From positions 1-64,000 of IMG/VR virus record IMGVR_UViG_3300046163_000033: a DNA stretch of 64,000 bases, one strand, 5' to 3'. Origin of the DNA: a virus. A model generated the notes under the pieces. That model was not told where the DNA came from and ran no database searches. It saw only the letters and a list, made by a program, of their open reading frames with translations. Below, piece after piece: positions 1 to 64,000 of this stretch (positions within the stretch are counted from its first letter, which is position 1; each line of letters begins with the position of its first letter). Made by a program: the position numbers and the translations under genes.

Positions 1-150
1 GCATTTCAACACTATGAGCTTAACAAAGTGCACGGTGAATGCCAACCATTTACTGATCGCGAGTACAAACAAGTAAAACTACGAGGTAAATCATCTTACA
101 GTCAAGCAAGTAAGTACACAATGCACAAAATGTGGCGTGATATCACATGA
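1..150 (+). CDS. 3' end of an unidentified protein (partial)
   Basis: An open frame runs from the first base of the window to a TGA at 148-150 and encodes the last 49 residues of a protein whose start lies outside the window. It is charged and rich in Lys, Tyr and Gln, and ends in KMWRDIT. No recognisable domain is visible. It lies on the same strand as the early genes that follow, 35 bases before the next start, so it probably belongs to the same early transcript. Confidence 0.5.
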   Translation, partial: AFQHYELNKVHGECQPFTDREYKQVKLRGKSSYSQASKYTMHKMWRDIT

Positions 151-185
151 AAATACGACTTAAAACAAGTTAAAAAAGCAATATT

Positions 186-395
186 ATGAGTAAAATGAAA
201 ATTATAGATGAAATAGCAGACGCTCAAGTCTCTTACATCAAAGAAACGTTATATGACTCTGTTCAGTGGGCTATTGATGGTTCAGAATTAGATCATGACA
301 AACTAAATGGTGATGAGTTAAACCAGTTAATGCACATGATTATGTGTGCTACAATAGAAAAATTACATACAGGTTTAGATGAATATGAAGACTAA
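186..395 (+). CDS. Small acidic hypothetical protein
   Basis: Encodes 69 residues, acidic (many Asp and Glu) and probably helical throughout, with no signal peptide or membrane segment. I do not recognise a family. The start is the ATG after TATT, with no Shine-Dalgarno sequence, as for most genes here. The end overlaps the next small gene by 11 bases, which suggests translational coupling in the early operon. Confidence 0.6.
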   Translation: MSKMKIIDEIADAQVSYIKETLYDSVQWAIDGSELDHDKLNGDELNQLMHMIMCATIEKLHTGLDEYED

Positions 396-510
396 AAGAA
401 GACATAAGCACATTAAACTACTTAAAATTACTAGGCAAGAAGCTGAACGTATGGAAATTGAGTGGTTTAGACGTTACAATTACAAACTAAATACGATTAT
501 CAATGGATAA
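385..510 (+). CDS. Small basic hypothetical protein
   Basis: A 41-residue frame rich in Lys and Arg (MKTKRRHKHIKLLKITRQEA), overlapping the stop of the preceding gene. It fills an otherwise empty gap between two early genes. Its C-terminus KLNTIING is encoded by the 25-base element at 488-512, which recurs twice downstream. Too short to assign a function; the overlap arrangement matches the style of neighbouring genes. Confidence 0.45.
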   Translation: MKTKRRHKHIKLLKITRQEAERMEIEWFRRYNYKLNTIING

Positions 511-512
511 TA
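488..512 (+). repeat. 25-base early-gene motif, copy 1 of 3
   Basis: TAAATACGA, then 8 variable bases, then GGATAATA. The same two blocks with identical spacing occur at 1333-1357 and 2772-2796, each just before a gene start (here the ATG at 518). The identity lies in the outer blocks, not the 8-base centre. It could be a phage early promoter or a processing site. Two of the copies also encode an NTI-x-NG peptide end, so a repeated protein terminus is an alternative. Confidence 0.55.
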
Positions 513-517
513 ATAAT

Positions 518-706
518 ATGAAATGTAAATGTAACAACCAAATTCCAGCAGGCAGACTAGCACTAGGTTATTCAACTTGTGTAAACTGTAGCGAAACAAA
601 GCAATATAGTTATATTCCTATTATTGCAAACAAACAAGTACTAGAAGTACAAATAGTAAGTCAAGAGCTAAGTGACAGAGTTCACAGATCTTGGCGTAGA
701 AAGTAA
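518..706 (+). CDS. Small zinc-ribbon protein
   Basis: Encodes about 62 residues from the ATG at 518; an upstream in-frame ATG at 503 lies inside the repeated 25-base motif and is less likely to be used. The N-terminus begins MKCKCNNQIPAG and a second pair CVNC follows about 20 residues later, so four cysteines can bind zinc in a C-x-C / C-x2-C ribbon reminiscent of TraR/DksA-type fingers. The C-terminus is basic (HRSWRRK). A nucleic-acid or RNA polymerase contact role is possible but not shown. Confidence 0.6.
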   Translation: MKCKCNNQIPAGRLALGYSTCVNCSETKQYSYIPIIANKQVLEVQIVSQELSDRVHRSWRRK

Positions 707-714
707 ATATAGTT

Positions 715-1087
715 GGAAGGTGCTGCTGTTAGCGGCAGACTATAAGCCAGACGAGTAGCTTAATTAGGTAAGAAATAGGAGGTGAAAGCCACACTAACTT
801 ACACATAAGTGAATAGCTGGCAGAGAGACGGCGGCATACAGGTCACGTTAGGTAGATCGGTACAATTACACATTAATTTATAATTAATAGTAATGGTAAT
901 TTAATTACTGTACCAGTACAAAACAGAAATTGTGGATAAATGACAATACTAGGTAACTACCTGTCCACAACTGGTGTCTCTCATAAGGGAGTGATAAGGT
1001 ATTAAACTACTTGCACCTAATATTGCAATGTTAAAGGTACAAAGCAGATGTTAAATAGTAACGGCGGTTCGACTCCGCCCACTTCCA
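715..1087 (+). ncRNA. Structured RNA with tRNA-like ends (interrupted tRNA-Leu-like or tmRNA-like)
   Basis: This 400-base gap has no credible ORF but strong RNA structure. The 3' end is a textbook tRNA half: T-arm GGCGG-TTCGACT-CCGCC at 1063-1079, acceptor strand CACTTCC at 1080-1086, discriminator A1087, and a long-variable-arm hairpin GTTA/TAAC just before it. The 5' end GGAAG-G-TG (715-722) pairs with the acceptor strand with one bulged G, and GGCAGAC at 733-739 resembles a Leu/Ser D-arm. The anticodon arm is missing or displaced. About 300 bases of hairpins lie between. The 16 bases from A1087 onward are identical to those following tRNA-Gln. A group I intron in tRNA-Leu or a divergent tmRNA are the options; no Ala-Ala-stop tag reading frame was found. 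Confidence 0.45.
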
Positions 1088-1107
1088 CTAACATTAAATA
1101 ATTAAAT

Positions 1108-1335
1108 ATGGCAAATATGAGTTATTGCAGGTTTGAAAATACTGCAAGAGATTTAGAAGACTGTGTTATCGCTCTTCAAAACAATGACTTAAATGAGTAC
1201 ATGAGTGTTCATGAGGTTAATGGTTTAGCTGAACTACAATTATTAGCAATGGACATTGTAGCAATGCAAGATCACATTGGTGATATAATAGACAAAGAAA
1301 GACAAAGATTTGAAGCACATGAACTTACAAACTAA
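1108..1335 (+). CDS. Conserved phage protein of the MSYCRFENT type
   Basis: Encodes 75 residues. The N-terminus MSYCRFENT followed by a D-L-x-D-C helix is a pattern I recognise from a small family of unknown function widespread in phages and some bacteria. The remainder is an acidic helical segment. The frame ends at TAA 1333-1335. A one-base shift just before it would instead give a KLNT..NG C-terminus like the genes at 385-510 and 2318-2794, so the true end may be about eight residues longer. Confidence 0.7.
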   Translation: MANMSYCRFENTARDLEDCVIALQNNDLNEYMSVHEVNGLAELQLLAMDIVAMQDHIGDIIDKERQRFEAHELTN

Positions 1336-1357
1336 ATACGAATCAAAACGGATAATA
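1333..1357 (+). repeat. 25-base early-gene motif, copy 2 of 3
   Basis: TAAATACGA-N8-GGATAATA with the same spacing as at 488-512 and 2772-2796. It lies between the stop of the preceding gene and the ATG at 1363. With copy 1 it shares a longer 5' flank, TACAAAC. Confidence 0.55.
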
Positions 1358-1362
1358 TAGAT

Positions 1363-1596
1363 ATGAGAATTAAAACAATTTATGACAGACTAAAACCAGG
1401 TTTTAAGTCGTCACTGCAAAAAAATGCTAGACAGTATTCTAGTGCTAAAAGACTTAAGTATACTCTTATGTCAAAAACTTCATGGTATGATTTAACCATA
1501 AGTGACATATCTGATATGACAGTATTTTGTAACATGCAAACTTACAAATTATCTGCTACAGATGTTATGTATGGTAACAATATAATTAATAAATAG
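1363..1596 (+). CDS. Hypothetical early protein
   Basis: Encodes 77 residues, basic at the N-terminus and followed by a segment with the pattern DLTISDISDMTVF that looks like a short globular domain. No signal peptide or transmembrane helix. It starts 5 bases after copy 2 of the 25-base motif and ends 1 base before the next ATG. Function unknown; reading-frame quality and operon context support it as real. Confidence 0.6.
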   Translation: MRIKTIYDRLKPGFKSSLQKNARQYSSAKRLKYTLMSKTSWYDLTISDISDMTVFCNMQTYKLSATDVMYGNNIINK

Positions 1597-1597
1597 C

Positions 1598-1852
1598 ATG
1601 GAAAATAGAATAAAAGATTTAGCACATGACAAAGCTTTTGCTAACGTATACAGTTTAGATACTGACATTAGCAGGCTAAAGCAAGAAATAAAAGACAATA
1701 TAACGCCTTTTATAACAATAGACCAATTACAAGGCGTGTTAAGACACACAAAACAACAACGTGAAGTGTGGGATTATATAGCATCATTAGTAGAAAAAGA
1801 TCACGAAAGAATAGATTACTTAGATTATGAAAAACAAAACAACATTACCTAA
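1598..1852 (+). CDS. Hypothetical coiled-coil early protein
   Basis: Encodes 84 residues, strongly helical and charged, with heptad-like spacing (LDTDISRLKQEIKDNI). It overlaps the following gene by 26 bases in another frame. No recognised domain. Confidence 0.55.
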   Translation: MENRIKDLAHDKAFANVYSLDTDISRLKQEIKDNITPFITIDQLQGVLRHTKQQREVWDYIASLVEKDHERIDYLDYEKQNNIT

Positions 1853-2057
1853 ATGGTTCGACGGTACAATATACGACAAAGGCGACACAGTAACAAACCC
1901 TTTTTCAGGCGACGCCTACGAACTAAACAACTTAGAATTAAGTATGTATGACTTAATTATGGGTTCTCAAATGGTACAAAAGTACGATTTGACAAGAAAA
2001 GGCTTAGATTGGTTTAGAAAAGCTAATCCTAAAGCTTACCAAGTGCTATTAGATTAG
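1827..2057 (+). CDS. Conserved small phage protein (LPKWFDG / RKANPKAYQVLLD type)
   Basis: Encodes 76 residues. The head LPKWFDG, the middle ELNNLELSMYDLIMG and the tail WFRKANPKAYQVLLD are a pattern I recognise from short proteins of marine phages, including cyanophages; their function is unknown to me. Overlaps the preceding gene by 26 bases and ends 5 bases before tRNA-Gln. Confidence 0.7.
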   Translation: MKNKTTLPKWFDGTIYDKGDTVTNPFSGDAYELNNLELSMYDLIMGSQMVQKYDLTRKGLDWFRKANPKAYQVLLD

Positions 2058-2062
2058 CATAA

Positions 2063-2135
2063 TGACTCGTGGTGTAATTGGTAACACGTCTGGTTTTGGT
2101 CCAGAAGAGTCCAGGTTCGAGCCCTGGCGAGTCAA
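2063..2135 (+). tRNA. tRNA-Gln (anticodon UUG)
   Basis: A complete cloverleaf: acceptor TGACTCG/CGAGTCA (2063-2069 and 2128-2134), a D-arm with GTGT/ACAC, anticodon stem TCTGG/CCAGA around loop TTTTGGT (anticodon TTG, reads CAA), T-arm CCAGG-TTCGAGC-CCTGG, discriminator A2135. The U1-A72 pair is typical of bacterial tRNA-Gln. CCA is not encoded. The 3' trailer ACTAACATTAAATAAT is shared with the structured RNA at 715-1087. Confidence 0.95.
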
Positions 2136-2156
2136 CTAACATTAAATAATAATAAT

Positions 2157-2318
2157 ATGAGTAGATTTAAAAGTAAACTTACACCTCATTTTAAGGTGAG
2201 TTTAGCTAAGTCAGTGATTAGAGTCATGGGCTTTAGCATCCTATTGTCATCATTGTCAATAGGTGTAGCAGTATTAATAATCGCTGAAATTGTCAGCATA
2301 GGTGAAGAATTAGTATAA
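2157..2318 (+). CDS. Small single-pass membrane protein
   Basis: A 53-residue frame starting 22 bases after the tRNA. A basic amphipathic N-terminus is followed by a hydrophobic helix (approximately residues 27-47, VMGFSILLSSLSIGVAVLII) and a short acidic tail. The TAA overlaps the next ATG as TAATG, the coupling arrangement used repeatedly here. Probably inner-membrane located; role unknown. Confidence 0.55.
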   Translation: MSRFKSKLTPHFKVSLAKSVIRVMGFSILLSSLSIGVAVLIIAEIVSIGEELV

Positions 2319-2794
2319 TGGCTACAAGAAATATGACATTAATTGTCGATAGAAAACACGCAGAAGAATTTGAAAAAGGCTTTGCAGTTAAACCACAACT
2401 GGTTAGCGATAAAGCTTACGTTCATATGTATCTGCACCATGACGGTTATCCTGAATGGAGAGGCATAGAGCTTGCAAAATGGATAGAATACATGCAAGAC
2501 GATAAAGGTTTTACTAATTTTGGTGATGGTTCAAGAATAGCCGCACATTTAGTAAATGATTTTCATTACAATAGTCAATATTTATACCCTAATGTTGACT
2601 CTGTAGATCATGAATACACTTGGATTATATGGACAGGTAAACCTGACGTATGGATAAGTGCTTATAATCAGTATACTAACACTTGTGAGTTTGTAGGTGG
2701 TACAGAAAAGCTACTAAATAAATACACACAAAACAACTATGGTTACACTGATTGGAAAGAAAAACACAAAGTAAATACGATAGAAAATGGATAA
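2318..2794 (+). CDS. Conserved phage hypothetical protein
   Basis: Encodes 158 residues with a globular, aromatic-rich composition. The segment YVHMYLHHDGYPEWRG near residue 35 is a pattern I have seen in uncharacterised phage proteins. No catalytic motif or membrane segment is evident. The last residues NTIENG are encoded by copy 3 of the 25-base motif. Coupled to the upstream small membrane protein through TAATG. Confidence 0.65.
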   Translation: MATRNMTLIVDRKHAEEFEKGFAVKPQLVSDKAYVHMYLHHDGYPEWRGIELAKWIEYMQDDKGFTNFGDGSRIAAHLVNDFHYNSQYLYPNVDSVDHEYTWIIWTGKPDVWISAYNQYTNTCEFVGGTEKLLNKYTQNNYGYTDWKEKHKVNTIENG

Positions 2795-2796
2795 TA
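2772..2796 (+). repeat. 25-base early-gene motif, copy 3 of 3
   Basis: TAAATACGA-N8-GGATAATA with the same spacing as the other two copies. It spans the end of one gene and the start of the next, directly before the ATG at 2796. Confidence 0.55.
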
Positions 2797-2969
2797 TGTT
2801 TAAACAAGATGTAATTGTGGACATTGGAAACCTTACAGGCGGAGTTAAATCGCATATGGACGGTGAAAAATACACGTTAAAAGAAATGTTAGTACGTATT
2901 GAAACATTAGAAGAACAACTAGCTGATGTAAGATACTTTTTAGCTAATCCTAAAAAATTAAATTACTAA
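2796..2969 (+). CDS. Small hypothetical protein with C-terminal coiled coil
   Basis: Encodes 57 residues from the ATG at 2796. An in-frame ATG at 2787 falls inside the repeated motif and would add three residues. The second half (MLVRIETLEEQLADVRYFLA) is a short coiled coil of the sort that drives oligomerisation. The stop overlaps the next start as TAATG. Function unknown. Confidence 0.55.
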   Translation: MFKQDVIVDIGNLTGGVKSHMDGEKYTLKEMLVRIETLEEQLADVRYFLANPKKLNY

Positions 2970-3241
2970 TGACAGAAAAACAGTATCAAAAACTACTAGA
3001 TAGAATTAAATTCGATCTATATCAGGAGTTTATTAACCCTGAAACAGCATCTTATGGTATTAAATACGTTGAAGACGAGCCTATATATGAAGGCATAATG
3101 TCTGAACGTGAAATACTACAAGACGAACTCGGTAGACTATGTACACTTCAAAACAAATTTATTGATGACGAAGAGTATGAAAAAGCTGAGATAATGAAAA
3201 ATAAAATAACTAAAATTCAAAATAAAATAGATAAATTATGA
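2969..3241 (+). CDS. Small protein with UVR-like helical hairpin
   Basis: Encodes 90 residues. The C-terminal half (about residues 55-88, LQNKFIDDEEYEKAEIMKNK) resembles the UVR helical hairpin that mediates UvrB-UvrC contacts and occurs in clamp and adaptor proteins. The N-terminal half is charged and unassigned. It overlaps the DNA ligase start by 4 bases, so the two are probably co-translated; an adaptor role in DNA repair or replication is conceivable but unproven. Confidence 0.55.
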   Translation: MTEKQYQKLLDRIKFDLYQEFINPETASYGIKYVEDEPIYEGIMSEREILQDELGRLCTLQNKFIDDEEYEKAEIMKNKITKIQNKIDKL

Positions 3242-4092
3242 TTAAACCAATGCTCGCATACAAAGTAGACAAAAAACCTGTCGACTGGTCCGAGAAAGTA
3301 TACATTCAACCTAAGCTTGACGGCGTAAGTTGTGTTATATACGTCAACGACAAAGAAGAAATAGTATGTTTCTCTAGAACAGGTAAAGAATTTCACAATC
3401 TTGAACACATTAAAGAGTCTCTTAGAGAGTTCTTTTTTGATAATGCAAATGTAGATATAGTTCTTGACGGTGAATTATACAACCATGATCTAAAAGATAA
3501 TTTCGAAAAGATTATATCACTAGTTAGAAAACAAAAACCAACTGATGTTGACAAAGCTGATGCTAAAAAACTAATTCAGTTTCACTGCTATGACTATATA
3601 GAAACAGTAATGAATAAACCTTACAGTTACAGATCTGATCAACTAACTTGTTCTGATATGTACAACTATTGTATTAAATACGTAGAAACTACTCTAGTTA
3701 ATTCTAAAGAGTCTGCACAGTTAAGACATCAATACAACTTAAATAACGGCTACGAAGGCTCTATATTGCGTCTAGACAAACCTTATCAGCAAAAACGATC
3801 TTACAACTTACAAAAGTTTAAAGACTTTAGTGACACCGAAGCTACAATTATTGGCTATGAAGAAGGTAAAGGCAAACGTGAAGGTACTCTTGGCAAGTTC
3901 TTAATGCAAGATGATGATGGCAATCAGTTTGGTTGTCCTCCAGGTAAAGGCTACAACTACAAAGATCTAGCTAATATGCTTAAAAACATTCATGACTACA
4001 TAGGTAAAACAGCTACGTTTACATATTTCGAACGTACTCAATACGGTAGTTACAGACATCCATTGTTTAAAACTATTCGTAACTATGAGTAA
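3238..4092 (+). CDS. ATP-dependent DNA ligase
   Basis: Encodes 284 residues, a minimal phage-type ATP ligase that seals nicks during replication and recombination. Motif I is KLDGVS (lysine about residue 28, the adenylated residue, preceded by YIQP). The adenylation domain follows, with GEL (motif III type) near residue 79 and GSILRL and LQKFK (motif IV/V type) at about 173-197. A compact OB-fold begins near EGTLGKFL (about residue 217). It lacks an N-terminal DNA-binding domain, as in T7-class ligases. It sits within the early operon, 4 bases overlapping the preceding gene. Confidence 0.9.
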   Translation: MIKPMLAYKVDKKPVDWSEKVYIQPKLDGVSCVIYVNDKEEIVCFSRTGKEFHNLEHIKESLREFFFDNANVDIVLDGELYNHDLKDNFEKIISLVRKQKPTDVDKADAKKLIQFHCYDYIETVMNKPYSYRSDQLTCSDMYNYCIKYVETTLVNSKESAQLRHQYNLNNGYEGSILRLDKPYQQKRSYNLQKFKDFSDTEATIIGYEEGKGKREGTLGKFLMQDDDGNQFGCPPGKGYNYKDLANMLKNIHDYIGKTATFTYFERTQYGSYRHPLFKTIRNYE

Positions 4093-4186
4093 ACTAGTAT
4101 GGCAATTATATAACGACAATATGATCAGCATGGAAGTTGCTAACATGCTACTTGATCAACATTATAACAGAGTAAATAAGACATGA
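4085..4186 (+). CDS. Very short hypothetical ORF
   Basis: A 33-residue frame overlapping the ligase stop by 8 bases and the next gene start by 4 bases. It exactly bridges the gap between two solid genes with the coupled overlaps seen elsewhere in the operon, which is the main reason to keep it. No recognisable motif. Confidence 0.35.
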   Translation: MSKLVWQLYNDNMISMEVANMLLDQHYNRVNKT

Positions 4187-4752
4187 ATATATTTTATTTA
4201 CACCCTAATCCGAATAAAGCTGCCGCTTATCATTATGACAAACACAAAGTTAAAATGATACTCGAAGCAGCCCAAATGCTCTGTACAGCTCATCATCATT
4301 ATGCTGAGTTGTATGAGTACGACGGTAGTTATATTCCTTACCGTAAAGCACATTATAATCACCCTTCAACTCAATGGGCAAGAGAAAATATGCAAACGTA
4401 TTTTTGGCTCTATGATTATATGATGGCGCTTGGTGAGGAATATACTAAACGTTATAATAAAAAGCATTTAAGTATAATTAAATGTGCTAAAGTTTTATTA
4501 AATCCTCCTGAAGGTATGCAAAATGGTCATTTCACAATGCCTCCGCAATGTATGCCCGATGAATATAAAGTATTAAACAATTCATTAAAAGCATACTGGA
4601 ACTATTATATTAACGATAAAAAATCTATAATTAATAAAAATGAAAAACCTCATACTGAGTACCCTTTTGATGTCGACGATCTCGACGTCAGACTTGATAG
4701 TAACGGCAACTATATATCACGCTACCATCAAACAAACAGACAGTACGCCTGA
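4183..4752 (+). CDS. Conserved phage protein (MNIFYLHPNP.. His-rich type)
   Basis: Encodes 189 residues. The layout MNIFYL, then H-Y-D-K-H-x-V-K-M-I-L-E-A-A-Q, an HHHY cluster, HPSTQWAR and a late MPPQCMPDEYK is a pattern I recognise from uncharacterised cyanophage and other marine phage proteins. The HPSTQWAR segment loosely recalls the pyrimidine-dimer glycosylase family (PF03013), but I do not claim that function. The conserved His, Asp and Lys residues suggest an enzyme. The last 113 bases overlap the next gene in another frame. Confidence 0.65.
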   Translation: MNIFYLHPNPNKAAAYHYDKHKVKMILEAAQMLCTAHHHYAELYEYDGSYIPYRKAHYNHPSTQWARENMQTYFWLYDYMMALGEEYTKRYNKKHLSIIKCAKVLLNPPEGMQNGHFTMPPQCMPDEYKVLNNSLKAYWNYYINDKKSIINKNEKPHTEYPFDVDDLDVRLDSNGNYISRYHQTNRQYA

Positions 4753-5014
4753 TAGGACAGCTACAAATTTTAAAATTAATATGAACAATCCTGAGTCACA
4801 CAGAATAATCGCTGTATCTAGGGATCTTGAAGCTAAAGGTTTTAAAATGAATAGTATTGTTGTTGTTAGTAATGCAGGCGATATGGACGGCCTTTGGGTC
4901 ATAAGAGATCGCATGAACAAACGATGGACAAATAGAATAGACTTCCTGGTCGACGAGACATTGAAGGGAGGTAAATGGAATAACGTAAAAATTAAATTAT
5001 ATGAGCACAACTAA
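4640..5014 (+). CDS. Secreted double-psi beta-barrel (3D/RlpA-like) protein
   Basis: Encodes 124 residues. The N-terminus MKNLILSTLLMSTISTSDLI looks like a signal peptide, followed by TATIYHATIKQTDSTPDRTA and a distal segment DGLWVIRDRMNKRWTNRIDF. This is the signature of the double-psi beta-barrel fold of 3D-domain and RlpA-like proteins, which act on cell-wall glycans. The conserved Asp in RDRM and in the RIDF block correspond to catalytic-type acids of the family. A role in peptidoglycan remodelling is likely but inferred. Its first 113 bases are overprinted on the preceding gene. Confidence 0.65.
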   Translation: MKNLILSTLLMSTISTSDLIVTATIYHATIKQTDSTPDRTATNFKINMNNPESHRIIAVSRDLEAKGFKMNSIVVVSNAGDMDGLWVIRDRMNKRWTNRIDFLVDETLKGGKWNNVKIKLYEHN

Positions 5015-5126
5015 ACAAATTAAACATTTATTAAAAACAAATGTTTTTGGTATTGCAGATAAAATAAAGGCTTTTCAAAAGCCTAAACGTGACAATAGGT
5101 CTAAGAATAAAAGAGTAAGAGGCTAA
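5001..5126 (+). CDS. Small basic hypothetical protein
   Basis: A 41-residue Lys/Arg-rich frame overlapping the preceding stop by 14 bases, its own stop overlapping the next ATG as TAATG. The strongly basic C-terminus (RDNRSKNKRVRG) suggests nucleic-acid contact. Confidence 0.45.
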   Translation: MSTTKQIKHLLKTNVFGIADKIKAFQKPKRDNRSKNKRVRG

Positions 5127-5314
5127 TGTCACATTACGTATCAATACCGCGTTACTTATATTATCTAAACAAGAGGCGGATTGTATACAGACGTAATCCA
5201 ACAACAGACAAGCCGACGTTAACATTTGAGCATGGTAGGTATTATGAAAATGGTACCTATCAATGTTATGATTTGTTCGTAGTAAAGCTAAAATTACTAC
5301 ATACAAATCATTAA
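5126..5314 (+). CDS. Small hypothetical protein
   Basis: Encodes 62 residues, basic and tyrosine-rich, coupled to the preceding frame by TAATG. No recognised domain. It lies 44 bases before the HTH gene start. Confidence 0.45.
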   Translation: MSHYVSIPRYLYYLNKRRIVYRRNPTTDKPTLTFEHGRYYENGTYQCYDLFVVKLKLLHTNH

Positions 5315-5358
5315 AATGGCATCTGTTAGTCTTGTGGTATTTAAACCCACAACTAGAC

Positions 5359-5766
5359 ATGAATGAGTTTACAAAGCTATCTGAAACTATAGCTAATTAT
5401 AAGTATGGATTTATTGCGTTTGATATACCTCCACAGTTACTCAAAAGAATAATATATGATGTAAGCATGTGTGATCTTGAAGAACCACCTAAAAATAAAC
5501 TAAGAAAAGTTATATTTAATGACAATTGCGGTTTAAACCTGTCTGAAAAATTAACTATTGTAGGTCAATTAATAGGTCGATCAAAACGTATACATGAAGA
5601 CGACATATACGAGTGTATGCTAGATTTACATGATATGGGTAAAAAAATAACTATAAGTCGTATAGCAGGCTTATTAAATTGTTCAGCAAGAACAATACAT
5701 AGAAATATGAGCTATGAACTTAAAAAAGAAAAAGAACTTTTAAATCAAGAAAATGAAAAAATATAA
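5359..5766 (+). CDS. Helix-turn-helix DNA-binding protein
   Basis: Encodes 135 residues from the ATG at 5359; an in-frame TTG at 5332 could add nine. The C-terminal third (ITISRIAGLLNCSARTIHRN) is a clean helix-turn-helix: a first helix, a turn around N-C-S and a recognition helix ARTIHRN, followed by a charged coiled coil. The N-terminal part is unassigned. It overlaps the sigma-factor gene by 14 bases, so the pair is probably co-translated and may act together in the early-to-late transcription switch. Confidence 0.65.
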   Translation: MNEFTKLSETIANYKYGFIAFDIPPQLLKRIIYDVSMCDLEEPPKNKLRKVIFNDNCGLNLSEKLTIVGQLIGRSKRIHEDDIYECMLDLHDMGKKITISRIAGLLNCSARTIHRNMSYELKKEKELLNQENEKI

Positions 5767-6514
5767 TATACCTAATTATATTCGTTACAAAAACGATTTG
5801 TTAGTGCAATTAAAGAAAATAGAAGATATTGATGTACAATACTTAAATCAAGAACAGTTGCAATGGAAGTTTATGCTTTTAGTAGAAAACATAGCTCGTA
5901 AATTCTCTACAACACAACAAGCATCAGGTGTTATGAGTATTAATGATCTTATACAGGAAGGTAATTTAAACTTATGTAAAGCTATTAGACGTATAGACTG
6001 GACAAGACTTAGTGAATCAGAAGATCAAGAAAAAACATTGAAATCTTTTTTATCAAAAAGAATTAAAGGTGGTATACGTAGAGCCATTGATAAAAACAGA
6101 GGTGATATAAGAATACCAGAACATAAACTTAATGAAATCCGTAAAGATAATGGTAAAGATCATAAGATGGTCGCAATGTTTTTTAATAGTATGTTTTTAT
6201 CTATTGATGAAAAACCTAAAGACGACGAAGAGAATATGATATACCAAATAGCGGATAAATCAGAGCCTTATAATATTGGCTTATTAAATATTTATTTAAC
6301 AGGGTTATTAAAGAAACATCTTAATAACCGTGAATACGATGTGCTTAGACTAAGCTATGGATTAGACTGTGAAAAGCATTCTGCAAATAAAATTGCAGAG
6401 ATATTAAACATCGAAGGAAGCAGTGCTTATGTACGTGTTTCAGAGCTTAAAAAACAAGCTGTAGATAAACTAATTGATAGCGTTGATCACTCGCAAGTGC
6501 TTGACTATCTGTAG
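5753..6514 (+). CDS. Phage-encoded sigma-70 family RNA polymerase sigma factor
   Basis: Encodes 253 residues. Region 2 is visible at about residues 63-105: SINDLIQEGNLNLCKAIRRI is the classical polymerase-binding helix, followed by FLSKRIKGGIRRAID. The region 2.4/3.0 border IRIPEHKLNEI follows at about 120-130. Region 4 lies near the C-terminus (LNNREYDVLRLSYGL, then an HTH-like segment ending in SELKKQAVDKLI). It probably redirects host RNA polymerase to phage middle or late promoters; no phage RNA polymerase was seen in the window. It is the last gene before a short intergenic region with a promoter-like motif. Confidence 0.85.
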   Translation: MKKYNIPNYIRYKNDLLVQLKKIEDIDVQYLNQEQLQWKFMLLVENIARKFSTTQQASGVMSINDLIQEGNLNLCKAIRRIDWTRLSESEDQEKTLKSFLSKRIKGGIRRAIDKNRGDIRIPEHKLNEIRKDNGKDHKMVAMFFNSMFLSIDEKPKDDEENMIYQIADKSEPYNIGLLNIYLTGLLKKHLNNREYDVLRLSYGLDCEKHSANKIAEILNIEGSSAYVRVSELKKQAVDKLIDSVDHSQVLDYL

Positions 6515-6516
6515 TT

Positions 6517-6524
6517 TACCTTTG
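6517..6524 (+). promoter_or_regulatory. Possible Bacteroidota-type -7 element
   Basis: TACCTTTG in the 43-base gap between the sigma gene and the recombination/replication block matches the TAnnTTTG -7 consensus of Bacteroidota promoters and lies 34 bases before the next ATG. A clear -33 TTTG with correct spacing is not evident, so this is tentative. Confidence 0.3.
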
Positions 6525-6557
6525 TAAAACTTAATTTAAACATGTAATTATATTAGT

Positions 6558-7063
6558 ATGACCATAAACCAAAAGTTAGCCACAATTCAAACAAAATTTA
6601 AATCGAAGAAGAGTAGATTTAATTCATTCGGCAAATATTACTTCAGATCAGCCGAAGACATTCTCGAAGCAACAAAACCCTATTTATTAGAATTAGGAGT
6701 AACAGTAACAATAAGTGAAAACTTAGTTGAAACTAATCCTATGCCTATTATAGAGAGTTGTGCTGTTATATCTGATGGTAAAGATAAAATACCTGCTACA
6801 GCATTAGTTGGTGTTGATCTTAACCAAAAGGTATGCAAACACCACAGCAGTTTGGTACAGCCTCGAGTTATGGTAAGAAGTACGCACTAGGAAATTTATT
6901 CCTAATTGATGATACTAAGGATGCAGACGCAACTAACGGTCTACCTATGGACAAAGCAGCTATAGCTAAAGCTAAAAACTTTGTACAGGCCGGCGGCAAA
7001 CTAGAAGCCATCAAAAAGAAATATAATGTAACTCCTGAAATTGAAAAACAAATAACATTATAG
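6558..7063 (+). CDS. ERF-family single-strand annealing recombinase (frameshifted)
   Basis: ERF proteins anneal complementary single strands in phage recombination and genome repair. The first frame holds SAEDILEATKPYLLELG and VTVTIS, the second GTASSYGKKYALGNLFLIDD, together the core signature of the family (PF04404). They are separated by one missing base at the A-run 6826-6829: one extra A restores QKGMQTPQQFG, joining the frames into about 168 residues. The C-terminus after DDTKDAD is a short helical tail. It lies directly upstream of a RecE-like exonuclease, the usual annealase-exonuclease pairing. Confidence 0.85.
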
Positions 7064-7064
7064 T

Positions 7065-7793
7065 ATGACTAAACAAGAGGTGTTAGATAAGCTTAAAATT
7101 GATGAGCATTACTACGGTGACTTTGGTAAACAATACCTTAGTAACTCAGATATATCAGCTTTATTAAACAACCCTTTAGCACTTGGACAACAGTCACCAC
7201 CATCAGCTGCATTTTTAGTTGGTGGTTATTTTCACACAGCTATACTAGAGCCTAATAAGCTTGATAAGTATAAAGTTGTGAAATCGTCTACTAGAAATAC
7301 TAAAGCTTACAAAGACATAGCTGGAGGAGAGTTATGTCTACTACAACATGAGGTTGACTCTATAGAATTAATGAGAGAAAAAATCATGAGTAATGATGTA
7401 TGTAAAAGTTTAATAACAGGTAATGTTGAATATGAACAACCTGGTATTACAGAACTTGAAGGTCAGATGTGGAAAGGTAAAGCTGACATAGTTAATCACG
7501 ATGAAAAGTTAATCATTGATTTAAAAACTACAGCAGATCTTTCTAAGTTTAGATACTCAGCTTCTAAATACAATTACGATAGTCAAGCTTTTATTTATAG
7601 TAGTCTATTTGGTTATGAATTTATGTTTATTGTTATAGACAAAAAGACACATCAAATAGGTATTTATGACTGTTCGCCTCAGTTTTATGAAACTGGGCAG
7701 GACAAGGTTAAAAGAGCCAGTGAGGCTTACGATCTGTTTTATAAGACAGACAGTTTCGATCCGAAACAATATTTTATTAGTAAAACCCTTTAA
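7065..7793 (+). CDS. PD-(D/E)XK exonuclease, RecE/ExoVIII-like
   Basis: Encodes 242 residues. The nuclease core is visible: GKADIV (about residue 140), then LIIDLKTT (about 148-155) giving the D-x-K catalytic pair, and a downstream YNYDSQAFIY helix typical of RecE and related exonucleases. The N-terminal YLSNSDISALLNNPL is also characteristic of that family. It probably resects double-stranded ends to provide single strands for the annealase encoded two bases upstream. Full length compared with the RecE nuclease domain. Confidence 0.8.
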   Translation: MTKQEVLDKLKIDEHYYGDFGKQYLSNSDISALLNNPLALGQQSPPSAAFLVGGYFHTAILEPNKLDKYKVVKSSTRNTKAYKDIAGGELCLLQHEVDSIELMREKIMSNDVCKSLITGNVEYEQPGITELEGQMWKGKADIVNHDEKLIIDLKTTADLSKFRYSASKYNYDSQAFIYSSLFGYEFMFIVIDKKTHQIGIYDCSPQFYETGQDKVKRASEAYDLFYKTDSFDPKQYFISKTL

Positions 7794-7804
7794 ACCCTAT
7801 TATT

Positions 7805-8008
7805 ATGGCAAGAAAAAGAAAAGTAGCAACAAAACAATGTGCAATGACTGGAATGAACTTTCCTGTAACTGAATTTTACAAGAACAATACAACTGCAGAT
7901 GGTTTGCACCCATATGCTAAGAAAGCAGATAATTTCAGAAGAAGAACTGGTGTGAATGCAGCAGATCTTAGAACTATGTTCACAAATCTTTTTAATACAA
8001 CAGCATAA
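7805..8008 (+). CDS. Small basic phage protein
   Basis: Encodes 67 residues. The segment CAMTGMNFPVTEFYKNNTTA followed by DGLHPYAKKADNFRRR recalls fragments of zinc-finger or HNH-type proteins, but only one cysteine is present so no metal site can be assigned. It is coupled to the SSB-like gene through TAATG, suggesting a role in replication. Confidence 0.55.
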   Translation: MARKRKVATKQCAMTGMNFPVTEFYKNNTTADGLHPYAKKADNFRRRTGVNAADLRTMFTNLFNTTA

Positions 8009-8316
8009 TGGCATTAATATTAGCAGCAAGCATTAACCTAAATGAAATACCTAAAGACAAGATCATTATTGGTAAGAAAGGTAAATACTTACCTATCAGT
8101 ATTACTCTTAATGATGAGCTTGATCAGTTCGGTAATCAAGGTCCAGTCATTGTATCGCAGAGCAAAGAAGAACGCGAAGCAAAACAAGCAAAGACATACT
8201 TAGGTAATGTAAAATTAGTATGGACCAACGGAGAAGTTAAAAAATTCGATAACCCACAGCAACAACAGGCAGCGCCTGCACCAGCAGCAGCTATCGAAGA
8301 TGATTTACCCTTTTAA
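8008..8316 (+). CDS. Probable single-stranded DNA-binding protein
   Basis: Encodes 102 residues. It ends in a low-complexity Gln/Pro/Ala linker and an acidic tip EDDLPF, the hallmark tail by which SSB proteins recruit replication partners. The N-terminal 75 residues read as beta strands with basic residues, compatible with a small OB-fold, but no strong SSB sequence match is visible. It lies directly upstream of the primase-helicase gene, supporting a replication-fork role. Confidence 0.6.
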   Translation: MALILAASINLNEIPKDKIIIGKKGKYLPISITLNDELDQFGNQGPVIVSQSKEEREAKQAKTYLGNVKLVWTNGEVKKFDNPQQQQAAPAPAAAIEDDLPF

Positions 8317-8326
8317 TTAATAATAA

Positions 8327-10054
8327 ATGCAAGTAAACAACACGGAGATTAATGGATTTTTAATCGACCAGTTTAACCAACACAATTTAGATGTAGGAAA
8401 AACGCAGGGGATTTGTCCCCTGTGTTCACATGAGAGGAAACCTAAAAATCAAAAAGCTAAATGTGCTAGTTACGATTGGGAACGAGGTTTGGGTACTTGC
8501 CATCATTGTGATTCATCATTTCAATTACATACGTATCAACGTAAAGGATCGTCTGAGAAGACATATATACGTCCTAATGCATTAAACGTTGTAGACCCAA
8601 AACAAATAACGTCTAAGGTCTCGAAATGGTTTGAGTCCCGTGGAATATCTCAGAAAACCCTCGACGATCTTATGGTCACAGAGGGTCCTGAGTTTATGCC
8701 ACAGACCGGCAAGTCCGAGAATACAATTCAGTTCAATTATATAATAGGCGATGAGTTAATCAATGTTAAATACAGAGATGGTCGTAAGAATTTTAAGTTA
8801 TATAAGGGTGCTGAAAAAATATTTTATAACATAAATAGTATAGTTGGGTATGACACTTGCGTTATAACCGAAGGCGAAATGGATGTGTTAGCATTGCATG
8901 AGGCTGGAATTAAAAATGCAATATCAGTACCTAACGGTGCAACTCTAAACTCTAACAACTTAGATTATTTAGATAACTGTATAGATTACTTTGAAGATAA
9001 AGAAAGAGTAATACTAGCTTTAGATGATGATGAACCAGGTCAAGCTTTGCAACAAGAACTTATTAGACGTCTTGGAGCTGAAGTTTGTTTTTTAACTACA
9101 TTTGAAGACTGTAAAGATGCTAATGAATATCTTATTAAATACGGTAAAGATAAGTTAGTTAATCGTATTGAAGGTGCTAGACCTGTGCCATTAGAAAACG
9201 TAACCACATTAAAAGATATAGAAGATGAAATCACAGACTTTGTTAAAAACGGTTTCAAACCTGGTTATCAAATTGGCATACCTAATTTTGACAGCATTTT
9301 TAGTACTTATACTGGTCAGTTTATCACTGTCACTGGCATACCTAGTAGCGGAAAGTCAGACTTCGTTGATCAAATGGTAGTAGGGTATAATCAGAGATAT
9401 GAATGGAAAACAGCCTTTGCATCTCCTGAAAATGCTCCTACATATTTACATGCTCATAAGTTAATGAGGAAAGTTTGGCAAGATATGCCTACAAGAAATG
9501 ATATTGGTACTGATAAATGGAATCAAGTTGCTGAACATGTTAATGATAACTTTTTCTTTATTGATATGGAACGATATACTCTTGAATCTGTATTACGTAA
9601 AGGCGCTGAGCTTGTTAAACGTAAAGGTATTAAATGTCTTGTTATAGATCCTTTTAATAAAATTAGAGATGTTGATTGTAAGACTGAAGATGTAAACAGA
9701 TATACAATGGAATATCTAACTAAGATTGAAACGTTTGCAAAGAAATATGATGTATTAGTTTTTATTGTAGCACATCCAACTAAGATGTACAGAGACAAAG
9801 ATGGTAATATTGAAGAGCCTACAATGTATAACATTAAAGGTGGTGGTGAATGGTATGATGCATCTTATCACGGTATATTAGTTCATAGAAACTATGAAGA
9901 AAAAACTGTAAAAGCTAAAATACTTAAAGTTAAGTTTCAAAACTTAGGTGAAAACGGAGCTGAAGCTCATTTTAAATGGGAACCTAGATCAGGTTGTTTT
10001 GTTCCACACATCTTGCCGACTATGGCTGAAGACGAAGCAATGCCTTGGGATTAA
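8327..10054 (+). CDS. Bifunctional DNA primase-helicase (T7 gp4-like)
   Basis: Encodes 575 residues. Domains in order: an N-terminal zinc finger (C30, C33, C58, C61 in CPLC and CHHC); a TOPRIM primase core with ITEGEMDVLAL near residue 180 and LALDDDEPG near 230; and a RecA/DnaB-type helicase with Walker A GIPSSGKSD near 338 and Walker B CLVIDPFN near 440. The protein would synthesise primers and unwind DNA at the replication fork, as T7 gp4 does. No separate DNA polymerase gene was seen in this window. Full length for the family and intact. Confidence 0.92.
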   Translation: MQVNNTEINGFLIDQFNQHNLDVGKTQGICPLCSHERKPKNQKAKCASYDWERGLGTCHHCDSSFQLHTYQRKGSSEKTYIRPNALNVVDPKQITSKVSKWFESRGISQKTLDDLMVTEGPEFMPQTGKSENTIQFNYIIGDELINVKYRDGRKNFKLYKGAEKIFYNINSIVGYDTCVITEGEMDVLALHEAGIKNAISVPNGATLNSNNLDYLDNCIDYFEDKERVILALDDDEPGQALQQELIRRLGAEVCFLTTFEDCKDANEYLIKYGKDKLVNRIEGARPVPLENVTTLKDIEDEITDFVKNGFKPGYQIGIPNFDSIFSTYTGQFITVTGIPSSGKSDFVDQMVVGYNQRYEWKTAFASPENAPTYLHAHKLMRKVWQDMPTRNDIGTDKWNQVAEHVNDNFFFIDMERYTLESVLRKGAELVKRKGIKCLVIDPFNKIRDVDCKTEDVNRYTMEYLTKIETFAKKYDVLVFIVAHPTKMYRDKDGNIEEPTMYNIKGGGEWYDASYHGILVHRNYEEKTVKAKILKVKFQNLGENGAEAHFKWEPRSGCFVPHILPTMAEDEAMPWD

Positions 10055-10314
10055 TGGCTTGGCGTAAGAAAAAAGTTTACGTTGAACCACCTGAGTGGAC
10101 CGATGAAGATACTGAAGCTTATTTATGGTGTGTAAATCACGGTATCAAAATAGGACCATTTGCAGCTAGTAATGATTATGATAATTATTATTGGTGGATT
10201 GATGTAGAAGTTAACGGAGCTAAAAAACGATCACCATTTAAATACGATGGTAGACAAATTAACAAAAAGATATTTGAATTATATAGATTTTATTATGACA
10301 AAAACAAAATTTAA
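10054..10314 (+). CDS. Small hypothetical protein
   Basis: Encodes 86 residues starting at an ATG that overlaps the helicase stop as TAATG. It is tryptophan-rich (EPPEWTDEDTEAYLWCVNHG and YYWWIDVEVNG) with a basic C-terminus, and probably forms a small globular domain. No recognised family. It overlaps the thymidylate synthase-like gene by 20 bases. Confidence 0.6.
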   Translation: MAWRKKKVYVEPPEWTDEDTEAYLWCVNHGIKIGPFAASNDYDNYYWWIDVEVNGAKKRSPFKYDGRQINKKIFELYRFYYDKNKI

Positions 10315-10942
10315 AACAGCAAGCGATGCATTTAATTATTTTTTTCCAATAATAATGTTTGAAGGAGAAAAGTTTGATAATACTAGAGCTTTATTTAATG
10401 TAGGTTTTTATATAGAAAATCCTATGGATAATCATATACTAGCTAAAAACAGAAAATGGAGTCATGAGTATGCAGAAGCTGAATGGCAATGGTACTTATC
10501 AGGTGATCCTAATATAATTAAACTAGGACAAATATATGGTAAGATACCACCGATATGGGAACGTATGGCTGATAGTGATGGTAATGTTAATAGTAATTAC
10601 GGTTATCAATGGGAACGTAATCATCAATTAGATTATGTTGTAGCTAAATTAAAAGATAATCCTAACACAAGACACGCAGCTATTAGTATATACGACTGTA
10701 AAGAATTTAAAAAATACCGCAAGGATACACCTTGTACGTATGCAGTTCAGTTTACAGTATTAAATAACAAACTAAATATGTCAGTTGTGATGCGTTCTAA
10801 TGACCTCTGGTACGGTTTCTGTAACGATCAGTATTGTTTTTCAATGTTACAACAATTAGTTTCAGAGAGGACAGGATATGAGATCGGTACTTATTACCAC
10901 TTTGCACATAACTTACATTTGTATAACGATAAAATAACATAA
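10295..10942 (+). CDS. Thymidylate synthase-family enzyme
   Basis: Encodes 215 residues from the ATG at 10295. The catalytic cysteine is C147 in DTPCTYAVQF, followed by VVMRSNDLWYGFCND, the nucleotide-binding RSND motif, and FAHNLHLY, the H-x-Y motif near the C-terminus. An upstream YGYQWER also matches the family. It would methylate dUMP to dTMP or, as in some phages, hydroxymethylate a pyrimidine nucleotide. It is shorter than bacterial ThyA (about 264 residues) and lacks the usual C-terminal extension, so substrate is not certain. It works alongside MazG and ribonucleotide reductase encoded downstream. Confidence 0.8.
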   Translation: MTKTKFKTASDAFNYFFPIIMFEGEKFDNTRALFNVGFYIENPMDNHILAKNRKWSHEYAEAEWQWYLSGDPNIIKLGQIYGKIPPIWERMADSDGNVNSNYGYQWERNHQLDYVVAKLKDNPNTRHAAISIYDCKEFKKYRKDTPCTYAVQFTVLNNKLNMSVVMRSNDLWYGFCNDQYCFSMLQQLVSERTGYEIGTYYHFAHNLHLYNDKIT

Positions 10943-10943
10943 T

Positions 10944-11714
10944 ATGTATTATTTATACCACATACCAGGTAAAAAGATAGGTGTTACACGTGATCTTAAT
11001 ACTCGTGTTACATTAATTCAGGGCTATAGCTCTAGTGAATATGAAGTTCTTGATCAGTCGGACGATATAGATTATATATCGGACAAAGAGATAGAACTTC
11101 AAAAGTCTTATGGCTATAAAGTAGATAGAAAGAAATATAAAAACCTTTTTAAGAAAATGAAAATAAACGTAACAGAACAAACTTCAACTTTTGCAGTTCC
11201 TTTAAACAAATTAAAAGGACATCTTATGGATAATATGAATATGAAATGGGATACATCTCACGGTAAGTTCTACATAGATATGCAAACAATACAATGGATA
11301 ATGGATAACGCTAAAGTTTCAATGTATAATGATAAGAGATCTTACATATACAATAAAGCTTTTGCAGAGTACTTTAAAACTAATACAATTATGGAAATAC
11401 CAGACTATAATAAAAGTCAGGTTATGTTTGATAAAATTAGAACATGGGCTTATGAAAGAGGTTTATATGAAAAAGGAAATCCTATGGTACAGTATGTTAA
11501 ACTACAGGAAGAAGCTGGCGAGCTAGCTAAAGCTTTATTAAAAGATGATCAACCAGAAGTTATAGATGCTATTGGTGATATGGTTGTAGTGTTAACTAAC
11601 TTAGCTCATCAACGAGGTGTTTACATTGAAACATGTATACAGTCTGCATATGAAGTTATAAACCAAAGAACAGGTAAAATGATTAACGGAACATTTGTAA
11701 AAGATGAAGATTAA
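10944..11714 (+). CDS. MazG-family nucleotide pyrophosphohydrolase with N-terminal extension
   Basis: Encodes 256 residues. The C-terminal domain (about residues 155-240) carries VKLQEEAGELAKALL and VIDAIGDMVVVLTNLA, the E-E-x2-E and D-x2-G-D metal-binding helices of MazG NTP pyrophosphohydrolases. The N-terminal 70 residues (MYYLYHIPGKKIGVTRDLNT) resemble a degenerate GIY-YIG domain without a clear catalytic centre. Phage MazG proteins are thought to adjust nucleotide or alarmone pools during infection. The next gene overlaps by 11 bases. Confidence 0.75.
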   Translation: MYYLYHIPGKKIGVTRDLNTRVTLIQGYSSSEYEVLDQSDDIDYISDKEIELQKSYGYKVDRKKYKNLFKKMKINVTEQTSTFAVPLNKLKGHLMDNMNMKWDTSHGKFYIDMQTIQWIMDNAKVSMYNDKRSYIYNKAFAEYFKTNTIMEIPDYNKSQVMFDKIRTWAYERGLYEKGNPMVQYVKLQEEAGELAKALLKDDQPEVIDAIGDMVVVLTNLAHQRGVYIETCIQSAYEVINQRTGKMINGTFVKDED

Positions 11715-11988
11715 AACAGAAGATAAGATAGTACAGGCAGTACTAAGGAAGATGGACCAACGTAGTTTAATAGGCCAGAAAAAATATGGAGCTACAATGA
11801 TGCAAGAAATTGAAGGTCAAGAAAAAGATTTAAATAGATTTTTAATTGATGTACAAGAAGAATTAATGGATGCATTATTATATATTGAAGCAGCTAAAAG
11901 ATGTTTACAAGATGAGATAGAAGAGGTTGCATACAATAGGTTTACTAAAGATGTAACTAATATAAACGTAAATGAAGAAGTCTTATAA
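11704..11988 (+). CDS. Small helical phage protein, possibly MazG-like
   Basis: Encodes 94 residues. The pattern RSLIGQKKYGATM, then a helix with EELMDALLYIEAAK, is common in short phage proteins related to all-alpha NTP pyrophosphohydrolases; the paired acidic residues could bind a metal. It directly follows MazG and overlaps the endonuclease start by 17 bases, which fits a nucleotide-pool role. Confidence 0.55.
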   Translation: MKIKTEDKIVQAVLRKMDQRSLIGQKKYGATMMQEIEGQEKDLNRFLIDVQEELMDALLYIEAAKRCLQDEIEEVAYNRFTKDVTNINVNEEVL

Positions 11989-12457
11989 ACGTAAAAGAGG
12001 ACCAGTCCGAGCAAAAAAAGTAATATATGATAATATTAAATTTGCATCAGGGCTAGAAGTATATATGTATAAAGCTTTGAAAGAAGCTAGAATCGTAGCT
12101 GAGTATGAGCCTACAAGCTATACTCTGCTTAACGGTTTTGATTATGAAGGTATATGCTTTGAAAAACAAGCTAACGGTAAAGGTGAATACAAAGATAGAG
12201 GTTGTAAAAAGATTTTACCTATAAAATACAAACCAGATTTTGTAGGTAGAGATTTTATAATTGAATGTAAAGGTAGAGCTAATGAATCATTTCCGCTTAG
12301 GTGGAAATTATTTAAATCATGGATAGCACAGCATTCACCTAGTATAGCACTGTTTAAACCTCAAAACCAAAAAGACTGTGATGAAACTATCAAACAGATA
12401 GAAATCATGAGAAAAAATCTTAGAACAAATGCAAAGAAAAAACAAACTAGCCTCTAA
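11972..12457 (+). CDS. PD-(D/E)XK endonuclease (DUF1064 / phage endonuclease I-like)
   Basis: Encodes 161 residues. A helical acidic start (FASGLEVYMYKALKEARI) supplies the first catalytic Glu; KYKPDFVGRDFIIECKGR supplies the PD...E-x-K core. The protein is strongly basic. Related phage enzymes cut branched or unmodified DNA during recombination and packaging. Located between nucleotide-metabolism genes; intact. Confidence 0.75.
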   Translation: MKKSYKRKRGPVRAKKVIYDNIKFASGLEVYMYKALKEARIVAEYEPTSYTLLNGFDYEGICFEKQANGKGEYKDRGCKKILPIKYKPDFVGRDFIIECKGRANESFPLRWKLFKSWIAQHSPSIALFKPQNQKDCDETIKQIEIMRKNLRTNAKKKQTSL

Positions 12458-12593
12458 ACATATAGCTAGAACTAAATATAAGGAACGTAAGATCGATACT
12501 TATATTAAATGGACAGTTAATAAAAGAGGTTATTTAAAATGGAAGGATCTAATTGCGATCCATAATAAATATAATATACAATGCTATGGGTAA
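12429..12593 (+). CDS. Small basic hypothetical protein
   Basis: A 54-residue, Lys/Arg-rich frame that overlaps the endonuclease end by 29 bases and the next gene start by 8. It fills the space between them and ends NKYNIQCYG. No family recognised. Confidence 0.45.
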   Translation: MQRKNKLASKHIARTKYKERKIDTYIKWTVNKRGYLKWKDLIAIHNKYNIQCYG

Positions 12594-12738
12594 ATCAAAA
12601 CAATGGGAGTTATCAGCTGGAGTGTTTCCAGGTATACTCTTTGGAATAAGAAGTTATGAAGACGGAGATTTTCAAGTAGATCACGTTTTATATTTAGGAA
12701 TATTTGATATATGTTTAACTCTATACTATGAAGAATAA
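12586..12738 (+). CDS. Small conserved phage protein (FPGILFGIRSYE type)
   Basis: Encodes 50 residues from the ATG at 12586. The block VFPGILFGIRSYEDGDF and the tail VLYLGIFDICLTLYYEE form a pattern I recognise in short phage proteins of unknown function, often near nucleotide metabolism genes. Overlaps the nrdB start by 11 bases, so it is probably co-translated with ribonucleotide reductase. Confidence 0.65.
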   Translation: MGKSKQWELSAGVFPGILFGIRSYEDGDFQVDHVLYLGIFDICLTLYYEE

Positions 12739-13717
12739 TATGAACGTACCATTATTTACAGAAAGAATACCGTACAAGCCTTTTGAATATCCTGAGTACT
12801 ATACCGAGGGTTGGTTAAAGCAAGCTCAAGCGTTTTGGTTACATACTGAAATACCTATGAGTGGTGATGTTAAAGACTGGAATGAAAAATTAACTCCAGA
12901 AGAAAAAAACTTAGTAGGTAATATACTATTAGGTTTTGCACAAACAGAATGTGCTGTGTCAGATTACTGGACACAAAAAGTTGTTGGCTGGTTTCCTAAA
13001 CATGAAATACAACAAATGGCTATGATGTTCGGCTCACAAGAAACAATACACGCAGTAGCATATAGTTATTTAAATGAAACTTTAGGTCTTGAAGATTATG
13101 AAGCTTTTTTACACGAACCCGCTACAGCTGCTAGGTTTGATAACCTTGTAGCTTACGAAGGCAATGATCCTGTAGGTATAGGTAAATCATTAGCTACGTT
13201 CTCAGCTTTTGCTGAAGGGGTTAGTTTATATTCTGCCTTTGCTGTATTATACAGTTTTCAAATGAGAAACCTATTAAAAGGTATTGGCCAACAAATGAAA
13301 TGGTCTGTAAGAGATGAATCATTACATAGTAAAATGGGTTGTCAACTATTTAGACACATGTGTTCACAAATACCAGGATTAAAAGAAGAATGTAAAGAGC
13401 ATGTATATGATGCAGCTTTAACTATGCATAATGCTGAAATGACTTATATATCTAAGTTATTTGAAATGGGTGATATTGAAGGAATAACAGAATATGACCT
13501 TAAACATTTTATTAAAAAACGTACAGGTGATAAACTTAAAGAATTGGGCTACAAAGCAGAAGGAAAATTTAAATTTGAATATGACCAAAAGTCAATTGAA
13601 AAAATGGCTTGGTTCGATCATCTTACTGGGGGTCACACTCACACTGATTTCTTCGCTATTAGGCCGACTGACTATAGTAAAGCAAATGAAGGCGAAGACT
13701 TTGAAGATGTTTGGTAA
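12728..13717 (+). CDS. nrdB: Ribonucleoside-diphosphate reductase, small (beta) subunit, class Ia
   Basis: Encodes 329 residues. The di-iron ligands are all present: E74, E105 and H108 (SQETIHAVAY), E163, and E197 and H200 (RDESLH). Tyr112, four residues after H108, is in the position of the stable tyrosyl radical, so this is a conventional active R2 protein. It generates the radical passed to NrdA to make deoxynucleotides for phage DNA. The next gene and nrdA follow in the same operon. Length is normal for the family. Confidence 0.95.
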   Translation: MKNNMNVPLFTERIPYKPFEYPEYYTEGWLKQAQAFWLHTEIPMSGDVKDWNEKLTPEEKNLVGNILLGFAQTECAVSDYWTQKVVGWFPKHEIQQMAMMFGSQETIHAVAYSYLNETLGLEDYEAFLHEPATAARFDNLVAYEGNDPVGIGKSLATFSAFAEGVSLYSAFAVLYSFQMRNLLKGIGQQMKWSVRDESLHSKMGCQLFRHMCSQIPGLKEECKEHVYDAALTMHNAEMTYISKLFEMGDIEGITEYDLKHFIKKRTGDKLKELGYKAEGKFKFEYDQKSIEKMAWFDHLTGGHTHTDFFAIRPTDYSKANEGEDFEDVW

Positions 13718-13734
13718 TAATAAAATTAAATAAT

Positions 13735-13962
13735 ATGAAAGAAAGTAAATTAATAGAGATGCAAAATAGAATAGCTAATTTAGAGGCTATATTTAAACAG
13801 TTAATACCTGAATTAAACGGTATAAAAGATTTATCTTTTGGTGTTTTTGATACAATAAAATTAATGCCAGGTTATGAAGATGCTATAACTCAATTAAAAA
13901 TTAAATCTGATGAAGCTAAAGCTAAATTAGAAGAAAAAAAGTTTGAAACAGATGTGGAATAA
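13735..13962 (+). CDS. Small coiled-coil protein between nrdB and nrdA
   Basis: Encodes 75 residues from the ATG at 13735. It is almost entirely helical with heptads in both halves (MQNRIANLEAIFKQLIPELN and IKSDEAKAKLEEKKF). Position between the two reductase subunits, with an 11-base overlap onto nrdA, suggests coordinated expression; no reductase accessory function can be shown. Confidence 0.55.
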   Translation: MKESKLIEMQNRIANLEAIFKQLIPELNGIKDLSFGVFDTIKLMPGYEDAITQLKIKSDEAKAKLEEKKFETDVE

Positions 13963-15676
13963 CGAATGGAAAAAAGGAGTTGATTACCCTGTTTGGGGTG
14001 ATACTGACGTATATAAAAAAACAATTGGTGGTGGTTATCTTTTAAAAGGTGAAACACCGAAAGATGCATACCATAGAGTTTGTAATACTGTAGCGAGACG
14101 TTTAGAACGTCCTGAAATGGCCGAAAAGTTTTTTGAATACATTTGGTCGGGTTGGCTGTGTCTTGCATCTCCTGTGTTGTCTAATACAGGAACAGACAGA
14201 GGTTTACCGATCAGTTGTTTTGGTATAGATGTTGCTGACAGTATATACGATATAGGTAGTAAAAACCTAGAGATGATGCTACTCGCAAAGCACGGCGGTG
14301 GAGTAGGAATCGGAATTAATCAAATCAGACCCGCTAGTGCAAAAATTAAAGGAAATGGAACAAGTGATGGAGTTGTGCCTTTTTGTAAGATATACGATTC
14401 AACAATACTTGCCACTAATCAAGGATCTGTCCGACGAGGAGCTGCATCGGTTAATCTTAACATTGAACACCCCGATTTTGATGAGTGGCTCGAAATACGT
14501 GAACCTAAAGGAGACGTTAATCGTCAATCGCTCAACCTGCACCAGTGCGCTGTGGTCGGCGACAAGTTTATGCGACGAGTTGAGTCAGGAGATAGAGAAG
14601 CTAGAAAACGTTGGGGAAAACTTCTTCAAAAGCGTAAAGCTACTGGAGAACCTTACGTGTTATTTAAGGGGAATACAAACAAGTGTAACCCACCAGCTTA
14701 CAAAAAGCACGGTTTAAAAGTTCATATGACTAATATATGTAGTGAAATTACATTACATACAGATGAATCACATAGTTTTGTTTGTTGTTTATCTAGTTTA
14801 AATCTAGCTAAGTATGATGAATGGAAAGGAAGTAATCTAATACATGATGCTATATGGTTTTTAGATGGTGTATTAGAAGAGTTTATACAGAGATCCAAAG
14901 GTAAAGTTGGATTTCATAATTCTGTAAGATCTGCTGAAAAAGGTAGAGCTTTAGGATTAGGCGTTTTAGGTTGGCACACGTATCTACAAGAAAAGGGTCT
15001 ACCATTTGAAGGATTATTATCACAATATGAAACTAGAAAAATATTTTCACAAATTAAAATTGAATCTGAACGAGCCTCTATGGCCCTTGCTGAAGAGTTT
15101 GGCGAACCTCTTTGGTGTGTCGGCACTGGCATGCGGAATACTCATCTTAGGGCTATTGCTCCTACCGTTAGTAACAGTAAGCTTAGCGGTAATGTATCTC
15201 CTGGTATCGAGCCTTGGGCTGCTAATGTATTTACTGAGCAAAGTGCTAAAGGCACTTTCATTCGTAAAAATCCCACATTGGTTAAACTCCTTCGGAAGCT
15301 TAAAATCAATAATGAAACTACTTGGTCTAAAATCTTAAAAGACGGAGGATCAGTACAAGGGCTAAAAGAGCTTAATAAAGTTATGGTTGGTCCTTATAAT
15401 GATATACCAGCTAAAGATGTATTTAAAACATTTAAAGAGATTAATCAATTAGAATTAATTAATCAAGCAGGTATCAGACAGCAGTATATAGATCAAAGTG
15501 TAAGTTTAAACTTAGCTTTTCCTAGTATTGCTACACCTAAGTGGATTAATAAAGTACATTTTGAAGCTTGGAAGAAAGGTATTAAAACCTTGTATTACAC
15601 TAGAACTGAGTCAGTGTTACGTGGAGATATTGCTGAACAAGCAATGGACGAATCGTGTCTTAGTTGTGACGGATAA
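13952..15676 (+). CDS. nrdA: Ribonucleoside-diphosphate reductase, large (alpha) subunit, lacking the ATP cone
   Basis: Encodes 574 residues from the ATG at 13952 (an in-frame TTG lies 9 bases upstream). The first redox cysteine is in LPISCFGIDV, the active-site triad in TNICSEI (Asn, thiyl Cys, Glu), the partner cysteine in CCLSSLNL, the radical-transfer tyrosines in TLYYTRT, and the mobile C-terminal pair in ESCLSCDG. The N-terminal ATP-cone domain of about 100 residues found in bacterial NrdA is absent, so dATP feedback inhibition through that domain should be lost. Pairs with NrdB upstream. Confidence 0.95.
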   Translation: MWNNEWKKGVDYPVWGDTDVYKKTIGGGYLLKGETPKDAYHRVCNTVARRLERPEMAEKFFEYIWSGWLCLASPVLSNTGTDRGLPISCFGIDVADSIYDIGSKNLEMMLLAKHGGGVGIGINQIRPASAKIKGNGTSDGVVPFCKIYDSTILATNQGSVRRGAASVNLNIEHPDFDEWLEIREPKGDVNRQSLNLHQCAVVGDKFMRRVESGDREARKRWGKLLQKRKATGEPYVLFKGNTNKCNPPAYKKHGLKVHMTNICSEITLHTDESHSFVCCLSSLNLAKYDEWKGSNLIHDAIWFLDGVLEEFIQRSKGKVGFHNSVRSAEKGRALGLGVLGWHTYLQEKGLPFEGLLSQYETRKIFSQIKIESERASMALAEEFGEPLWCVGTGMRNTHLRAIAPTVSNSKLSGNVSPGIEPWAANVFTEQSAKGTFIRKNPTLVKLLRKLKINNETTWSKILKDGGSVQGLKELNKVMVGPYNDIPAKDVFKTFKEINQLELINQAGIRQQYIDQSVSLNLAFPSIATPKWINKVHFEAWKKGIKTLYYTRTESVLRGDIAEQAMDESCLSCDG

Positions 15677-15740
15677 TCAACGTTCGTTGGATTGATCACC
15701 AACGGAGGAAATGAGTGGTTGGTGGGAGTTGATTATATAA
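15675..15740 (+). promoter_or_regulatory. nrdA 3' stem-loop containing a Shine-Dalgarno and 9-codon ORF
   Basis: Nested inverted repeats follow the nrdA stop: AATCAAC (15675-15681) with GTTGATT (15728-15734), and CACCAAC (15697-15703) with GTTGGTG (15718-15724). The inner loop holds a perfect GGAGG (15704-15708) spaced before ATG 15711, which opens a 9-residue frame MSGWWELII ending at 15740. Strong Shine-Dalgarno sequences are otherwise rare here, so a translated leader-type peptide or an RNA element is possible; chance is not excluded. Confidence 0.35.
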
Positions 15741-15743
15741 AAA

Positions 15744-15770
15744 AAGGGGGCTATTTTCATAGCTCCCTTT
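15744..15770. terminator. Convergent rho-independent terminator
   Basis: Stem AAGGGGGCTAT / ATAGCTCCCTTT around a TTTC loop. Read on the minus strand it ends in an uninterrupted run of seven T, ideal for stopping the leftward late transcript; read on the plus strand a weaker T-rich stretch follows. It lies at the junction where rightward early and leftward late genes meet. Confidence 0.85.
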
Positions 15771-15814
15771 CTTGTTACAGGAATGTTTGGGTATGGTGCC
15801 CATTTTGTTATTCC

Positions 15815-16145
15815 TTACTGTGTGGTTATCATTATTAACTCGGCTCGTGCGTAATAACTACCACTTTTCTTTGCCCAATCCATAGCATTATAGCCTTCAT
15901 CACACATATCTACATAAGGCTGTGCTCCTCTCAAACATAATAAGTAAACAATATTAGCTTTATCCGCTATAATAGCATGGATTAGCAATGGTTTACCATC
16001 AATTTTTTCTGTGGCGTGGATTCGATTTACTATCAACATTGAATTTACTTTGTTGTAATTTCCTTCATTAATAGCGTTTAACAGTTCTGTTTCAATATCA
16101 GTTTGACATATTGAAAAATAACAAGAAAGATAAAATTAAGTTCAT
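15815..16145 (-). CDS. Exported ankyrin-repeat protein (frameshifted near the N-terminus)
   Basis: The long frame (from 16039) has ankyrin repeats: DGKPLLIHAIIADKANIVYL, then YNAMDWAKKSGSYYARAELI. Upstream, removing one base from the A-run 16114-16118 joins it to MNLILSFLLFSICQTDIETE, a signal peptide ending at a cysteine or just before QTD, and then ELLNAINEGNYNKVN, a further ankyrin helix pair. The restored protein has about 110 residues. Exported ankyrin proteins bind other proteins; being last in the late operon, it could act on host envelope or immunity factors, but that is inference. Confidence 0.6.
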
Positions 16146-16226
16146 TTATAATAATTAAAGTGTTACATTATTATAATCACTTGATTCCCTGTTATTTACA
16201 CCCTTAAAATCACTTTTGCAGATGTC

Positions 16227-16579
16227 TTAATTTGTTGATCTTCTTCTTGAGAGGTTGGCAGCTTCTTGGGCTATTAATTTATCAATATGATCTTGAACGT
16301 CTTGTTTTGTTATCTTTAATTTTAATGCAATACCTCCATTCCAAAGCCTCTAGTCTTTTTATTCTTATCTAAAACTAGTATAGTTGGTACAGACTTAATT
16401 TGTTGTTTAAAAGAAGGTGGTTGATCTTCTAAAAATACATATTTTACTTTAGCATGTTTAAGCCCACTTAAATCTAAATTATGTCTAGAATTCCATGCAC
16501 TATTGATATGTAATACTTCATATTGTGCATTTGAAAAATAACCGCACATTAAAGTAAATATAATTAAAAGCTTTTTCAT
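16227..16579 (-). CDS. Secreted thioredoxin-fold protein lacking CxxC (frameshifted)
   Basis: The start is a signal peptide MKKLLIIFTLMCGYFSNAQ with cleavage after NAQ. The mature part has a thioredoxin fold: first strand YEVLHINSAWNSRHN, in the position of W-C-x-x-C but without cysteines, then VKYVFLED and the cis-proline strand IKSVPTILVLD. Inserting one base at the T-run opposite 16343-16345 continues the frame as GFWNGGIALKLKITKQDVQD, the usual C-terminal helix, ending in LSRRRSTN. It cannot be a disulfide oxidoreductase; a binding or inhibitory role in the periplasm is more likely. Confidence 0.65.
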
Positions 16580-16583
16580 TTGA

Positions 16584-16865
16584 TTATTTATTTATAATTT
16601 CAAACAGTTTATCATCTATTTTATCTAGTTTATCACTATTATCTTGCACTTTTTCATCAATGTCCATAATAGTCGATCTTACCAGCTCGTCTTTTAGATC
16701 ATATTCTGTTCTACTTACCTCTGGTTTAGGTAATTCTTTTGCAAGATCTATATCTTTTTGCAAAGTAAAATACATAGCTGCTAAACTTACAGCGCCTGCA
16801 ACTAGCATTCCGATTGTTTTAAGATCTAATTGTATCTCTGTGTTCTCTGAAATTTTTTGAGCCAT
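16584..16865 (-). CDS. Single-pass membrane protein with long coiled coil
   Basis: Encodes 93 residues: a short cytoplasmic N-terminus, one hydrophobic helix (about residues 18-35, IGMLVAGAVSLAAMYFTL), then a charged coiled coil to the end. This architecture resembles i-spanins and other lysis accessory proteins. It is adjacent to a lipoprotein gene, the arrangement expected for a two-component spanin, but no sequence match is claimed. Confidence 0.6.
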   Translation of the reverse strand: MAQKISENTEIQLDLKTIGMLVAGAVSLAAMYFTLQKDIDLAKELPKPEVSRTEYDLKDELVRSTIMDIDEKVQDNSDKLDKIDDKLFEIINK

Positions 16866-17237
16866 TTAATTTTTCATTTTTACCTTAGTAGCATTAACAT
16901 CTAGTCTTGATATGTCTTTAGATTCAACTGAACCTTTACTACTACTGTTATTGTTATTGTTATTAGAACTGTTATTGCTAGGTACATAAATAGGTTCACT
17001 CCTATGTCTGTAATAGCCTTCATTGTACCAGTTACTATAATATCTAGGATAACTGGGATACGATACAATATTATAATAAACATTTGGTTTAATCATGTTT
17101 ATAGGTAATCTCAAGGTGTCACCTTGCTCTGTTACAGCTAACACGTGAGTTATCTGTATTTTAGGTTTTTTAGTGTGCGTTCCGCAACTACTTACAGTAG
17201 CAGCTAGAACAAAAAGGGCAATTTTCCATAGTTTCAT
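16866..17237 (-). CDS. Lipoprotein
   Basis: Encodes 123 residues. The signal peptide MKLWKIALFVLAATVSSCGT ends in a lipobox with the lipidated Cys at residue 18. The mature part has a Tyr/Pro-rich stretch and an Asn/Ser homopolymeric linker (about residues 88-100), then a basic tail. It could be an o-spanin partner for the coiled-coil membrane protein encoded next, or an envelope-modifying protein. It directly follows the giant late gene. Confidence 0.65.
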   Translation of the reverse strand: MKLWKIALFVLAATVSSCGTHTKKPKIQITHVLAVTEQGDTLRLPINMIKPNVYYNIVSYPSYPRYYSNWYNEGYYRHRSEPIYVPSNNSSNNNNNNSSSKGSVESKDISRLDVNATKVKMKN

Positions 17238-17238
17238 A

Positions 17239-20200
17239 TTATTTATTTGTTAGTTCTATTATTTTATTTACTCTATCATCTTCATATTTAAGCTCTTTAA
17301 TTTCTTTCTTAGTCAAACCTAAGTTAATTAAAGATTTTACTTGATCAGATTTATTAGTATCAACTATAGAGTCTCTACGTTTTATTTGCTTAATCTCATC
17401 TTTAGTTTTACCTTTATACTTTTCTAGTTCTTTTAATCTTTTTCTTTCAGCTCTATCGTCTATAACTTTTTGCTTTCTAGCAACTTCTTTTCTTTCTTTA
17501 GCTTCTATTTTTACAAGATCTCTTTCTTCATTTTAGCATTTACATCCCATGTTCTGTAACCTAAAGCAAGTGCAATTCTTTGGAATGTAGTATTTCTAGC
17601 ATCTAAAACTTCAACAATTCTGTCAATTTCAACTACAGCTCTTTCAAGAGGTAAATTAGTTATTGCTTCTGTAAGTGACGCTATAACTTGATATGAAGGA
17701 CTTAAGTTGACCTTACCTTTTAAGGTTACATCCCAACCTTGCTCTTTTACTACCTCTTTGTTGTAATCTTTAGCTTTTATAGCATTGTTTATTTTTCTAA
17801 CTTTAGAACCAACAGGTGGACTTAAATTTAATATTTCTAACAATGTGTTTCTATGGTCTTTGCTAAAAGCATCTTTCTTTTCTTCCCTATAATATGTAAG
17901 AGCAGTATTTTTTAATGTAGAAACAATAGCTCCATAAACACCAGAACCTCTAAGCATAGTATCAACCATACTGTTAAGTATTCTTTCTTCTTTTACATCA
18001 AACTCTTTACTTTTCTTTTCTTCATCTTCTTCGTTATCAAAACCCGGTATTAAAGCAAATGCAGCATTTTGCAATGTAGCAAATATCATACCTTGAACAG
18101 CACCATAATATATCATTTTAGATACATTTGTTTTTTGATCGCCTCTATTGTTAATAAAGTCTCTAGCTGATTTATTAAATATTCTAGTAACCTGAGCAGG
18201 TGTGTTTTGAAAAGCTAATATTAATCTACCAAGTGGACTAGCCTGCTGCTGAGATATTAACATAGGATCTGCTGATTGCTGAGCAACATCCGAAGCTTCT
18301 GCAAAATCTTCAAACGCTTGTTGTTCAGCTGCTTTTTGATCTAAACCTTGATTTTTTAATGTGTTTATTCTGTTTCTATAAAATGTAGCACCACCTGATG
18401 CAATAGCAAAACTATCTGCCATCTGAGTTGGTGTAAAACCTATTTTAAGTAAATAACTTAATATTGCCTGTGGTTTATTTTTAGCACCAATAGCTGCGTT
18501 AGCAAGCTCAGCCTCATTAACATCTTTTCTAAGACCAGATCTTCTTTGTTTTAACTTAGGCGAGTTCCATAGTGTAGCAAAGTCTGACCAGTACTGTTTT
18601 TGATTACCAAAAGCTAAAGCGGCTTTATAAGGATTATTATCTGACCAATTTAAAAAGTTAACTGATGATATAGTTTGTAATAAAGCAGATTTAACGTTCA
18701 TAAACATTATTGCTCCAACAGAATTATTAACCCAATTATTAAATTGATTTGTTAATTTATTAGTTCCAGAAGGTCTATTAGTACCGTTTTTCATACGGTA
18801 TAAAGAATCTTCCATTGCTTCTCTCCAATTAGTTCCTAAAGCAACTTCCATTTTATTTAAGTTTTCTTTAGAAAATATTACATCAGCATTTTCTATAAAG
18901 CTAGCTAAATATTGTTTTCTACCAACTTTGTTTGTTAAATTATTTAAATCAGATATTAAACTTTCAGAATCCCAATAAGCACTAGGTTCAATCCATGTGT
19001 CTCTTTTACTTATTTCTAAAGCGGCTTGATTAAATGTTTTTAATTCAGGATCTTTATTAACTATATCGTTTAATTTTTTAATATCACGTTTAGCTAAACC
19101 AGGTATTTCAAAACCACCTTCTGTCCATAAATTTACTCTTAAAGCTTGATCAAAAGTAAACTCTGTATCAGGTACTATTTTACCTAATTTTTTAGCTACA
19201 GCAGGAAATTTTTTAAGTAAAGAAGAGTAATCATTTTTTAAAGCTTGCCTATAGTTATCTATTTCAGCAATACCTTTTTGGTAAGGTTTTATTAAATTTT
19301 CTTTAACCCATTTTTGCTGCTGTTCTCCTTTTTTTCCTTTACCATATAAATCATACATTAAACCACTAAAGTCTTGAGCACCTGAAGGTATTATTTAAAG
19401 TTTCTTACTCCTGCACCACGTCTTTTAGCTACAATATCAGAAAACTTATATCTAGCTTTAATACCCTTAGTATCTTCAATCATTTTGTTTATATCTGAAT
19501 CTAAAACAACAGGATCTGGCAGTGATGGTTGTAAATCAGGGTTTTTAGCTAAAGCATCTTCACCTTTTTGTATAGTATTATTTGCTTTTTGTCTAGATGG
19601 AGCTACTTTTATAAAATTATTTAAAGATTCTGCGTTATCTAAACTTACATCTGACGGTACTACATTAAACGTTACTCCTTTTATAGCTTGAGGAACGACT
19701 CTCATGGTTATTTTAGCAGTTCCTTTACTTTTACCTGTTACACTGGTCTTATGTAAGCATTTAAAGGTTGTTTGCTAACGTCTGATAAGCCATAAATATT
19801 ATTTTTACCCATGTTAAAAGTTCCTAAACCTTGAAACTGTATATCGTAAACAGGTATTTTTTTAGCTGCATAGACATCACCAACGTTTCCAAAAGTCAAC
19901 CCTAAAGAACCATTTGCGTCGTCAAAACTAATTAATCTTAAAGCTCCGTCAGCTTTTAGTTGATCATACACTTTAGCTGGTATAGGATCTCCTATTTTAT
20001 TTATTGTAACCCCATATTTAGCGGCTGCAGCTTGAAAACCTTTAAAATCTAAACTTTCTATTTTTTTTATCACACTATCTGGTAAACCGTTAGATTTATT
20101 TATTGTAACTTTACCACTATTTATATCTACATCATTTATTGTCCAACTACTATATTGAGCATTGGTCATTTTTATTTCTACATTCCAAGGCGTACCTTCT

Positions 20201-23200
20201 ATTGTTGATTTAAAGTCTGGATCAAATGAACTTTTTGGAGGTGTTATACTTAATACTTTAAAAGAAGGATTTTTTTTAGAAACATCTATTGCTACAGCAA
20301 TATTTTGAGCTTCATATATAGTTCCTTTAATACCTTTTTCAGCTAATCTTAAAACTTCAGTTACAAACTCAGGTGTTCCTTGTAAAGTATCCATGTTTTT
20401 AGCTGAATCTTGTAAAATGTTTTCTACTATATCTCTAGCATCTTTTTTAGATAAATTAGCTTCACTAGCTAAACTAAACATTAATTTAGATTTACCTCTT
20501 TCAAGATTGGCTTTAGCTGAAACAACGTTACTAGTCTGCGTTTTAGTATCTAATATATTTCTAGCACCTCTGTTTGCCATTTGTTCTGCAACACCTTTAA
20601 GCAGTCCTTTTATAGTTTGTGACTCAGAAGCTCTAGGAACATAATTAGGATCAACCTTACCATCCTTAATACCTATAGCAGCATCGTAAACCTTGTTATC
20701 AAATTTTTTAGGAGTTCTAACTAAATTGTTACCTACTCTTTTAGGTGGGTTAAAAAATGTATTTAATATATTTCTACCTAGACCTAAGCTTTCACCACCT
20801 ACTTTTACAGGTTTACCACCTTTCTTTTTCGATGCAACAGTTTGCACTTGTTTGTTAGCTTGACCTAAAACTACATTTTTAATAAATGGTTTAGCAGCTA
20901 ATAGTATTCTTTGTGCTTTTAAAGATTCAGACTTAGATAAGTTATCCGCTGCATTAGACAATTTATTTGCGGGTATACCTATTGCTTTTGCTAAAACATC
21001 ATAAGGTGTTATAGCTTGTAACTGTTTAGATGTTAAATTAGGGCTAGTTATATCTATACCTTTTTCTTGTGCTAATTTATTTACACCATCTGTAAAGTCT
21101 TGCTCAAATTTTTTAACATCAATTGATGGATCAGCTTTTTTAGCAAAATTCATTACATCAATTATAGGTTTTGTGTCTGGAGCCGTATCTGTTTCAGTTG
21201 TAGTATCCGCAACTTGTTGTGCTTGTGGACTATCTAAACTTTGTGTAACACCTTGTTCTGATGATTCAACACCTAACCTAGTTGCTAAAGAATTTAATCT
21301 TTGCATACCCGTATTAGCCATATATCTTTCAAAAGATACTTGATTACCATCCTTGTCTTTTCTACTAGGATCGTATTTTTGAGCAATTTGAGCTAATTCA
21401 GTTTGCGCACTTCTAACATAAGTAGCTCTATCGAGACCCGCTTTCTCTCTTATATTTCTTGGTATACCTCTATAGAACTTAGCAGCAGCTCTATTTGCAA
21501 CTTTACCAACAGCATCCTTAACAGCTGTAGGCTTAACACCTTTTATTGTAGGTAAACTAGCTTTTTTTACTGTTTTAGGTTTACCTTTAACTGACTTTGT
21601 TTTTGCTAATTTACCTTTAGCACCTTCTTTAGCTACTTGTAATGTTTGAGAACTTAACTTACCTTGGCTAACTTCTTTTTGAAAGTTTTTAACAAAACTA
21701 ACTACATCACTACCATTGTTAAATTTAGTTGACCAACCTAATTTTCCAGCTGCATCAGTAATTAACTTACCTATTTTACCTAAAAATGTTTCAGGTAGTT
21801 TAACATCTTTTGTAGCTATAGCATCACCTAATAAGTTCATAGCTTCTTCATATGCGTCAGCTTCACTTATTTTACCAGCTTCTACAGCTCTTTGATATTG
21901 ATCTATTCTACCAGCAAACTTAGATGTATCTATACCTTCTATTTTACCTAATTCAGATAAAACACTTTTACCAAAAGCTTTTTGTGCAGCAGGATTACCT
22001 TTAAAAGTTTGTGCCATAATACCATGCAAAAACTCGTGAGCAGCAACATTTACCTGTTTGTTTTTAAGAGCAGCGGCTTTGTTTATTATTATTTCACCTG
22101 TATCAGGATTAAATGAACCAGGTAAATCAGGATCTAACATATCTTCAAGCTGTGATGGATCAACTTCTTTACCATCAGCTTCAGCTAAAGACATTTTTTG
22201 ATTATTTCTTTTTTGTCTTTCTATGTTTTCTTTACTTACGTCTTCTATTTCTGTAACACTAACTCCATCAACATCTTGAGCCATGCTTTGTATTGTCTCG
22301 GTAGTAGCTTTATAATGTGCTTCAATAGCTGGTTCCATTATAGCATCTCTTTGCTGTGAAAGCTTGCCGTTTTCTATTTCTAACCCACTAATTATTTCAC
22401 TTTTAGCAGCACCATCTAAGTTGTTATCAGCTCTTATTATTTCAATAGAATTTTTATTATCAAACTCTTTTTTATGTATACTTATTAATTCAGATTTTTG
22501 TTCTGGTGCTAAATAATCAGTAGACATAGCTTGGTCAACTCTTATTTCAGAATTAGCGGTAACAAGATCATTTATCTTGTTCTCTATTATACTTTTAGTT
22601 TTAGGATCAAGATTAGGTTTTTTTAGTTGATCAGATAAGTTTATAATATTAGCAGCATTAGCATCAAAGCTAGAATTTAAGTTTTTAGTTTTAAAAGGCG
22701 CTAGCATTTGATTACCTATAGATGGTGCTCTAAACAGCACTCCACTCATAAATACACCACCTACATACATTTCTTCTAAACCATCAAAAAGGTTTACGTC
22801 TTTTTTTCCAAGAATATATTTTTCTGCTAAGTTTTCAGAAAATCCAGCAAACATTTCACCCACACCCTCTTCATTAACATCGTAAGCTAAAGCTTTAACT
22901 TTGTTAATATTAAAAACATTTTTCTTTAATCCATCTACAAAACTAGTTTTTGCTTTGCTTACTGGTATGTTTCTAACTTTTAATCTTTTTAATTGACCTA
23001 ACGTTAATTTTTCAGATAAAACTTCTCCAGCACCAGTCATTATAGAAGCACCATACATTTGCCAAGGAGAATAAGTAGCACCATCTTTCATCTCCATTTC
23101 TATAGATCTAAACTTACCACCACCTGAAGCTGCTCCTAACAAAGGTAATGCAGCGCCTGGAGCGAGAACCATTAAACCAATTTGTGGTGCCTGAGCTGCT

Positions 23201-24763
23201 GTAAATTGTAAAGCCCAGTTTCCCCAATCTTTAGCACTTTTAATTTCATCATAAGATATAGGTTCAGCTACAGCAGATCTTAAATAATCGCTGTAACCAT
23301 ATAATTCATCAAACTTACCTTCATCATCATAAAAACTTTTAAACTCAGGGCTAGCTTGTTTTAATGCATTAACGGCTATTCCAACAGGAATATATTTTTC
23401 TGGCAATAAAGATTGCATAGCTGGTAAAGCTATATTTTTAACTATATTTTTAGCACTAAACTTATCAGCAAAATTAAGTATGTTTACACCTAAGTCTATA
23501 CCTGAAGCGCCTAAAATTCCTGCAAATTGAGTAATACCATTATAATTTCTACCTATTAAGTTACCATACTCTGCTATCTCTTCTACATTTTTTACAATAA
23601 ACTCGTTTTCTAGTTGATTTTGCTCTAACACAGCCATGTGTTTATTTCTTTCTTTAGCTAGCTTTTCTAAATCAACTTTTGTTTGTAAATATTCTTCGGT
23701 TGTATCCGGTGTTTTTTCTATTAGTTTTTTAAACTTTTTGTTTATTAACTCTATACTATTAGCGGCGTTTTTACTTGTAACTGTTAATTCAGCAGATGCT
23801 TTTTCCATCTTTCCTGTTAACATATCATACATTTCGCTTAGCTCTTCTTGTTCTTCTGGCATACCTAAACCATATTTACCATCTGAGTTTTTAGCTTTTA
23901 TAATGTTATCAACAACGTTTTTCTTGTATTTTTTTGCAGTTAAATCATCTGTGTAAAGTTTACGAGCTTCCATTAATATTTCTTGCTCTGTAAATTCTTT
24001 TTAGGATCAGATAATTTTAATTTTCTTTTGCTTTTTTTAAAAACTCACTTTGAGTATCTATCTTAACCTGATCAGCCTCATCTATAGCAACTTGTTTTCC
24101 ATCACCTATTCCAATAAGATTACCAATTTTGCTTCCAAAATCTTTAGTATCATCAACGGTTTCAAAAAATATATCAGCCACTGGCTCCCAATCATCTCCT
24201 ACCGCTTTTTTATCGTAGTAAGCATCGTCTCTTAAACCTTCAGGGTTTAAATTAACATTGTTAATACTTCCGTCTTCGTTTAATTTAAATATTTCATTAA
24301 CATTATTGTTAACCTCTTTAACTTGACTAGATGTTAAATTACTTTCTGATTGAGCTTTTTGAAATATTTTCCAACTATCGTAATCTTTACCAAACATTTT
24401 TCTTTCAAACGCTTCTGGATCTAGTTCTGCTTTAGAAACATACTCTTCTAATTTTACCTCTGGTAAACTAGGTTTTGTAGGTACAAAATAATTAGCCTGC
24501 TGACCAAAAGCACCTTGCTCTACGTCAGACAAACCATACTGTTCTGGTAAGTCATCAAAAACCATATCATCAGGATTATCAGTTTGTACAGCTTGCTGGT
24601 TAACAAAATCTTGTTCTTGCTTTTTTTCAGTTTGCTCAGTTGTTTCTACGTCAGAAAAACTGTTTATGTTTAGTGGCTCTGCGCTAAGATTTTTAGTTAA
24701 AAAACTATCAACCTTCTCATCAGGAATATTGTATGTCTTACCATTAAACGTATATCTTGGCAT
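17239..24763 (-). CDS. Giant ~2,500-residue virion protein with HExxH peptidase motif (five frameshifts)
   Basis: Four reading frames (24763-24017, 23973-19738, 19705-19391, 19358-17511) and a C-terminal piece to 17239 join when one base is added at T24021-24024, T23998-24002, near 19736-19747, T19394-19396 and T17531-17534. The result has about 2,500 residues. The N-terminus MPRYTFNGKTYNIPDEKVDS resembles large structural proteins of marine podoviruses. Near residue 910, AAHEFLHGIMAQ (22024-22044) is a zinc-peptidase HExxH motif. The C-terminal 600 residues have hydrophobic helices and resemble C-terminal domains of large polyvalent phage proteins. It most likely is an ejected internal virion protein with protease and membrane-active parts. 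Confidence 0.7.
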
Positions 24764-24774
24764 AAAATTATATT

Positions 24775-25849
24775 TTAATTTTCTACAAACTCAGCGAACT
24801 CATCAACTTCTTCAACCTCTCCCTCTTGTTTAGGTTGTTTTTTTAATCTAGGTGGTCCTGACGGAAACTCTTTACCTATTTCTTTTTCTAAATACCATGT
24901 TTGATAATCTTTTTGAAACTTATCTTTTTGATTTTGTTTTAATGCAATACCAGGTTTTAAATAAAAACCAGTTACTTCAGCTAATATATTATTATTAAAA
25001 GCTATAACTTGATCAGAGCTTTGATATGCACCTATTAGACCTGCAGATATTTTATCCATAGTTAATGTAAATGCTAAGCTTTTACTAATTGTGTCTTTAT
25101 CTATTTGATAAAAGTCTTGTACCATGTTAGCAGATATATCTTTAGCTATAAGTTTAACTTTACCATCTTTATCTTTTACTCTGTATGTTTCTGTTACGCC
25201 TCCTGTTAATTGGCCTGGTTCTTGAGCATTACCACCTTTTATTTCAAATATCTCAGGATTAGTACCTTTAAACTCTTGGTTCTGTTTTGACGTGTCAGGT
25301 ATAGTAACAAACATGTCTTGTGTTTCAGATAATATGTTTATTTTATTAACTAAAAGTTTTTCTACAAAAATATTGTTTTCATCATATATAACCCAAGCTA
25401 AATTATTTATATCACCATCTATAGCTTCTATATCTATTTTGCCTTTTAGATCGTCATTTAAAATGCTTAAAGCTTTAAATCTACTTACAGGTGTACTCAT
25501 CATATCTAAACCACCCATCAAGCTTTCCATTTGAACCATCTTGTTCCACACCTCCGTATTTGACGCAATATTTTCCATGCTTTCTTGTATCGTGCCTACA
25601 CTTTTAGATATACTTTCTGTAATTTTTCTTGCTTGCAACAGGATTTTCACTAGATCCATTCTCTAACTGTAATTTTAATTTTGCATATAGCTCTATGTAT
25701 GGAGCAAAGAAATAGCTCCAGTTAACGTCCTGAGATGGTGTATCGTCCTCTCCTAACCTGTAAGAGAGTGAAGATTGGTACTCAGAGATGTAAAACTTGA
25801 TCTCTTCGTTATCTTCTTTGTTTTTTATTAATTGTTCTTTTAATCCCAT
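24775..25849 (-). CDS. Late virion-associated hypothetical protein (frameshifted)
   Basis: Two frames, one starting at 25849 (MGLKEQLIKNKEDNEEIKFY) and one ending at 24775, overlap and join with one extra A at the run opposite 25623-25627, giving about 357 residues through NPVASKKKITESISKSV. The protein is acidic, helical at the N-terminus and ends in a Glu-rich tail (EGEVEEVDEFAEFVEN). It immediately precedes the giant virion protein in transcription order, so an internal virion or chaperone-like role is plausible. No family recognised. Confidence 0.6.
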
Positions 25850-25858
25850 TTTGTTAAT

Positions 25859-26742
25859 TTAATTTTTTAGATATTTTGCAAAATCTCTGTTATTATAAGT
25901 ATTGCTATATGGACTAGGTATACCAAAATTTATATCAAGATCACTAGTAGAAGTCATACCTCCAAAAGTATTAGAGCCGCTTCCGGCTACTCCTTTCCCG
26001 TGCCTGGTAGTTTAAGTTCAGCTCCTAAATCAGCGCCTGCACTAGGCATTAAACTATCGCCTAATGCTCCAAAGCTACTAGCTATTTGACCAACAGCATT
26101 TGCTTTGGCCATTCTAGATCCCTTTATTCCAGCATTAGCTGTTGTATAACTTTGTCTAAGAAAAGTCATTTTACTATTGTCTCTAGCTTCTTGTTTATTA
26201 AACTGAAAAGATCTACCCATTGCATCTGCTTGTTGCATTCTTCTACCTTCTTGTATGTTTACACCTTGAACTCTTACCTGTTCTTGAGTCTGTGCAGCTT
26301 GTAGTCTTTCTTCTCCACTTGCTCTTAATTTTTCATTTTGTGCCTCTTGCATTTCTATGCTTGCAGCAACACCTTTTTTACTTTGTAATGCAGCTTGAGC
26401 TAAAGCGGTTGCACCACCAGCACTAGCACCACTTGCTCTTAATGTATCTAATGTATTAGCTAAGGCTATATCAGCTTCTTCAGCTTGCATTTCAGCACCA
26501 GCAGTTGAAACACTAAGATTATTATATGGGTTACTTAAATTACCACTAAGATCTTTAGCTAATGAACTTAAGTTAGAAAAGTTATCATAAGGATTAATTA
26601 CCTTTTGTCTGTTCTTTTCAAGACTAGACATCTCTGCTCTTGCCTTTTTTTTCTCGGCTGCATACGCTCTCATGTTTCTTCTAGCAGCTGCTTTTTTAGC
26701 AAATCCACCGACTATACCGCCAATTGCTTTAAATAATCCCAT
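25859..26742 (-). CDS. Ala/Gln-rich helical virion protein (frameshifted near C-terminus)
   Basis: About 294 residues after adding one base at T25994-25996. The N-terminus MGLFKAIGGIVGGFAKKAAA is a Gly-rich amphipathic segment, followed by a long Ala/Gln/Lys helical region (ALAQAALQSKKGVAASIEMQ) and a Ser/Gly tail restored by the frame correction. The composition matches internal virion or ejection proteins of podoviruses (for example the P22 and T7 small ejection proteins), which is inferred from composition and position only. Confidence 0.6.
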
Positions 26743-26753
26743 AATTTATTCTA

Positions 26754-28361
26754 TTAATACGATGATTCAACTGTGTCGCTGGACACTGCGAATAATTCTC
26801 TTTTTTGATTTATACTGTTATCTAGCTTAAATTTAAATGTACTAAAAAATCCTTTAACACCAGTCATGTTATTTCCAAATACTATTTCCCCTGCCGTTGG
26901 CGATGAGTTGTTTATAATATTTGCAAAGTATTTATTTTCTTTTCTTTTAAATTTATTAGAAAACATTTCACTTTCTAAAAGTGATAAGCTGTTAGGTACG
27001 TTTCCATATTTAGCTATTGGTGTTAACGCTATATCACCTGAACTAGCAACTACACTATCTACTATCCAATCATTTCCTCCTTCATAGTTAACTGTTTTAA
27101 ATACTTTTACAGTAGATGGTTTTGCGTTCAATACAACTGTAACATCAGAATCATTTTCTATACCATAGAAATTAGCATAAGGACTAGAGCCATAGTGACT
27201 ATATATCTTACCACTATTTGTAGAGAAAAACGTAGATGTCAAACTAAACATTAGTTTTGGTTGAAAAGTAAATAAACTTGTCCAACCTTTTACACTTTCA
27301 TCAAATGATACGGTTTTAAATGATTCATTGTAAAATATTAAAACTTCGTTACCAGGTATTTGAGTACCTATGTTACATTTAAATGACGATGGATTACCTG
27401 ATGATATTACAGATTCAACCCTTCCATATAGTTGACCAACAATTTGACCTGATGTAGTATATTTGTATATATACATACCTGCTGTTATATTTGTATTAGC
27501 AGCATTTAATGTTAATGTTACATCAACACCATCAGATGGTTGGTTGTATGTTTGTGGAGTTGCTGCGTTTCCTGATTGAGCAACAAAACCAGTTGATCTA
27601 TTTTTCTTTATAGATAGTATATAGTTTTTAGTATGGTTATCCCAACCACCTACAATACCATTAGTAGAAGTACTTGAGTCGGTTAATTGATCTCTGAAAA
27701 AATCATGCATACCATAACCAGATATTTCTACGATCTGTCCGTTTGTAGATAATTGTAATACACAACCTCTTTTTCTATCAGTAAAGTATTTTCTATAACC
27801 ATAAGCAGCAAAGCTTAATGGATCTTTAGCTATACCATACTTACCTTGATAAGCTATTATCTGTCCAATTACTAATCTACCAGATGTAGTTAGAGCTGAA
27901 CCTTCTGCAGAATATATAGCATCTTTATCTATAAGTGCTCTATTTACTTTGTCTTCTTGAAATATAATTAAGTTAGTATCTTCTGCATATAGTTTTTGTA
28001 TTGAACCATGCGCTGGATCTAGGCTTCTAGTTATATCTTCTGCTACTGAAAACTCATTAGTTTGATTTATACCAGTTCTAGAATTAAACACTCCAGAGTA
28101 TATTAAAGAGTTAAACCTATTTTGGTTACTAGCATTGTCTTCTACTATATGAGCTTTAACACCTATATCTGTTGATGTATTATTATAACCACCTCTTATT
28201 CTTGACTCTTCTATAAACCAATCAGTTGCATTAACAGGTGTATATGCTTCAGGTACGTTAGCATACGGTGATGCTGGTGCTGATGGAGTTTCAGCAACAA
28301 CATTTGTTAATTTCTTCAACCAGTATGAGTTAAAATATTTAAGTTCTAAAGTAGCACCCAT
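26754..28361 (-). CDS. Tail structural protein, possible tail-stabilisation type
   Basis: Encodes 535 residues, mostly predicted beta strands, with an N-terminus MGATLELKYFNSYWLKKLTN and SRIRGGYNNTSTD leading into repeated short strand motifs. The central IIAYQGKYGIAKDPLSFAAY and YRKYFTDRKRGCVLQLS are typical of podovirus tail-hub or DNA-stabilisation proteins. It lies downstream of a larger protein of similar type. The assignment is from style and position. Confidence 0.55.
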   Translation of the reverse strand: MGATLELKYFNSYWLKKLTNVVAETPSAPASPYANVPEAYTPVNATDWFIEESRIRGGYNNTSTDIGVKAHIVEDNASNQNRFNSLIYSGVFNSRTGINQTNEFSVAEDITRSLDPAHGSIQKLYAEDTNLIIFQEDKVNRALIDKDAIYSAEGSALTTSGRLVIGQIIAYQGKYGIAKDPLSFAAYGYRKYFTDRKRGCVLQLSTNGQIVEISGYGMHDFFRDQLTDSSTSTNGIVGGWDNHTKNYILSIKKNRSTGFVAQSGNAATPQTYNQPSDGVDVTLTLNAANTNITAGMYIYKYTTSGQIVGQLYGRVESVISSGNPSSFKCNIGTQIPGNEVLIFYNESFKTVSFDESVKGWTSLFTFQPKLMFSLTSTFFSTNSGKIYSHYGSSPYANFYGIENDSDVTVVLNAKPSTVKVFKTVNYEGGNDWIVDSVVASSGDIALTPIAKYGNVPNSLSLLESEMFSNKFKRKENKYFANIINNSSPTAGEIVFGNNMTGVKGFFSTFKFKLDNSINQKRELFAVSSDTVESSY

Positions 28362-28390
28362 GTTTTATTATTACTTGTTTTTTGTTATTA

Positions 28391-31300
28391 TTACGTCCAG
28401 CCATTTGTTCCAGGAACAGGTCTTGCACAACCGATACAAGATCTCGCAAATTTATCACTACATGTATTAGCATCTCCACTTATTTTAATACCACTTGCAT
28501 TAAACTTAGCCGATGAATCTATTTGGTTAAAAGGTTCTGCAGGGTTTGATGCTGTTGAAAACCCATAGAACGGTGTTGTGTTGCTAGCTGATTGATGTGT
28601 AAAAGTACTTGTCAACCCAGCGTCTGTGTAAAATATATCTACATATTCAGAATAAGGCATTGGAGCATATCTAGTTGTATTACCCGTAGCGCAAGTATAT
28701 GCAGTTTGAGGTGAAGAAAGATTATATAAATAACTTTTTGGAGTTTTGTTATCAGTAACATTGCCACCATTTTCAACAACACAAGTGCTATAATATAAGT
28801 CGTTTGAGTTAACCCATAAACATAATGAGTCTGAGTAAGCGCCTGCATATTCAGTGTAAGCATCTTTAGCAACTATAGCATATTCTCCAACTGAATTAAA
28901 TGCAAAAGCAGTTGAACCATATCTAGTGCTGTTTATAGTACTGTTTGTCCAATCACCATTTGCTTGTATATTAGAACCGTTGACGTCATCTATTTGTTGC
29001 CAAGTAGCATTTGCATCTGCTCTATGATAAACAAGCCATTCAACACTCATTGTAGTAAAATTAGGACCACCTTGAGAACTACCATAAGAATATAACTGCT
29101 GCATATTACATTGAAAAACAACAGTACCTTGTGTAACAGCATTACCTAATTTATTTATAAAATTTGAATCATTAGTGTTTGCTGAAACAGTTAAACCACT
29201 TATTTTAGGATTATTAAAATCACTAGCCGTTAAAGTATTATTAGATAAATACCAAACAGCAGTTCTTGTGTTTGAACTAATTGTATTATAAGGAACAACT
29301 GATTGTTGTGTTGCTGGTATACCCGAGCTAACTACACCTTGAGCTACACATCCAGACTTTGAACTAGAATTTAAAGGTACAGCGCCAACAGTTATAACCT
29401 GTTGCTTAGTAACACTTTTAGTATTTAATTGAGGAACGTTGTTTAGTATAGCATCTTCAATTTTTAATTGTAAAGTGTAAACACCTATAGGCGTAGAGTT
29501 TGCTGTTTTAGTAACAACACCAGTTGTATTATCAGTTATTTGAAAATAACTACCTGGTGATTGTGAAACAATACTATATCTTAATCCTAAATTACTATTA
29601 GTTATTGATCCATTGTAACCTTGTCTTGTAACACCTATATTATCACCAGCACTAACTATAACGTCTGGCAAAGAAGTACCATCTACAAATACAGGATCTA
29701 AATTAGTTAACTCACCTGTAAAAAGTATTGTACTTGTGTCGCCACCAGAGTTGGCTACGGTTGTAAAAACAAAAGTATAGTTATAAACTTCTTTAGAGCT
29801 TTTGTTTACAGTTCCAGCTGTACCATCATTATAACCAGCTGCAGAATAATTAAAAGTATTTACTAGTGTTTCTATTTTATACCCTGTACCAGATGTTTTA
29901 ATTTTAAATTGACTACCAGCACCTATGTTCTCTGTAAATGTAGAGCCATCATATGTTATGTTACCTGTAGCTCTTGTTGTACCCGCTCCGTCAACAACAG
30001 TGATAGCAACTTGAGCTATTTGAGTATTAGCAAAATTACTACCTTGATTATTCTGCGGATAAAATATAGCTGTAACATCTGTGTTAGCAGCCATGCCTTC
30101 TGTCTGCGAATAGCTTAGCGCTGAAAGTTGACTTACACCATCAAAACCAGTTTCAACATCTGCATTTAAATCAGCTATTAATCCAGCTGTAGTAGTTTCA
30201 TAAAACAACTGTAACAAACTATCAACAGGTTCTGTTTCAACAATTGATAAATAAGGTTTCATTGTTGCGGCTGTTGTCCCTATAATAGTTGTTCCAGCAT
30301 TAGATGTTGCTAATCTAGCTATAAAAGGATTTGTTTCAAGTTGATATAAAGGTACAACCGCAGGAGGTGTAGGTACTGTTATATAGGTAGCACCCATTGA
30401 TAAGTCATTAGCTGTGGCTATAGTGTCGGCCGTCATAGATAATGGTAAAAACTGTGAGCCAGCTGCTGCAGAATTTACAGGAAAAAACTGTACATTACTT
30501 GTTGCTGTATTGTTATTAACCCTACCGTAAAGTTGCACTGAACTTCTAAATTGTTTTTGTTGATCAGATGTTTCGTTTAAATCTCTAGGTATTTTATTTA
30601 TATTATCGTTTAACAAAACAACATTAGCTGTTTTATTATCTTCATCAGTTGGGAAAACAGGTGGGTCTGTAACGCCAGTAGTAGTTGGATAACCATTTAA
30701 AAATCCTGGTAAATAAACATTATAATATTCTTGCTCTTGTTGTTTAACAACAACTTTATATGAATACCAACCTAATGGATTTGGTAATGTATAAGCAAAT
30801 TTAACATCAGGGCTATTACTATTAGAGCTGTATAATAAATCATTAACCTCTCCATCAGTTGTTATTGTATAAGCCGAACCAACATTTGCTACATTAGTTA
30901 CTTTAACAAAATCTGTATATTCACCTCTTAAGTATGAATTTAACGTAGGTACGTTTGTTTGTCCAGTTGACAAAGTAAATGTAAATGTATTACCATTTAT
31001 ATTAGTTGTAGTACCAGTAGTATTAAAACCTTGACCTATTTTTTCAGCGTATAAACCTGGTTCGCCTGCGTTTGCCGTATCACTTGTTATTGATTCGTTG
31101 ACAACAACTTTTAAAGCATCACCAAACCATTGGTTTAAATTTTGAGTACTAGCTTTGTACGGGTGATAAAAAGTTGAACCACCAAAAAAGTTTCCAGCCA
31201 AACTTAAACCTGCATCTACCGATGAAAGAATAACAGATGACTGTCTACCAAATTTATCTGATAATACAAAACCTACTTGATAATTTCTATTTTGTTTTAA

Positions 31301-32680
31301 TGTATGATTAGGATATTCTGCCCAGTTTGTAAATGTAGTAGTATTTTTAGCTGAAGCGCCAACGTTGTAGTTTAGCGTATTAGGAGGAGTATGTTGACTT
31401 TGATAATTACCATAAATAACTCTGTTACCTGAAACTTCTTGTGACAAAGCTCTAACAGGAACACGATCATAAACTCTTACCGTTTGTCTTTCTGGTAATG
31501 TTTTAAATGGTTTTCTTGACTGATAATTGTATGTGTAAATATTAGTGTTTTGGTTTGGCCAACTAGTATCCACAACGTTTATTGAATCTAAAACTTTAAC
31601 TGCTCTAGCGTCTGACTCTTTATATAATATATCTATTCCTATTATTTTATAACTGTCAGTATCAGCTGTTCCTATTTTAGTTTGTTGATCAGGTAAAGGT
31701 ATTAATAGTTCTACATTTTGTACACCATTTTCCATAAAAGCAAGTATAGTACTTCTATAAGCAGCGTCTTCATCGCCATCAAAAAAATAACCTTTTTGTT
31801 GAGGTATAAAAGCTGGCTGTGTAAATGGAGCCATAATAGAATACTCTAAATCATCAAATTTAAATCTATAACTAAATCTAACAAATAAATCTTGAAGAAA
31901 GTCTGGATCACCAGGCCAATCACCACCTTGATTAAAATCATAAGTAATGTCTTTACCAGTCATTGTAGTGGTTAAAAATGTTAAAACATCTAAATTTGCT
32001 ACAGTTGCCGCTACGTTTATAGTTACAGTTGTACCAGAAACGTTTGTTACATATATATATTGATCAGCTGTTATGCTTGGACCAATGATATTCATACCCT
32101 TTTTTATAGCTACATTAGCTGCTGATAATGTTATAGTTGTAGAGCTACTCGCTGCTCCAGCCGTACTAGTTGTAGACTTTAATAACTGTAAAGGTTCGTA
32201 TGGATTATATTTAGCAACTGATATTTGGTTTTCTTTTGTATAATAACCTAATGTTTTAGTTACATTTATTTTTCTAGGTTGATTTCTATTATCTGTCCAA
32301 AATAAAAGATCTTCCACTAAGTTTACACCTATGATAGGACTTGACTTACTAAAATTTAAAAAAGAGCCTGTAACTAATAGTGTATAACTAGATGCTTCAT
32401 ATTTGTAAATCCAATGACTTACGTTATCTGTTAAAAATGTATAAACAATACTATTGTTATTATCTGTAAAATAACCTATAATCTCTGCATTTGCATTTGC
32501 TGTATTACTAACTTGAACTAAAGTGTTGCCTAGTATGTTTTCTAATGCGCCTATATCATCATCTTCAGATTTACCTACAGATATATTGTTTGCATCTCTA
32601 TACTCACCGTTAGGAATCAATCGGTCGTCAAGATCTTTATTCATCTTGGACCTTAGAAAGCTATTCTTTATTTCAGCCAT
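28391..32680 (-). CDS. Large beta-rich tail/stabilisation protein (1,429 residues)
   Basis: The N-terminus IKNSFLRSKMNKDLDDRLIP with GEYRDANNISVGKSEDDDIG is a pattern I recognise from large structural proteins of uncultured marine podovirus-like phages, usually placed between connector and tail proteins. The remainder is Thr/Ser/Asn-rich with immunoglobulin-like strand patterns. The C-terminus carries several cysteines (CSDKFARSCIGCARP). The frame is intact for 4.3 kb, unlike many neighbours. Probable tail hub or packaged-DNA stabilisation role. Confidence 0.65.
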   Translation of the reverse strand: MAEIKNSFLRSKMNKDLDDRLIPNGEYRDANNISVGKSEDDDIGALENILGNTLVQVSNTANANAEIIGYFTDNNNSIVYTFLTDNVSHWIYKYEASSYTLLVTGSFLNFSKSSPIIGVNLVEDLLFWTDNRNQPRKINVTKTLGYYTKENQISVAKYNPYEPLQLLKSTTSTAGAASSSTTITLSAANVAIKKGMNIIGPSITADQYIYVTNVSGTTVTINVAATVANLDVLTFLTTTMTGKDITYDFNQGGDWPGDPDFLQDLFVRFSYRFKFDDLEYSIMAPFTQPAFIPQQKGYFFDGDEDAAYRSTILAFMENGVQNVELLIPLPDQQTKIGTADTDSYKIIGIDILYKESDARAVKVLDSINVVDTSWPNQNTNIYTYNYQSRKPFKTLPERQTVRVYDRVPVRALSQEVSGNRVIYGNYQSQHTPPNTLNYNVGASAKNTTTFTNWAEYPNHTLKQNRNYQVGFVLSDKFGRQSSVILSSVDAGLSLAGNFFGGSTFYHPYKASTQNLNQWFGDALKVVVNESITSDTANAGEPGLYAEKIGQGFNTTGTTTNINGNTFTFTLSTGQTNVPTLNSYLRGEYTDFVKVTNVANVGSAYTITTDGEVNDLLYSSNSNSPDVKFAYTLPNPLGWYSYKVVVKQQEQEYYNVYLPGFLNGYPTTTGVTDPPVFPTDEDNKTANVVLLNDNINKIPRDLNETSDQQKQFRSSVQLYGRVNNNTATSNVQFFPVNSAAAGSQFLPLSMTADTIATANDLSMGATYITVPTPPAVVPLYQLETNPFIARLATSNAGTTIIGTTAATMKPYLSIVETEPVDSLLQLFYETTTAGLIADLNADVETGFDGVSQLSALSYSQTEGMAANTDVTAIFYPQNNQGSNFANTQIAQVAITVVDGAGTTRATGNITYDGSTFTENIGAGSQFKIKTSGTGYKIETLVNTFNYSAAGYNDGTAGTVNKSSKEVYNYTFVFTTVANSGGDTSTILFTGELTNLDPVFVDGTSLPDVIVSAGDNIGVTRQGYNGSITNSNLGLRYSIVSQSPGSYFQITDNTTGVVTKTANSTPIGVYTLQLKIEDAILNNVPQLNTKSVTKQQVITVGAVPLNSSSKSGCVAQGVVSSGIPATQQSVVPYNTISSNTRTAVWYLSNNTLTASDFNNPKISGLTVSANTNDSNFINKLGNAVTQGTVVFQCNMQQLYSYGSSQGGPNFTTMSVEWLVYHRADANATWQQIDDVNGSNIQANGDWTNSTINSTRYGSTAFAFNSVGEYAIVAKDAYTEYAGAYSDSLCLWVNSNDLYYSTCVVENGGNVTDNKTPKSYLYNLSSPQTAYTCATGNTTRYAPMPYSEYVDIFYTDAGLTSTFTHQSASNTTPFYGFSTASNPAEPFNQIDSSAKFNASGIKISGDANTCSDKFARSCIGCARPVPGTNGWT

Positions 32681-32683
32681 GTA

Positions 32684-34105
32684 TTAAAATTTAAGCCATT
32701 TAGATTTTTGTCTCATAACTTGAACTATTTGATCAAGTTTTATATTAGATAATCTAATCTTAGCATTTCTTAGTTTAGCACTTCTTTCTTTTTTAAATCT
32801 CTGTACTATGTATTCTGGTACTTTAGCGCTAACAGATAATATTGAATGTATAATATGAGAGTATAAAGCATCTTCTGCCAACTTAGGTATTCTAGCATCA
32901 AGATCATAAGCATTTCCATCTGATATATACTCTATAACTACAAGCTTACCTTTTAAATCGTTGCTAAAAGATATTTTACCTTCTCTGTCGTTTATTGTAA
33001 ACCAACCATTACGCTGACTAGTTTCAGGGTTAAGACCATATCTTTGACCTAAAGCTAATTCATAAAAGTTATTTTGATTTAAAGTGTCTGCGGCGTTTTC
33101 ATCTTGTGCGGTAAATGCTCCTGAAATTCTTCTTGGATCATTAGATGCCCAAGCTGCTTCTACTTGTGATGTAGTAGTTATATTAGAGTCAAAACTATCT
33201 TGTGTTGGTGTACCAAGATTATCTTGAGCTGGTGAAGCGTAAGGATCTGTTGTTAATGTATTTGCTGGAAATATGGTATGTTGAACACCAAACTTATCAG
33301 TCCAAGACATTCTAACATAATTAACGTAATCTTGAGGTATAATAACATTTAAAGCATTGTTTACAGTAAGCTCTTGTGATCTAATGCTTCTAAGTGTATC
33401 GTAACTAAATTCTTGTAATCCACGTTTTGCATGAAATATTACATCAGTTCTTTTTACGCTAGGTATTAATTTACCAGCACCTACATATGCTATTAAAAAA
33501 TTATCAATAACATCTGTTAATCTAGTATATTCATAACTACCATAGTTTTCTTCTATAGCAGTTTCTTTTAATTGTATTTTTAAATAATTGTTAGCTGGTA
33601 AATCTATAGCTGCAGTAACAATATTATTAACCATAGAATATGGTTCATCAAATTGAAACAACACTGCTGTTGTAGCATTACCTGGTAAAGCAATAGGTTT
33701 GTCTAAAGTTATTGCAACACCATTTACACTTACTACTTTAGCACCAGTAGGATTATTAGTTATACCACCACCGTATATACTCATACCAGCTATTATGTTT
33801 GCGTTAGCCACCGCTATTTGTATAGTTGCTGATGCAACCCCACCATTTTCAGTTGCTACAGCGTTTTGAACTGTAGTAGCTGGTGTTATTTCAGTCCATG
33901 TTAAAGCATCTGTACTTTTATATAATAGAAAATTATTCAGACCGTATTGACCGTTAGTAGGATCAGAACTTCCAAATATTAAATTTGTATCAAAAGTAGA
34001 TGTTATATTTATACCTACACCTCCTGTTGCTGAGTACTGCTGCTGTGCTCCAGCGTAATATTGTCTATTAGTTTCGGTGACTAATCCACCATCTGGTCTT
34101 GGCAT
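32684..34105 (-). CDS. Head-tail connector / ring protein
   Basis: Encodes 473 residues. The N-terminal part is beta-rich (Thr, Ala, Asn). The central block KRTDVIFHAKRGLQEFSYDT followed by LNVIIPQDYVNYVRMSWTDK and a basic helical C-terminus (RFKKERSAKLRNAKIRLSNI) resembles connector proteins that sit below the portal of podovirus-like phages. Position between connector-type genes supports that. Intact frame. Confidence 0.6.
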   Translation of the reverse strand: MPRPDGGLVTETNRQYYAGAQQQYSATGGVGINITSTFDTNLIFGSSDPTNGQYGLNNFLLYKSTDALTWTEITPATTVQNAVATENGGVASATIQIAVANANIIAGMSIYGGGITNNPTGAKVVSVNGVAITLDKPIALPGNATTAVLFQFDEPYSMVNNIVTAAIDLPANNYLKIQLKETAIEENYGSYEYTRLTDVIDNFLIAYVGAGKLIPSVKRTDVIFHAKRGLQEFSYDTLRSIRSQELTVNNALNVIIPQDYVNYVRMSWTDKFGVQHTIFPANTLTTDPYASPAQDNLGTPTQDSFDSNITTTSQVEAAWASNDPRRISGAFTAQDENAADTLNQNNFYELALGQRYGLNPETSQRNGWFTINDREGKISFSNDLKGKLVVIEYISDGNAYDLDARIPKLAEDALYSHIIHSILSVSAKVPEYIVQRFKKERSAKLRNAKIRLSNIKLDQIVQVMRQKSKWLKF

Positions 34106-34108
34106 ATA

Positions 34109-34288
34109 TTAACTTTTTTGATTCATTTCTTCTTGTTGTATTTGACCCGCAGCAACTTCTATTATTTCACGATCTCTTACAACAACACCTGCATATAATA
34201 ATATTTTTATTATAAGTTCTGTTTGCTCTGATGAGTGTATTTCAAAGTTGTTTGATGTAGCTGGTAAAAACATATTGATTGTTACCAT
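34109..34288 (-). CDS. Small structural-region protein
   Basis: Encodes 59 residues from the ATG at 34288, which overlaps the end of the preceding connector gene. The protein has a hydrophobic, amphipathic middle (TELIIKILLYAGVVV) and a Gln/Glu-rich tail. Found between two connector proteins; likely a small virion or assembly factor. Confidence 0.55.
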   Translation of the reverse strand: MVTINMFLPATSNNFEIHSSEQTELIIKILLYAGVVVRDREIIEVAAGQIQQEEMNQKS

Positions 34289-35032
34289 GTAAAATTCCAT
34301 ATAGGATCAATAGGTTTTCTTAAATAATTAACTGATATACCACTTTGTATAGTTGTAGGATATACATTTAAGTAATTATTTTGTAAGTATATATAGGATA
34401 TTGTAGTTGTAGGTTTTGTAAGATTAGAACCTAGTAAATGATATAACTCCTTGATACCAACTCTTTCTAATTCTTGTATAGGTAAAGCTCCTGCGTATAT
34501 ATAACAGTACCTAATCTATAAAATTGCTTTAGGATATATATTTATAATCTATAGTTTCCGCTAGTTGGTTGAGATGTTAAAAGTTAAATTTCCATTTGTT
34601 AATAGTATATTCAGCATCTGTAATTAACATTAGCAACAAACTTGCTATACCCCATTGTATTTGACTAAAGCTTAATAGCTTCCTGTATAAATGCTGTATG
34701 TTAATTAGCTGGGTTACAGCTGTAACTGTTGATTTGCGGAAGAGTCCGGAGTATTGTGAAGGTAATCTAAAACCGCTTGTAGTATATGTTGCGGCATCTA
34801 TTTCTTTAAATATAGATAATTTTTCATCTATGTTAATTTGTCTATCGGAATAGTCTAAATCAACTTGAGGCACACGTAATTGCTGATTCATATCTTCAGC
34901 GTATTTTTCAAATATTTCTAATTGAACTTGCCCACCTATTTTATTAAACTCAACAGGTGTCATATAACCTCTCTGTTCTTTATTTAGTATTAATAAAACG
35001 GTTTGATATACAGTATTTACGTTTATTGCCAT
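34282..35032 (-). CDS. Connector-type protein (several frameshifts)
   Basis: The first 110 residues from 35032 (MAINVNTVYQTVLLILNKEQ ... GGQVQLEIFEKYAEDMNQQL) are in frame. Further on, between about 34490 and 34700, the frame breaks several times. The C-terminal part reads GALPIQELERVGIKELYHLL ... YLRKPIDPIWNFTW, clearly the natural end of the same protein. The restored length is about 245 residues. N-terminal helices and C-terminal strands are consistent with a head-completion or connector protein. The middle cannot be read reliably. Confidence 0.55.
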
Positions 35033-35050
35033 TTTAATATTTTAGTTAAT

Positions 35051-35082
35051 AGTGATTAGGGCCACCAAAGTGACCCTTCACT
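35051..35082 (-). terminator. Intergenic hairpin, possible weak terminator
   Basis: On the minus strand AGTGAA-GGGTCAC-TTTG-GTGGCCC-TAATCACT forms a long interrupted stem in the 67-base gap between the 253-residue protein and the connector gene. No strong T tract follows, so partial termination or RNA processing is as likely as true termination. Confidence 0.4.
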
Positions 35083-35099
35083 ATAATTATAGTTACATG

Positions 35100-35861
35100 T
35101 TATTGTAACTTTTTCTCAATTGTTCTGAAAACTTCTACACCTTCATCAGTCTTAAACCATGCGGCCATAGCTGAATATGGGTTTTCATCAAAAGGAACAG
35201 TTAATAGTTTTCTATCATTTGATCCCCAATGAATAGTTCTTTGATCTTGTGATAGTTTTACTATATGTTGTTCAACTGCTCTAATAGCTGTGTTTCTTAA
35301 TCCAACATTTTCATCATTAGCAATTGCTAAAAAATTACCTGGATTTCTTCTTGCCATTAATAATAAGTCTCTTCTTAATTCTTTAGAGCTTAACGTTGCA
35401 ACTTCAGATCCTTTTTCAACTCTTAAAACTGCTTCAGCATGATCTAAATCCATGTTTTTAGCAGCCGTCATAGCTTCTAGTTCAGCATCTAAATCTGCTA
35501 AGTCATCTTGAGCAACTTCTTTTTGATCCCACTCGGCAAATATACTGCCTTTTTTAGGGTGATGATGTAAAAATTTTTGTAAGTTTTGTTGTGACTCACT
35601 AACTGTCATTACTCCATCTTCAAATATAACATGACCTAATGTACATTCACCTTGTTGTTCATCAACAAATGGCGAGTTTTGATTAGTTGCATATCTTAAT
35701 TCTCTTTGTGTGTTTGTACTTTTATCAAAATATAATAAAGGATATTGAGTACTATGCTTGGTTTGTAATGTAAAAGTTAGTGGTGTAATGTCGTGTAATA
35801 AATAATACACTCTAGTTTTAATCTCCCATTTAGGGGTTTTGATTTCTTTTGTCTTTGACAT
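35100..35861 (-). CDS. Hypothetical protein downstream of the capsid gene
   Basis: Encodes 253 residues, intact. The N-terminal half is beta-rich (TRVYYLLHDITPLTFTLQTK), the middle an acidic helix (DLADLDAELEAMTAAKNMDL), the C-terminal half helical. It follows the capsid gene and its terminator hairpin, so is probably expressed at a lower level. A head-associated or assembly role is inferred from position only. Confidence 0.6.
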   Translation of the reverse strand: MSKTKEIKTPKWEIKTRVYYLLHDITPLTFTLQTKHSTQYPLLYFDKSTNTQRELRYATNQNSPFVDEQQGECTLGHVIFEDGVMTVSESQQNLQKFLHHHPKKGSIFAEWDQKEVAQDDLADLDAELEAMTAAKNMDLDHAEAVLRVEKGSEVATLSSKELRRDLLLMARRNPGNFLAIANDENVGLRNTAIRAVEQHIVKLSQDQRTIHWGSNDRKLLTVPFDENPYSAMAAWFKTDEGVEVFRTIEKKLQ

Positions 35862-35882
35862 AATATGATATAATATAATTAA

Positions 35883-35920
35883 AAAAATAAAGGGCTAGGC
35901 GCCGAAGCGCCTAACTCTTT
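35883..35920 (-). terminator. Rho-independent terminator after the major capsid gene
   Basis: On the minus strand GTTAGGCGC-TTCG-GCGCCTAGC forms a GC-rich tetraloop stem followed by CCTTTATTTTTTT. The UUCG tetraloop and T tract make it a strong terminator or mRNA-stabilising 3' end, placed 10 bases downstream of the capsid stop. Confidence 0.85.
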
Positions 35921-35929
35921 AAAAAAGTA

Positions 35930-37414
35930 TTAAGCTTGGAATAACACGAAGTTATTAGCAGCTTGAGTTACAAGACATCTCTCAGATAAGAAATGAACTT
36001 GCATTGCATCTAGTGCAGAGTTGTATACACCTCCAACAGATCCAGTGATCCAAGACTTGTAACGTCTGTCATCAGCTTCTGAAGATCTGTATCTTACGTG
36101 TAAGAATGGTCTTCTAACGTTTGTACCTAATAATTGGTCATAAACTGTAGAAGTTCCAGCAGGTACTAATACACCATCTATTCCACTAACTGCAACAGCA
36201 CCTCTTGTAGAAGCGTCGTTTAAGTATTTCCAGCTAGTTTTGTAGAAATCATAAGAACCTCTTCTAAATCCAGAGAATCCTAAGTTAAGTGCCATTTGCT
36301 CAGAGTTTTCAAATAAACCGTAAGCAGTACCACCTTGTGAACCACCAGAGATTTGAGATAACATATCGTCAAAACCAAGATCAGTTGATCTGTTTAAGAA
36401 TAACATGTTTTCTTCAATTGCTCCTTGAGTATCAAGGTTTTTAAGGATTTGATCGAAATCACTGATACCAGTAGCAGCAGAAAATCCTGACATGATGTTA
36501 CCTCTTGTTTGGATAGCTTGGAATAAACCTTGCGTTCCATGAGCAGCAACAGCAGCATTAAATCCAGTATTACCAATGTTACCAGCAGCAGCTTGTACAG
36601 CAAACTGACCAGTAGCAGAAGCTAATTCACCTTCAATCATTGCCATTTCTAAGTAGTCATCAAATCTTAGTCTTGTTTCAGACTCAGACTTTAGATACCA
36701 TAAGTATCCTGATGTACCATCTTCAGTAGCAACTTCAACCCATCCAATTTGCGCAGTGTCAGAACCATTGATTTCAAATCTATCTTTGATAATGATTGGT
36801 TGATTAGAGTATTGAGTAAATTGTGGCTGTACTGAGAAGTTTCCGCTTCCAGTTCCTTTAGCAAATAAAGAACCATAAACGAATATCTTTAATCCAGCAG
36901 CACCTGCAGCAGCAGCGATACCTAAAGTATCCCAGTTAGCAGCAGTAAATGGATAAGCAGTAACGTTAGTTAAAGCACCATTTGCAGCTACAGCACCTAC
37001 AATACCTTTTAATGTAACACCAGTAGTTGGGTTCATTACAACGATAGTATCGTTAGGAGCAATTGCATTTTTAATAGAAGTTGCACCAACAGCAGCGTTA
37101 GTAGGTACACTGAAAACGAAAGTTCCAGCACCAGGTCCTGTTAGTGTACATCCTGTATAAGAGATGTGTAATCTATTTTGTTCAGACCAAATTACTTGAT
37201 CAGATGTCATTGGCATTTCAGCGCCAACCATTTTTAAGAAACCAGATAAAGTTCTGTTTCCATATCTTTCTACCTCAGCTTCATAAACTTCAGGAAGGTA
37301 TTGTTGAGCGAAGTCATTTCCACCTCCATTAGCAAAGTTTAAGTAGTTGCTATTTAAGATTTGTTGTTGTAGTGACGGCACGATCGAGCCGTATACAGGA
37401 TTAATTTGTCCCAT
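35930..37414 (-). CDS. Major capsid protein
   Basis: Encodes 494 residues, intact. The N-terminus MGQINPVYGSIVPSLQQQIL and YLPEVYEAEVERYGNRTLSG, plus a Gly/Ala-rich beta middle and terminal sequence RRPFLHVRYRSSEADDRRYK, fit a phage capsid of HK97-type fold. The assignment rests on position between scaffold and connector genes, length, and its compositional bias to abundant codons compared with neighbours. It is followed by a strong terminator, which fits very high expression of a major virion protein. Confidence 0.8.
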   Translation of the reverse strand: MGQINPVYGSIVPSLQQQILNSNYLNFANGGGNDFAQQYLPEVYEAEVERYGNRTLSGFLKMVGAEMPMTSDQVIWSEQNRLHISYTGCTLTGPGAGTFVFSVPTNAAVGATSIKNAIAPNDTIVVMNPTTGVTLKGIVGAVAANGALTNVTAYPFTAANWDTLGIAAAAGAAGLKIFVYGSLFAKGTGSGNFSVQPQFTQYSNQPIIIKDRFEINGSDTAQIGWVEVATEDGTSGYLWYLKSESETRLRFDDYLEMAMIEGELASATGQFAVQAAAGNIGNTGFNAAVAAHGTQGLFQAIQTRGNIMSGFSAATGISDFDQILKNLDTQGAIEENMLFLNRSTDLGFDDMLSQISGGSQGGTAYGLFENSEQMALNLGFSGFRRGSYDFYKTSWKYLNDASTRGAVAVSGIDGVLVPAGTSTVYDQLLGTNVRRPFLHVRYRSSEADDRRYKSWITGSVGGVYNSALDAMQVHFLSERCLVTQAANNFVLFQA

Positions 37415-37429
37415 TTTTAATAATAATTT

Positions 37430-38594
37430 TTAGTTAAATTTCCGTTTTTTGATTGTCAATTTTGAAGAATCAATACCAGACACTGCTTTAACTTTAAACC
37501 CTCCAACAAAAACATCCTCAGGAGCTCTTGATCTTGGGTTAGTATCAACGTTGTTTGACTTAGCGGCAATATCTCTAATAGCATCGGACTTACCTTGCTC
37601 ATAGAAATGCTGCGCTATAGTATCAGCGTGATCAGCAGCGTACATAGCTTTGTGATAACCTTTGACATCTGCAACATTACCTTTTTTATCCAGGAACTTC
37701 CCGATCGTATTATTAATGTTCGATTGACTATCGACAACATCATTAACGTTTTTAACTCCATATCTAAATTTCTTTTCACCAACGCTAAATTCAAAACCTT
37801 TGAACTCATTATTGAAATAATCTTTAGTGTTAGACTTAAACGTCTCATGTTGTTGTTGAGCTGTGTTTTGCTCTTCGTTGTAGCGTTGAAAAAATCTACA
37901 GCCTTTTGTTGTTCTTGAGTAGTACCAGGTCTCAACTTGATCTCTTCGTAATACTTACCCTTTAAACCTTCTAAATGGCTTTTAGCTTTTGCAACCTCTT
38001 CTTTATATGCAAGTTTCTTCTTCGAATATCTCTTGCTTCATCTAACTCTTCATCAAACTCAAAGTTATCTTCTAATAGAAAATTAACTTCTTCTGAATTT
38101 AAGTGAGATTTAGTTTGTTTATAATACTCTCTTAATAGAGTATCGTTATCTACATTAGAATAATCTGCATTTAATCTTACATAATCTTCTAATGTTCCAC
38201 CTGTTTCTTTCATAAAGTCTACGACTTTTTCGATGTTTTCAGGTAAATTAATATCTTGTTTTATTTCATCTGACACCTTTACTATTGGCTGTTCTGATGA
38301 TTGTACCATTTCTTCACCTATAGAAATTACCTCTTCTTCAGGTTCTTCTTTTATTTCTTCAATAATAGGTTTTTCTTCTTTGGATTCAGCAACCTCGCTG
38401 GACTCTTGCTTTTGTTCGTCTACATTTGTAGGTTCAGCTACAGGTGTATCTTTTACTTCTGTTTCTTTTACAGGAGTAATTTCTTCTTTTGGTTTAGATA
38501 AATCTACTTTAATAGTTTCATCTTGTTTGCTTAATTGTTTAGGTTTTTTAAGTTTTACTTTAAAAGTACCTTCTTCTAGTGTTTCTTCTGACAT
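37430..38594 (-). CDS. Probable scaffolding protein (frameshifted)
   Basis: Three frames join into about 388 residues: the acidic N-terminal part from 38594 (MSEETLEEGTFKVKLKKPKQ, then Glu/Lys/Pro-rich), a middle (LEGLKGKYYEEIKLRPGTTQ, then FEFSVGEKKFRYGVKNVNDV) and a C-terminal part ending SGIDSSKLTIKKRKFN at 37430. Breaks lie near 38020 and in the A-run 37889-37894. A highly charged, helical protein directly upstream of the capsid gene with a basic tail is the normal profile of a scaffolding protein that guides prohead assembly. Confidence 0.65.
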
Positions 38595-38622
38595 AATATA
38601 ATATAATAAAAATTAATAAAAG

Positions 38623-41013
38623 TTACGCAGGCTGTTGCTGCATATCTGTGTTTTCAGGTGAAATACCTGAAGATTCAAAATTAGTAGGTGGAAGATCATT
38701 TTGTCTTTGGCTAATTAATTTTGATTGTTGTGTAGCTTGCATTTCAGTTCGTTTATCTTTACGATCTTCTATTTCAGCTTCTTTTTTCTGTGTTTGCATC
38801 TACATCCATTTGTTTAAGTTTCATATCGTACTCAAATTCTTGAGCCATTAATTGTAACTTAAGTTGGTTTTCAGTTTGCATTCTTTGAATTTCAAACTGG
38901 GATTTTGCTTGTTCTATTTGTGTTTGAGTTTGAGCTAAAGCTTCACTTTTCTGTACTTCTTGCATAGAAGCTCTTTCAGATGCTTCAGCATTTGAATCAG
39001 CTTGTGCTTGTATATTAGCCATTTGAGCTTGTTGATCAGCTTCTTGCTTTTTAACTCTTTTGTATTTTAATACTTGATTAGCTAATGTTAAGTTTCTTAT
39101 TTCTCTAATATCAATAGCATCTTCAAGATATATTTGATTTTGTTGTAAAGCCATTTGAATATTTTGCTCAAGCATAGCTTTTTCTTCTTCTTCTGGTTCT
39201 AAATCTAAGTATATACCAAAATCATAAAGATGTAAATCATCTATTTCATGCAATGTTGCTACATTAAATTTACCTATTGCAGCTTTTAAAGCGTTGTTAG
39301 TTAAATCAAAATCAAGCATATCGGCTATTCTTAAAGATATGTTTTCACACGTTCTTAATGTTAGATATAAACTAGCATTAAAATATGTTTAGTAGCTATA
39401 TTAGAAGCATTGGCAGCCATTTTTTGCAATCCGACTAAAGCGTCCTTGTCTGGTAAACTGCCGTCTCGTGCTTCATTAAGACCTGTTACGTCTCTTATCA
39501 TCTGTAAATAATACTGATAAGTATTAATTAGAGATGCTATTTTTCCATTAGCACTAGATGTTTGTAATTCTTGAATAGGTACTTTACCTCTATTAGGATC
39601 ACCATCCTGTGTCAACGATCTACCAACTATACTACCAGTTTGAAATACATGTTTAACGCTTCCTGTGGATTATAATTAGTACCATTACCTAAATCAACTT
39701 CTGCTAAACCATCTACATCTACAAACACACCATCTGGAACCATTCTAGCAATCACCTGTTGTAGCTTAAGTGATGTAAGCTGTATCATATCAGCAAAACC
39801 AGTTATACGTCCTACAAGTGAATCTATACGACCTTGATACATATGAGGCGCAACGATGTTGTAATTCATATTTACCTTAGTTAAATCACTTTTAGGTCTT
39901 GTCATATTCTCTGACATTTCCCATTTTAACATTTGTTCAACTCCCATAACTTTAGCTCCAGTAAACAATACTTCTATTGTTCTTGAAACTCTTTCAAAGT
40001 TATCATTTTCAGGTGGATTAAATGTATCTGGTTTTTCTAATACTTTTTCTAAACCATTATCTGTATTTTTAACTTTAAATACTTGGTCTATATAAGATTT
40101 ATATTCAAAATAAATAACCTGAACTAAATCATTATCTGAATTAGGAGATCTCATATAGGCTTCTCTACCAGGATATTTTTGTATTTTTTTAAGTTCTTCG
40201 TTAGTTAAATTAGGAAATTCCTTTTTTAACTCAGGTATTGTAATAGATTTTATTTCACCTACATAATAAAGATCTTGAAAATTAGGATCATTTGTGTAGG
40301 AATAAACTAAATTAGCAGGATCAACATAGTCAATCACCACTCCTTCAGCTTTGTTAAAACTAGTTTTTACAGCTCCAATACCTACTGTAACTATATCTTC
40401 TGTAACTCTTTTGTTAATTAATTCGTATTTGTTAAAATCTAATACGTTGTTAATAACTTCTTCTTCAGCAATTTCTACAGATTGTTTGTAGTTTAATTGC
40501 ATATGAACCTCAAGCTCTTCTTTTGACTGTGGTAAATTAGCAGGATCAACTACATTGTAAACATCTACACCTAGATTTTGTTGTATATTATCAAGCAAAG
40601 GCTTTGATAACATGTCTCTTAATATAGATGAAGCATAGTTAGTTCTTTGTTTTTGTGAAAAAGGATCTTGAGCGTAAGCTTTTATATCATAATTTTTGAT
40701 GATATACCATTTACAACTATATCTACAAACTTAGGTATAATAGGCACTGGCTTCCAGTCTAAATTTAAATAAGATAAATCACCGTTTATTGATAATTCAT
40801 CTTTATATTTTTGACAGGTTGTTCACCTCTAGCGTATAATCTTAATCTATTAAAGTTTTGAAAACCTTATTGCCAACTGTCCTGTTAACTCTTCCGCCTC
40901 TAAACCATTCGTATTCAATTGCCTTGCAACAAGTAAGCCATATCCCAACTACGCTTTTCTCGCGACAGGTACCACCTGATAGGAAACGAACTATTAGTAC
41001 TCGTATTAATCAT
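38623..41013 (-). CDS. Portal protein (multiple frameshifts)
   Basis: The frames 40613-39627, 39615-39361 and 39319-38774 read as one protein with N- and C-terminal additions, about 797 residues. The start is MINTSTNSSFP (41013). Key blocks are FNRLRLYARGEQPV, LSYLNLDWKPVPIIPKFVDI and QGRIDSLVGRITGFADMIQL with VDLGNGTNYNPQEALNMYF, a pattern I associate with large portals of marine and crAss-like phages. The C-terminal 180 residues are a Gln/Glu/Lys coiled coil. The portal forms the DNA channel between terminase and connector. Breaks near 38790, 39340-39380, 39620, 40690, 40820 and 40860-40990. Confidence 0.75.
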
Positions 41014-41063
41014 CTAATTAATAATTTTTGAATTATAACCTTCGTTGTATACTTTACTAAAGT

Positions 41064-43213
41064 TTAACTAACTTTTTCTTTACTAATCGGCACAGGTTTA
41101 TATTTATTTTTATTGCAAGCCATATAGCTAAGCCAGAGCTAATAGATGCATCGTGTTTTGTTCTTTTGTTTATATCAAATGCAGCCCAATCTTCTAATGT
41201 TCTTTGAAAATACATTGTACCATATTGTTCATTGTTATAACCAACAAACATTTCAATATAAGATTCAATAGCAGCAGCATGAGCTTGTTTAACATCTTCA
41301 CTAGAATTAGGTATACCACCTATTTCTTTTTCTGTAACAGATAATTTATGCATTGTTTTATCTGGTCTATTCATAGAGTAACCTCTGTAACCTCTTCTTT
41401 TAAAATGATATAACAATCTTGGCTTATTGTTTTCTGCGAGTATAGGCATACCATAAAATATACAAGCCATGAGTACATCTTCAAAAAATATTTCTGCAGT
41501 TTGAGGTCTAGCTATATATTCTAAAAAAAATAAATTAGGAGGCGCATCTTCCATGCTAAACTTAGTTAAACCGTGTAAAGATCCTTTTGATCCTCTACCA
41601 TCTACTGTTCCTGATATATCATAGCTATCACATCCAAAAGCTCCCATATGATCATTGCCAGGATATTTTCTATTATTTTTAACAAGTATTCTATTTTGTT
41701 GGTTTATATTTGGTATCCATGAAACAAGAAATCTACCTTGTTTACTTGGTACAAACATAACTGTTGTATCTTGTATTCCTTCTTCCCACTGAAAATTACC
41801 CTGTGTGACAACATTAGAGTGTTTTAAATCTTCATTATAATCTATTTGCTCGTATATTTTTGTTAAATTAAACAAAGATTGTTTTGTTTCATCTCTGAAT
41901 GCGTGTTTCTCAGTACGTGGAAACTGTCTATATAATTCATTAAGTGCATCAGGATCGTCCTTAAGACCTTCTACTTCATTTTCCCAGTGCTCGATAACAC
42001 CGATTTCAATGGGGAAAGCCATCTGGCCCTTCTTTAGGTTTTTGCGGTGTCTCAAAGACAGGTAATCCATAAGAATCAATGTATCCTTCGTAATTCCACT
42101 CCATAGGAATGAACAAGCTATATAATCCCGAGCTAGTCTGCCCATTGCGGTTTCTTCTGGTAACGTCTGAGTCATCATATAATTTTTTATAATTTCTACC
42201 TCCTTTATCTAAAGCATTTGACGTTGATCCCATCATACACTTACCTATAATTCTAGAACCTAATCGTAAACAAGTTTTTGTAACTCTCCAGTTATTTAAT
42301 ATATTGTCAGGTTTTTCCCACTTACCAGATTCATCGTGTACAAGTAGTTTTAATTTTTCACCATCATAACTGTTATCTCCTGTATTTTTCCAGTCAATAG
42401 TTGTATCTAATCCTTCTAATTCTTCTAACTGTTCGTTGCTATCTAGTTTACGTCTTGTAAATCTACTAGCTGGAACTCTGTATGCAAGTTCTGTTTTTGG
42501 CCGATCCATACCGTCTTGAATCGGCTTGAAGAAAAACGGATAGTTGACGGAAATTGGTACGATTTTATCGGTAAACATTTTCTTTGCATCAGCCCCAGAC
42601 TTTGATAAGACACCGTATCTAGCATCACTAGAGATAGTGGCAAGGTTGACAGTTTCGCCTGATGCCATGAATGAAAAACCAGACCGTCTGTTTTTGAGGT
42701 AGCACATTCCGTAGCAACGTTTATCTGCTTTACAAGCTTCCCAGAATATAAAGAATAATCTGTTTGCTTCTCTAAAATCTGCTTGCCCAACATCAATCTT
42801 GGACCACTGCAGGTACATGTAATGAGTACCAGTAATATAAGTAGCTTTACCTTTATTAGTGAACCAATAGCCTTCGTGGCGCCTAGCAAATTCTCTATCA
42901 ATATATGCATACCATTTTTCTTTAAAATCATCTGGATATTGTTTCCAGTCAAATATTGTTTTAATCTTTTTTAATGCTTAGGATACTCGTGTACTTGCCA
43001 CTTGTCGTAATCCTTGTTAACATCTTTTTCTTTTGGTAATGCTATTTTAAGATTTTGTATTTCATAAACCTCACCTATCTGACCAGTTTTAGATATAACA
43101 ATAACATCATGTTCTTTGTTATAACCATACTCCCACTTTTTAGATTTGTTTAATCTTTTTATTACATGTGGTTTTATGTGGTCAATTACTTTATATAATG
43201 TTTGCTTATACAT
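41064..43213 (-). CDS. Terminase large subunit (frameshifted)
   Basis: About 715 residues after joining frames. Order: a lead-in from 43213 (MYKQTLYKVIDHIKPHVIKR); the ATPase with YLKNRRSGFSF as Walker A-like loop (residue about 180) and LKLLVHDESGKW as Walker B; a nuclease part beginning GCDSYDISGTVDGRGSKGS with its acidic residues; and a C-terminal end restored as GLAIMACNKNKYKPVPISKE. Breaks lie near 42965 (A-run), 42015 (C-run) and 41110. It packages DNA into proheads through the portal encoded next. Confidence 0.85.
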
Positions 43214-43488
43214 TACTTAGATCTTCTTTCTGCAAAACCTCCAAAAGCTTGCTTTTTCTTTTCTTCTTTTGGTTTTTCATTTAACATATCTTCCTCTTCT
43301 TTAATACGGTTAAGTATTTCGAAAGCATCAAATATAGCTAATTTTTTAGTTGCAGCAGCATTTTTTAATCTATCAGCCGATATATCATCATCAGAATCAA
43401 CTATAGCTTCTTTTGCCACCTTAATAAGTTCCTCAACTGCTATGTGCCCAGCTAGGATTATATTCTGTTTCGTTTCCTTGACGTTCAT
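43213..43488 (-). CDS. Possible terminase small subunit
   Basis: Encodes 91 residues. Helical, charged, with an Ala-rich segment (DRLKNAAATKKLAIFDAFEI) and a basic tail KQAFGGFAERRSK. It lies immediately upstream of the large terminase with a TAATG overlap, the usual place of a small terminase subunit. No helix-turn-helix is evident, so the call rests on context. It overlaps the tandem GroES-like gene by 56 bases. Confidence 0.5.
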   Translation of the reverse strand: MNVKETKQNIILAGHIAVEELIKVAKEAIVDSDDDISADRLKNAAATKKLAIFDAFEILNRIKEEEDMLNEKPKEEKKKQAFGGFAERRSK

Positions 43489-44040
43489 ACTTAATTACAA
43501 TATCATTTGATTTCATACAATAAAGACGCTTGCCATCAACTACAAAATCAAACTCACCAAACGGTGAATAACCTACAAGGTCTCCCTCGTTGATTTTTAA
43601 CGCTTCTAACGAACTATTACCATATTTTAATATACCAACAAGGCGTTCTTCTAAATTAGCGTCTATATCATCATTGTTATGAATTGGACTTATAAAGCAT
43701 CTATCGCCAAAAGCTTGCCATCTGTCTTTAGATTTGTATAAATATACTTGATTTAATTGAACAAAATATAAACCATCTTTAAAATATGATCTTACTGTTT
43801 TTTCTCTTGTCCTCTTATATCGTAAAAACTTCTAAATACATTATGATGAATCATAATTAAATCACCTGTTTTAATGGTGTTTTATAAGCTTTGGGTACAG
43901 CTATAACTTTAGCTATGTTATTAACAGATTTAAAACTTTCTGACTGAGTGTTAATTATAAGGCTTTTGTCACCTACTTTAACTTCATTATTATATCGCTG
44001 GCCATAAGGCTCAACGATAAAAGTCAAATATACTTTTCAT
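43433..44040 (-). CDS. Tandem GroES-like (Cpn10) protein (frameshifted)
   Basis: No long frame exists here because of several indels, but the minus-strand reading is coherent for about 203 residues: MKVYLTFIVEPYGQRYNNEV, KVIAVPKAYKTP-IKTGDLIMIHH, then YFKDGLYFVQLNQVYLYKSK, GDRCFISPIHNNDDIDANLE, LVGILKYGN and LKINEGDLVGYSPFGEF ending near KSNDIVIKYE. Each half has the GroES-like pattern of N-terminal strand, G-x-V, K-x-GD and a terminal D-I strand, so it appears to be two fused Cpn10 barrels. Breaks near 43800, 43875 and 44035. A co-chaperonin-like role for phage assembly is inferred. Confidence 0.5.
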
Positions 44041-44270
44041 TAGTATTCTAAATCATACTCAACGGATATTGCCATGTTAGAGTTAAACTTTCTTCCACGG
44101 CAATACCTCGTTGTTTTTTTTAATGTAAATGTTATAAGAATTATCTTCTGCTGTCAAAGAGTATATGAGATATAGTGTGACCTCCATACACTGACTGAGT
44201 CAAAGAATAATGCATCGCATCAGGTTTTGTAATCAGATCCGATGCTGATTTTTCTAATAACAGATGACAT
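44040..44270 (-). CDS. Small conserved phage protein (MSSVIRKISIG type, frameshifted)
   Basis: About 76 residues on the minus strand, broken by indels. Readable blocks are MSSVIRKISIGSDYK, DAMHYSLTQSVYGGHTIS, then NSYNIYIKKNNEV and MAISVEYDLEY. I recognise the pattern of a small phage protein ending in a conserved M-x-V-S-V-E-Y-x-x-x-[FY]. TAATG links at both ends to its neighbours support it as a real gene. Function unknown. Confidence 0.55.
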
Positions 44271-44524
44271 TACTCCTTAACTTCTTCTTCTTTTTCGATA
44301 GGAGTGTAAGAACCGTCTTCAAGATTAATATTAATCGAACCGTATTCTTCTTCTAGTTCTTTCTTAAAGTCTTCAGTTTGTTTGTTAACCTCATGGAACT
44401 TAGCTAATACTGCGGTTTTTTGGGCTTCTAAGAAACCTGTTTCATTTAAAAGTTTGTTTAACTCTTTTTGAAAATCTTGAATCTTTTCTAATTGGTCTTT
44501 GGAAATTGATTTTACTTCACTCAT
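44270..44524 (-). CDS. Coiled-coil late protein
   Basis: Encodes 84 residues, an acidic two-segment coiled coil (LEKIQDFQKELNKLLNETGF and KQTEDFKKELEEEYGSININ). Such small helical proteins are common in phage structural regions. Followed by a 52-base AT-rich gap. Function unknown. Confidence 0.65.
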   Translation of the reverse strand: MSEVKSISKDQLEKIQDFQKELNKLLNETGFLEAQKTAVLAKFHEVNKQTEDFKKELEEEYGSININLEDGSYTPIEKEEEVKE

Positions 44525-44576
44525 TTTAATTTAATTTAATTGGTTATTAATGTATTAATATAGTTACAGGTTTTAT

Positions 44577-45038
44577 TTATTTTTTAAATAAACTTGTAGC
44601 CTTTTTCTGTCGTGCGTCCGCCAAATAGGCTAACACAACAGACATCATTACTTTTTCAAATGTGTCGTTCCAGGTTACACCTATGTGAAACGGTATTGAA
44701 TCTACACTGTCTAATAAGCCAGCAATAGAAAATATAACAATACACCACACTAATACTAGTGGGCGTACGTTTTTAGAAAGCCATGAATCTGACATTGAGT
44801 CAGCTTGCCACCTTGAGGTAACAGCTTCCATCTCTTTATTTTGTTGTTCAAATATAAGTTGTTGTAATTTTATTTTATCTTCACCACTTACGTCAGATTT
44901 ACCGATAGCAGCAATAGCTTCAGCTGGTGAAGTTACACCACTTAGTACACTACCTAACGCAGGGTTAACTAATGATGCAGCACCAAACAATAGTTTACCT
45001 ACCGTTGTGTCTTTAAATTTCTTTTTAGGATCTGGCAT
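44577..45038 (-). CDS. Holin, GTA_holin_3TM-like
   Basis: Encodes 153 residues from MPDPKKKFKDTTVGKLLFGA; a longer upstream frame overlaps the preceding gene and is less likely. The central SRWQADSMSDSWLSKNVRP followed by a long hydrophobic helix (LVLVWCIVIFSIAGLLDSV) and a second helical segment (FEKVMMSVVLAYLADARQKK) is the signature of the three-transmembrane GTA-type holin family. It would form membrane lesions releasing the endolysin. Confidence 0.75.
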   Translation of the reverse strand: MPDPKKKFKDTTVGKLLFGAASLVNPALGSVLSGVTSPAEAIAAIGKSDVSGEDKIKLQQLIFEQQNKEMEAVTSRWQADSMSDSWLSKNVRPLVLVWCIVIFSIAGLLDSVDSIPFHIGVTWNDTFEKVMMSVVLAYLADARQKKATSLFKK

Positions 45039-45336
45039 AAGCTTCTTTTTCCCAAGGAAGATCTTTAGCACCTTCCTGCATTTGTGCTCTTGAGTAGCGT
45101 TTACCTCTCCAGTAAACCGCACTGTCATCATAATCCAAATCACCTCGCTTCATTTGATCAATATGAACTTTTTCATGATTGATAACATCTTCAATTTGTT
45201 TTGGATCTTTAATATCTTTACTTATTAAAATACTTCCATTTCTGTCTGCTTTTCCTAACACACCTTCCTCTAAACCTACATTGTAAATTGGTGTACTGTC
45301 ATAAGTATACGGAGGGTTGTTTAGTTTAAATGCCAT
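45025..45336 (-). CDS. HExxH metallopeptidase-like late protein
   Basis: Encodes 103 residues. The motif DVINHEKVHIDQMKRGDLDY has HEKVH as a zinc-peptidase HExxH, with a downstream Glu-rich helix (WEKEAYARS) that could supply a third ligand. I recognise this short protein type from several phages, where it is unassigned. Overlaps the holin start by 14 bases and is itself coupled to the next gene. Possible role in virion maturation or lysis; unproven. Confidence 0.65.
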   Translation of the reverse strand: MAFKLNNPPYTYDSTPIYNVGLEEGVLGKADRNGSILISKDIKDPKQIEDVINHEKVHIDQMKRGDLDYDDSAVYWRGKRYSRAQMQEGAKDLPWEKEAYARS

Positions 45337-45485
45337 TATTTTCCAGGAAACATTTTATTTAGTTTGTCTTTACGCTGTTGGCAGCCACAGGGTATATTTA
45401 AACCCTGTGACACTGCATCAACAACTTTCTTAATACCAGTTGCTTTAGTGAAAGACTCTATTTTATCACCTAAGCCTCTATTCAT
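45336..45485 (-). CDS. Small Cys-pair phage protein
   Basis: A 49-residue frame ending in IPCGCQQRKDKLNKMFPGK, a recurrent phage pattern with a CGC-x2-R core and LN-x2-FP end. The N-terminal half is an amphipathic helix (DKIESFTKATGIKKVVDAV). TAATG coupling at its downstream end and a shared base with the upstream gene support translation. Function unknown. Confidence 0.6.
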   Translation of the reverse strand: MNRGLGDKIESFTKATGIKKVVDAVSQGLNIPCGCQQRKDKLNKMFPGK

Positions 45486-45868
45486 TATGCTTGTACGAAT
45501 GATCTCCAGTACATTCTGTTTTTAGGAGTAGCTTGATCAAATCCTAAAATACATTTAGACTTAACACCTCCTGGGTTAGCAGTAAGTGAATAGTTGAAAG
45601 CCTCTTTTAAAGGTGCTCCAATTGGAGTTACTGGAATGTTTCCAGCTCCTACAGCAGCTCCTGAATCTTTAATAGAAGCAACTAATGTTACAATATCAGC
45701 AGCACCTACTGGTGAATCTAATAATACTGTTAAAGTACTTACGTCTGTTTGCGTGATTTCAATGATTTTATCTACATTGATTAGGTGTTCCCCTTCTCCA
45801 AATTGAGAAGCTCCAGCAACACCACTGTTTGTGTTATCAATTACATTGATAGAAATAAATTTTGCCAT
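45485..45868 (-). CDS. Small beta-rich structural protein
   Basis: Encodes 127 residues, beta-rich with Gly, Ala, Val and Thr (VDKIIEITQTDVSTLTVLLD). Intact. Composition resembles capsid decoration or minor virion proteins, but there is no specific match. Confidence 0.6.
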   Translation of the reverse strand: MAKFISINVIDNTNSGVAGASQFGEGEHLINVDKIIEITQTDVSTLTVLLDSPVGAADIVTLVASIKDSGAAVGAGNIPVTPIGAPLKEAFNYSLTANPGGVKSKCILGFDQATPKNRMYWRSFVQA

Positions 45869-45913
45869 GTTTTTAATTTTTAGTTTGTTAATTGGTTAGT
45901 TTGTATTTATTTA

Positions 45914-46222
45914 TTATTTTACTTTTTTTCTAGGTAGTTTACGCATTTCAGCTTTCATACCCATTTTAGGTTTAGCCGTGGGTTTGTCCATCATAGAAGC
46001 AGGTGATTCTTTTTTCTTTATTCTTTTACCTACTCTATCCATTTTATCTTCTAGCTTGTACATTTTTTGCTCCTCTGCTTCACTAGTTTGACCCATTTCA
46101 TAACGATCATAAAGTTCTTTATGCTTAGCTGATAGCTTATCCATTCGTTTATTAGGATCTAATTTAAAAGGAGATCCTAAGTTGAACATTTTTGGATATT
46201 TAGTTGTTCCTGATTTTCCCAT
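45914..46222 (-). CDS. Lys/Met-rich basic protein
   Basis: Encodes 102 residues, strongly basic (PKMFNLGSPFKLDPNKRMDK ... MKAEMRKLPRKKVK) with a short helical core. One of several tiny basic proteins between 45.9 and 49.4 kb, possibly DNA-associated virion proteins. Coupled to its upstream neighbour through a shared stop/start base. Unassigned. Confidence 0.6.
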   Translation of the reverse strand: MGKSGTTKYPKMFNLGSPFKLDPNKRMDKLSAKHKELYDRYEMGQTSEAEEQKMYKLEDKMDRVGKRIKKKESPASMMDKPTAKPKMGMKAEMRKLPRKKVK

Positions 46223-46539
46223 TATTTCTTATATTTTTTACCACCACTAAAACATCCTTTTTTAGTCGCAGGTGATCCTCCTTTTTCTTTAGCTGCTTTT
46301 TTCATAGGCTCATTAGTATCACCATCACCATCTAAATCAATGTAATCAGGTTTAGCTTGGTGTATAGGATTTTTTTTACCTCCATAAGCTTTAGCAGGAC
46401 TATCATGTTTACCATACATGTTCATTGCTGACGCGTGTTTAGCAACTGGATTATCTTTCATCAAGTTACTCTTTTGTTGTTTGTTCGATTCACCTCCATA
46501 TGATATACTCATATTAGGTCTGTTCATTGAAAATCCCAT
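46222..46539 (-). CDS. Basic protein with EF-hand-like calcium loop
   Basis: Encodes 105 residues. The segment DLDGDGDTNEPM matches the D-x-D-x-D-G loop of calcium-binding EF-hand or dockerin motifs. The rest is Lys/Gly/Asn-rich with a basic C-terminus ending SGGKKYKK. Probably a minor virion protein; calcium binding is inferred from the loop only. Confidence 0.6.
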   Translation of the reverse strand: MGFSMNRPNMSISYGGESNKQQKSNLMKDNPVAKHASAMNMYGKHDSPAKAYGGKKNPIHQAKPDYIDLDGDGDTNEPMKKAAKEKGGSPATKKGCFSGGKKYKK

Positions 46540-46541
46540 AA

Positions 46542-46700
46542 TTAATGTTTAAAGTGTTTAGAGACCCAAGAACCTTTTTTTGAATCTGATTTAGAACCTG
46601 CTTGTGCATTTTCTGCATAATGTTTTCTCGCGCTTTTTGATAGCGACTGGTTGCTAGCTTCCTTTACGTCGTAAGCTGTTTTCTTGCTAATGTTTGGCAT
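46542..46700 (-). CDS. Small basic late protein
   Basis: A 52-residue frame (MPNISKKTAYDVKEASNQSL ... GSWVSKHFKH), Lys and Ser-rich. It fills the gap between two basic late genes. No recognised domain. Confidence 0.5.
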   Translation of the reverse strand: MPNISKKTAYDVKEASNQSLSKSARKHYAENAQAGSKSDSKKGSWVSKHFKH

Positions 46701-46713
46701 AATATAATTTTTT

Positions 46714-47070
46714 TTATTTTTTTCCTTTATATAAGTCTCCTCCAGGTTTTAGTCTTTTAGCTAATGCTTTTCTAGGAGGAGTGCACGTTGCTTTTGTCAT
46801 TGGTGTACAATAACCTTTATGATCGGGGTTAATACCCATAAATCCTGTTTTGTAAAAAGGCGCTTTCTTTTGTAATGGTGGATTTTTTTTAGAATATCTT
46901 TTTGTTTTACCATATTCTATATCATCACCCTTTTTATTATATCTACCTTTTTCATAGCCATCATAGCTATAGTTTTCTTGACCTTGTTCTTTTACACCTC
47001 TAGCTCTTTCTCTTCTGGCTTGACGTAAACCTTTATTTGCTTTTCTAATATCTTTTCTTGATGGTTCCAT
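46714..47070 (-). CDS. Arg/Lys-rich late protein
   Basis: Encodes 118 residues, very basic (KANKGLRQARRERARGVKEQ) with Tyr/Gly repeats in the middle and two cysteines in YCTPMTKATCTPPRKALAKR. The composition suggests DNA packaging or condensation inside the head. Coupled to the following gene by a shared base. Confidence 0.6.
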   Translation of the reverse strand: MEPSRKDIRKANKGLRQARRERARGVKEQGQENYSYDGYEKGRYNKKGDDIEYGKTKRYSKKNPPLQKKAPFYKTGFMGINPDHKGYCTPMTKATCTPPRKALAKRLKPGGDLYKGKK

Positions 47071-47603
47071 TAGTCTAATGCTATTAAGTTAGTTAATCCA
47101 CCTGAAACAGCAGTTACTTGAACAACCGATACTGGTAATACAAATCCAGCAGCAGGGTTAACAAATGTTAATTCTTGATTTGAAGAAGTTAAAACTGATA
47201 TAGTAGAAGATGCAGGCGAAGTGCCTATATATAAATTATATTCTTTCCACGAGCTTTGAGCTATACTAAAAAAAGTTAAAGCTTGAGCAGCTGCAGTTTG
47301 AACAGGTTTATTAAGAGTAACTGTTGTTGTTGTAGCTCCGTAAACAACTGATTCAACAATAACGTTATCATTAATTGAAACAGCAGGTACACCTCCAGAT
47401 CCAGCAAGAGCTGTCATGTACATACCTCTTTTTATAATTAAATTAAGGTTAGTTAGAACAAATGTTTTAGACGTAGCTGCATTAACAACACCCGCTTGAG
47501 CAACTGTTTCTATAACTTTTGCCGTGCCGTCTATTAAGTTAGTAGCACTTATAGTTGGTACAATACCTCCTTTATATGCTTCAGTGTAATAATTTCTAAT
47601 CAT
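47070..47603 (-). CDS. Beta-rich virion protein
   Basis: Encodes 177 residues, Thr/Val/Ala-rich strands (VNAATSKTFVLTNLNLIIKR). The repeating NLIIKRGMYMTA / TVTLNKPVQTAAA pattern also occurs in other beta-rich late proteins of this window, including the connector protein at 32684-34105. Probably a minor capsid or decoration protein. Confidence 0.6.
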   Translation of the reverse strand: MIRNYYTEAYKGGIVPTISATNLIDGTAKVIETVAQAGVVNAATSKTFVLTNLNLIIKRGMYMTALAGSGGVPAVSINDNVIVESVVYGATTTTVTLNKPVQTAAAQALTFFSIAQSSWKEYNLYIGTSPASSTISVLTSSNQELTFVNPAAGFVLPVSVVQVTAVSGGLTNLIALD

Positions 47604-47628
47604 AATGTTTTATTTTTTTTTTTTTATT

Positions 47629-47904
47629 TTAACATTTCCACCTTCTTCTTGCAGCCTTACCTCTTTCACCAGTCCAACCTTTTGATCTTGCGCAGAATGA
47701 TTTTCTTCTTTTAGCAGCCTTGCTACCTGGTTTTACTTTACCAGTAACGGCAGTTTTTAATTTACTACCTGGGTTTTCTGCTCTATATTTTTTTACTCCT
47801 GCTTTAGTCATACCAGCACCTTCTTCTGTTTTTCTAAAAGTTCTACCTTTACCTTTGGTAGTCTTTCTCATATCTAAGGGTCCGTTAGGTAGATTAAAAG
47901 CCAT
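47629..47904 (-). CDS. Basic protein of the DUF6321-like type
   Basis: Encodes 91 residues. The block GAGMTKAGVKKYRAENPGSK with KTAVTGKVKPGSKAAKRRKS FCARSKG is a pattern I recognise from basic phage proteins of unknown function (DUF6321-like). It has 25 or more Lys/Arg residues, and a histone-like DNA-binding role is often guessed. Coupled by TAATG to the next small gene. Confidence 0.7.
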   Translation of the reverse strand: MAFNLPNGPLDMRKTTKGKGRTFRKTEEGAGMTKAGVKKYRAENPGSKLKTAVTGKVKPGSKAAKRRKSFCARSKGWTGERGKAARRRWKC

Positions 47905-48065
47905 TATTTTTTCTTTTTAGAACCTACTTTAACACAGTTATTAACCATTTTTGGACTTCCATCAGGATTTTTCTTTCCACTAGGAGATTTCTTTTTACCT
48001 TTTGCTACATAACCTTTCCAGCATTTAGGCCCTTTCATCATTTTTTTAAGTAACGGTGTTGCCAT
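47904..48065 (-). CDS. Small Lys-rich late protein
   Basis: A 53-residue frame: MATPLLKKMMKGPKCWKGYV followed by Lys/Gly repeats and MVNNCVKVG. Highly basic with two cysteines. Its stop shares bases with the ATG of the next gene downstream (TAATG), supporting translation. Confidence 0.6.
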   Translation of the reverse strand: MATPLLKKMMKGPKCWKGYVAKGKKKSPSGKKNPDGSPKMVNNCVKVGSKKKK

Positions 48066-48067
48066 AA

Positions 48068-48532
48068 TTATATTATTCTATATTTTGTTTTTTTATTTTC
48101 TTTGTAAGCTTGTAAACATCTTCTTCTGTTAATGTCTTCAGACACATAACTTACATGTACCCAATCTGGATTATCCTCTGTTCCAAATTCCCAAATCATC
48201 TGATCATAATCTAAGTTATTTTTAATGTACTCATACATTTCTGCATTAGTTTTATAACCGTATGTATCATCTATATCAAGTGCACATCCTATACAATGTT
48301 GTGAGGTTGTACTTCCGCCAATAGCAGAGTTCAATTTGGGTGAGCGATAGAAACTATTTATAGCGATTGGACCGCCTACCCATTTACGTAGAGGTTCAAA
48401 CACTTTTTCAGCAATAGTTTTCATGTTAATTAAATCTAATTCTCTAGGTGTATTGTTAATACTTAACCTAGTAGCTGTGTGAGATTTAATACCTTCTTTC
48501 AGCGAGATGTGTTCACTTATTCTATCACTCAT
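48068..48532 (-). CDS. M15-family peptidase endolysin
   Basis: Encodes 154 residues. Zinc-binding residues are visible: H and D in SQHCIGCALDIDD (pattern SxHxxGxAxD) and the late H in DWVHVSYV; INSFYRSPKLN is the conserved substrate loop. It is a D-Ala-D-Ala carboxypeptidase/endopeptidase of the M15_3 type, cutting peptidoglycan cross-links at lysis. It has no signal peptide and would rely on a holin, of which one is encoded 3 kb downstream. Confidence 0.85.
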   Translation of the reverse strand: MSDRISEHISLKEGIKSHTATRLSINNTPRELDLINMKTIAEKVFEPLRKWVGGPIAINSFYRSPKLNSAIGGSTTSQHCIGCALDIDDTYGYKTNAEMYEYIKNNLDYDQMIWEFGTEDNPDWVHVSYVSEDINRRRCLQAYKENKKTKYRII

Positions 48533-48544
48533 TTTAGTGAGTTT

Positions 48545-48748
48545 TTACTTTGCAGATACGTGTCTTCTACCACCACCATTATTAGCTTGAGCCTTTTTAG
48601 TAACTGGTCCTGAGCTATAAGGTACTGGAGCTTGAGATATTTTCATGCAGTTGCTACCGTATCTTGAGTTGCCTGGTACTAAATTACTAGGTTTAAGACC
48701 TGCTTCCCATATTACGTTTTGTCCGTATTGTCCTGGTTGTTTTGCCAT
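48545..48748 (-). CDS. Small basic late protein
   Basis: Encodes 67 residues, low-complexity in part (Gly, Asn, Ser) with a basic Arg/Lys end (NNGGGRRHVSAK). No recognised domain; continues the set of tiny late proteins. Confidence 0.55.
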   Translation of the reverse strand: MAKQPGQYGQNVIWEAGLKPSNLVPGNSRYGSNCMKISQAPVPYSSGPVTKKAQANNGGGRRHVSAK

Positions 48749-48752
48749 AATA

Positions 48753-49322
48753 TTATTTTCTTATTTTTATTCTACCTTGATCTTCAAGATCCTGTACGCC
48801 TACTTGAAAATATTCCTCTTTGTTTATTTTAGCGTTATCTATATAATCATCTTCATCTATCATTTTTCCTTTTTGCCCTCTAAAATTGTTTGGCAAAAAT
48901 AAAGTATCTTTACTTCTGTCTTCAGTTCCTGGTTGCCAAACTCCAGGTCTTTGATTTACAACATATGGCCTACCTTTATTTGTATCAGCATGAGGATAGT
49001 CAGTTTGTTTAGCTGGAGAGCTATAAACATTAGGATGATTTTTTTCCTGCAAAGCTTGTTTGTATTCTTTTTCAGTATTAACATAGCCACTTATGCCATA
49101 ACTAGCGTCACTGCCTTTTTGTAACTTAGGATCATTCTGTACAGTTTGCATTTTACCTTTCTTTTGCTGCATCATAGGTGATTGAACCTCTGGCACAGGA
49201 ACTGGTTGTGACATTCTATTAGCTAAGAAGTTTTGTTCAGTCTGAAGAGGATCATTTAATTGACCCATAGACTGTTGATCCTTAAAGCTAATGAACTTAT
49301 TAGGGTTGATAGGATTTATCAT
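48753..49322 (-). CDS. Gln/Pro-rich late protein
   Basis: Encodes 189 residues, mostly disordered in appearance (many Gln, Pro, Lys, Asp). An acidic C-terminal segment (MIDEDDYIDNAKINKEEYFQ) ends in RIKIRK. No domain recognised; possibly an internal virion or assembly protein. Confidence 0.6.
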   Translation of the reverse strand: MINPINPNKFISFKDQQSMGQLNDPLQTEQNFLANRMSQPVPVPEVQSPMMQQKKGKMQTVQNDPKLQKGSDASYGISGYVNTEKEYKQALQEKNHPNVYSSPAKQTDYPHADTNKGRPYVVNQRPGVWQPGTEDRSKDTLFLPNNFRGQKGKMIDEDDYIDNAKINKEEYFQVGVQDLEDQGRIKIRK

Positions 49323-49426
49323 TTTTTCTTTTCTTCTAACTTCTTAATAATACTTTTTAAAGCATCAATTTTTTTGTCAAGCTTAGAATAGTCTTTTTTT
49401 TCTACTTTCTTTTCTTTTTTTGCCAT
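49319..49426 (-). CDS. Tiny Lys-rich coiled-coil protein
   Basis: A 35-residue frame, MAKKEKKVEKKDYSKLDKKI then a short coiled coil (ALKSIIKKLEEKKK). It overlaps the following start by 4 bases, which supports translation. Confidence 0.5.
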   Translation of the reverse strand: MAKKEKKVEKKDYSKLDKKIDALKSIIKKLEEKKK

Positions 49427-49428
49427 GA

Positions 49429-49872
49429 TTATCTATTTTTATCTTTATTAACGTGTTCTATGGATGTTATCATTACTTTATCCATATAGGTTTTACCTTT
49501 CATTATTTTATTACGATGTAATGATGTAGGTATATCTTCTTCGCCTAGCATAATACGGTACATCCGACTTATAAGTTGTTTACACTTGAAGGAAACTTTA
49601 TAGATATTGTACTTTTGAGTTGTGCGGTTATGTTTTCTCCAAACCGTTATCCAATCTTCTTTAAGTAATCTGTTCCAGCGTCTGTTGTCCCAACTATAAG
49701 AATATGTACCGATTTTAAAATCTTCTCTTGTAAAAAGATCCATGCAATCGAAGTATATTAGTAATTCTAAATCCGCATCATTTAAGTTGTTATTTTTGCA
49801 AGCCCACTTTCTGATTATTCTATAATGTTTTAAAAGATTTAAATTTCTAACATCAGAAGCCTCTAGTCTCAT
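49429..49872 (-). CDS. Winged-helix DNA-binding protein
   Basis: Encodes 147 residues. Helices in NLNLLKHYRIIRKWACKN and NDADLELLIYFDCMDLFT, then FKIGTYSYSWDNRRWNRLLK and a basic strand-turn (ITVWRKHNRTTQKYNIYKVS), match a winged-helix (MarR-like) fold I have seen in uncharacterised phage proteins. It overlaps the GroES start by 4 bases and so would be co-translated with the chaperonin genes. It could be a late regulator. Confidence 0.6.
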   Translation of the reverse strand: MRLEASDVRNLNLLKHYRIIRKWACKNNNLNDADLELLIYFDCMDLFTREDFKIGTYSYSWDNRRWNRLLKEDWITVWRKHNRTTQKYNIYKVSFKCKQLISRMYRIMLGEEDIPTSLHRNKIMKGKTYMDKVMITSIEHVNKDKNR

Positions 49873-50129
49873 AACACTACTACAACGTGATTAACGTGAA
49901 CCACGGTATAGATTTCTTTTCTTATTTCTATTTGATGTGAATTATTTTTATCAAAATAAATAACATCGTTTTCTTTTATTCCAGTTATATCACTACCGGC
50001 TGATACTATAACACCTTCAGTATATCTAATATCTTCTCTCTGTTTTTCAGCTAAAAAAAGACCACCTTTTGTTTCAGAAATACCTTGTTTACTGGTTTTT
50101 ACTATTAAATTTTTACCTATTGCTTTCAT
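49869..50129 (-). CDS. groES: Co-chaperonin GroES (Cpn10)
   Basis: Encodes 86 residues, close to the usual length. The pattern [31 protein letters not shown], then [11 protein letters not shown] and VVVVL is a standard Cpn10 barrel with its mobile loop (residues about 16-30) and G-x-V turn. The chaperonin lid caps GroEL encoded immediately upstream (17-base overlap). The gene order GroEL then GroES is reversed compared with the groES-groEL order of most bacteria. Confidence 0.9.
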
Positions 50130-51667
50130 TAATTCTAAGATTATTAATTACACAATCAGTTGATAAAATAGTAGTAGCTACAGATGCTGCATTTTTTAAA
50201 GCGCTTTTTGTGACAAGTAAAGGATCAATAATCCCTGACTCAATCATATTTACCATATTTCCTGTAACAACATCTAATTCCATCTCCCAATTCTTTTGGT
50301 GCTTGGTAATCTGTGATACCAGCATTACTTAGAATTGTTTTAAACGGAGCTTGAATCGCTGCATATAAAACTTTTTGACCTTCACTATGTGGAAATAATT
50401 TAGAAGCATTTAATAATGCAACACCACCACCAGGTACAATACCTTGTTTAATTGCTGCTTTAGTAGCACATATAGCGTCTTCTATTCTATCTCGTTTTTC
50501 TTGTAATTCAATTTCTGAATTAGCACCTACTTGAACAATAGCAACTTTACCAGATAGTCTAGCTAATCTTTTTTCATTTTTAACTATAATAGCAGGTATT
50601 TTAGTTTCAGCAATAGTATTTTTAATTTCATTAATTAAATCTTTTACTTCTTGAGTTGTTTCACCTACTTGTATAATTGTTTCTGCTTCACTAGATACAG
50701 ACTTTAAACATTGACCTAACTGTTCTGGTTGTATTAAATCTATATCATCTCCTAAGTCTTCATTTATAATTGTAGCTCCTGTAAGCAAAGCAAGATCACG
50801 TAGTGTTTCTTTTTTACTAATACCGTATGTAGGTGCATCAATTATATTAACTTTTATATTGCCTTTAATTTTATTCATAGCTAATGCAGACATTACTTGT
50901 GGTTCTGCATCACCTATAATTAATAAAGACTTGTTATTTTTAATAACATATTCTAGTACACTTTGTATTTTTCTAATATTATCTATCTGTGATTCAACTA
51001 ATAAAACTAATGGATTATCTAGTTCAGCTGTTTTAATATCTTGATTAGTTACAAAATGTATATTTTTTAATCCTTTATCGTACTGTATACCATCAATAAC
51101 TTCAAAGCTTGTCTCTGACATTTCTGTTGTTTCCATCATTACTACACCATGTTCACCAACAGATCTAAATGCATCGGCTATAATTTTACCTAGCTCTGGA
51201 TCGTTATTTGTAGAGATAGTAGCTACTTGATCAATCATTTCACCCTTAACAGGTATTGCTACAGTTTCTAAATATTCTACACAGCTTTATCTGTTGCTGT
51301 TCTATAGCTTTTTTAAATCTCTAGAGTTTTCTTTTGTTGCAACTTTATAAGCTTCTTCTAAAATAGCATGAGCTAGAACTGTTGCAGTGGTTGTACCATC
51401 ACCAGCTTCTCTAACTGTTTTTCTAGCTGCTTGTCTTAATAATGTTGCTCCCATATTTTCTACAGGATCTAATAGTGTTATAGCGTCAGCTACTGTTACA
51501 CCATCTTTTGTTATAATAGGTTCACCGGTTTGATCTTCTAACATAACACACTTACCACTAGCTCCAAGAGTGGAGCTAACGGCTTGTGTAAGTTTTGTAA
51601 TACCAGCAAACACATTGTTTTTAGCATCAGAACCAAAGTTCAGATTCTTTACAATTGCATTTGACAT
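50113..51667 (-). CDS. groEL: Chaperonin GroEL (frameshifted)
   Basis: About 518 residues from three frames (51667-51302, 51238-50240, 50325-50113) joined at indels near 51240-51302 and 50240-50330. ATP-binding and hydrolysis motif [15 protein letters not shown] with the catalytic Asp; EHGVVMMET with apical-domain strands; KVAIVQVG; and [15 protein letters not shown] in the second equatorial part. The C-terminal GGM-rich tail of bacterial GroEL is absent. Somewhat shorter than the 548-residue bacterial protein. It probably folds phage capsid or giant tail proteins. Confidence 0.85.
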
Positions 51668-51699
51668 AATTTAATTTAATTTGATTTGATTGATTGATA

Positions 51700-51999
51700 T
51701 TATTTAAACGTCTTAACTACTTTAGGTCCTTTTAAGAAATCTACTTTCTTTGCATAGTGATCAACACTACCATCAATTGCAGTCTCTGCGGCTTCCATAG
51801 TTTCACGTCTTGTTACATCGTACCATTTGTCTTTTTCTACAAGGTCACGGTGTTCGGTTTGAAAATAACCATTAGGTAACTGTACTATTCTCCAATGTTT
51901 CTTTTTGGATAAATGTTTCCAGATCTTAATAGTTTCTTCGGTAATCTGCGGTGTTTGTGGTTGGCCCATACTTGAGCTCAACGAATAAAAATAAGTCAT
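51700..51999 (-). CDS. Conserved small late protein
   Basis: Encodes 99 residues; an alternative ATG 30 bases in gives MGQPQTPQITEETIKIWKHL. The Trp/His/Lys-rich block KKKHWRIVQLPNGYFQTEHR and the YDVTRRETMEAAETAIDGSV helix form a small conserved domain I have seen in similar phages without function. First gene after a 101-base intergenic region, so may be near the start of a transcript that includes GroEL. Confidence 0.6.
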   Translation of the reverse strand: MTYFYSLSSSMGQPQTPQITEETIKIWKHLSKKKHWRIVQLPNGYFQTEHRDLVEKDKWYDVTRRETMEAAETAIDGSVDHYAKKVDFLKGPKVVKTFK

Positions 52000-52038
52000 C
52001 GTGTTTTGGTTTTAAGGGTTAAACTTTATTTTTGGTTA

Positions 52039-52059
52039 ATATTGCCTCGCTAGCAATAT
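52039..52059. repeat. Intergenic inverted repeat
   Basis: ATATTGC-CTCGCTA-GCAATAT, a perfect 7-bp stem in the 101-base gap between two late genes. There is no T tract, so it is more likely an operator or processing site than a terminator. Confidence 0.4.
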
Positions 52060-52100
52060 AGGTTTAATTATAGTATCACTTGTTTTTTATAAAACTTACA

Positions 52101-52472
52101 CTATTCTTCCACTGGTGGCACTGGTGGTGCAGGTGGCATGTTCCATGTAAAATATAAATCTTCATTTACAGGTGTTATTTGTTTTTGTATTTGAGCATCA
52201 ATACTTGTTTTCATAGCGTCAACATCTAATGCTCCTTCAAGCCACCCGATCACTACGTTTTCAAAAGCTTCAGTATCTGCGTAAGGTACAAAAGGTTCTC
52301 CAGCTACATAAGTAAAGCTTTGAGCGCCTATTTGACTTGCTTGATATTGTTGTCCTCCAGACTCTTCTACTCCTTGATAAGTCCAGTGTACTGTAAAAAT
52401 CACATTATCCTCGCCTTCAGCTTGGATATGTGCATTCATTTGGTTAATGTTCCATTTGTAAGTAATTGCCAT
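52101..52472 (-). CDS. Tail-associated protein of DUF7936-like type
   Basis: Encodes 123 residues. The pattern MAITYKWNINQMNAHIQAEG, VIFTVHWTYQGVEESGG, PYADTEAFENVVIGWLEGAL with DVDAMKTSIDAQIQKQ is shared with a family found next to phage tail genes (DUF7936-like). It may act in fibre assembly. Ends in a Pro-rich tail. Confidence 0.7.
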   Translation of the reverse strand: MAITYKWNINQMNAHIQAEGEDNVIFTVHWTYQGVEESGGQQYQASQIGAQSFTYVAGEPFVPYADTEAFENVVIGWLEGALDVDAMKTSIDAQIQKQITPVNEDLYFTWNMPPAPPVPPVEE

Positions 52473-52490
52473 TTTTATTGTTTTAATTTA

Positions 52491-52895
52491 TTAGTATATT
52501 GCTGTTATAGTTATATTACCACTTGTACCAAAAGGATTTGCTGACGCTGAATAAGTAAATTGACCAAAACCAGCAGTCCATGATGATTTTTGTGGAAAAG
52601 ATGTTCCGTTTATTGTTATGTTTGTCCAATCTGGATATGGAAAATTATCAAACCATAAAAAAACCTCACCTCCATTGTTATTTGTCCAACCAAGTCTTAT
52701 TATATCATTTCCATCAAAATCTTGATCAGTCATAAGTCCATATGAGTTTTCTATAAAACCATAATAGTTTTTAATTCCACTACCAGGGTTAAAAGTCCAA
52801 GAACCTACAGTCATAGTTGAAGTAAAATCATAAGCAACACAATCTTGGTCATATCCGTACCAGGCTGAAAAATTATAAGGACAAGCTATAGACAT
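52491..52895 (-). CDS. Small beta-rich virion or receptor-associated protein
   Basis: Encodes 134 residues with a high content of Trp, Tyr, Phe, Gly and Asn (ACPYNFSAWYGYDQDCVAYD), and a strand-rich C-terminus. The aromatic composition suits carbohydrate binding. Located next to the tail-fibre genes. No family recognised. Confidence 0.55.
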   Translation of the reverse strand: MSIACPYNFSAWYGYDQDCVAYDFTSTMTVGSWTFNPGSGIKNYYGFIENSYGLMTDQDFDGNDIIRLGWTNNNGGEVFLWFDNFPYPDWTNITINGTSFPQKSSWTAGFGQFTYSASANPFGTSGNITITAIY

Positions 52896-52905
52896 AGTTT
52901 ATTTT

Positions 52906-53391
52906 TTAAAAAGCTGCACAATCAATGTAGGTTATTACTCCTGATGCATTTGTCTTAATAACGGTTGCATCGTTACCCGCAGTTTGACACCACGACCAAC
53001 ACTGCATAGTTGGATATTGATCCCAAAATAATTCTCCTTGCCTTTCAGGAACAGTTGTTGTTAACGCAGGGTTTGTGTATAAAGTATCACCAACTGCCAA
53101 GTCTTGAACTGTAGCCGCTTGAGAAGTATTAAAATAAAAAGTTTGTGTTTGAGGATAAGAACCAGGAACGCCGATATATTTTAATTCTCCGTCTGATCCA
53201 TTCGCAACAGGATTAGGTGTGCAAGCTTGATTAACTGTTGGATATGAATTACCTGAACCTTTTGTATTGCCACCATTAATCATATCATATAAAGATATTG
53301 GTCCAGTTACAGTACCAGAACCATAAGTTGCATATAATGCTTCTTGAGCCATTGCTAGCTGAGATAATGATCCTGAAGTTGGTACTGCCAT
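52906..53391 (-). CDS. Tail-associated beta-rich protein
   Basis: Encodes 161 residues. It has the Gly/Thr/Ser pattern of phage tail proteins. The N-terminus MAVPTSGSLSQLAMAQEALY resembles the start of many phage tail-tip appendages (AVPTSGSLSM-type). Two Cys/Trp-rich strands (WDQYPTMQCWSWCQTAGN) follow. Coupled to the giant fibre gene by a shared base. Confidence 0.6.
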   Translation of the reverse strand: MAVPTSGSLSQLAMAQEALYATYGSGTVTGPISLYDMINGGNTKGSGNSYPTVNQACTPNPVANGSDGELKYIGVPGSYPQTQTFYFNTSQAATVQDLAVGDTLYTNPALTTTVPERQGELFWDQYPTMQCWSWCQTAGNDATVIKTNASGVITYIDCAAF

Positions 53392-56300
53392 TATTTATTA
53401 CAATTACATTTATTTGACTTTAATTCCTCTATTTCAGCTTTTAATTCTTTTATTGCCTCAAGTAATATTGGTGCTATACCTTGATGTCTCATCGATAACA
53501 TCCCGTCTTTATTTTCTCTTACAAGCTCTGGCATAACTTTTTGTACATCTTGAGCTATAAAACCAACGTCTTCTTTTATATCTAATATACTGTCAGATTT
53601 TTTCCAATCAAATGTTACACCTTGTAGTTTACTTACTTTATCTAAAGCTGATTTAATAGGTTTAATATTTTCTTTTAATCTAACATCAGATGGTGAACCA
53701 TACGCTACCACATCACCTACAACAGTTAAAGAAGTATCAGTAAATAATGCTGAAGCCAGCATGTTGGTACCATCATAACTTCTTACTGCAAATCTATATG
53801 CTGATATTGTAGCACCAACATTAGATTGATCATATAAAGTAGCTGTACTAGTTGTAGGATTTGAGTGATTAGCTCTAAACCTATATGAATCAGTAACAGC
53901 GTCTCCAGTTATTGTAAGATCTCCAGTATAAGAACCAGACATTGTAATATCGTTTGCATTAGCCGTTATACCGTTACCACCAATAACATTTAATGTAACA
54001 CCACCACTTGTTCCACCACCAGTCATACCTGTACCAGCGGTCACGCTAGTTATATCACCTGTTGTTGGTGGAGCTGTCCATACTAAATTTATAGAACCTG
54101 AAGCTTTTGATAGATAATAACCTGTTCCAGGTGCTGCGGTTTTTGGCATTCTCCAAAACGTATTGGCTATTGTTGAAGTTGCTGTTGGGCCAGTTAATTC
54201 TAAATTACCATTACCATATAGTTTAAATAAAGTATCAGTTACTCTTGCGTTGCTACTACTTGAATTTAAATATTCATTTATAAGGGCAAAATAATAAGTT
54301 GCGTTTTCAGCTGGTGTAACAATACCTGGATTAAAGTAAATTTCATTTTCTCTACTTCCACCAGAGTTGTTATAAACAAAAGCCATACCTTGATCGTTTG
54401 TAGGAGCTGTAGTTGCGGCATTACCAGCTACATATAAATAAGCATCAGATCCAGAACCGTTCATCAATATTCTTTGATTTGTGGTATCTCCTCTTGCTGT
54501 AACTGATTGTAAAGTGTCAGCTTCTGTGTATGAAGTTAAATACCCACTGTCATTGGTCCACATGGATATATTACCTGATTTGTTGGTTAAAGTACTTGTG
54601 CTTACGTTAGAAACTAAAGTTGAACTTGAACCAGCTGGTAATAACATTGTGTTAGTTACACCAGCGCTATGAGGTTGTGATTTTAATATTTGACCGTGAG
54701 TACCCGCATAGCACATTAATTTAATACCACCATCAACGGTGCCAGCACCATCAATTTGTACTAAACCAGCTGAAGGAGAAATTTGATCAATTACAGGTGT
54801 AGTTAATGTTTTATTAGTTAAAGTTTGTGTACCTGTTAATGTAACTACGGTGCTGTCTATAGAAAATTCTTCATTTGATAAACTTAAACCTGTTCCAGCC
54901 GTATATTGTGTGTCATCATTAGGTGGTGTAGCCCAAGCGTTATCACCTCTTAAAAAAGTTGAACTACTAGCTGTTCCTGATGCGGATAAATCTAAAGTTG
55001 TTTGAGCCGAAGCAGCGGCAGGTGTTGTTTTTATAAAAGTTCCAGCTGTTAATTGTATGGTTGATGCAGTGCCTGCGCTTGGTGTTATAGTTACATTAGT
55101 GTTATTACTACCAGGAGCTGCCACACTAATCGTATAAGTTATAGGTTGAGTGTCAGCATCATCTCTCCAAGCTGGATTACCTGATGCATCTGTTTTCCAA
55201 ACTTTACTAGCGACAGCACCTGGGGCAGCTACATAACCCGGAATTGTTTTTGTGTTAGCATTCCAAGTATTTGTTGCGGTTTATAGTTAACAAATCAGCT
55301 GCTCTTGTAAAAGTAATATTAGAGCCTTGTTTGAATACCATTGTATCTTGTTCAGTTCCATCGTTAGATAAAACTAAATCATATTCTCCAGCTGTAGAAC
55401 TTGCTGCACCAGCTAAAGTGTATTGATCGTTATCATTAGCCGCAGCAATAGTTAAAGAATTTGCCGCTCTTGTAAACGTAATGTTAGAACCTTTTTTAAA
55501 CACCATTGTGTTCTGAGCTGTTCCATCGGCTGATAAAACTAAATTATAATTAGCAGCAACACTTCCATCAGCAGCTCCAGCTAAAGTGTATAACGTGTTA
55601 TCATTGTCATTAGGTGATGTTAATGTCATCACATAAGGATCGGTAGTTGTACCTGCTCCAGCTAATCCTGTAGCTAAAGCTCCAGTTGCAGTTTTAAATT
55701 GTAAAAACTCACCAGTAAGCAAAGTTTTATTTACAGGTGTAGACGCATTGTCTCTTACTTTCCAACTATATGTTCCACCACTTGACCAAGGCACGTTAAC
55801 AACCATTTTTCTATCAGCAGCAGTAGAATTATTATCAAGTTGAACAGCGTAATATCTTGTAGAATCAGTTGATAAACTATTAGTTGCATGACTAGCAGCA
55901 GTTGTATCTATATCTGCTGAAAATACAAAATTAGACAAACTTAAACCTGCGCCCGCTGTATACGTGTTTTGAGTGTTTGTATCAGGCGACGTAAGCGTCA
56001 TTATATAAGGATCACCAGTGCTACCAGCTCCTGTAAGTGCCGTACCTAATGTTCCTGTTGCTGTAACAAACTTTAAATACTTTAAATTATTAACTGTTTT
56101 ATCTGCATCATCAGAGTCTCTTATGTACCAAGTTGTATTTTCTTGAGTATCTGTAGCTGCAATAGTAAAGTTATCTGCATCGGTGTATGTAAAAGTTATA
56201 TTAGCACCCTTAACTATTTTTATATCTTGTGTTCCACTTCCAGCGCCACTTAAAACTTTTCTTAATATTATATCGTTTGTAGATGCTTGCCAAGAGTTTG

Positions 56301-57954
56301 TATATATGTTTTGTGTATTAGTATCTGTAGTATAACTAGGAACATCCCAGGTGTTATCTTTACTTAAAAACTTTGTACTAGTATCAGAAGTGCCATCTTG
56401 TGCACTTAGATCAGCTGTAACAGTCACAGCACCAGTAGTTGCAGTATTAGGTGTTAAATCAATAAAAGTACCATCAGTAGTTGTTAAACTAGTTACACCA
56501 GCATTTGTAGCGGGTACTCTAGTCCAAGCAGTTCCATCATAAACACACCAATCACCTAAAGCCCAAGTGCTAGGTGGATTTGATCCACCATTTGGGTAAG
56601 CAGTTCCGGCAACATCACATATCCATAAAAACCCCGCGCCTTTGTTACCTGCTAAAGTTAAATTTGGATTACCACCGCCTCCGCCTGAAGCATCCCATGT
56701 GCCTTGAAATTGTAGTCCTGTAGGTATTGATGCCCAAGTTCCATCACCTTTTAAATAAGTTGTTCCAGTTCCACCTTCAGGTACGTAACCCACATTAGCA
56801 CCACCAATATATTTAGCCGATGTTAAAGTTAATTCTCTGTTAGCTATACTTTCAACTAAAGGCGCACCTGCTGAATCCGCTGTGGCTAAAGTTACTCCTG
56901 TTACACCAGTATCTGTACCAGTTAAAGTTATTGTATTTCCTGTTTGTGCAGCTGTAACACTACCACTACCTAATATTAAAACCGTTCCACCACTGTTACT
57001 TAATAACACACCGGAATTAGTGTTGTCTGATCCAGTACCGGTAATAGTTTGAAATGGATTTTGTGTATCTGTCCAAGGTACATTAACAAACATTTGATCT
57101 GAACTAAGCTCTACAGGGTAGTTTTTAGCATTTTCTGTATAACCAATTTTAACACCACCTAAATCTGAAGACGTAGCAACTGGTAAAACATAAGGCGTGT
57201 CAGTCCAGGGAACATTGACAAACATTTTTTCACTACTTAGTTCTACAGGATAATTTTTTGCATTTTCTACATAACCTATCTGTACACCACCTCTTGTGCC
57301 ATCAGCGGCTAAAGGTAGAGTGTATATTGTATCCGTCCAAGGTACATTTACAAACGCTTGTTCATTTGATAATTCTAATGGATAATTTTTACCAGCTTCT
57401 GTATAACCTATTTTTATACCACCAAGAACTGCAGTTGTAGCAACTGGTAAAACATAAGGTGTTGGTATAGTTGGAAAAGTAACTAAGTTACCTAAACCAT
57501 TTATGTATTGTGCAGCTGTACCCGCACCTGTAACTGTTAAAACACCAGCTGTTGTTATAGGTGAATTAGCCACTGTAAATGCTGCAGGCATGGTAAGACC
57601 AACGCTTGTTACTGATGCAGGCGAATTAACTATCCAAGATGTACCAGTCACTGTTGATGATAAAACTTGGCCAGCTAAACCAGGTGATCCACTTGAATCA
57701 TAAAATCTTCCTGTTACTTTTATATCACTAGTAAACGTAACTGCATTAGAAGTTGTAGCGCCTATGTTAGTTACTTGTTGTAAATTTTGAGCACCTGTTA
57801 TTGGTGCAATCATATCTAATAAACTTTGTATTGTAAAACTAACTGTAGGATTGTCATATATTGGTACAACTGCATTTTCATCTAATGTTACAGTTCCAAT
57901 AAGTAAATCTTCCGGTTTTGGAGCATATTGAGGATACGAATATATTATTGCCAT
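53391..57954 (-). CDS. Giant tail fibre with S74 chaperone domain (one frameshift)
   Basis: About 1,520 residues after removing one C near 55275, which joins a 2.7 kb and a 1.7 kb frame. The N-terminus is a short adhesin-like segment (YSYPQYAPKPEDLLIGTVTL), then three tandem ~44-residue repeats (57060-57456) and a long run of Gly/Thr/Ser/Asn beta-helix-like repeats. The C-terminus is an intramolecular chaperone of peptidase family S74: SDVRLKENIKPIKSAL with the cleavage-site Ser and Lys, and GFIAQDVQKVMPELV, which cleaves itself after trimerising the fibre. A receptor-binding fibre or spike. Confidence 0.75.
57060..57456 (-). repeat. Three tandem 44-residue repeats in the giant fibre
   Basis: Three consecutive units of the form Y-x-L-P-x-A-x5-GG-[IV]-x-I-G-Y-x-E-x-x-K-N-Y-P followed by E-L-S and F-V-N-V-P-W-T-D-T. 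The LGGVKIG core resembles repeats found in other phage fibres. Units are about 132 bases and diverged, so likely maintained as protein repeats. Confidence 0.75.
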
Positions 57955-57957
57955 TTA

Positions 57958-60666
57958 TTATTTGTTTTCTAATTCTTTTACTCTAACTTCTAACTCTTGT
58001 ATTGCTTTAACTAATATTGGAACAAGTACTGAATATTTTAATGATTTTATTCTATCACCTTGTGGATTTAAATCGTCTTCTACTAATCCAGGAAAAACCT
58101 TTTCAGTTTCTTGTGCTATTAATCCTATTTGTTTTAAATCATCTCCTATAAAATTAAAGTTTTTTACTTTTAATTTTTTAACATCTTCTAACTTAGGTGT
58201 TGCATCAGTAATATTTTCTTTTATAGTTTCATCTGAATACTGACCGTAAGAATTATTTCTGTTTCTCAGGTTACCATTTAAATTACATAGTAACATATTT
58301 GTATCAGATCCAGATGTTGGAGCAGCTTGAAAAACCAAATGATAACCACCAGCATTCATTGAAGCAGATGTGTATGATAATAAACCTGTTGGGTTACTTA
58401 CACCATTAAGATTGTTTTTAATACCAATACCACTTGAGGTATTTATTTGTATATTTAATTTACCACCTATATTACCTGAGTTAAAACCTATACCTACATC
58501 TTGAAGAAAATAACCATTTTGCCCAGATAATGTTCCAACAAGTGTTAAAGCATTTATATTACTTGTGCTAGCAAAATCCCCATAGTATGTTGTGTTTGTA
58601 TCATAGTATCTTGGTGCTGTAACATCGTGAGTTGATATAATTGTTCTTTCGCTTGTCCAAAATTCAAAAGGCCCTCTCTGTACATTACCCTCTAATCTTG
58701 AATATCTTGGAGATCCCCAAAAAGGAATTGCAATTATTGTATTATAATAATTTGCACCATTACCGTGGTTACCTATGTAATAATTATGCCAACCGCTAAA
58801 TCCTGAAAATGAACCTGAGCTTTGATAAAAAGTAAAAGTGCTGTTTCCATATCCGGTAATAACAACATTGTTAGCATTAGTTGCTGTTGTAGCTAAAGTT
58901 GCTGTTGCTGAATTACCTGTACATGATCCAGAAGAACCAGTTACATTACCAGTTACATTACCGGTGAGATTACCTGAAAAATTACTTGTAGCTGTTATAA
59001 TTGATGCTTTAAATTGTTCATAAGCATTACCAGGATTATTTCTAACAGCTATTGTACCGTTTGCTTCAATTGTTATTGATGATGCAACTACACCTCCCCA
59101 ATGCCAAGATATTCTAGGTGGAGTTCCGCTTGTGCCACTTGAAGAAGCCATTAGTTCTATAGCCGCAGTACTATAACTTGTGCTTGTACTTGAAGGGTAA
59201 AACGTTGTGTTACCTGTTATTGATTGATTACCTGTTGTTCTTATAACAGTGCTATCTACTGACAAAGTACCTGTTGATGTAATTGTTCCCCCTGTAAGTC
59301 CTGAACCTGTAGCAACTGAAGTTACTCCACTTGACTGAACAGGGTTAGGTAAGTTAACAGAATCCCAAACTGTTCTCCAACCTTGCCATGTTCCACTATT
59401 TTTACCTCTTACGGCTATTTCACCTGTTCTAAAATTACTAAATATCTGAGAAACCCAAGATGAATTATATGCAGCAACAAAAAGCCCTCCGTCGGCATAA
59501 CCAGCGGCTGAAGAAGTGTGTATGTAACCAGACATGTTAGACGTAGCGGAATCTACAGCAATACCATTAGTATTATTTCTAGATGTAAAAGTAGGTCCAC
59601 TAAATTGAGTTGTAGCTGTTACGGTTACAGCTGGACCTGAAGCATTAGTTAAACTTATACCTGTACCTGCAACTAAAGAAGTTACTCCACTTCCACTAGG
59701 AAGATTTGAATCGTTCCAATATTTTTTCCAACCTTGAAAAGTACCATTCTGAAGATTTTGTGTATATATATCACCAGTACCACTACCAGTCATTTTAATC
59801 GCTAACGTATTACTATAGTAAGTGGTTGGATTACCATGTCCTAATCGTAAAGTTGTGTACCAATCTCCAGTTGGAGCTTCCGTTGTTCCTAAACCAGATG
59901 CTTGCCAATATTGTGCTGCATCACTAGGTGTTCCTCTATTAGTATCTAAATAACCTGATGCACCTGTAACACTTGTTTGAACTATATTTGGAGCTGAGTT
60001 TGTTATTGTTATATTAGGTGTAGTAGTACTATTTGCAACAGAAGCCGTTATGCCTGTGCCTGCTGTTACAGCTACTGAAGTTACTGTTCCTCCAGATCCT
60101 GGATGAGCGTCAACATAAGCTTTGTTAGCAGCATCAGTGCTATCGGTAACTGTATCAACGCCTTGTATTCTACCTGTGCCTCCTAAAGTTATATCACCTC
60201 CTGAAACAGTAAAATCTCCAGCTATAGTAACATTTCCAGAACCATCAAAAGATTGTTGTACAACATTATTGTGTTTAAATTCAATATAATCCGGTGTGGC
60301 TTCTCTATAAAATATTCCGTAAGTTGTGGCATTAGCAAGTATAACCATAGGTACAGTAGCACCAGGAACATAGTTAATCCCAAAACCAGTTGCACTTGTT
60401 GTAAAACCTGAAAAAGTTGCAGTTGTTCCAGTTAAAGCACCCCCAACAGTAAATGATATACCAGAAGCTGTAGCCGTAGCACCTGTAAGTGTACCACCAG
60501 CTAAAGGTAGGTATGCACCTACAATATCACTTTGTGGTATCCAAGTCGGTGCTGCATTACCATTTGATTTTAATATCTGTCCAGCCGTACCATGATTGCC
60601 GTTAAATTGTACAGCACCTGTAGAGTGAACGTCAAATATCCCATTTATATTAGATAATGATGCCAT
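57958..60666 (-). CDS. Tail fibre with pyocin-knob-like and S74 domains
   Basis: Encodes 902 residues. The N-terminus MASLSNINGIFDVHSTGAVQ is shared with the next fibre gene. The middle has pyocin-knob-type strands, with YTQNLQNGTFQGWKKYWNDS and FRTGEIAVRGKNSGTWQGWR as typical repeats. The C-terminus carries a second S74 chaperone: YSDETIKENITDATPKLEDV and IGLIAQETEKVFPGLVEDDL. Like the upstream fibre it would self-cleave after folding. Intact frame. Confidence 0.8.
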   Translation of the reverse strand: MASLSNINGIFDVHSTGAVQFNGNHGTAGQILKSNGNAAPTWIPQSDIVGAYLPLAGGTLTGATATASGISFTVGGALTGTTATFSGFTTSATGFGINYVPGATVPMVILANATTYGIFYREATPDYIEFKHNNVVQQSFDGSGNVTIAGDFTVSGGDITLGGTGRIQGVDTVTDSTDAANKAYVDAHPGSGGTVTSVAVTAGTGITASVANSTTTPNITITNSAPNIVQTSVTGASGYLDTNRGTPSDAAQYWQASGLGTTEAPTGDWYTTLRLGHGNPTTYYSNTLAIKMTGSGTGDIYTQNLQNGTFQGWKKYWNDSNLPSGSGVTSLVAGTGISLTNASGPAVTVTATTQFSGPTFTSRNNTNGIAVDSATSNMSGYIHTSSAAGYADGGLFVAAYNSSWVSQIFSNFRTGEIAVRGKNSGTWQGWRTVWDSVNLPNPVQSSGVTSVATGSGLTGGTITSTGTLSVDSTVIRTTGNQSITGNTTFYPSSTSTSYSTAAIELMASSSGTSGTPPRISWHWGGVVASSITIEANGTIAVRNNPGNAYEQFKASIITATSNFSGNLTGNVTGNVTGSSGSCTGNSATATLATTATNANNVVITGYGNSTFTFYQSSGSFSGFSGWHNYYIGNHGNGANYYNTIIAIPFWGSPRYSRLEGNVQRGPFEFWTSERTIISTHDVTAPRYYDTNTTYYGDFASTSNINALTLVGTLSGQNGYFLQDVGIGFNSGNIGGKLNIQINTSSGIGIKNNLNGVSNPTGLLSYTSASMNAGGYHLVFQAAPTSGSDTNMLLCNLNGNLRNRNNSYGQYSDETIKENITDATPKLEDVKKLKVKNFNFIGDDLKQIGLIAQETEKVFPGLVEDDLNPQGDRIKSLKYSVLVPILVKAIQELEVRVKELENK

Positions 60667-60675
60667 TTATTTTAT

Positions 60676-62799
60676 TTATCCTATTAAGTAGCCATAAAAA
60701 TGACCCTCAGTATTTACTATTTGAAATGATCCAGCGTTAGCATAACCCCATAACTCTATATAATCACCTGCAGCTAATGGCATAACAACACTTCCGTTAA
60801 TACCAAACCAATCATTAACATCATTATCTACTCCACCACCTCTAAATCTGTAAGAAGTTCCTACACCGTTTTTTCGAATATATATAGCCATGTATACTGT
60901 AACACCAGTGTTTATTTTACAAGTGTTATTTGTGCCAATTAAATAATTTCCTGCTATAGGCGCTGTAAATCTATAGTTTGTTGTATCATAATTACTATTT
61001 GCATCTACTTGCTCACTACTATAAGCAATTTTTACTTCTGTAGTACCAACAGAAACACCAGGTGTAACAGTACTAGCAGAAAAAGCACAACTAGTAGGTT
61101 TTGTAACATTGCCGTCAGTATTTATAACCATGCGTTGAGCCATGTCTGCCGCAGAACTTGGTTGTGTATAAAAAGCTAAACCTCCTCCATATGTACCATT
61201 TCCAGCATTTTTTATACCATATATACCACCTGTTACCCTTAAATCGGCGCTACCTGACCACCATTTCTGAGCAAAATTTATTCCATTACCAAGCACACCT
61301 GGTGATGCAGCTGCGCTTGAATGACTTTCTATCCTTATTGAATTTTCTCCATTAGCTAATGAAGGAGTGGCTGGCCCTGATACGGTTAATTTACTATTAG
61401 GACTAGTCGTATTAATCCCGACGTTGCCACCGTTAAACCACGAATTACCTTCGGTAAATATTCTTACTTTTTCAACACCTTCGTTAATTAATTGAAGTAT
61501 AGTGTCATCAGCTCCGGTTGCTGAAGATCCTGTACCTATTGAAACTATTTTATCGCCACCTTTATCTAATTGAATAATTGCTCGACCTTGATCTGCATCT
61601 AAATGTAAAATTCTTTCAGGCGAAATCGTTCCTATCCCGACGTTACCGTTATAGTTAACTCTCATTCTAATTTCTGGAGCAGCACTTCCTGTAGATAGGG
61701 TTTTTGTGTAAAAATCTATAGTACTTCCCGATGTAGAAACTGAATCTCCTTGTTGAGTAAAAGCTATTTTACTTTGCTCTGTTTTTGTTGAATTTTGATA
61801 AGTTCTTGAATAATGTGTTATAGCGGTACCAAAACCAGTATAACCAACGCTAGGATGTTCACTTGTTAAATACATTAAGTTAACAGGTGCGGTTCTACTA
61901 GTGGTCGCTGAAACTGTTCTTTCTAATTGCAACCTAACTAAAGGTGAAGTCGTTCCTATTCCTACGTAGCCGGTATCTTTAATAAACATTAAACTTGAAC
62001 CATCTCCATCTTTAAATTGAAAGCTTCTAATTGATTGGTTATTGTCTGAATCTATGGTTATAGCTCCTGATTCTCTAAAATTAATTTCAGCAAAATCTCC
62101 TATTAAAAAATTTATTGCAGATCCATATAATCCAATGTTACCATTATTTTCTACATGAGCTTTTTCACTACCTGCCTCGTTATAAACAACAAAACTTTTA
62201 GCGGTTGTTGCACCTAAATATCCTTCAATTGTATTAGCTATTTTTAGTTCAATTAATGCTGTGCCAGGAGCATTTCTATTAAGACTTAATATAGTTCCAG
62301 ATCCTGAAAAAATTGCTGTTGTTCCTGTAACACTTCCTGCAAAAGTTGAGTTTTGTGATGAGTCTAAAGTTAAAGCTGCTAATCCACTAGCGCCTGTTGC
62401 AATAACCAAAGCATTGTTTTCTGTACCATATATAATCCCTAAGTCTCCTTGATTTACATTTGACCAAGTAATAGCAGGTCTAGATGCTCCAGAACCTTTA
62501 ACTACTAACCCTGTATAATTAGAAACACCATCAATAAGTACAGTTCCTGCAAAAGTTGCATCACCACCACTAGATATAACTAATCTTCCACTTGCAGCCG
62601 CATCATCATATATTTGAAAATTACCAGATGTGTCTGATAAAATAGAGTAAACTTTACCACTACCACCTGAATTTTTTAATTTAATACCTGAATTAGTTCC
62701 ACCTATTTCCAAAGCATAAGAAGCTGCATCTGTATTTATACCAACTCTAAGATTCGATGAAACTCGTAATACGTTATTTATATTTGATAAGTTTGCCAT
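60676..62799 (-). CDS. Tail fibre with C1q-like C-terminal domain
   Basis: Encodes 707 residues. The N-terminus ANLSNINNVLRVSSNLRVGI resembles that of the neighbouring fibre, followed by VGIGTTSP-x-x-x-L repeats typical of fibre shafts. The C-terminus ends in a C1q/TNF-like trimeric domain: NYDTTNYRFTAPIAGNYLIG, GDYIELWGYANAGSFQIVNT and EGHFYGYLIG. C1q folds bind ligands at trimer tips, so this is likely the receptor-binding end. No S74 domain. Confidence 0.75.
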   Translation of the reverse strand: MANLSNINNVLRVSSNLRVGINTDAASYALEIGGTNSGIKLKNSGGSGKVYSILSDTSGNFQIYDDAAASGRLVISSGGDATFAGTVLIDGVSNYTGLVVKGSGASRPAITWSNVNQGDLGIIYGTENNALVIATGASGLAALTLDSSQNSTFAGSVTGTTAIFSGSGTILSLNRNAPGTALIELKIANTIEGYLGATTAKSFVVYNEAGSEKAHVENNGNIGLYGSAINFLIGDFAEINFRESGAITIDSDNNQSIRSFQFKDGDGSSLMFIKDTGYVGIGTTSPLVRLQLERTVSATTSRTAPVNLMYLTSEHPSVGYTGFGTAITHYSRTYQNSTKTEQSKIAFTQQGDSVSTSGSTIDFYTKTLSTGSAAPEIRMRVNYNGNVGIGTISPERILHLDADQGRAIIQLDKGGDKIVSIGTGSSATGADDTILQLINEGVEKVRIFTEGNSWFNGGNVGINTTSPNSKLTVSGPATPSLANGENSIRIESHSSAAASPGVLGNGINFAQKWWSGSADLRVTGGIYGIKNAGNGTYGGGLAFYTQPSSAADMAQRMVINTDGNVTKPTSCAFSASTVTPGVSVGTTEVKIAYSSEQVDANSNYDTTNYRFTAPIAGNYLIGTNNTCKINTGVTVYMAIYIRKNGVGTSYRFRGGGVDNDVNDWFGINGSVVMPLAAGDYIELWGYANAGSFQIVNTEGHFYGYLIG

Positions 62800-62802
62800 A
62801 AT

Positions 62803-64000
62803 TTATGCTCCAATTCTTTTTAAATCAAATTTTAATATTTTTCCACCTGCATTTTGTAAATTAGTGTATGTGTATGAGCTTTGCCACTGAAGCTTAGACA
62901 ACGCTCCTGAAGTGCCTAATTCTTGGGTTATTCTAATTGAAGGTATAACACCTGTAGCGTGACCAGTGCCTAACATAGGTGGGAAATTAAACGCGGTGAC
63001 TCTATTAGTTCCTATTGTACTCCAGTAGAAATTAGTAGATGCAGCATATGTATAATAATTAGCACCACCGGCCGTGAAATCTTCTATATAAGCTACTATA
63101 ATATAAATACCGCTTTGAGTTAAGGTAGCACTAGTAGCAAATGTATACCAAGTGTTAGCGGAATAATTACCAACAACTTGATACGAAAGTTGATTGTAGA
63201 TACTGCCTCTATATCTAACCGTGCCATTAATATCTAATTTAGCTGTGGGTGAATCCGTTCCGATCCCGACATCGCCGTTATTTAATATCCACATTCTACC
63301 TGTAACACCGGAAACAGTTAAATCAGTTGTGTTAGGGTTAGTTCCTAAAACTAAAGCACCTGCATAAGCCGCTGTGGAAGTTCTTCCATGCCAAATAGCT
63401 GATTGTACCCAGTCGTAAGCTTTAAAACAAATCCCCGCTCTAGCTTGCGATTGGTCATTGTTGTGAACTTCTATTCCACGAAAAACATCACTGCCACCAT
63501 CCTCTCTAACATTAAGTTTTTGATCAGGTGTAGTTTCTCCGATACCTACGTTACCATTGCCTCTAATAATAAAAACATTTGTTGAATCTTGATGACGTAT
63601 TAAAAACTGTTGATAATAAGTCATTACATCAGCACTCTGGTTATTAACTACGCTGCTTTTATAATACCAAGAATGGTAATCATCAGGATATGTATGAATC
63701 CTTTTATTGCCATCTGTGGCCGCGGTAGTTAAGCCTATACTGCCATTAACTTGTAAAGTTTTTGTTGGCGAAGTCGTTCCAATACCTAAATTTCCATCTG
63801 ATTTTAAATATAATGGCACTGAACTTCCTTGTCTTATTCTAAAATTACTTGTTGAAGCTAAATCTAAAGAAAATAAATTTGATGTTATGCCAAAAACCCC
63901 ACTACCATTATCATTTCTTATTTGTAGTATATCAGAAGAAGCTCCACCATCAAAAATACCTCTTCCTTCTACGTGTAATTTTTGTTCAGGCGAATCCGTT
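62803..64000 (-). CDS. Tail fibre, 5' end beyond the window
   Basis: The frame is open from the right edge; upstream of the GTG at 63819 it continues SPEQKLHVEGRGIFDGGASS. It has at least four NG-[ND]-[VL]-GIG-x-x-[ST]-P repeats with a following K-L-x-V, the fibre-shaft repeat seen in the neighbouring genes. The C-terminus (IRITQELGTSGALSKLQWQS ... FDLKRIGA) is a beta-rich tip without an S74 domain. Partial, at least 399 residues; the N-terminal anchor is not visible. Confidence 0.75.
   Translation of the reverse strand, partial: TDSPEQKLHVEGRGIFDGGASSDILQIRNDNGSGVFGITSNLFSLDLASTSNFRIRQGSSVPLYLKSDGNLGIGTTSPTKTLQVNGSIGLTTAATDGNKRIHTYPDDYHSWYYKSSVVNNQSADVMTYYQQFLIRHQDSTNVFIIRGNGNVGIGETTPDQKLNVREDGGSDVFRGIEVHNNDQSQARAGICFKAYDWVQSAIWHGRTSTAAYAGALVLGTNPNTTDLTVSGVTGRMWILNNGDVGIGTDSPTAKLDINGTVRYRGSIYNQLSYQVVGNYSANTWYTFATSATLTQSGIYIIVAYIEDFTAGGANYYTYAASTNFYWSTIGTNRVTAFNFPPMLGTGHATGVIPSIRITQELGTSGALSKLQWQSSYTYTNLQNAGGKILKFDLKRIGA

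Follow-up and report, generated by a model that had tools for sequence, protein, structure and literature searches.

The DNA analyzed here (the window) comprises 64,000 nucleotides, positions 1 to 64,000 of the 69,520-base IMG/VR virus record IMGVR_UViG_3300046163_000033, and carries an array locus in the record of a marine phage. The region 708-1087 is noncoding and lies between the stop of the ORF at 503-706 and the start of an ORF at position 1108. Folding of 712-1090 is more stable than that of shuffled sequences (z -2.7). The original prediction treated the region as a single structured RNA, about 370 nt long, whose ends resemble a tRNA. Instead of one 370-nt fold, it is a string of stem-bounded modules on the plus strand, a small hairpin followed by elements A, B, and C, and only C, the last of the three to four modules, is tRNA-like (Table 1). 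The upstream Cys-rich ORF product has no Pfam match. Homologues of this ORF, with the C-terminus SVHRAWRRK or similar, immediately precede many of the lineage's arrays, and the order A, B, tRNA-like domain (TLD) together with the position after one gene is kept in many contigs. The number of elements per array differs between relatives, and some arrays extend over 500-980 nt.

Table 1. Features of the array locus and its surroundings in the window.
Feature	Coordinates	Strand	Basis and remarks
Cys-rich ORF, 67 aa	503-706	+	From the ORF list; directly 5′ of the array
Small stem-bounded hairpin	708-744	+	TATAGT...ACTATA, inner CTGCTG-TTAG-CGGCAG; fold z -2.7
Element A	746-821	+	Fold z -3.3; covariation in 70 cores
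Insert of A (module E)	768-801	+	AAGAAATAGGAG-GTGAAAGC-CACACTAACTT; found inside T1 and T2 frames elsewhere
Element B	823-982	+	Fold z -3.8; about 35 relatives
Insert of B	852-919	+	Same insert in B of L005, L047, and L048
Element C (T1), tag-less tmRNA-type TLD, 101 nt	987-1087	+	Rfam tmRNA match; relatives
Trailer CTAACATTAAATAAT	1088-1102	+	CTA usual after N73 of tRNAs and TLDs here
tRNA-Gln (TTG)	2063-2135	+	ARAGORN (2063-2136); Rfam tRNA, 65.9 bits; followed by CTAACATTAAATAAT

The T-arm GGCGG-TTCGACT-CCGCC (1063-1079) and the acceptor 3′ strand CACTTCC (1080-1086), both recognized earlier, are present, with A1087 next to them. The acceptor 5′ strand had been placed at 715-722. However, this sequence, GGAAGGTG, sits in the separate 708-744 hairpin, which is missing in the closest relative (L012), and the true partner is GGGAGTG at 987-993, which forms seven of seven pairs. 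The acceptor GGGAGTG/CACTTCC carries the alanine identity pair G3:U70 and is followed by A73 at position 1087. The D-region ATAAGGTA and a variable hairpin insert lie between the acceptor 5′ strand and the T-arm. About 35 other contigs retain both the GGGAGTG strand and the T-arm. As had been noted, there is no anticodon arm at C; neither ARAGORN nor Rfam at gathering level detects a cloverleaf tRNA there, and both report only the tRNA-Gln at 2063.

Covariance searches with Rfam models, of the kind suggested with the original prediction, gave a tmRNA match at C, no group I intron, and no tRNA other than tRNA-Gln. The match to the tmRNA model (RF00023) covers 987-1090 (104 nt) with 39.9 bits and an E value of 1.6e-14, a score obtained with permissive filters and below the gathering score of 47 bits. 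About 276 central model positions are deleted, such that the tag/mRNA-like domain and the pseudoknots are missing. The hallmarks of the tmRNA TLD that remain in C are the T-arm, the GG of the D-region, the lack of an anticodon arm, and a P2 stem, which is weakened here by a 6-nt deletion. The window insert in C equals that of relative L011 minus 6 nt at the junction between the D-region and P2. In L011, these 6 nt make up the 5′ strand of P2; the predicted minimum-energy fold of the window copy is without P2. On this basis, the window's own C may be partly decayed or impaired, although its acceptor and T-arm are intact.

Three types of tmRNA-like TLDs can be distinguished among the relatives, T1 (GGGAGTG, to which C belongs), T2 (GGGCGTG), and T3 (GGGGGTG). 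The T3 TLDs score 64.7-69.4 bits against the tmRNA model, above gathering, with about 304 mRNA-like model positions deleted. Among 70 TLDs with acceptors that start with GG and end with CC, G3:U70 is found in 66 and A3:U70 in four, three of which reflect a spurious nearer partner inside an insert. The search pattern for the T1 set itself includes the acceptor, so only T2, T3, and single variants, which were gathered via A and B, lend G3:U70 support free of this bias. Acceptor pair 4 changes between C-G, A-U, and G-C. A73 is present in 66 of the 67 distinct TLDs, and an ORF or a tRNA follows directly 3′ of 50 of them. A fourth tRNA-like element, D (AACTAGGT..CTAGTTA), is without G3:U70; it reads AACTAGGTATGG..CTACYGACGRGTATGAGGTTCGA..CTAGTTA, is present in L037 (2565-2780), L063, L071, and L074, and usually follows element A. 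In L034 (2004-2100), a T1 head is joined to what appears to be the T-arm part of the adjacent tRNA-Met (AGGTCGGCGGTTCGATTCCTTCCCACGCCA), a possible recombinant.

It had also been noted that C and tRNA-Gln share their trailer. This holds, and the only exact copies of CTAACATTAAATAAT in the window are those at 1088-1102 and 2136-2150. The suggestion that the sharing reflects common 3′ processing stands in part. In the array loci, CTA directly follows 64/67 TLDs and 36/43 ordinary tRNAs (the remaining seven tRNAs are followed by CAA, and none by CCA). The first bases of the shared trailer are explained by this 3′ end type, because CTA trails nearly all tRNAs and TLDs of these phages. The remainder of the 15-mer, in contrast, is probably the leader of the following ORF.

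Element A is closed by an outer stem, GCCAG/CTGGC (746-750/817-821). Inside it lies an invariant internal motif, AGTA (754-757) and GAA (811-813), followed by the stem CTTA/TAAG (759-762/806-809) and then by an inner stem. Judged by its sequence, the AGTA/GAA motif is sarcin-ricin-like, i.e., it resembles the signature of a sarcin-ricin or loop E motif. In 70 distinct cores of A, 94.8% of the cells are paired. Compensatory cells number 119 against a maximum of 47 in 500 shuffles, and the covariation score is 0.423 compared with at most 0.17 after shuffling and ≤0.072 when the partner is slid by one to three columns, controls that allow for relatedness only in part. A single inherited change is an unlikely cause of this signal, because at least four pair types are found at the inner stem. 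G-U (22 cells) exceeds A-C (three cells), which supports an RNA made from the sense strand.

Element B has a longer outer stem, GAGAGAC/GTCTCTC (823-829/976-982), and conserved blocks on both sides of its insert, GGCGGCATACAGGTCACGTTAG at 830-851, and AAAACAGAAA and GGATAAATGACAATACTAGGTAACTACC within 934-961. Judged by eye in about 35 relatives, the outer stem changes with its pairing maintained (GAGGC/GCCTC, GAGAC/GTCTC, and GAGGT/ACCTC).

Each frame (A, B, D, T1, and T2) carries one variable insert, always at the same position in the frame. The inserts are bounded by stems of their own. Closing stems of at least 4 bp are found for 89% of the inserts in A, 96% in T1, and 100% in T2, compared with 36, 44, and 32% when the 3′ ends are shuffled. 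Closing stems are less frequent in B and D, at 36 and 54% of the inserts compared with 11 and 26% after shuffling, perhaps in part because the boundaries were set less exactly in these frames. The 164 inserts form 80 clusters, and 16 of these clusters are present in two or more of the five frames. Reversed and shuffled inserts gave no cross-frame cluster, which excludes chance sharing. A 62-nt insert is 100% identical between L011 (T1) and L053 (T2), where the frame cores differ at about one-quarter of the positions, and the A frame of L016 and the T2 frame of L055 hold one and the same 54-nt insert. Module E, which occupies A in the window, is found inside T1 in L030 and T2 in L044. Moreover, nesting is common and sometimes two or three deep, as in L012, where a GTATGTGG..GGAAGTGTATTAC module lies within E within A. 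Chimeric assembly of module repeats was judged an unlikely source of these arrangements, given that the closing stems remain complementary in the sequences.

Further recurring stem-bounded modules were seen in L067, L084, L101, L102, and L110, for example CAGCGAATAAATAAC.., AACAGTAAATCGACGCCTTGGCTTC.., GGGTTAAAACACGAAGGACGG.., and GTATCACGGGTTGCAGAGTAATTAACTG... Element A of L110 and L115 holds a minimal T-arm hairpin that has a short acceptor-like stem (TGGTG..TTCGACT..CACCA), and hence T-loops serve as inserts too.

An exact search of IMG/VR with the T-arm and acceptor returned 21 loci, 19 of which have a C-type head. The other two are different tmRNA-like genes. One (L013, 5516-5961) is called by ARAGORN as a tmRNA with a 25-aa tag, on a phage contig that shares only the T-arm 25-mer; the other (L006, near 2979) resembles an ordinary tmRNA end with CCA encoded. 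Searches with the C head, B, A, and module E raised the total to about 140 loci, mostly from one phage lineage; this number stands for carriers of A, B, C, or related modules, and L023, L026, and L041 are chance 17-mer matches to the head without a T-arm. A relative of the window's terminase is encoded by 45 of 50 array-bearing contigs; identity over the best segment is 70-92% for 43 of these, and the match is lower or broken in the other two. In the window, the terminase large subunit (41057-42952) is split over overlapping frames, whereas the main frame of the relatives is open for about 735 aa. Residues 1-58 and 46-355 of the 373-aa terminase ORF match different frames of the relatives, a pattern that points to a frameshift or an assembly error in the record. 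Near the array are a possible pyrimidine-dimer glycosylase (4183-4752; Pfam PF03013, 28.3 bits) and a UvrB/UvrC-like motif just under the cut-off (2969-3241).

The host is likely a member of the Bacteroidota, since the primase/helicase encoded in the window is related to that of Cellulophaga phage phi10:1 (42% identity). Searches for homologues in cultured phages (50,697 phage records) with the window region, a T3 TLD, and A plus D gave no array homologues, only short generic T-arm or chance matches. Exact matching of one A and one T3 pattern in 84,980 bacterial and archaeal genomes gave no hit, a search that diverged copies would escape.

These results suggest that the locus specifies a noncoding RNA array of frames with swappable hairpins that ends in a tag-less TLD, and that this TLD inhibits or diverts trans-translation in the host. 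We give this reading as a whole a probability of roughly 0.4. In this model, each frame (A, B, and C) is closed by its own stem and displays one interchangeable hairpin, and in C, as a tmRNA TLD, a short hairpin would stand in for the whole mRNA-like part. Extrapolating from established tRNA and tmRNA biology, host RNase P would cut at 986/987, the CTA trailer would be removed and CCA added, and AlaRS may charge C via G3:U70. The tag-less TLD would then bind SmpB and may reach stalled ribosomes, where it offers no message, such that trans-translation would be inhibited or diverted during infection, an outcome for which there is a precedent in the literature (see below). By analogy to that precedent, the most probable role for C is inhibition of host tmRNA. 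The search for SmpB in 50 array contigs was negative, and any effect through SmpB therefore depends on the host protein. Moreover, because the P2 hairpins vary so much, binding of SmpB by the TLDs cannot be assumed.

A role as an SmpB decoy accounts neither for A, B, and D nor for the inserts common to tRNA-like and non-tRNA-like frames. Collectively, the array might represent a combinatorial RNA cassette system, in which conserved frames, several of them tRNA-like and several not, display swappable, sometimes nested hairpin ligands that are shuffled between frames and between phages at paired stems. RNA would here evolve by domain shuffling like proteins, probably in an arms race with the host, a generalization that we find plausible and put forward tentatively. 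We speculate that swapped hairpins alter the binding partners of the RNA and that their exchange is rapid since host factors or defences differ. RNA families usually correspond to one fold with local variation; here, independent frames trade whole hairpins with the pairing kept. The arrays would provide a natural library that can tell which RNA modules are portable and what each of them binds.

A possible but unlikely alternative is that the array acts as a set of decoys against host defences that sense or cut RNA. The swappable hairpins would either imitate or bind what these defences target, and stabilizing, processing, and displaying the hairpins would be the main task of the frames and the TLD. 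The very fast exchange of inserts between conserved frames, including the 62-nt insert of L011 and L053, fits such an arms race, as does the presence of phage tRNAs and TLDs adjoining the arrays. However, none of the inserts looks like a known defence target in Rfam, no partner in host defence is known, and several widely shared inserts suit functional motifs equally well.

It is less probable that the array is a large self-assembling RNA of the GOLLD or ROOL kind, for which the modules would provide the tertiary building blocks and the T-loops and sarcin-ricin-like motifs the contacts. Such RNAs are likewise encoded by phages near tRNAs, and the heavy structure and invariant loop motifs of the arrays agree with this idea. 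Yet Rfam gives no match to GOLLD or ROOL, and outside tRNA and tmRNA it returned nothing credible for the window and 12 array loci. In addition, a separate stem closes every element and arrays differ in how many elements they hold, unlike one fixed fold.

Nested insertion and the spread of short palindromes across contexts could also be expected of selfish palindromic DNA with no function as RNA, in the form of MITE- or REP-like hairpins inserting into one another and into the tRNA region. We consider this highly improbable in view of the compensatory pairing, the 22:3 excess of G-U over A-C, the invariant internal loops, and the retention of G3:U70, and because the A-B-TLD order, the gene context, and the position of the insert in the frame are all kept. 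Slightly less credible still is decay, according to which the arrays are remnants of phage-borne tmRNA genes with incidental hairpins. The 6 nt missing from the window copy of C and its score under gathering would agree with this notion, but the 67 distinct TLDs maintain the acceptor, the T-arm, and A73 with compensatory change, A covaries, and B keeps its pairing.

The options first proposed, either a tRNA-Leu interrupted by a group I intron or a complete tmRNA at 715-1087 with a hidden tag, have next to no likelihood left: the T-arm and acceptor 3′ strand are real and GGAAGGTG can pair with one bulge, but Intron_gpI has no match in 600-1200 even at E values up to 10, there is no tRNA and no anticodon arm here, the acceptor carries G3:U70, ARAGORN calls no tmRNA, the 5′ partner lies at 987 or the equivalent position in the relatives, and the 715-722 hairpin is absent in L012. 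What stands of the remaining options, a divergent tmRNA without a clear tag or a tRNA mimic, is the kind of molecule, at 987-1087 rather than 715-1087.

Among known RNAs, the closest to C are other tmRNA TLDs without a tag frame. Mycobacteriophage DS6A encodes a TLD-only tmRNA, and strong inhibition of tmRNA is reported for a similar molecule whether or not it is charged, with titration of SmpB as a possible mechanism (PMC4131195; PMC11915505). Like C, this RNA and the approximately 65-nt tag-less tmRNAs of plastids and mitochondria combine a tmRNA TLD with an alanine-type acceptor, and in DS6A it is likewise phage-borne. Compared with DS6A as described in print, the arrays differ in that many swappable hairpins take the place of P2 and the mRNA-like part, several types of TLD occur, and other modules precede the TLD in a longer array. 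If the tag-less TLDs block trans-translation, the DS6A observation would extend to a widespread group of marine phages. With bacterial tmRNA (RF00023), the TLDs share G3:U70, A73, the GG of the D-region, and the T-arm, and the T3 relatives, which pass gathering, also keep TGGTNTTGACG; in contrast, about 270-300 nt of mRNA-like domain and pseudoknots are gone, there is no tag, and the window copy stays under gathering. The tRNA-Gln of the Cellulophaga phi4:1 group and other phage tRNAs resemble the locus in the neighbouring tRNA and the type of 3′ end, whereas ARAGORN does not call C, which is without an anticodon arm.

GOLLD and ROOL are phage RNAs found near tRNA islands that form homo-oligomers (PMC12286853). 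The arrays resemble them in size, in their pronounced structure, and in being phage RNAs located near tRNAs. They differ in that neither the window nor the 12 array loci match them in sequence or covariance, and in that independent stem-bounded frames exchange their inserts. Searches of the openly licensed literature yielded no account of such frame arrays with interchangeable, nested hairpins. Tag-less TLDs were already known; what is new is the module-swapping array, which matches no described RNA family that we found.
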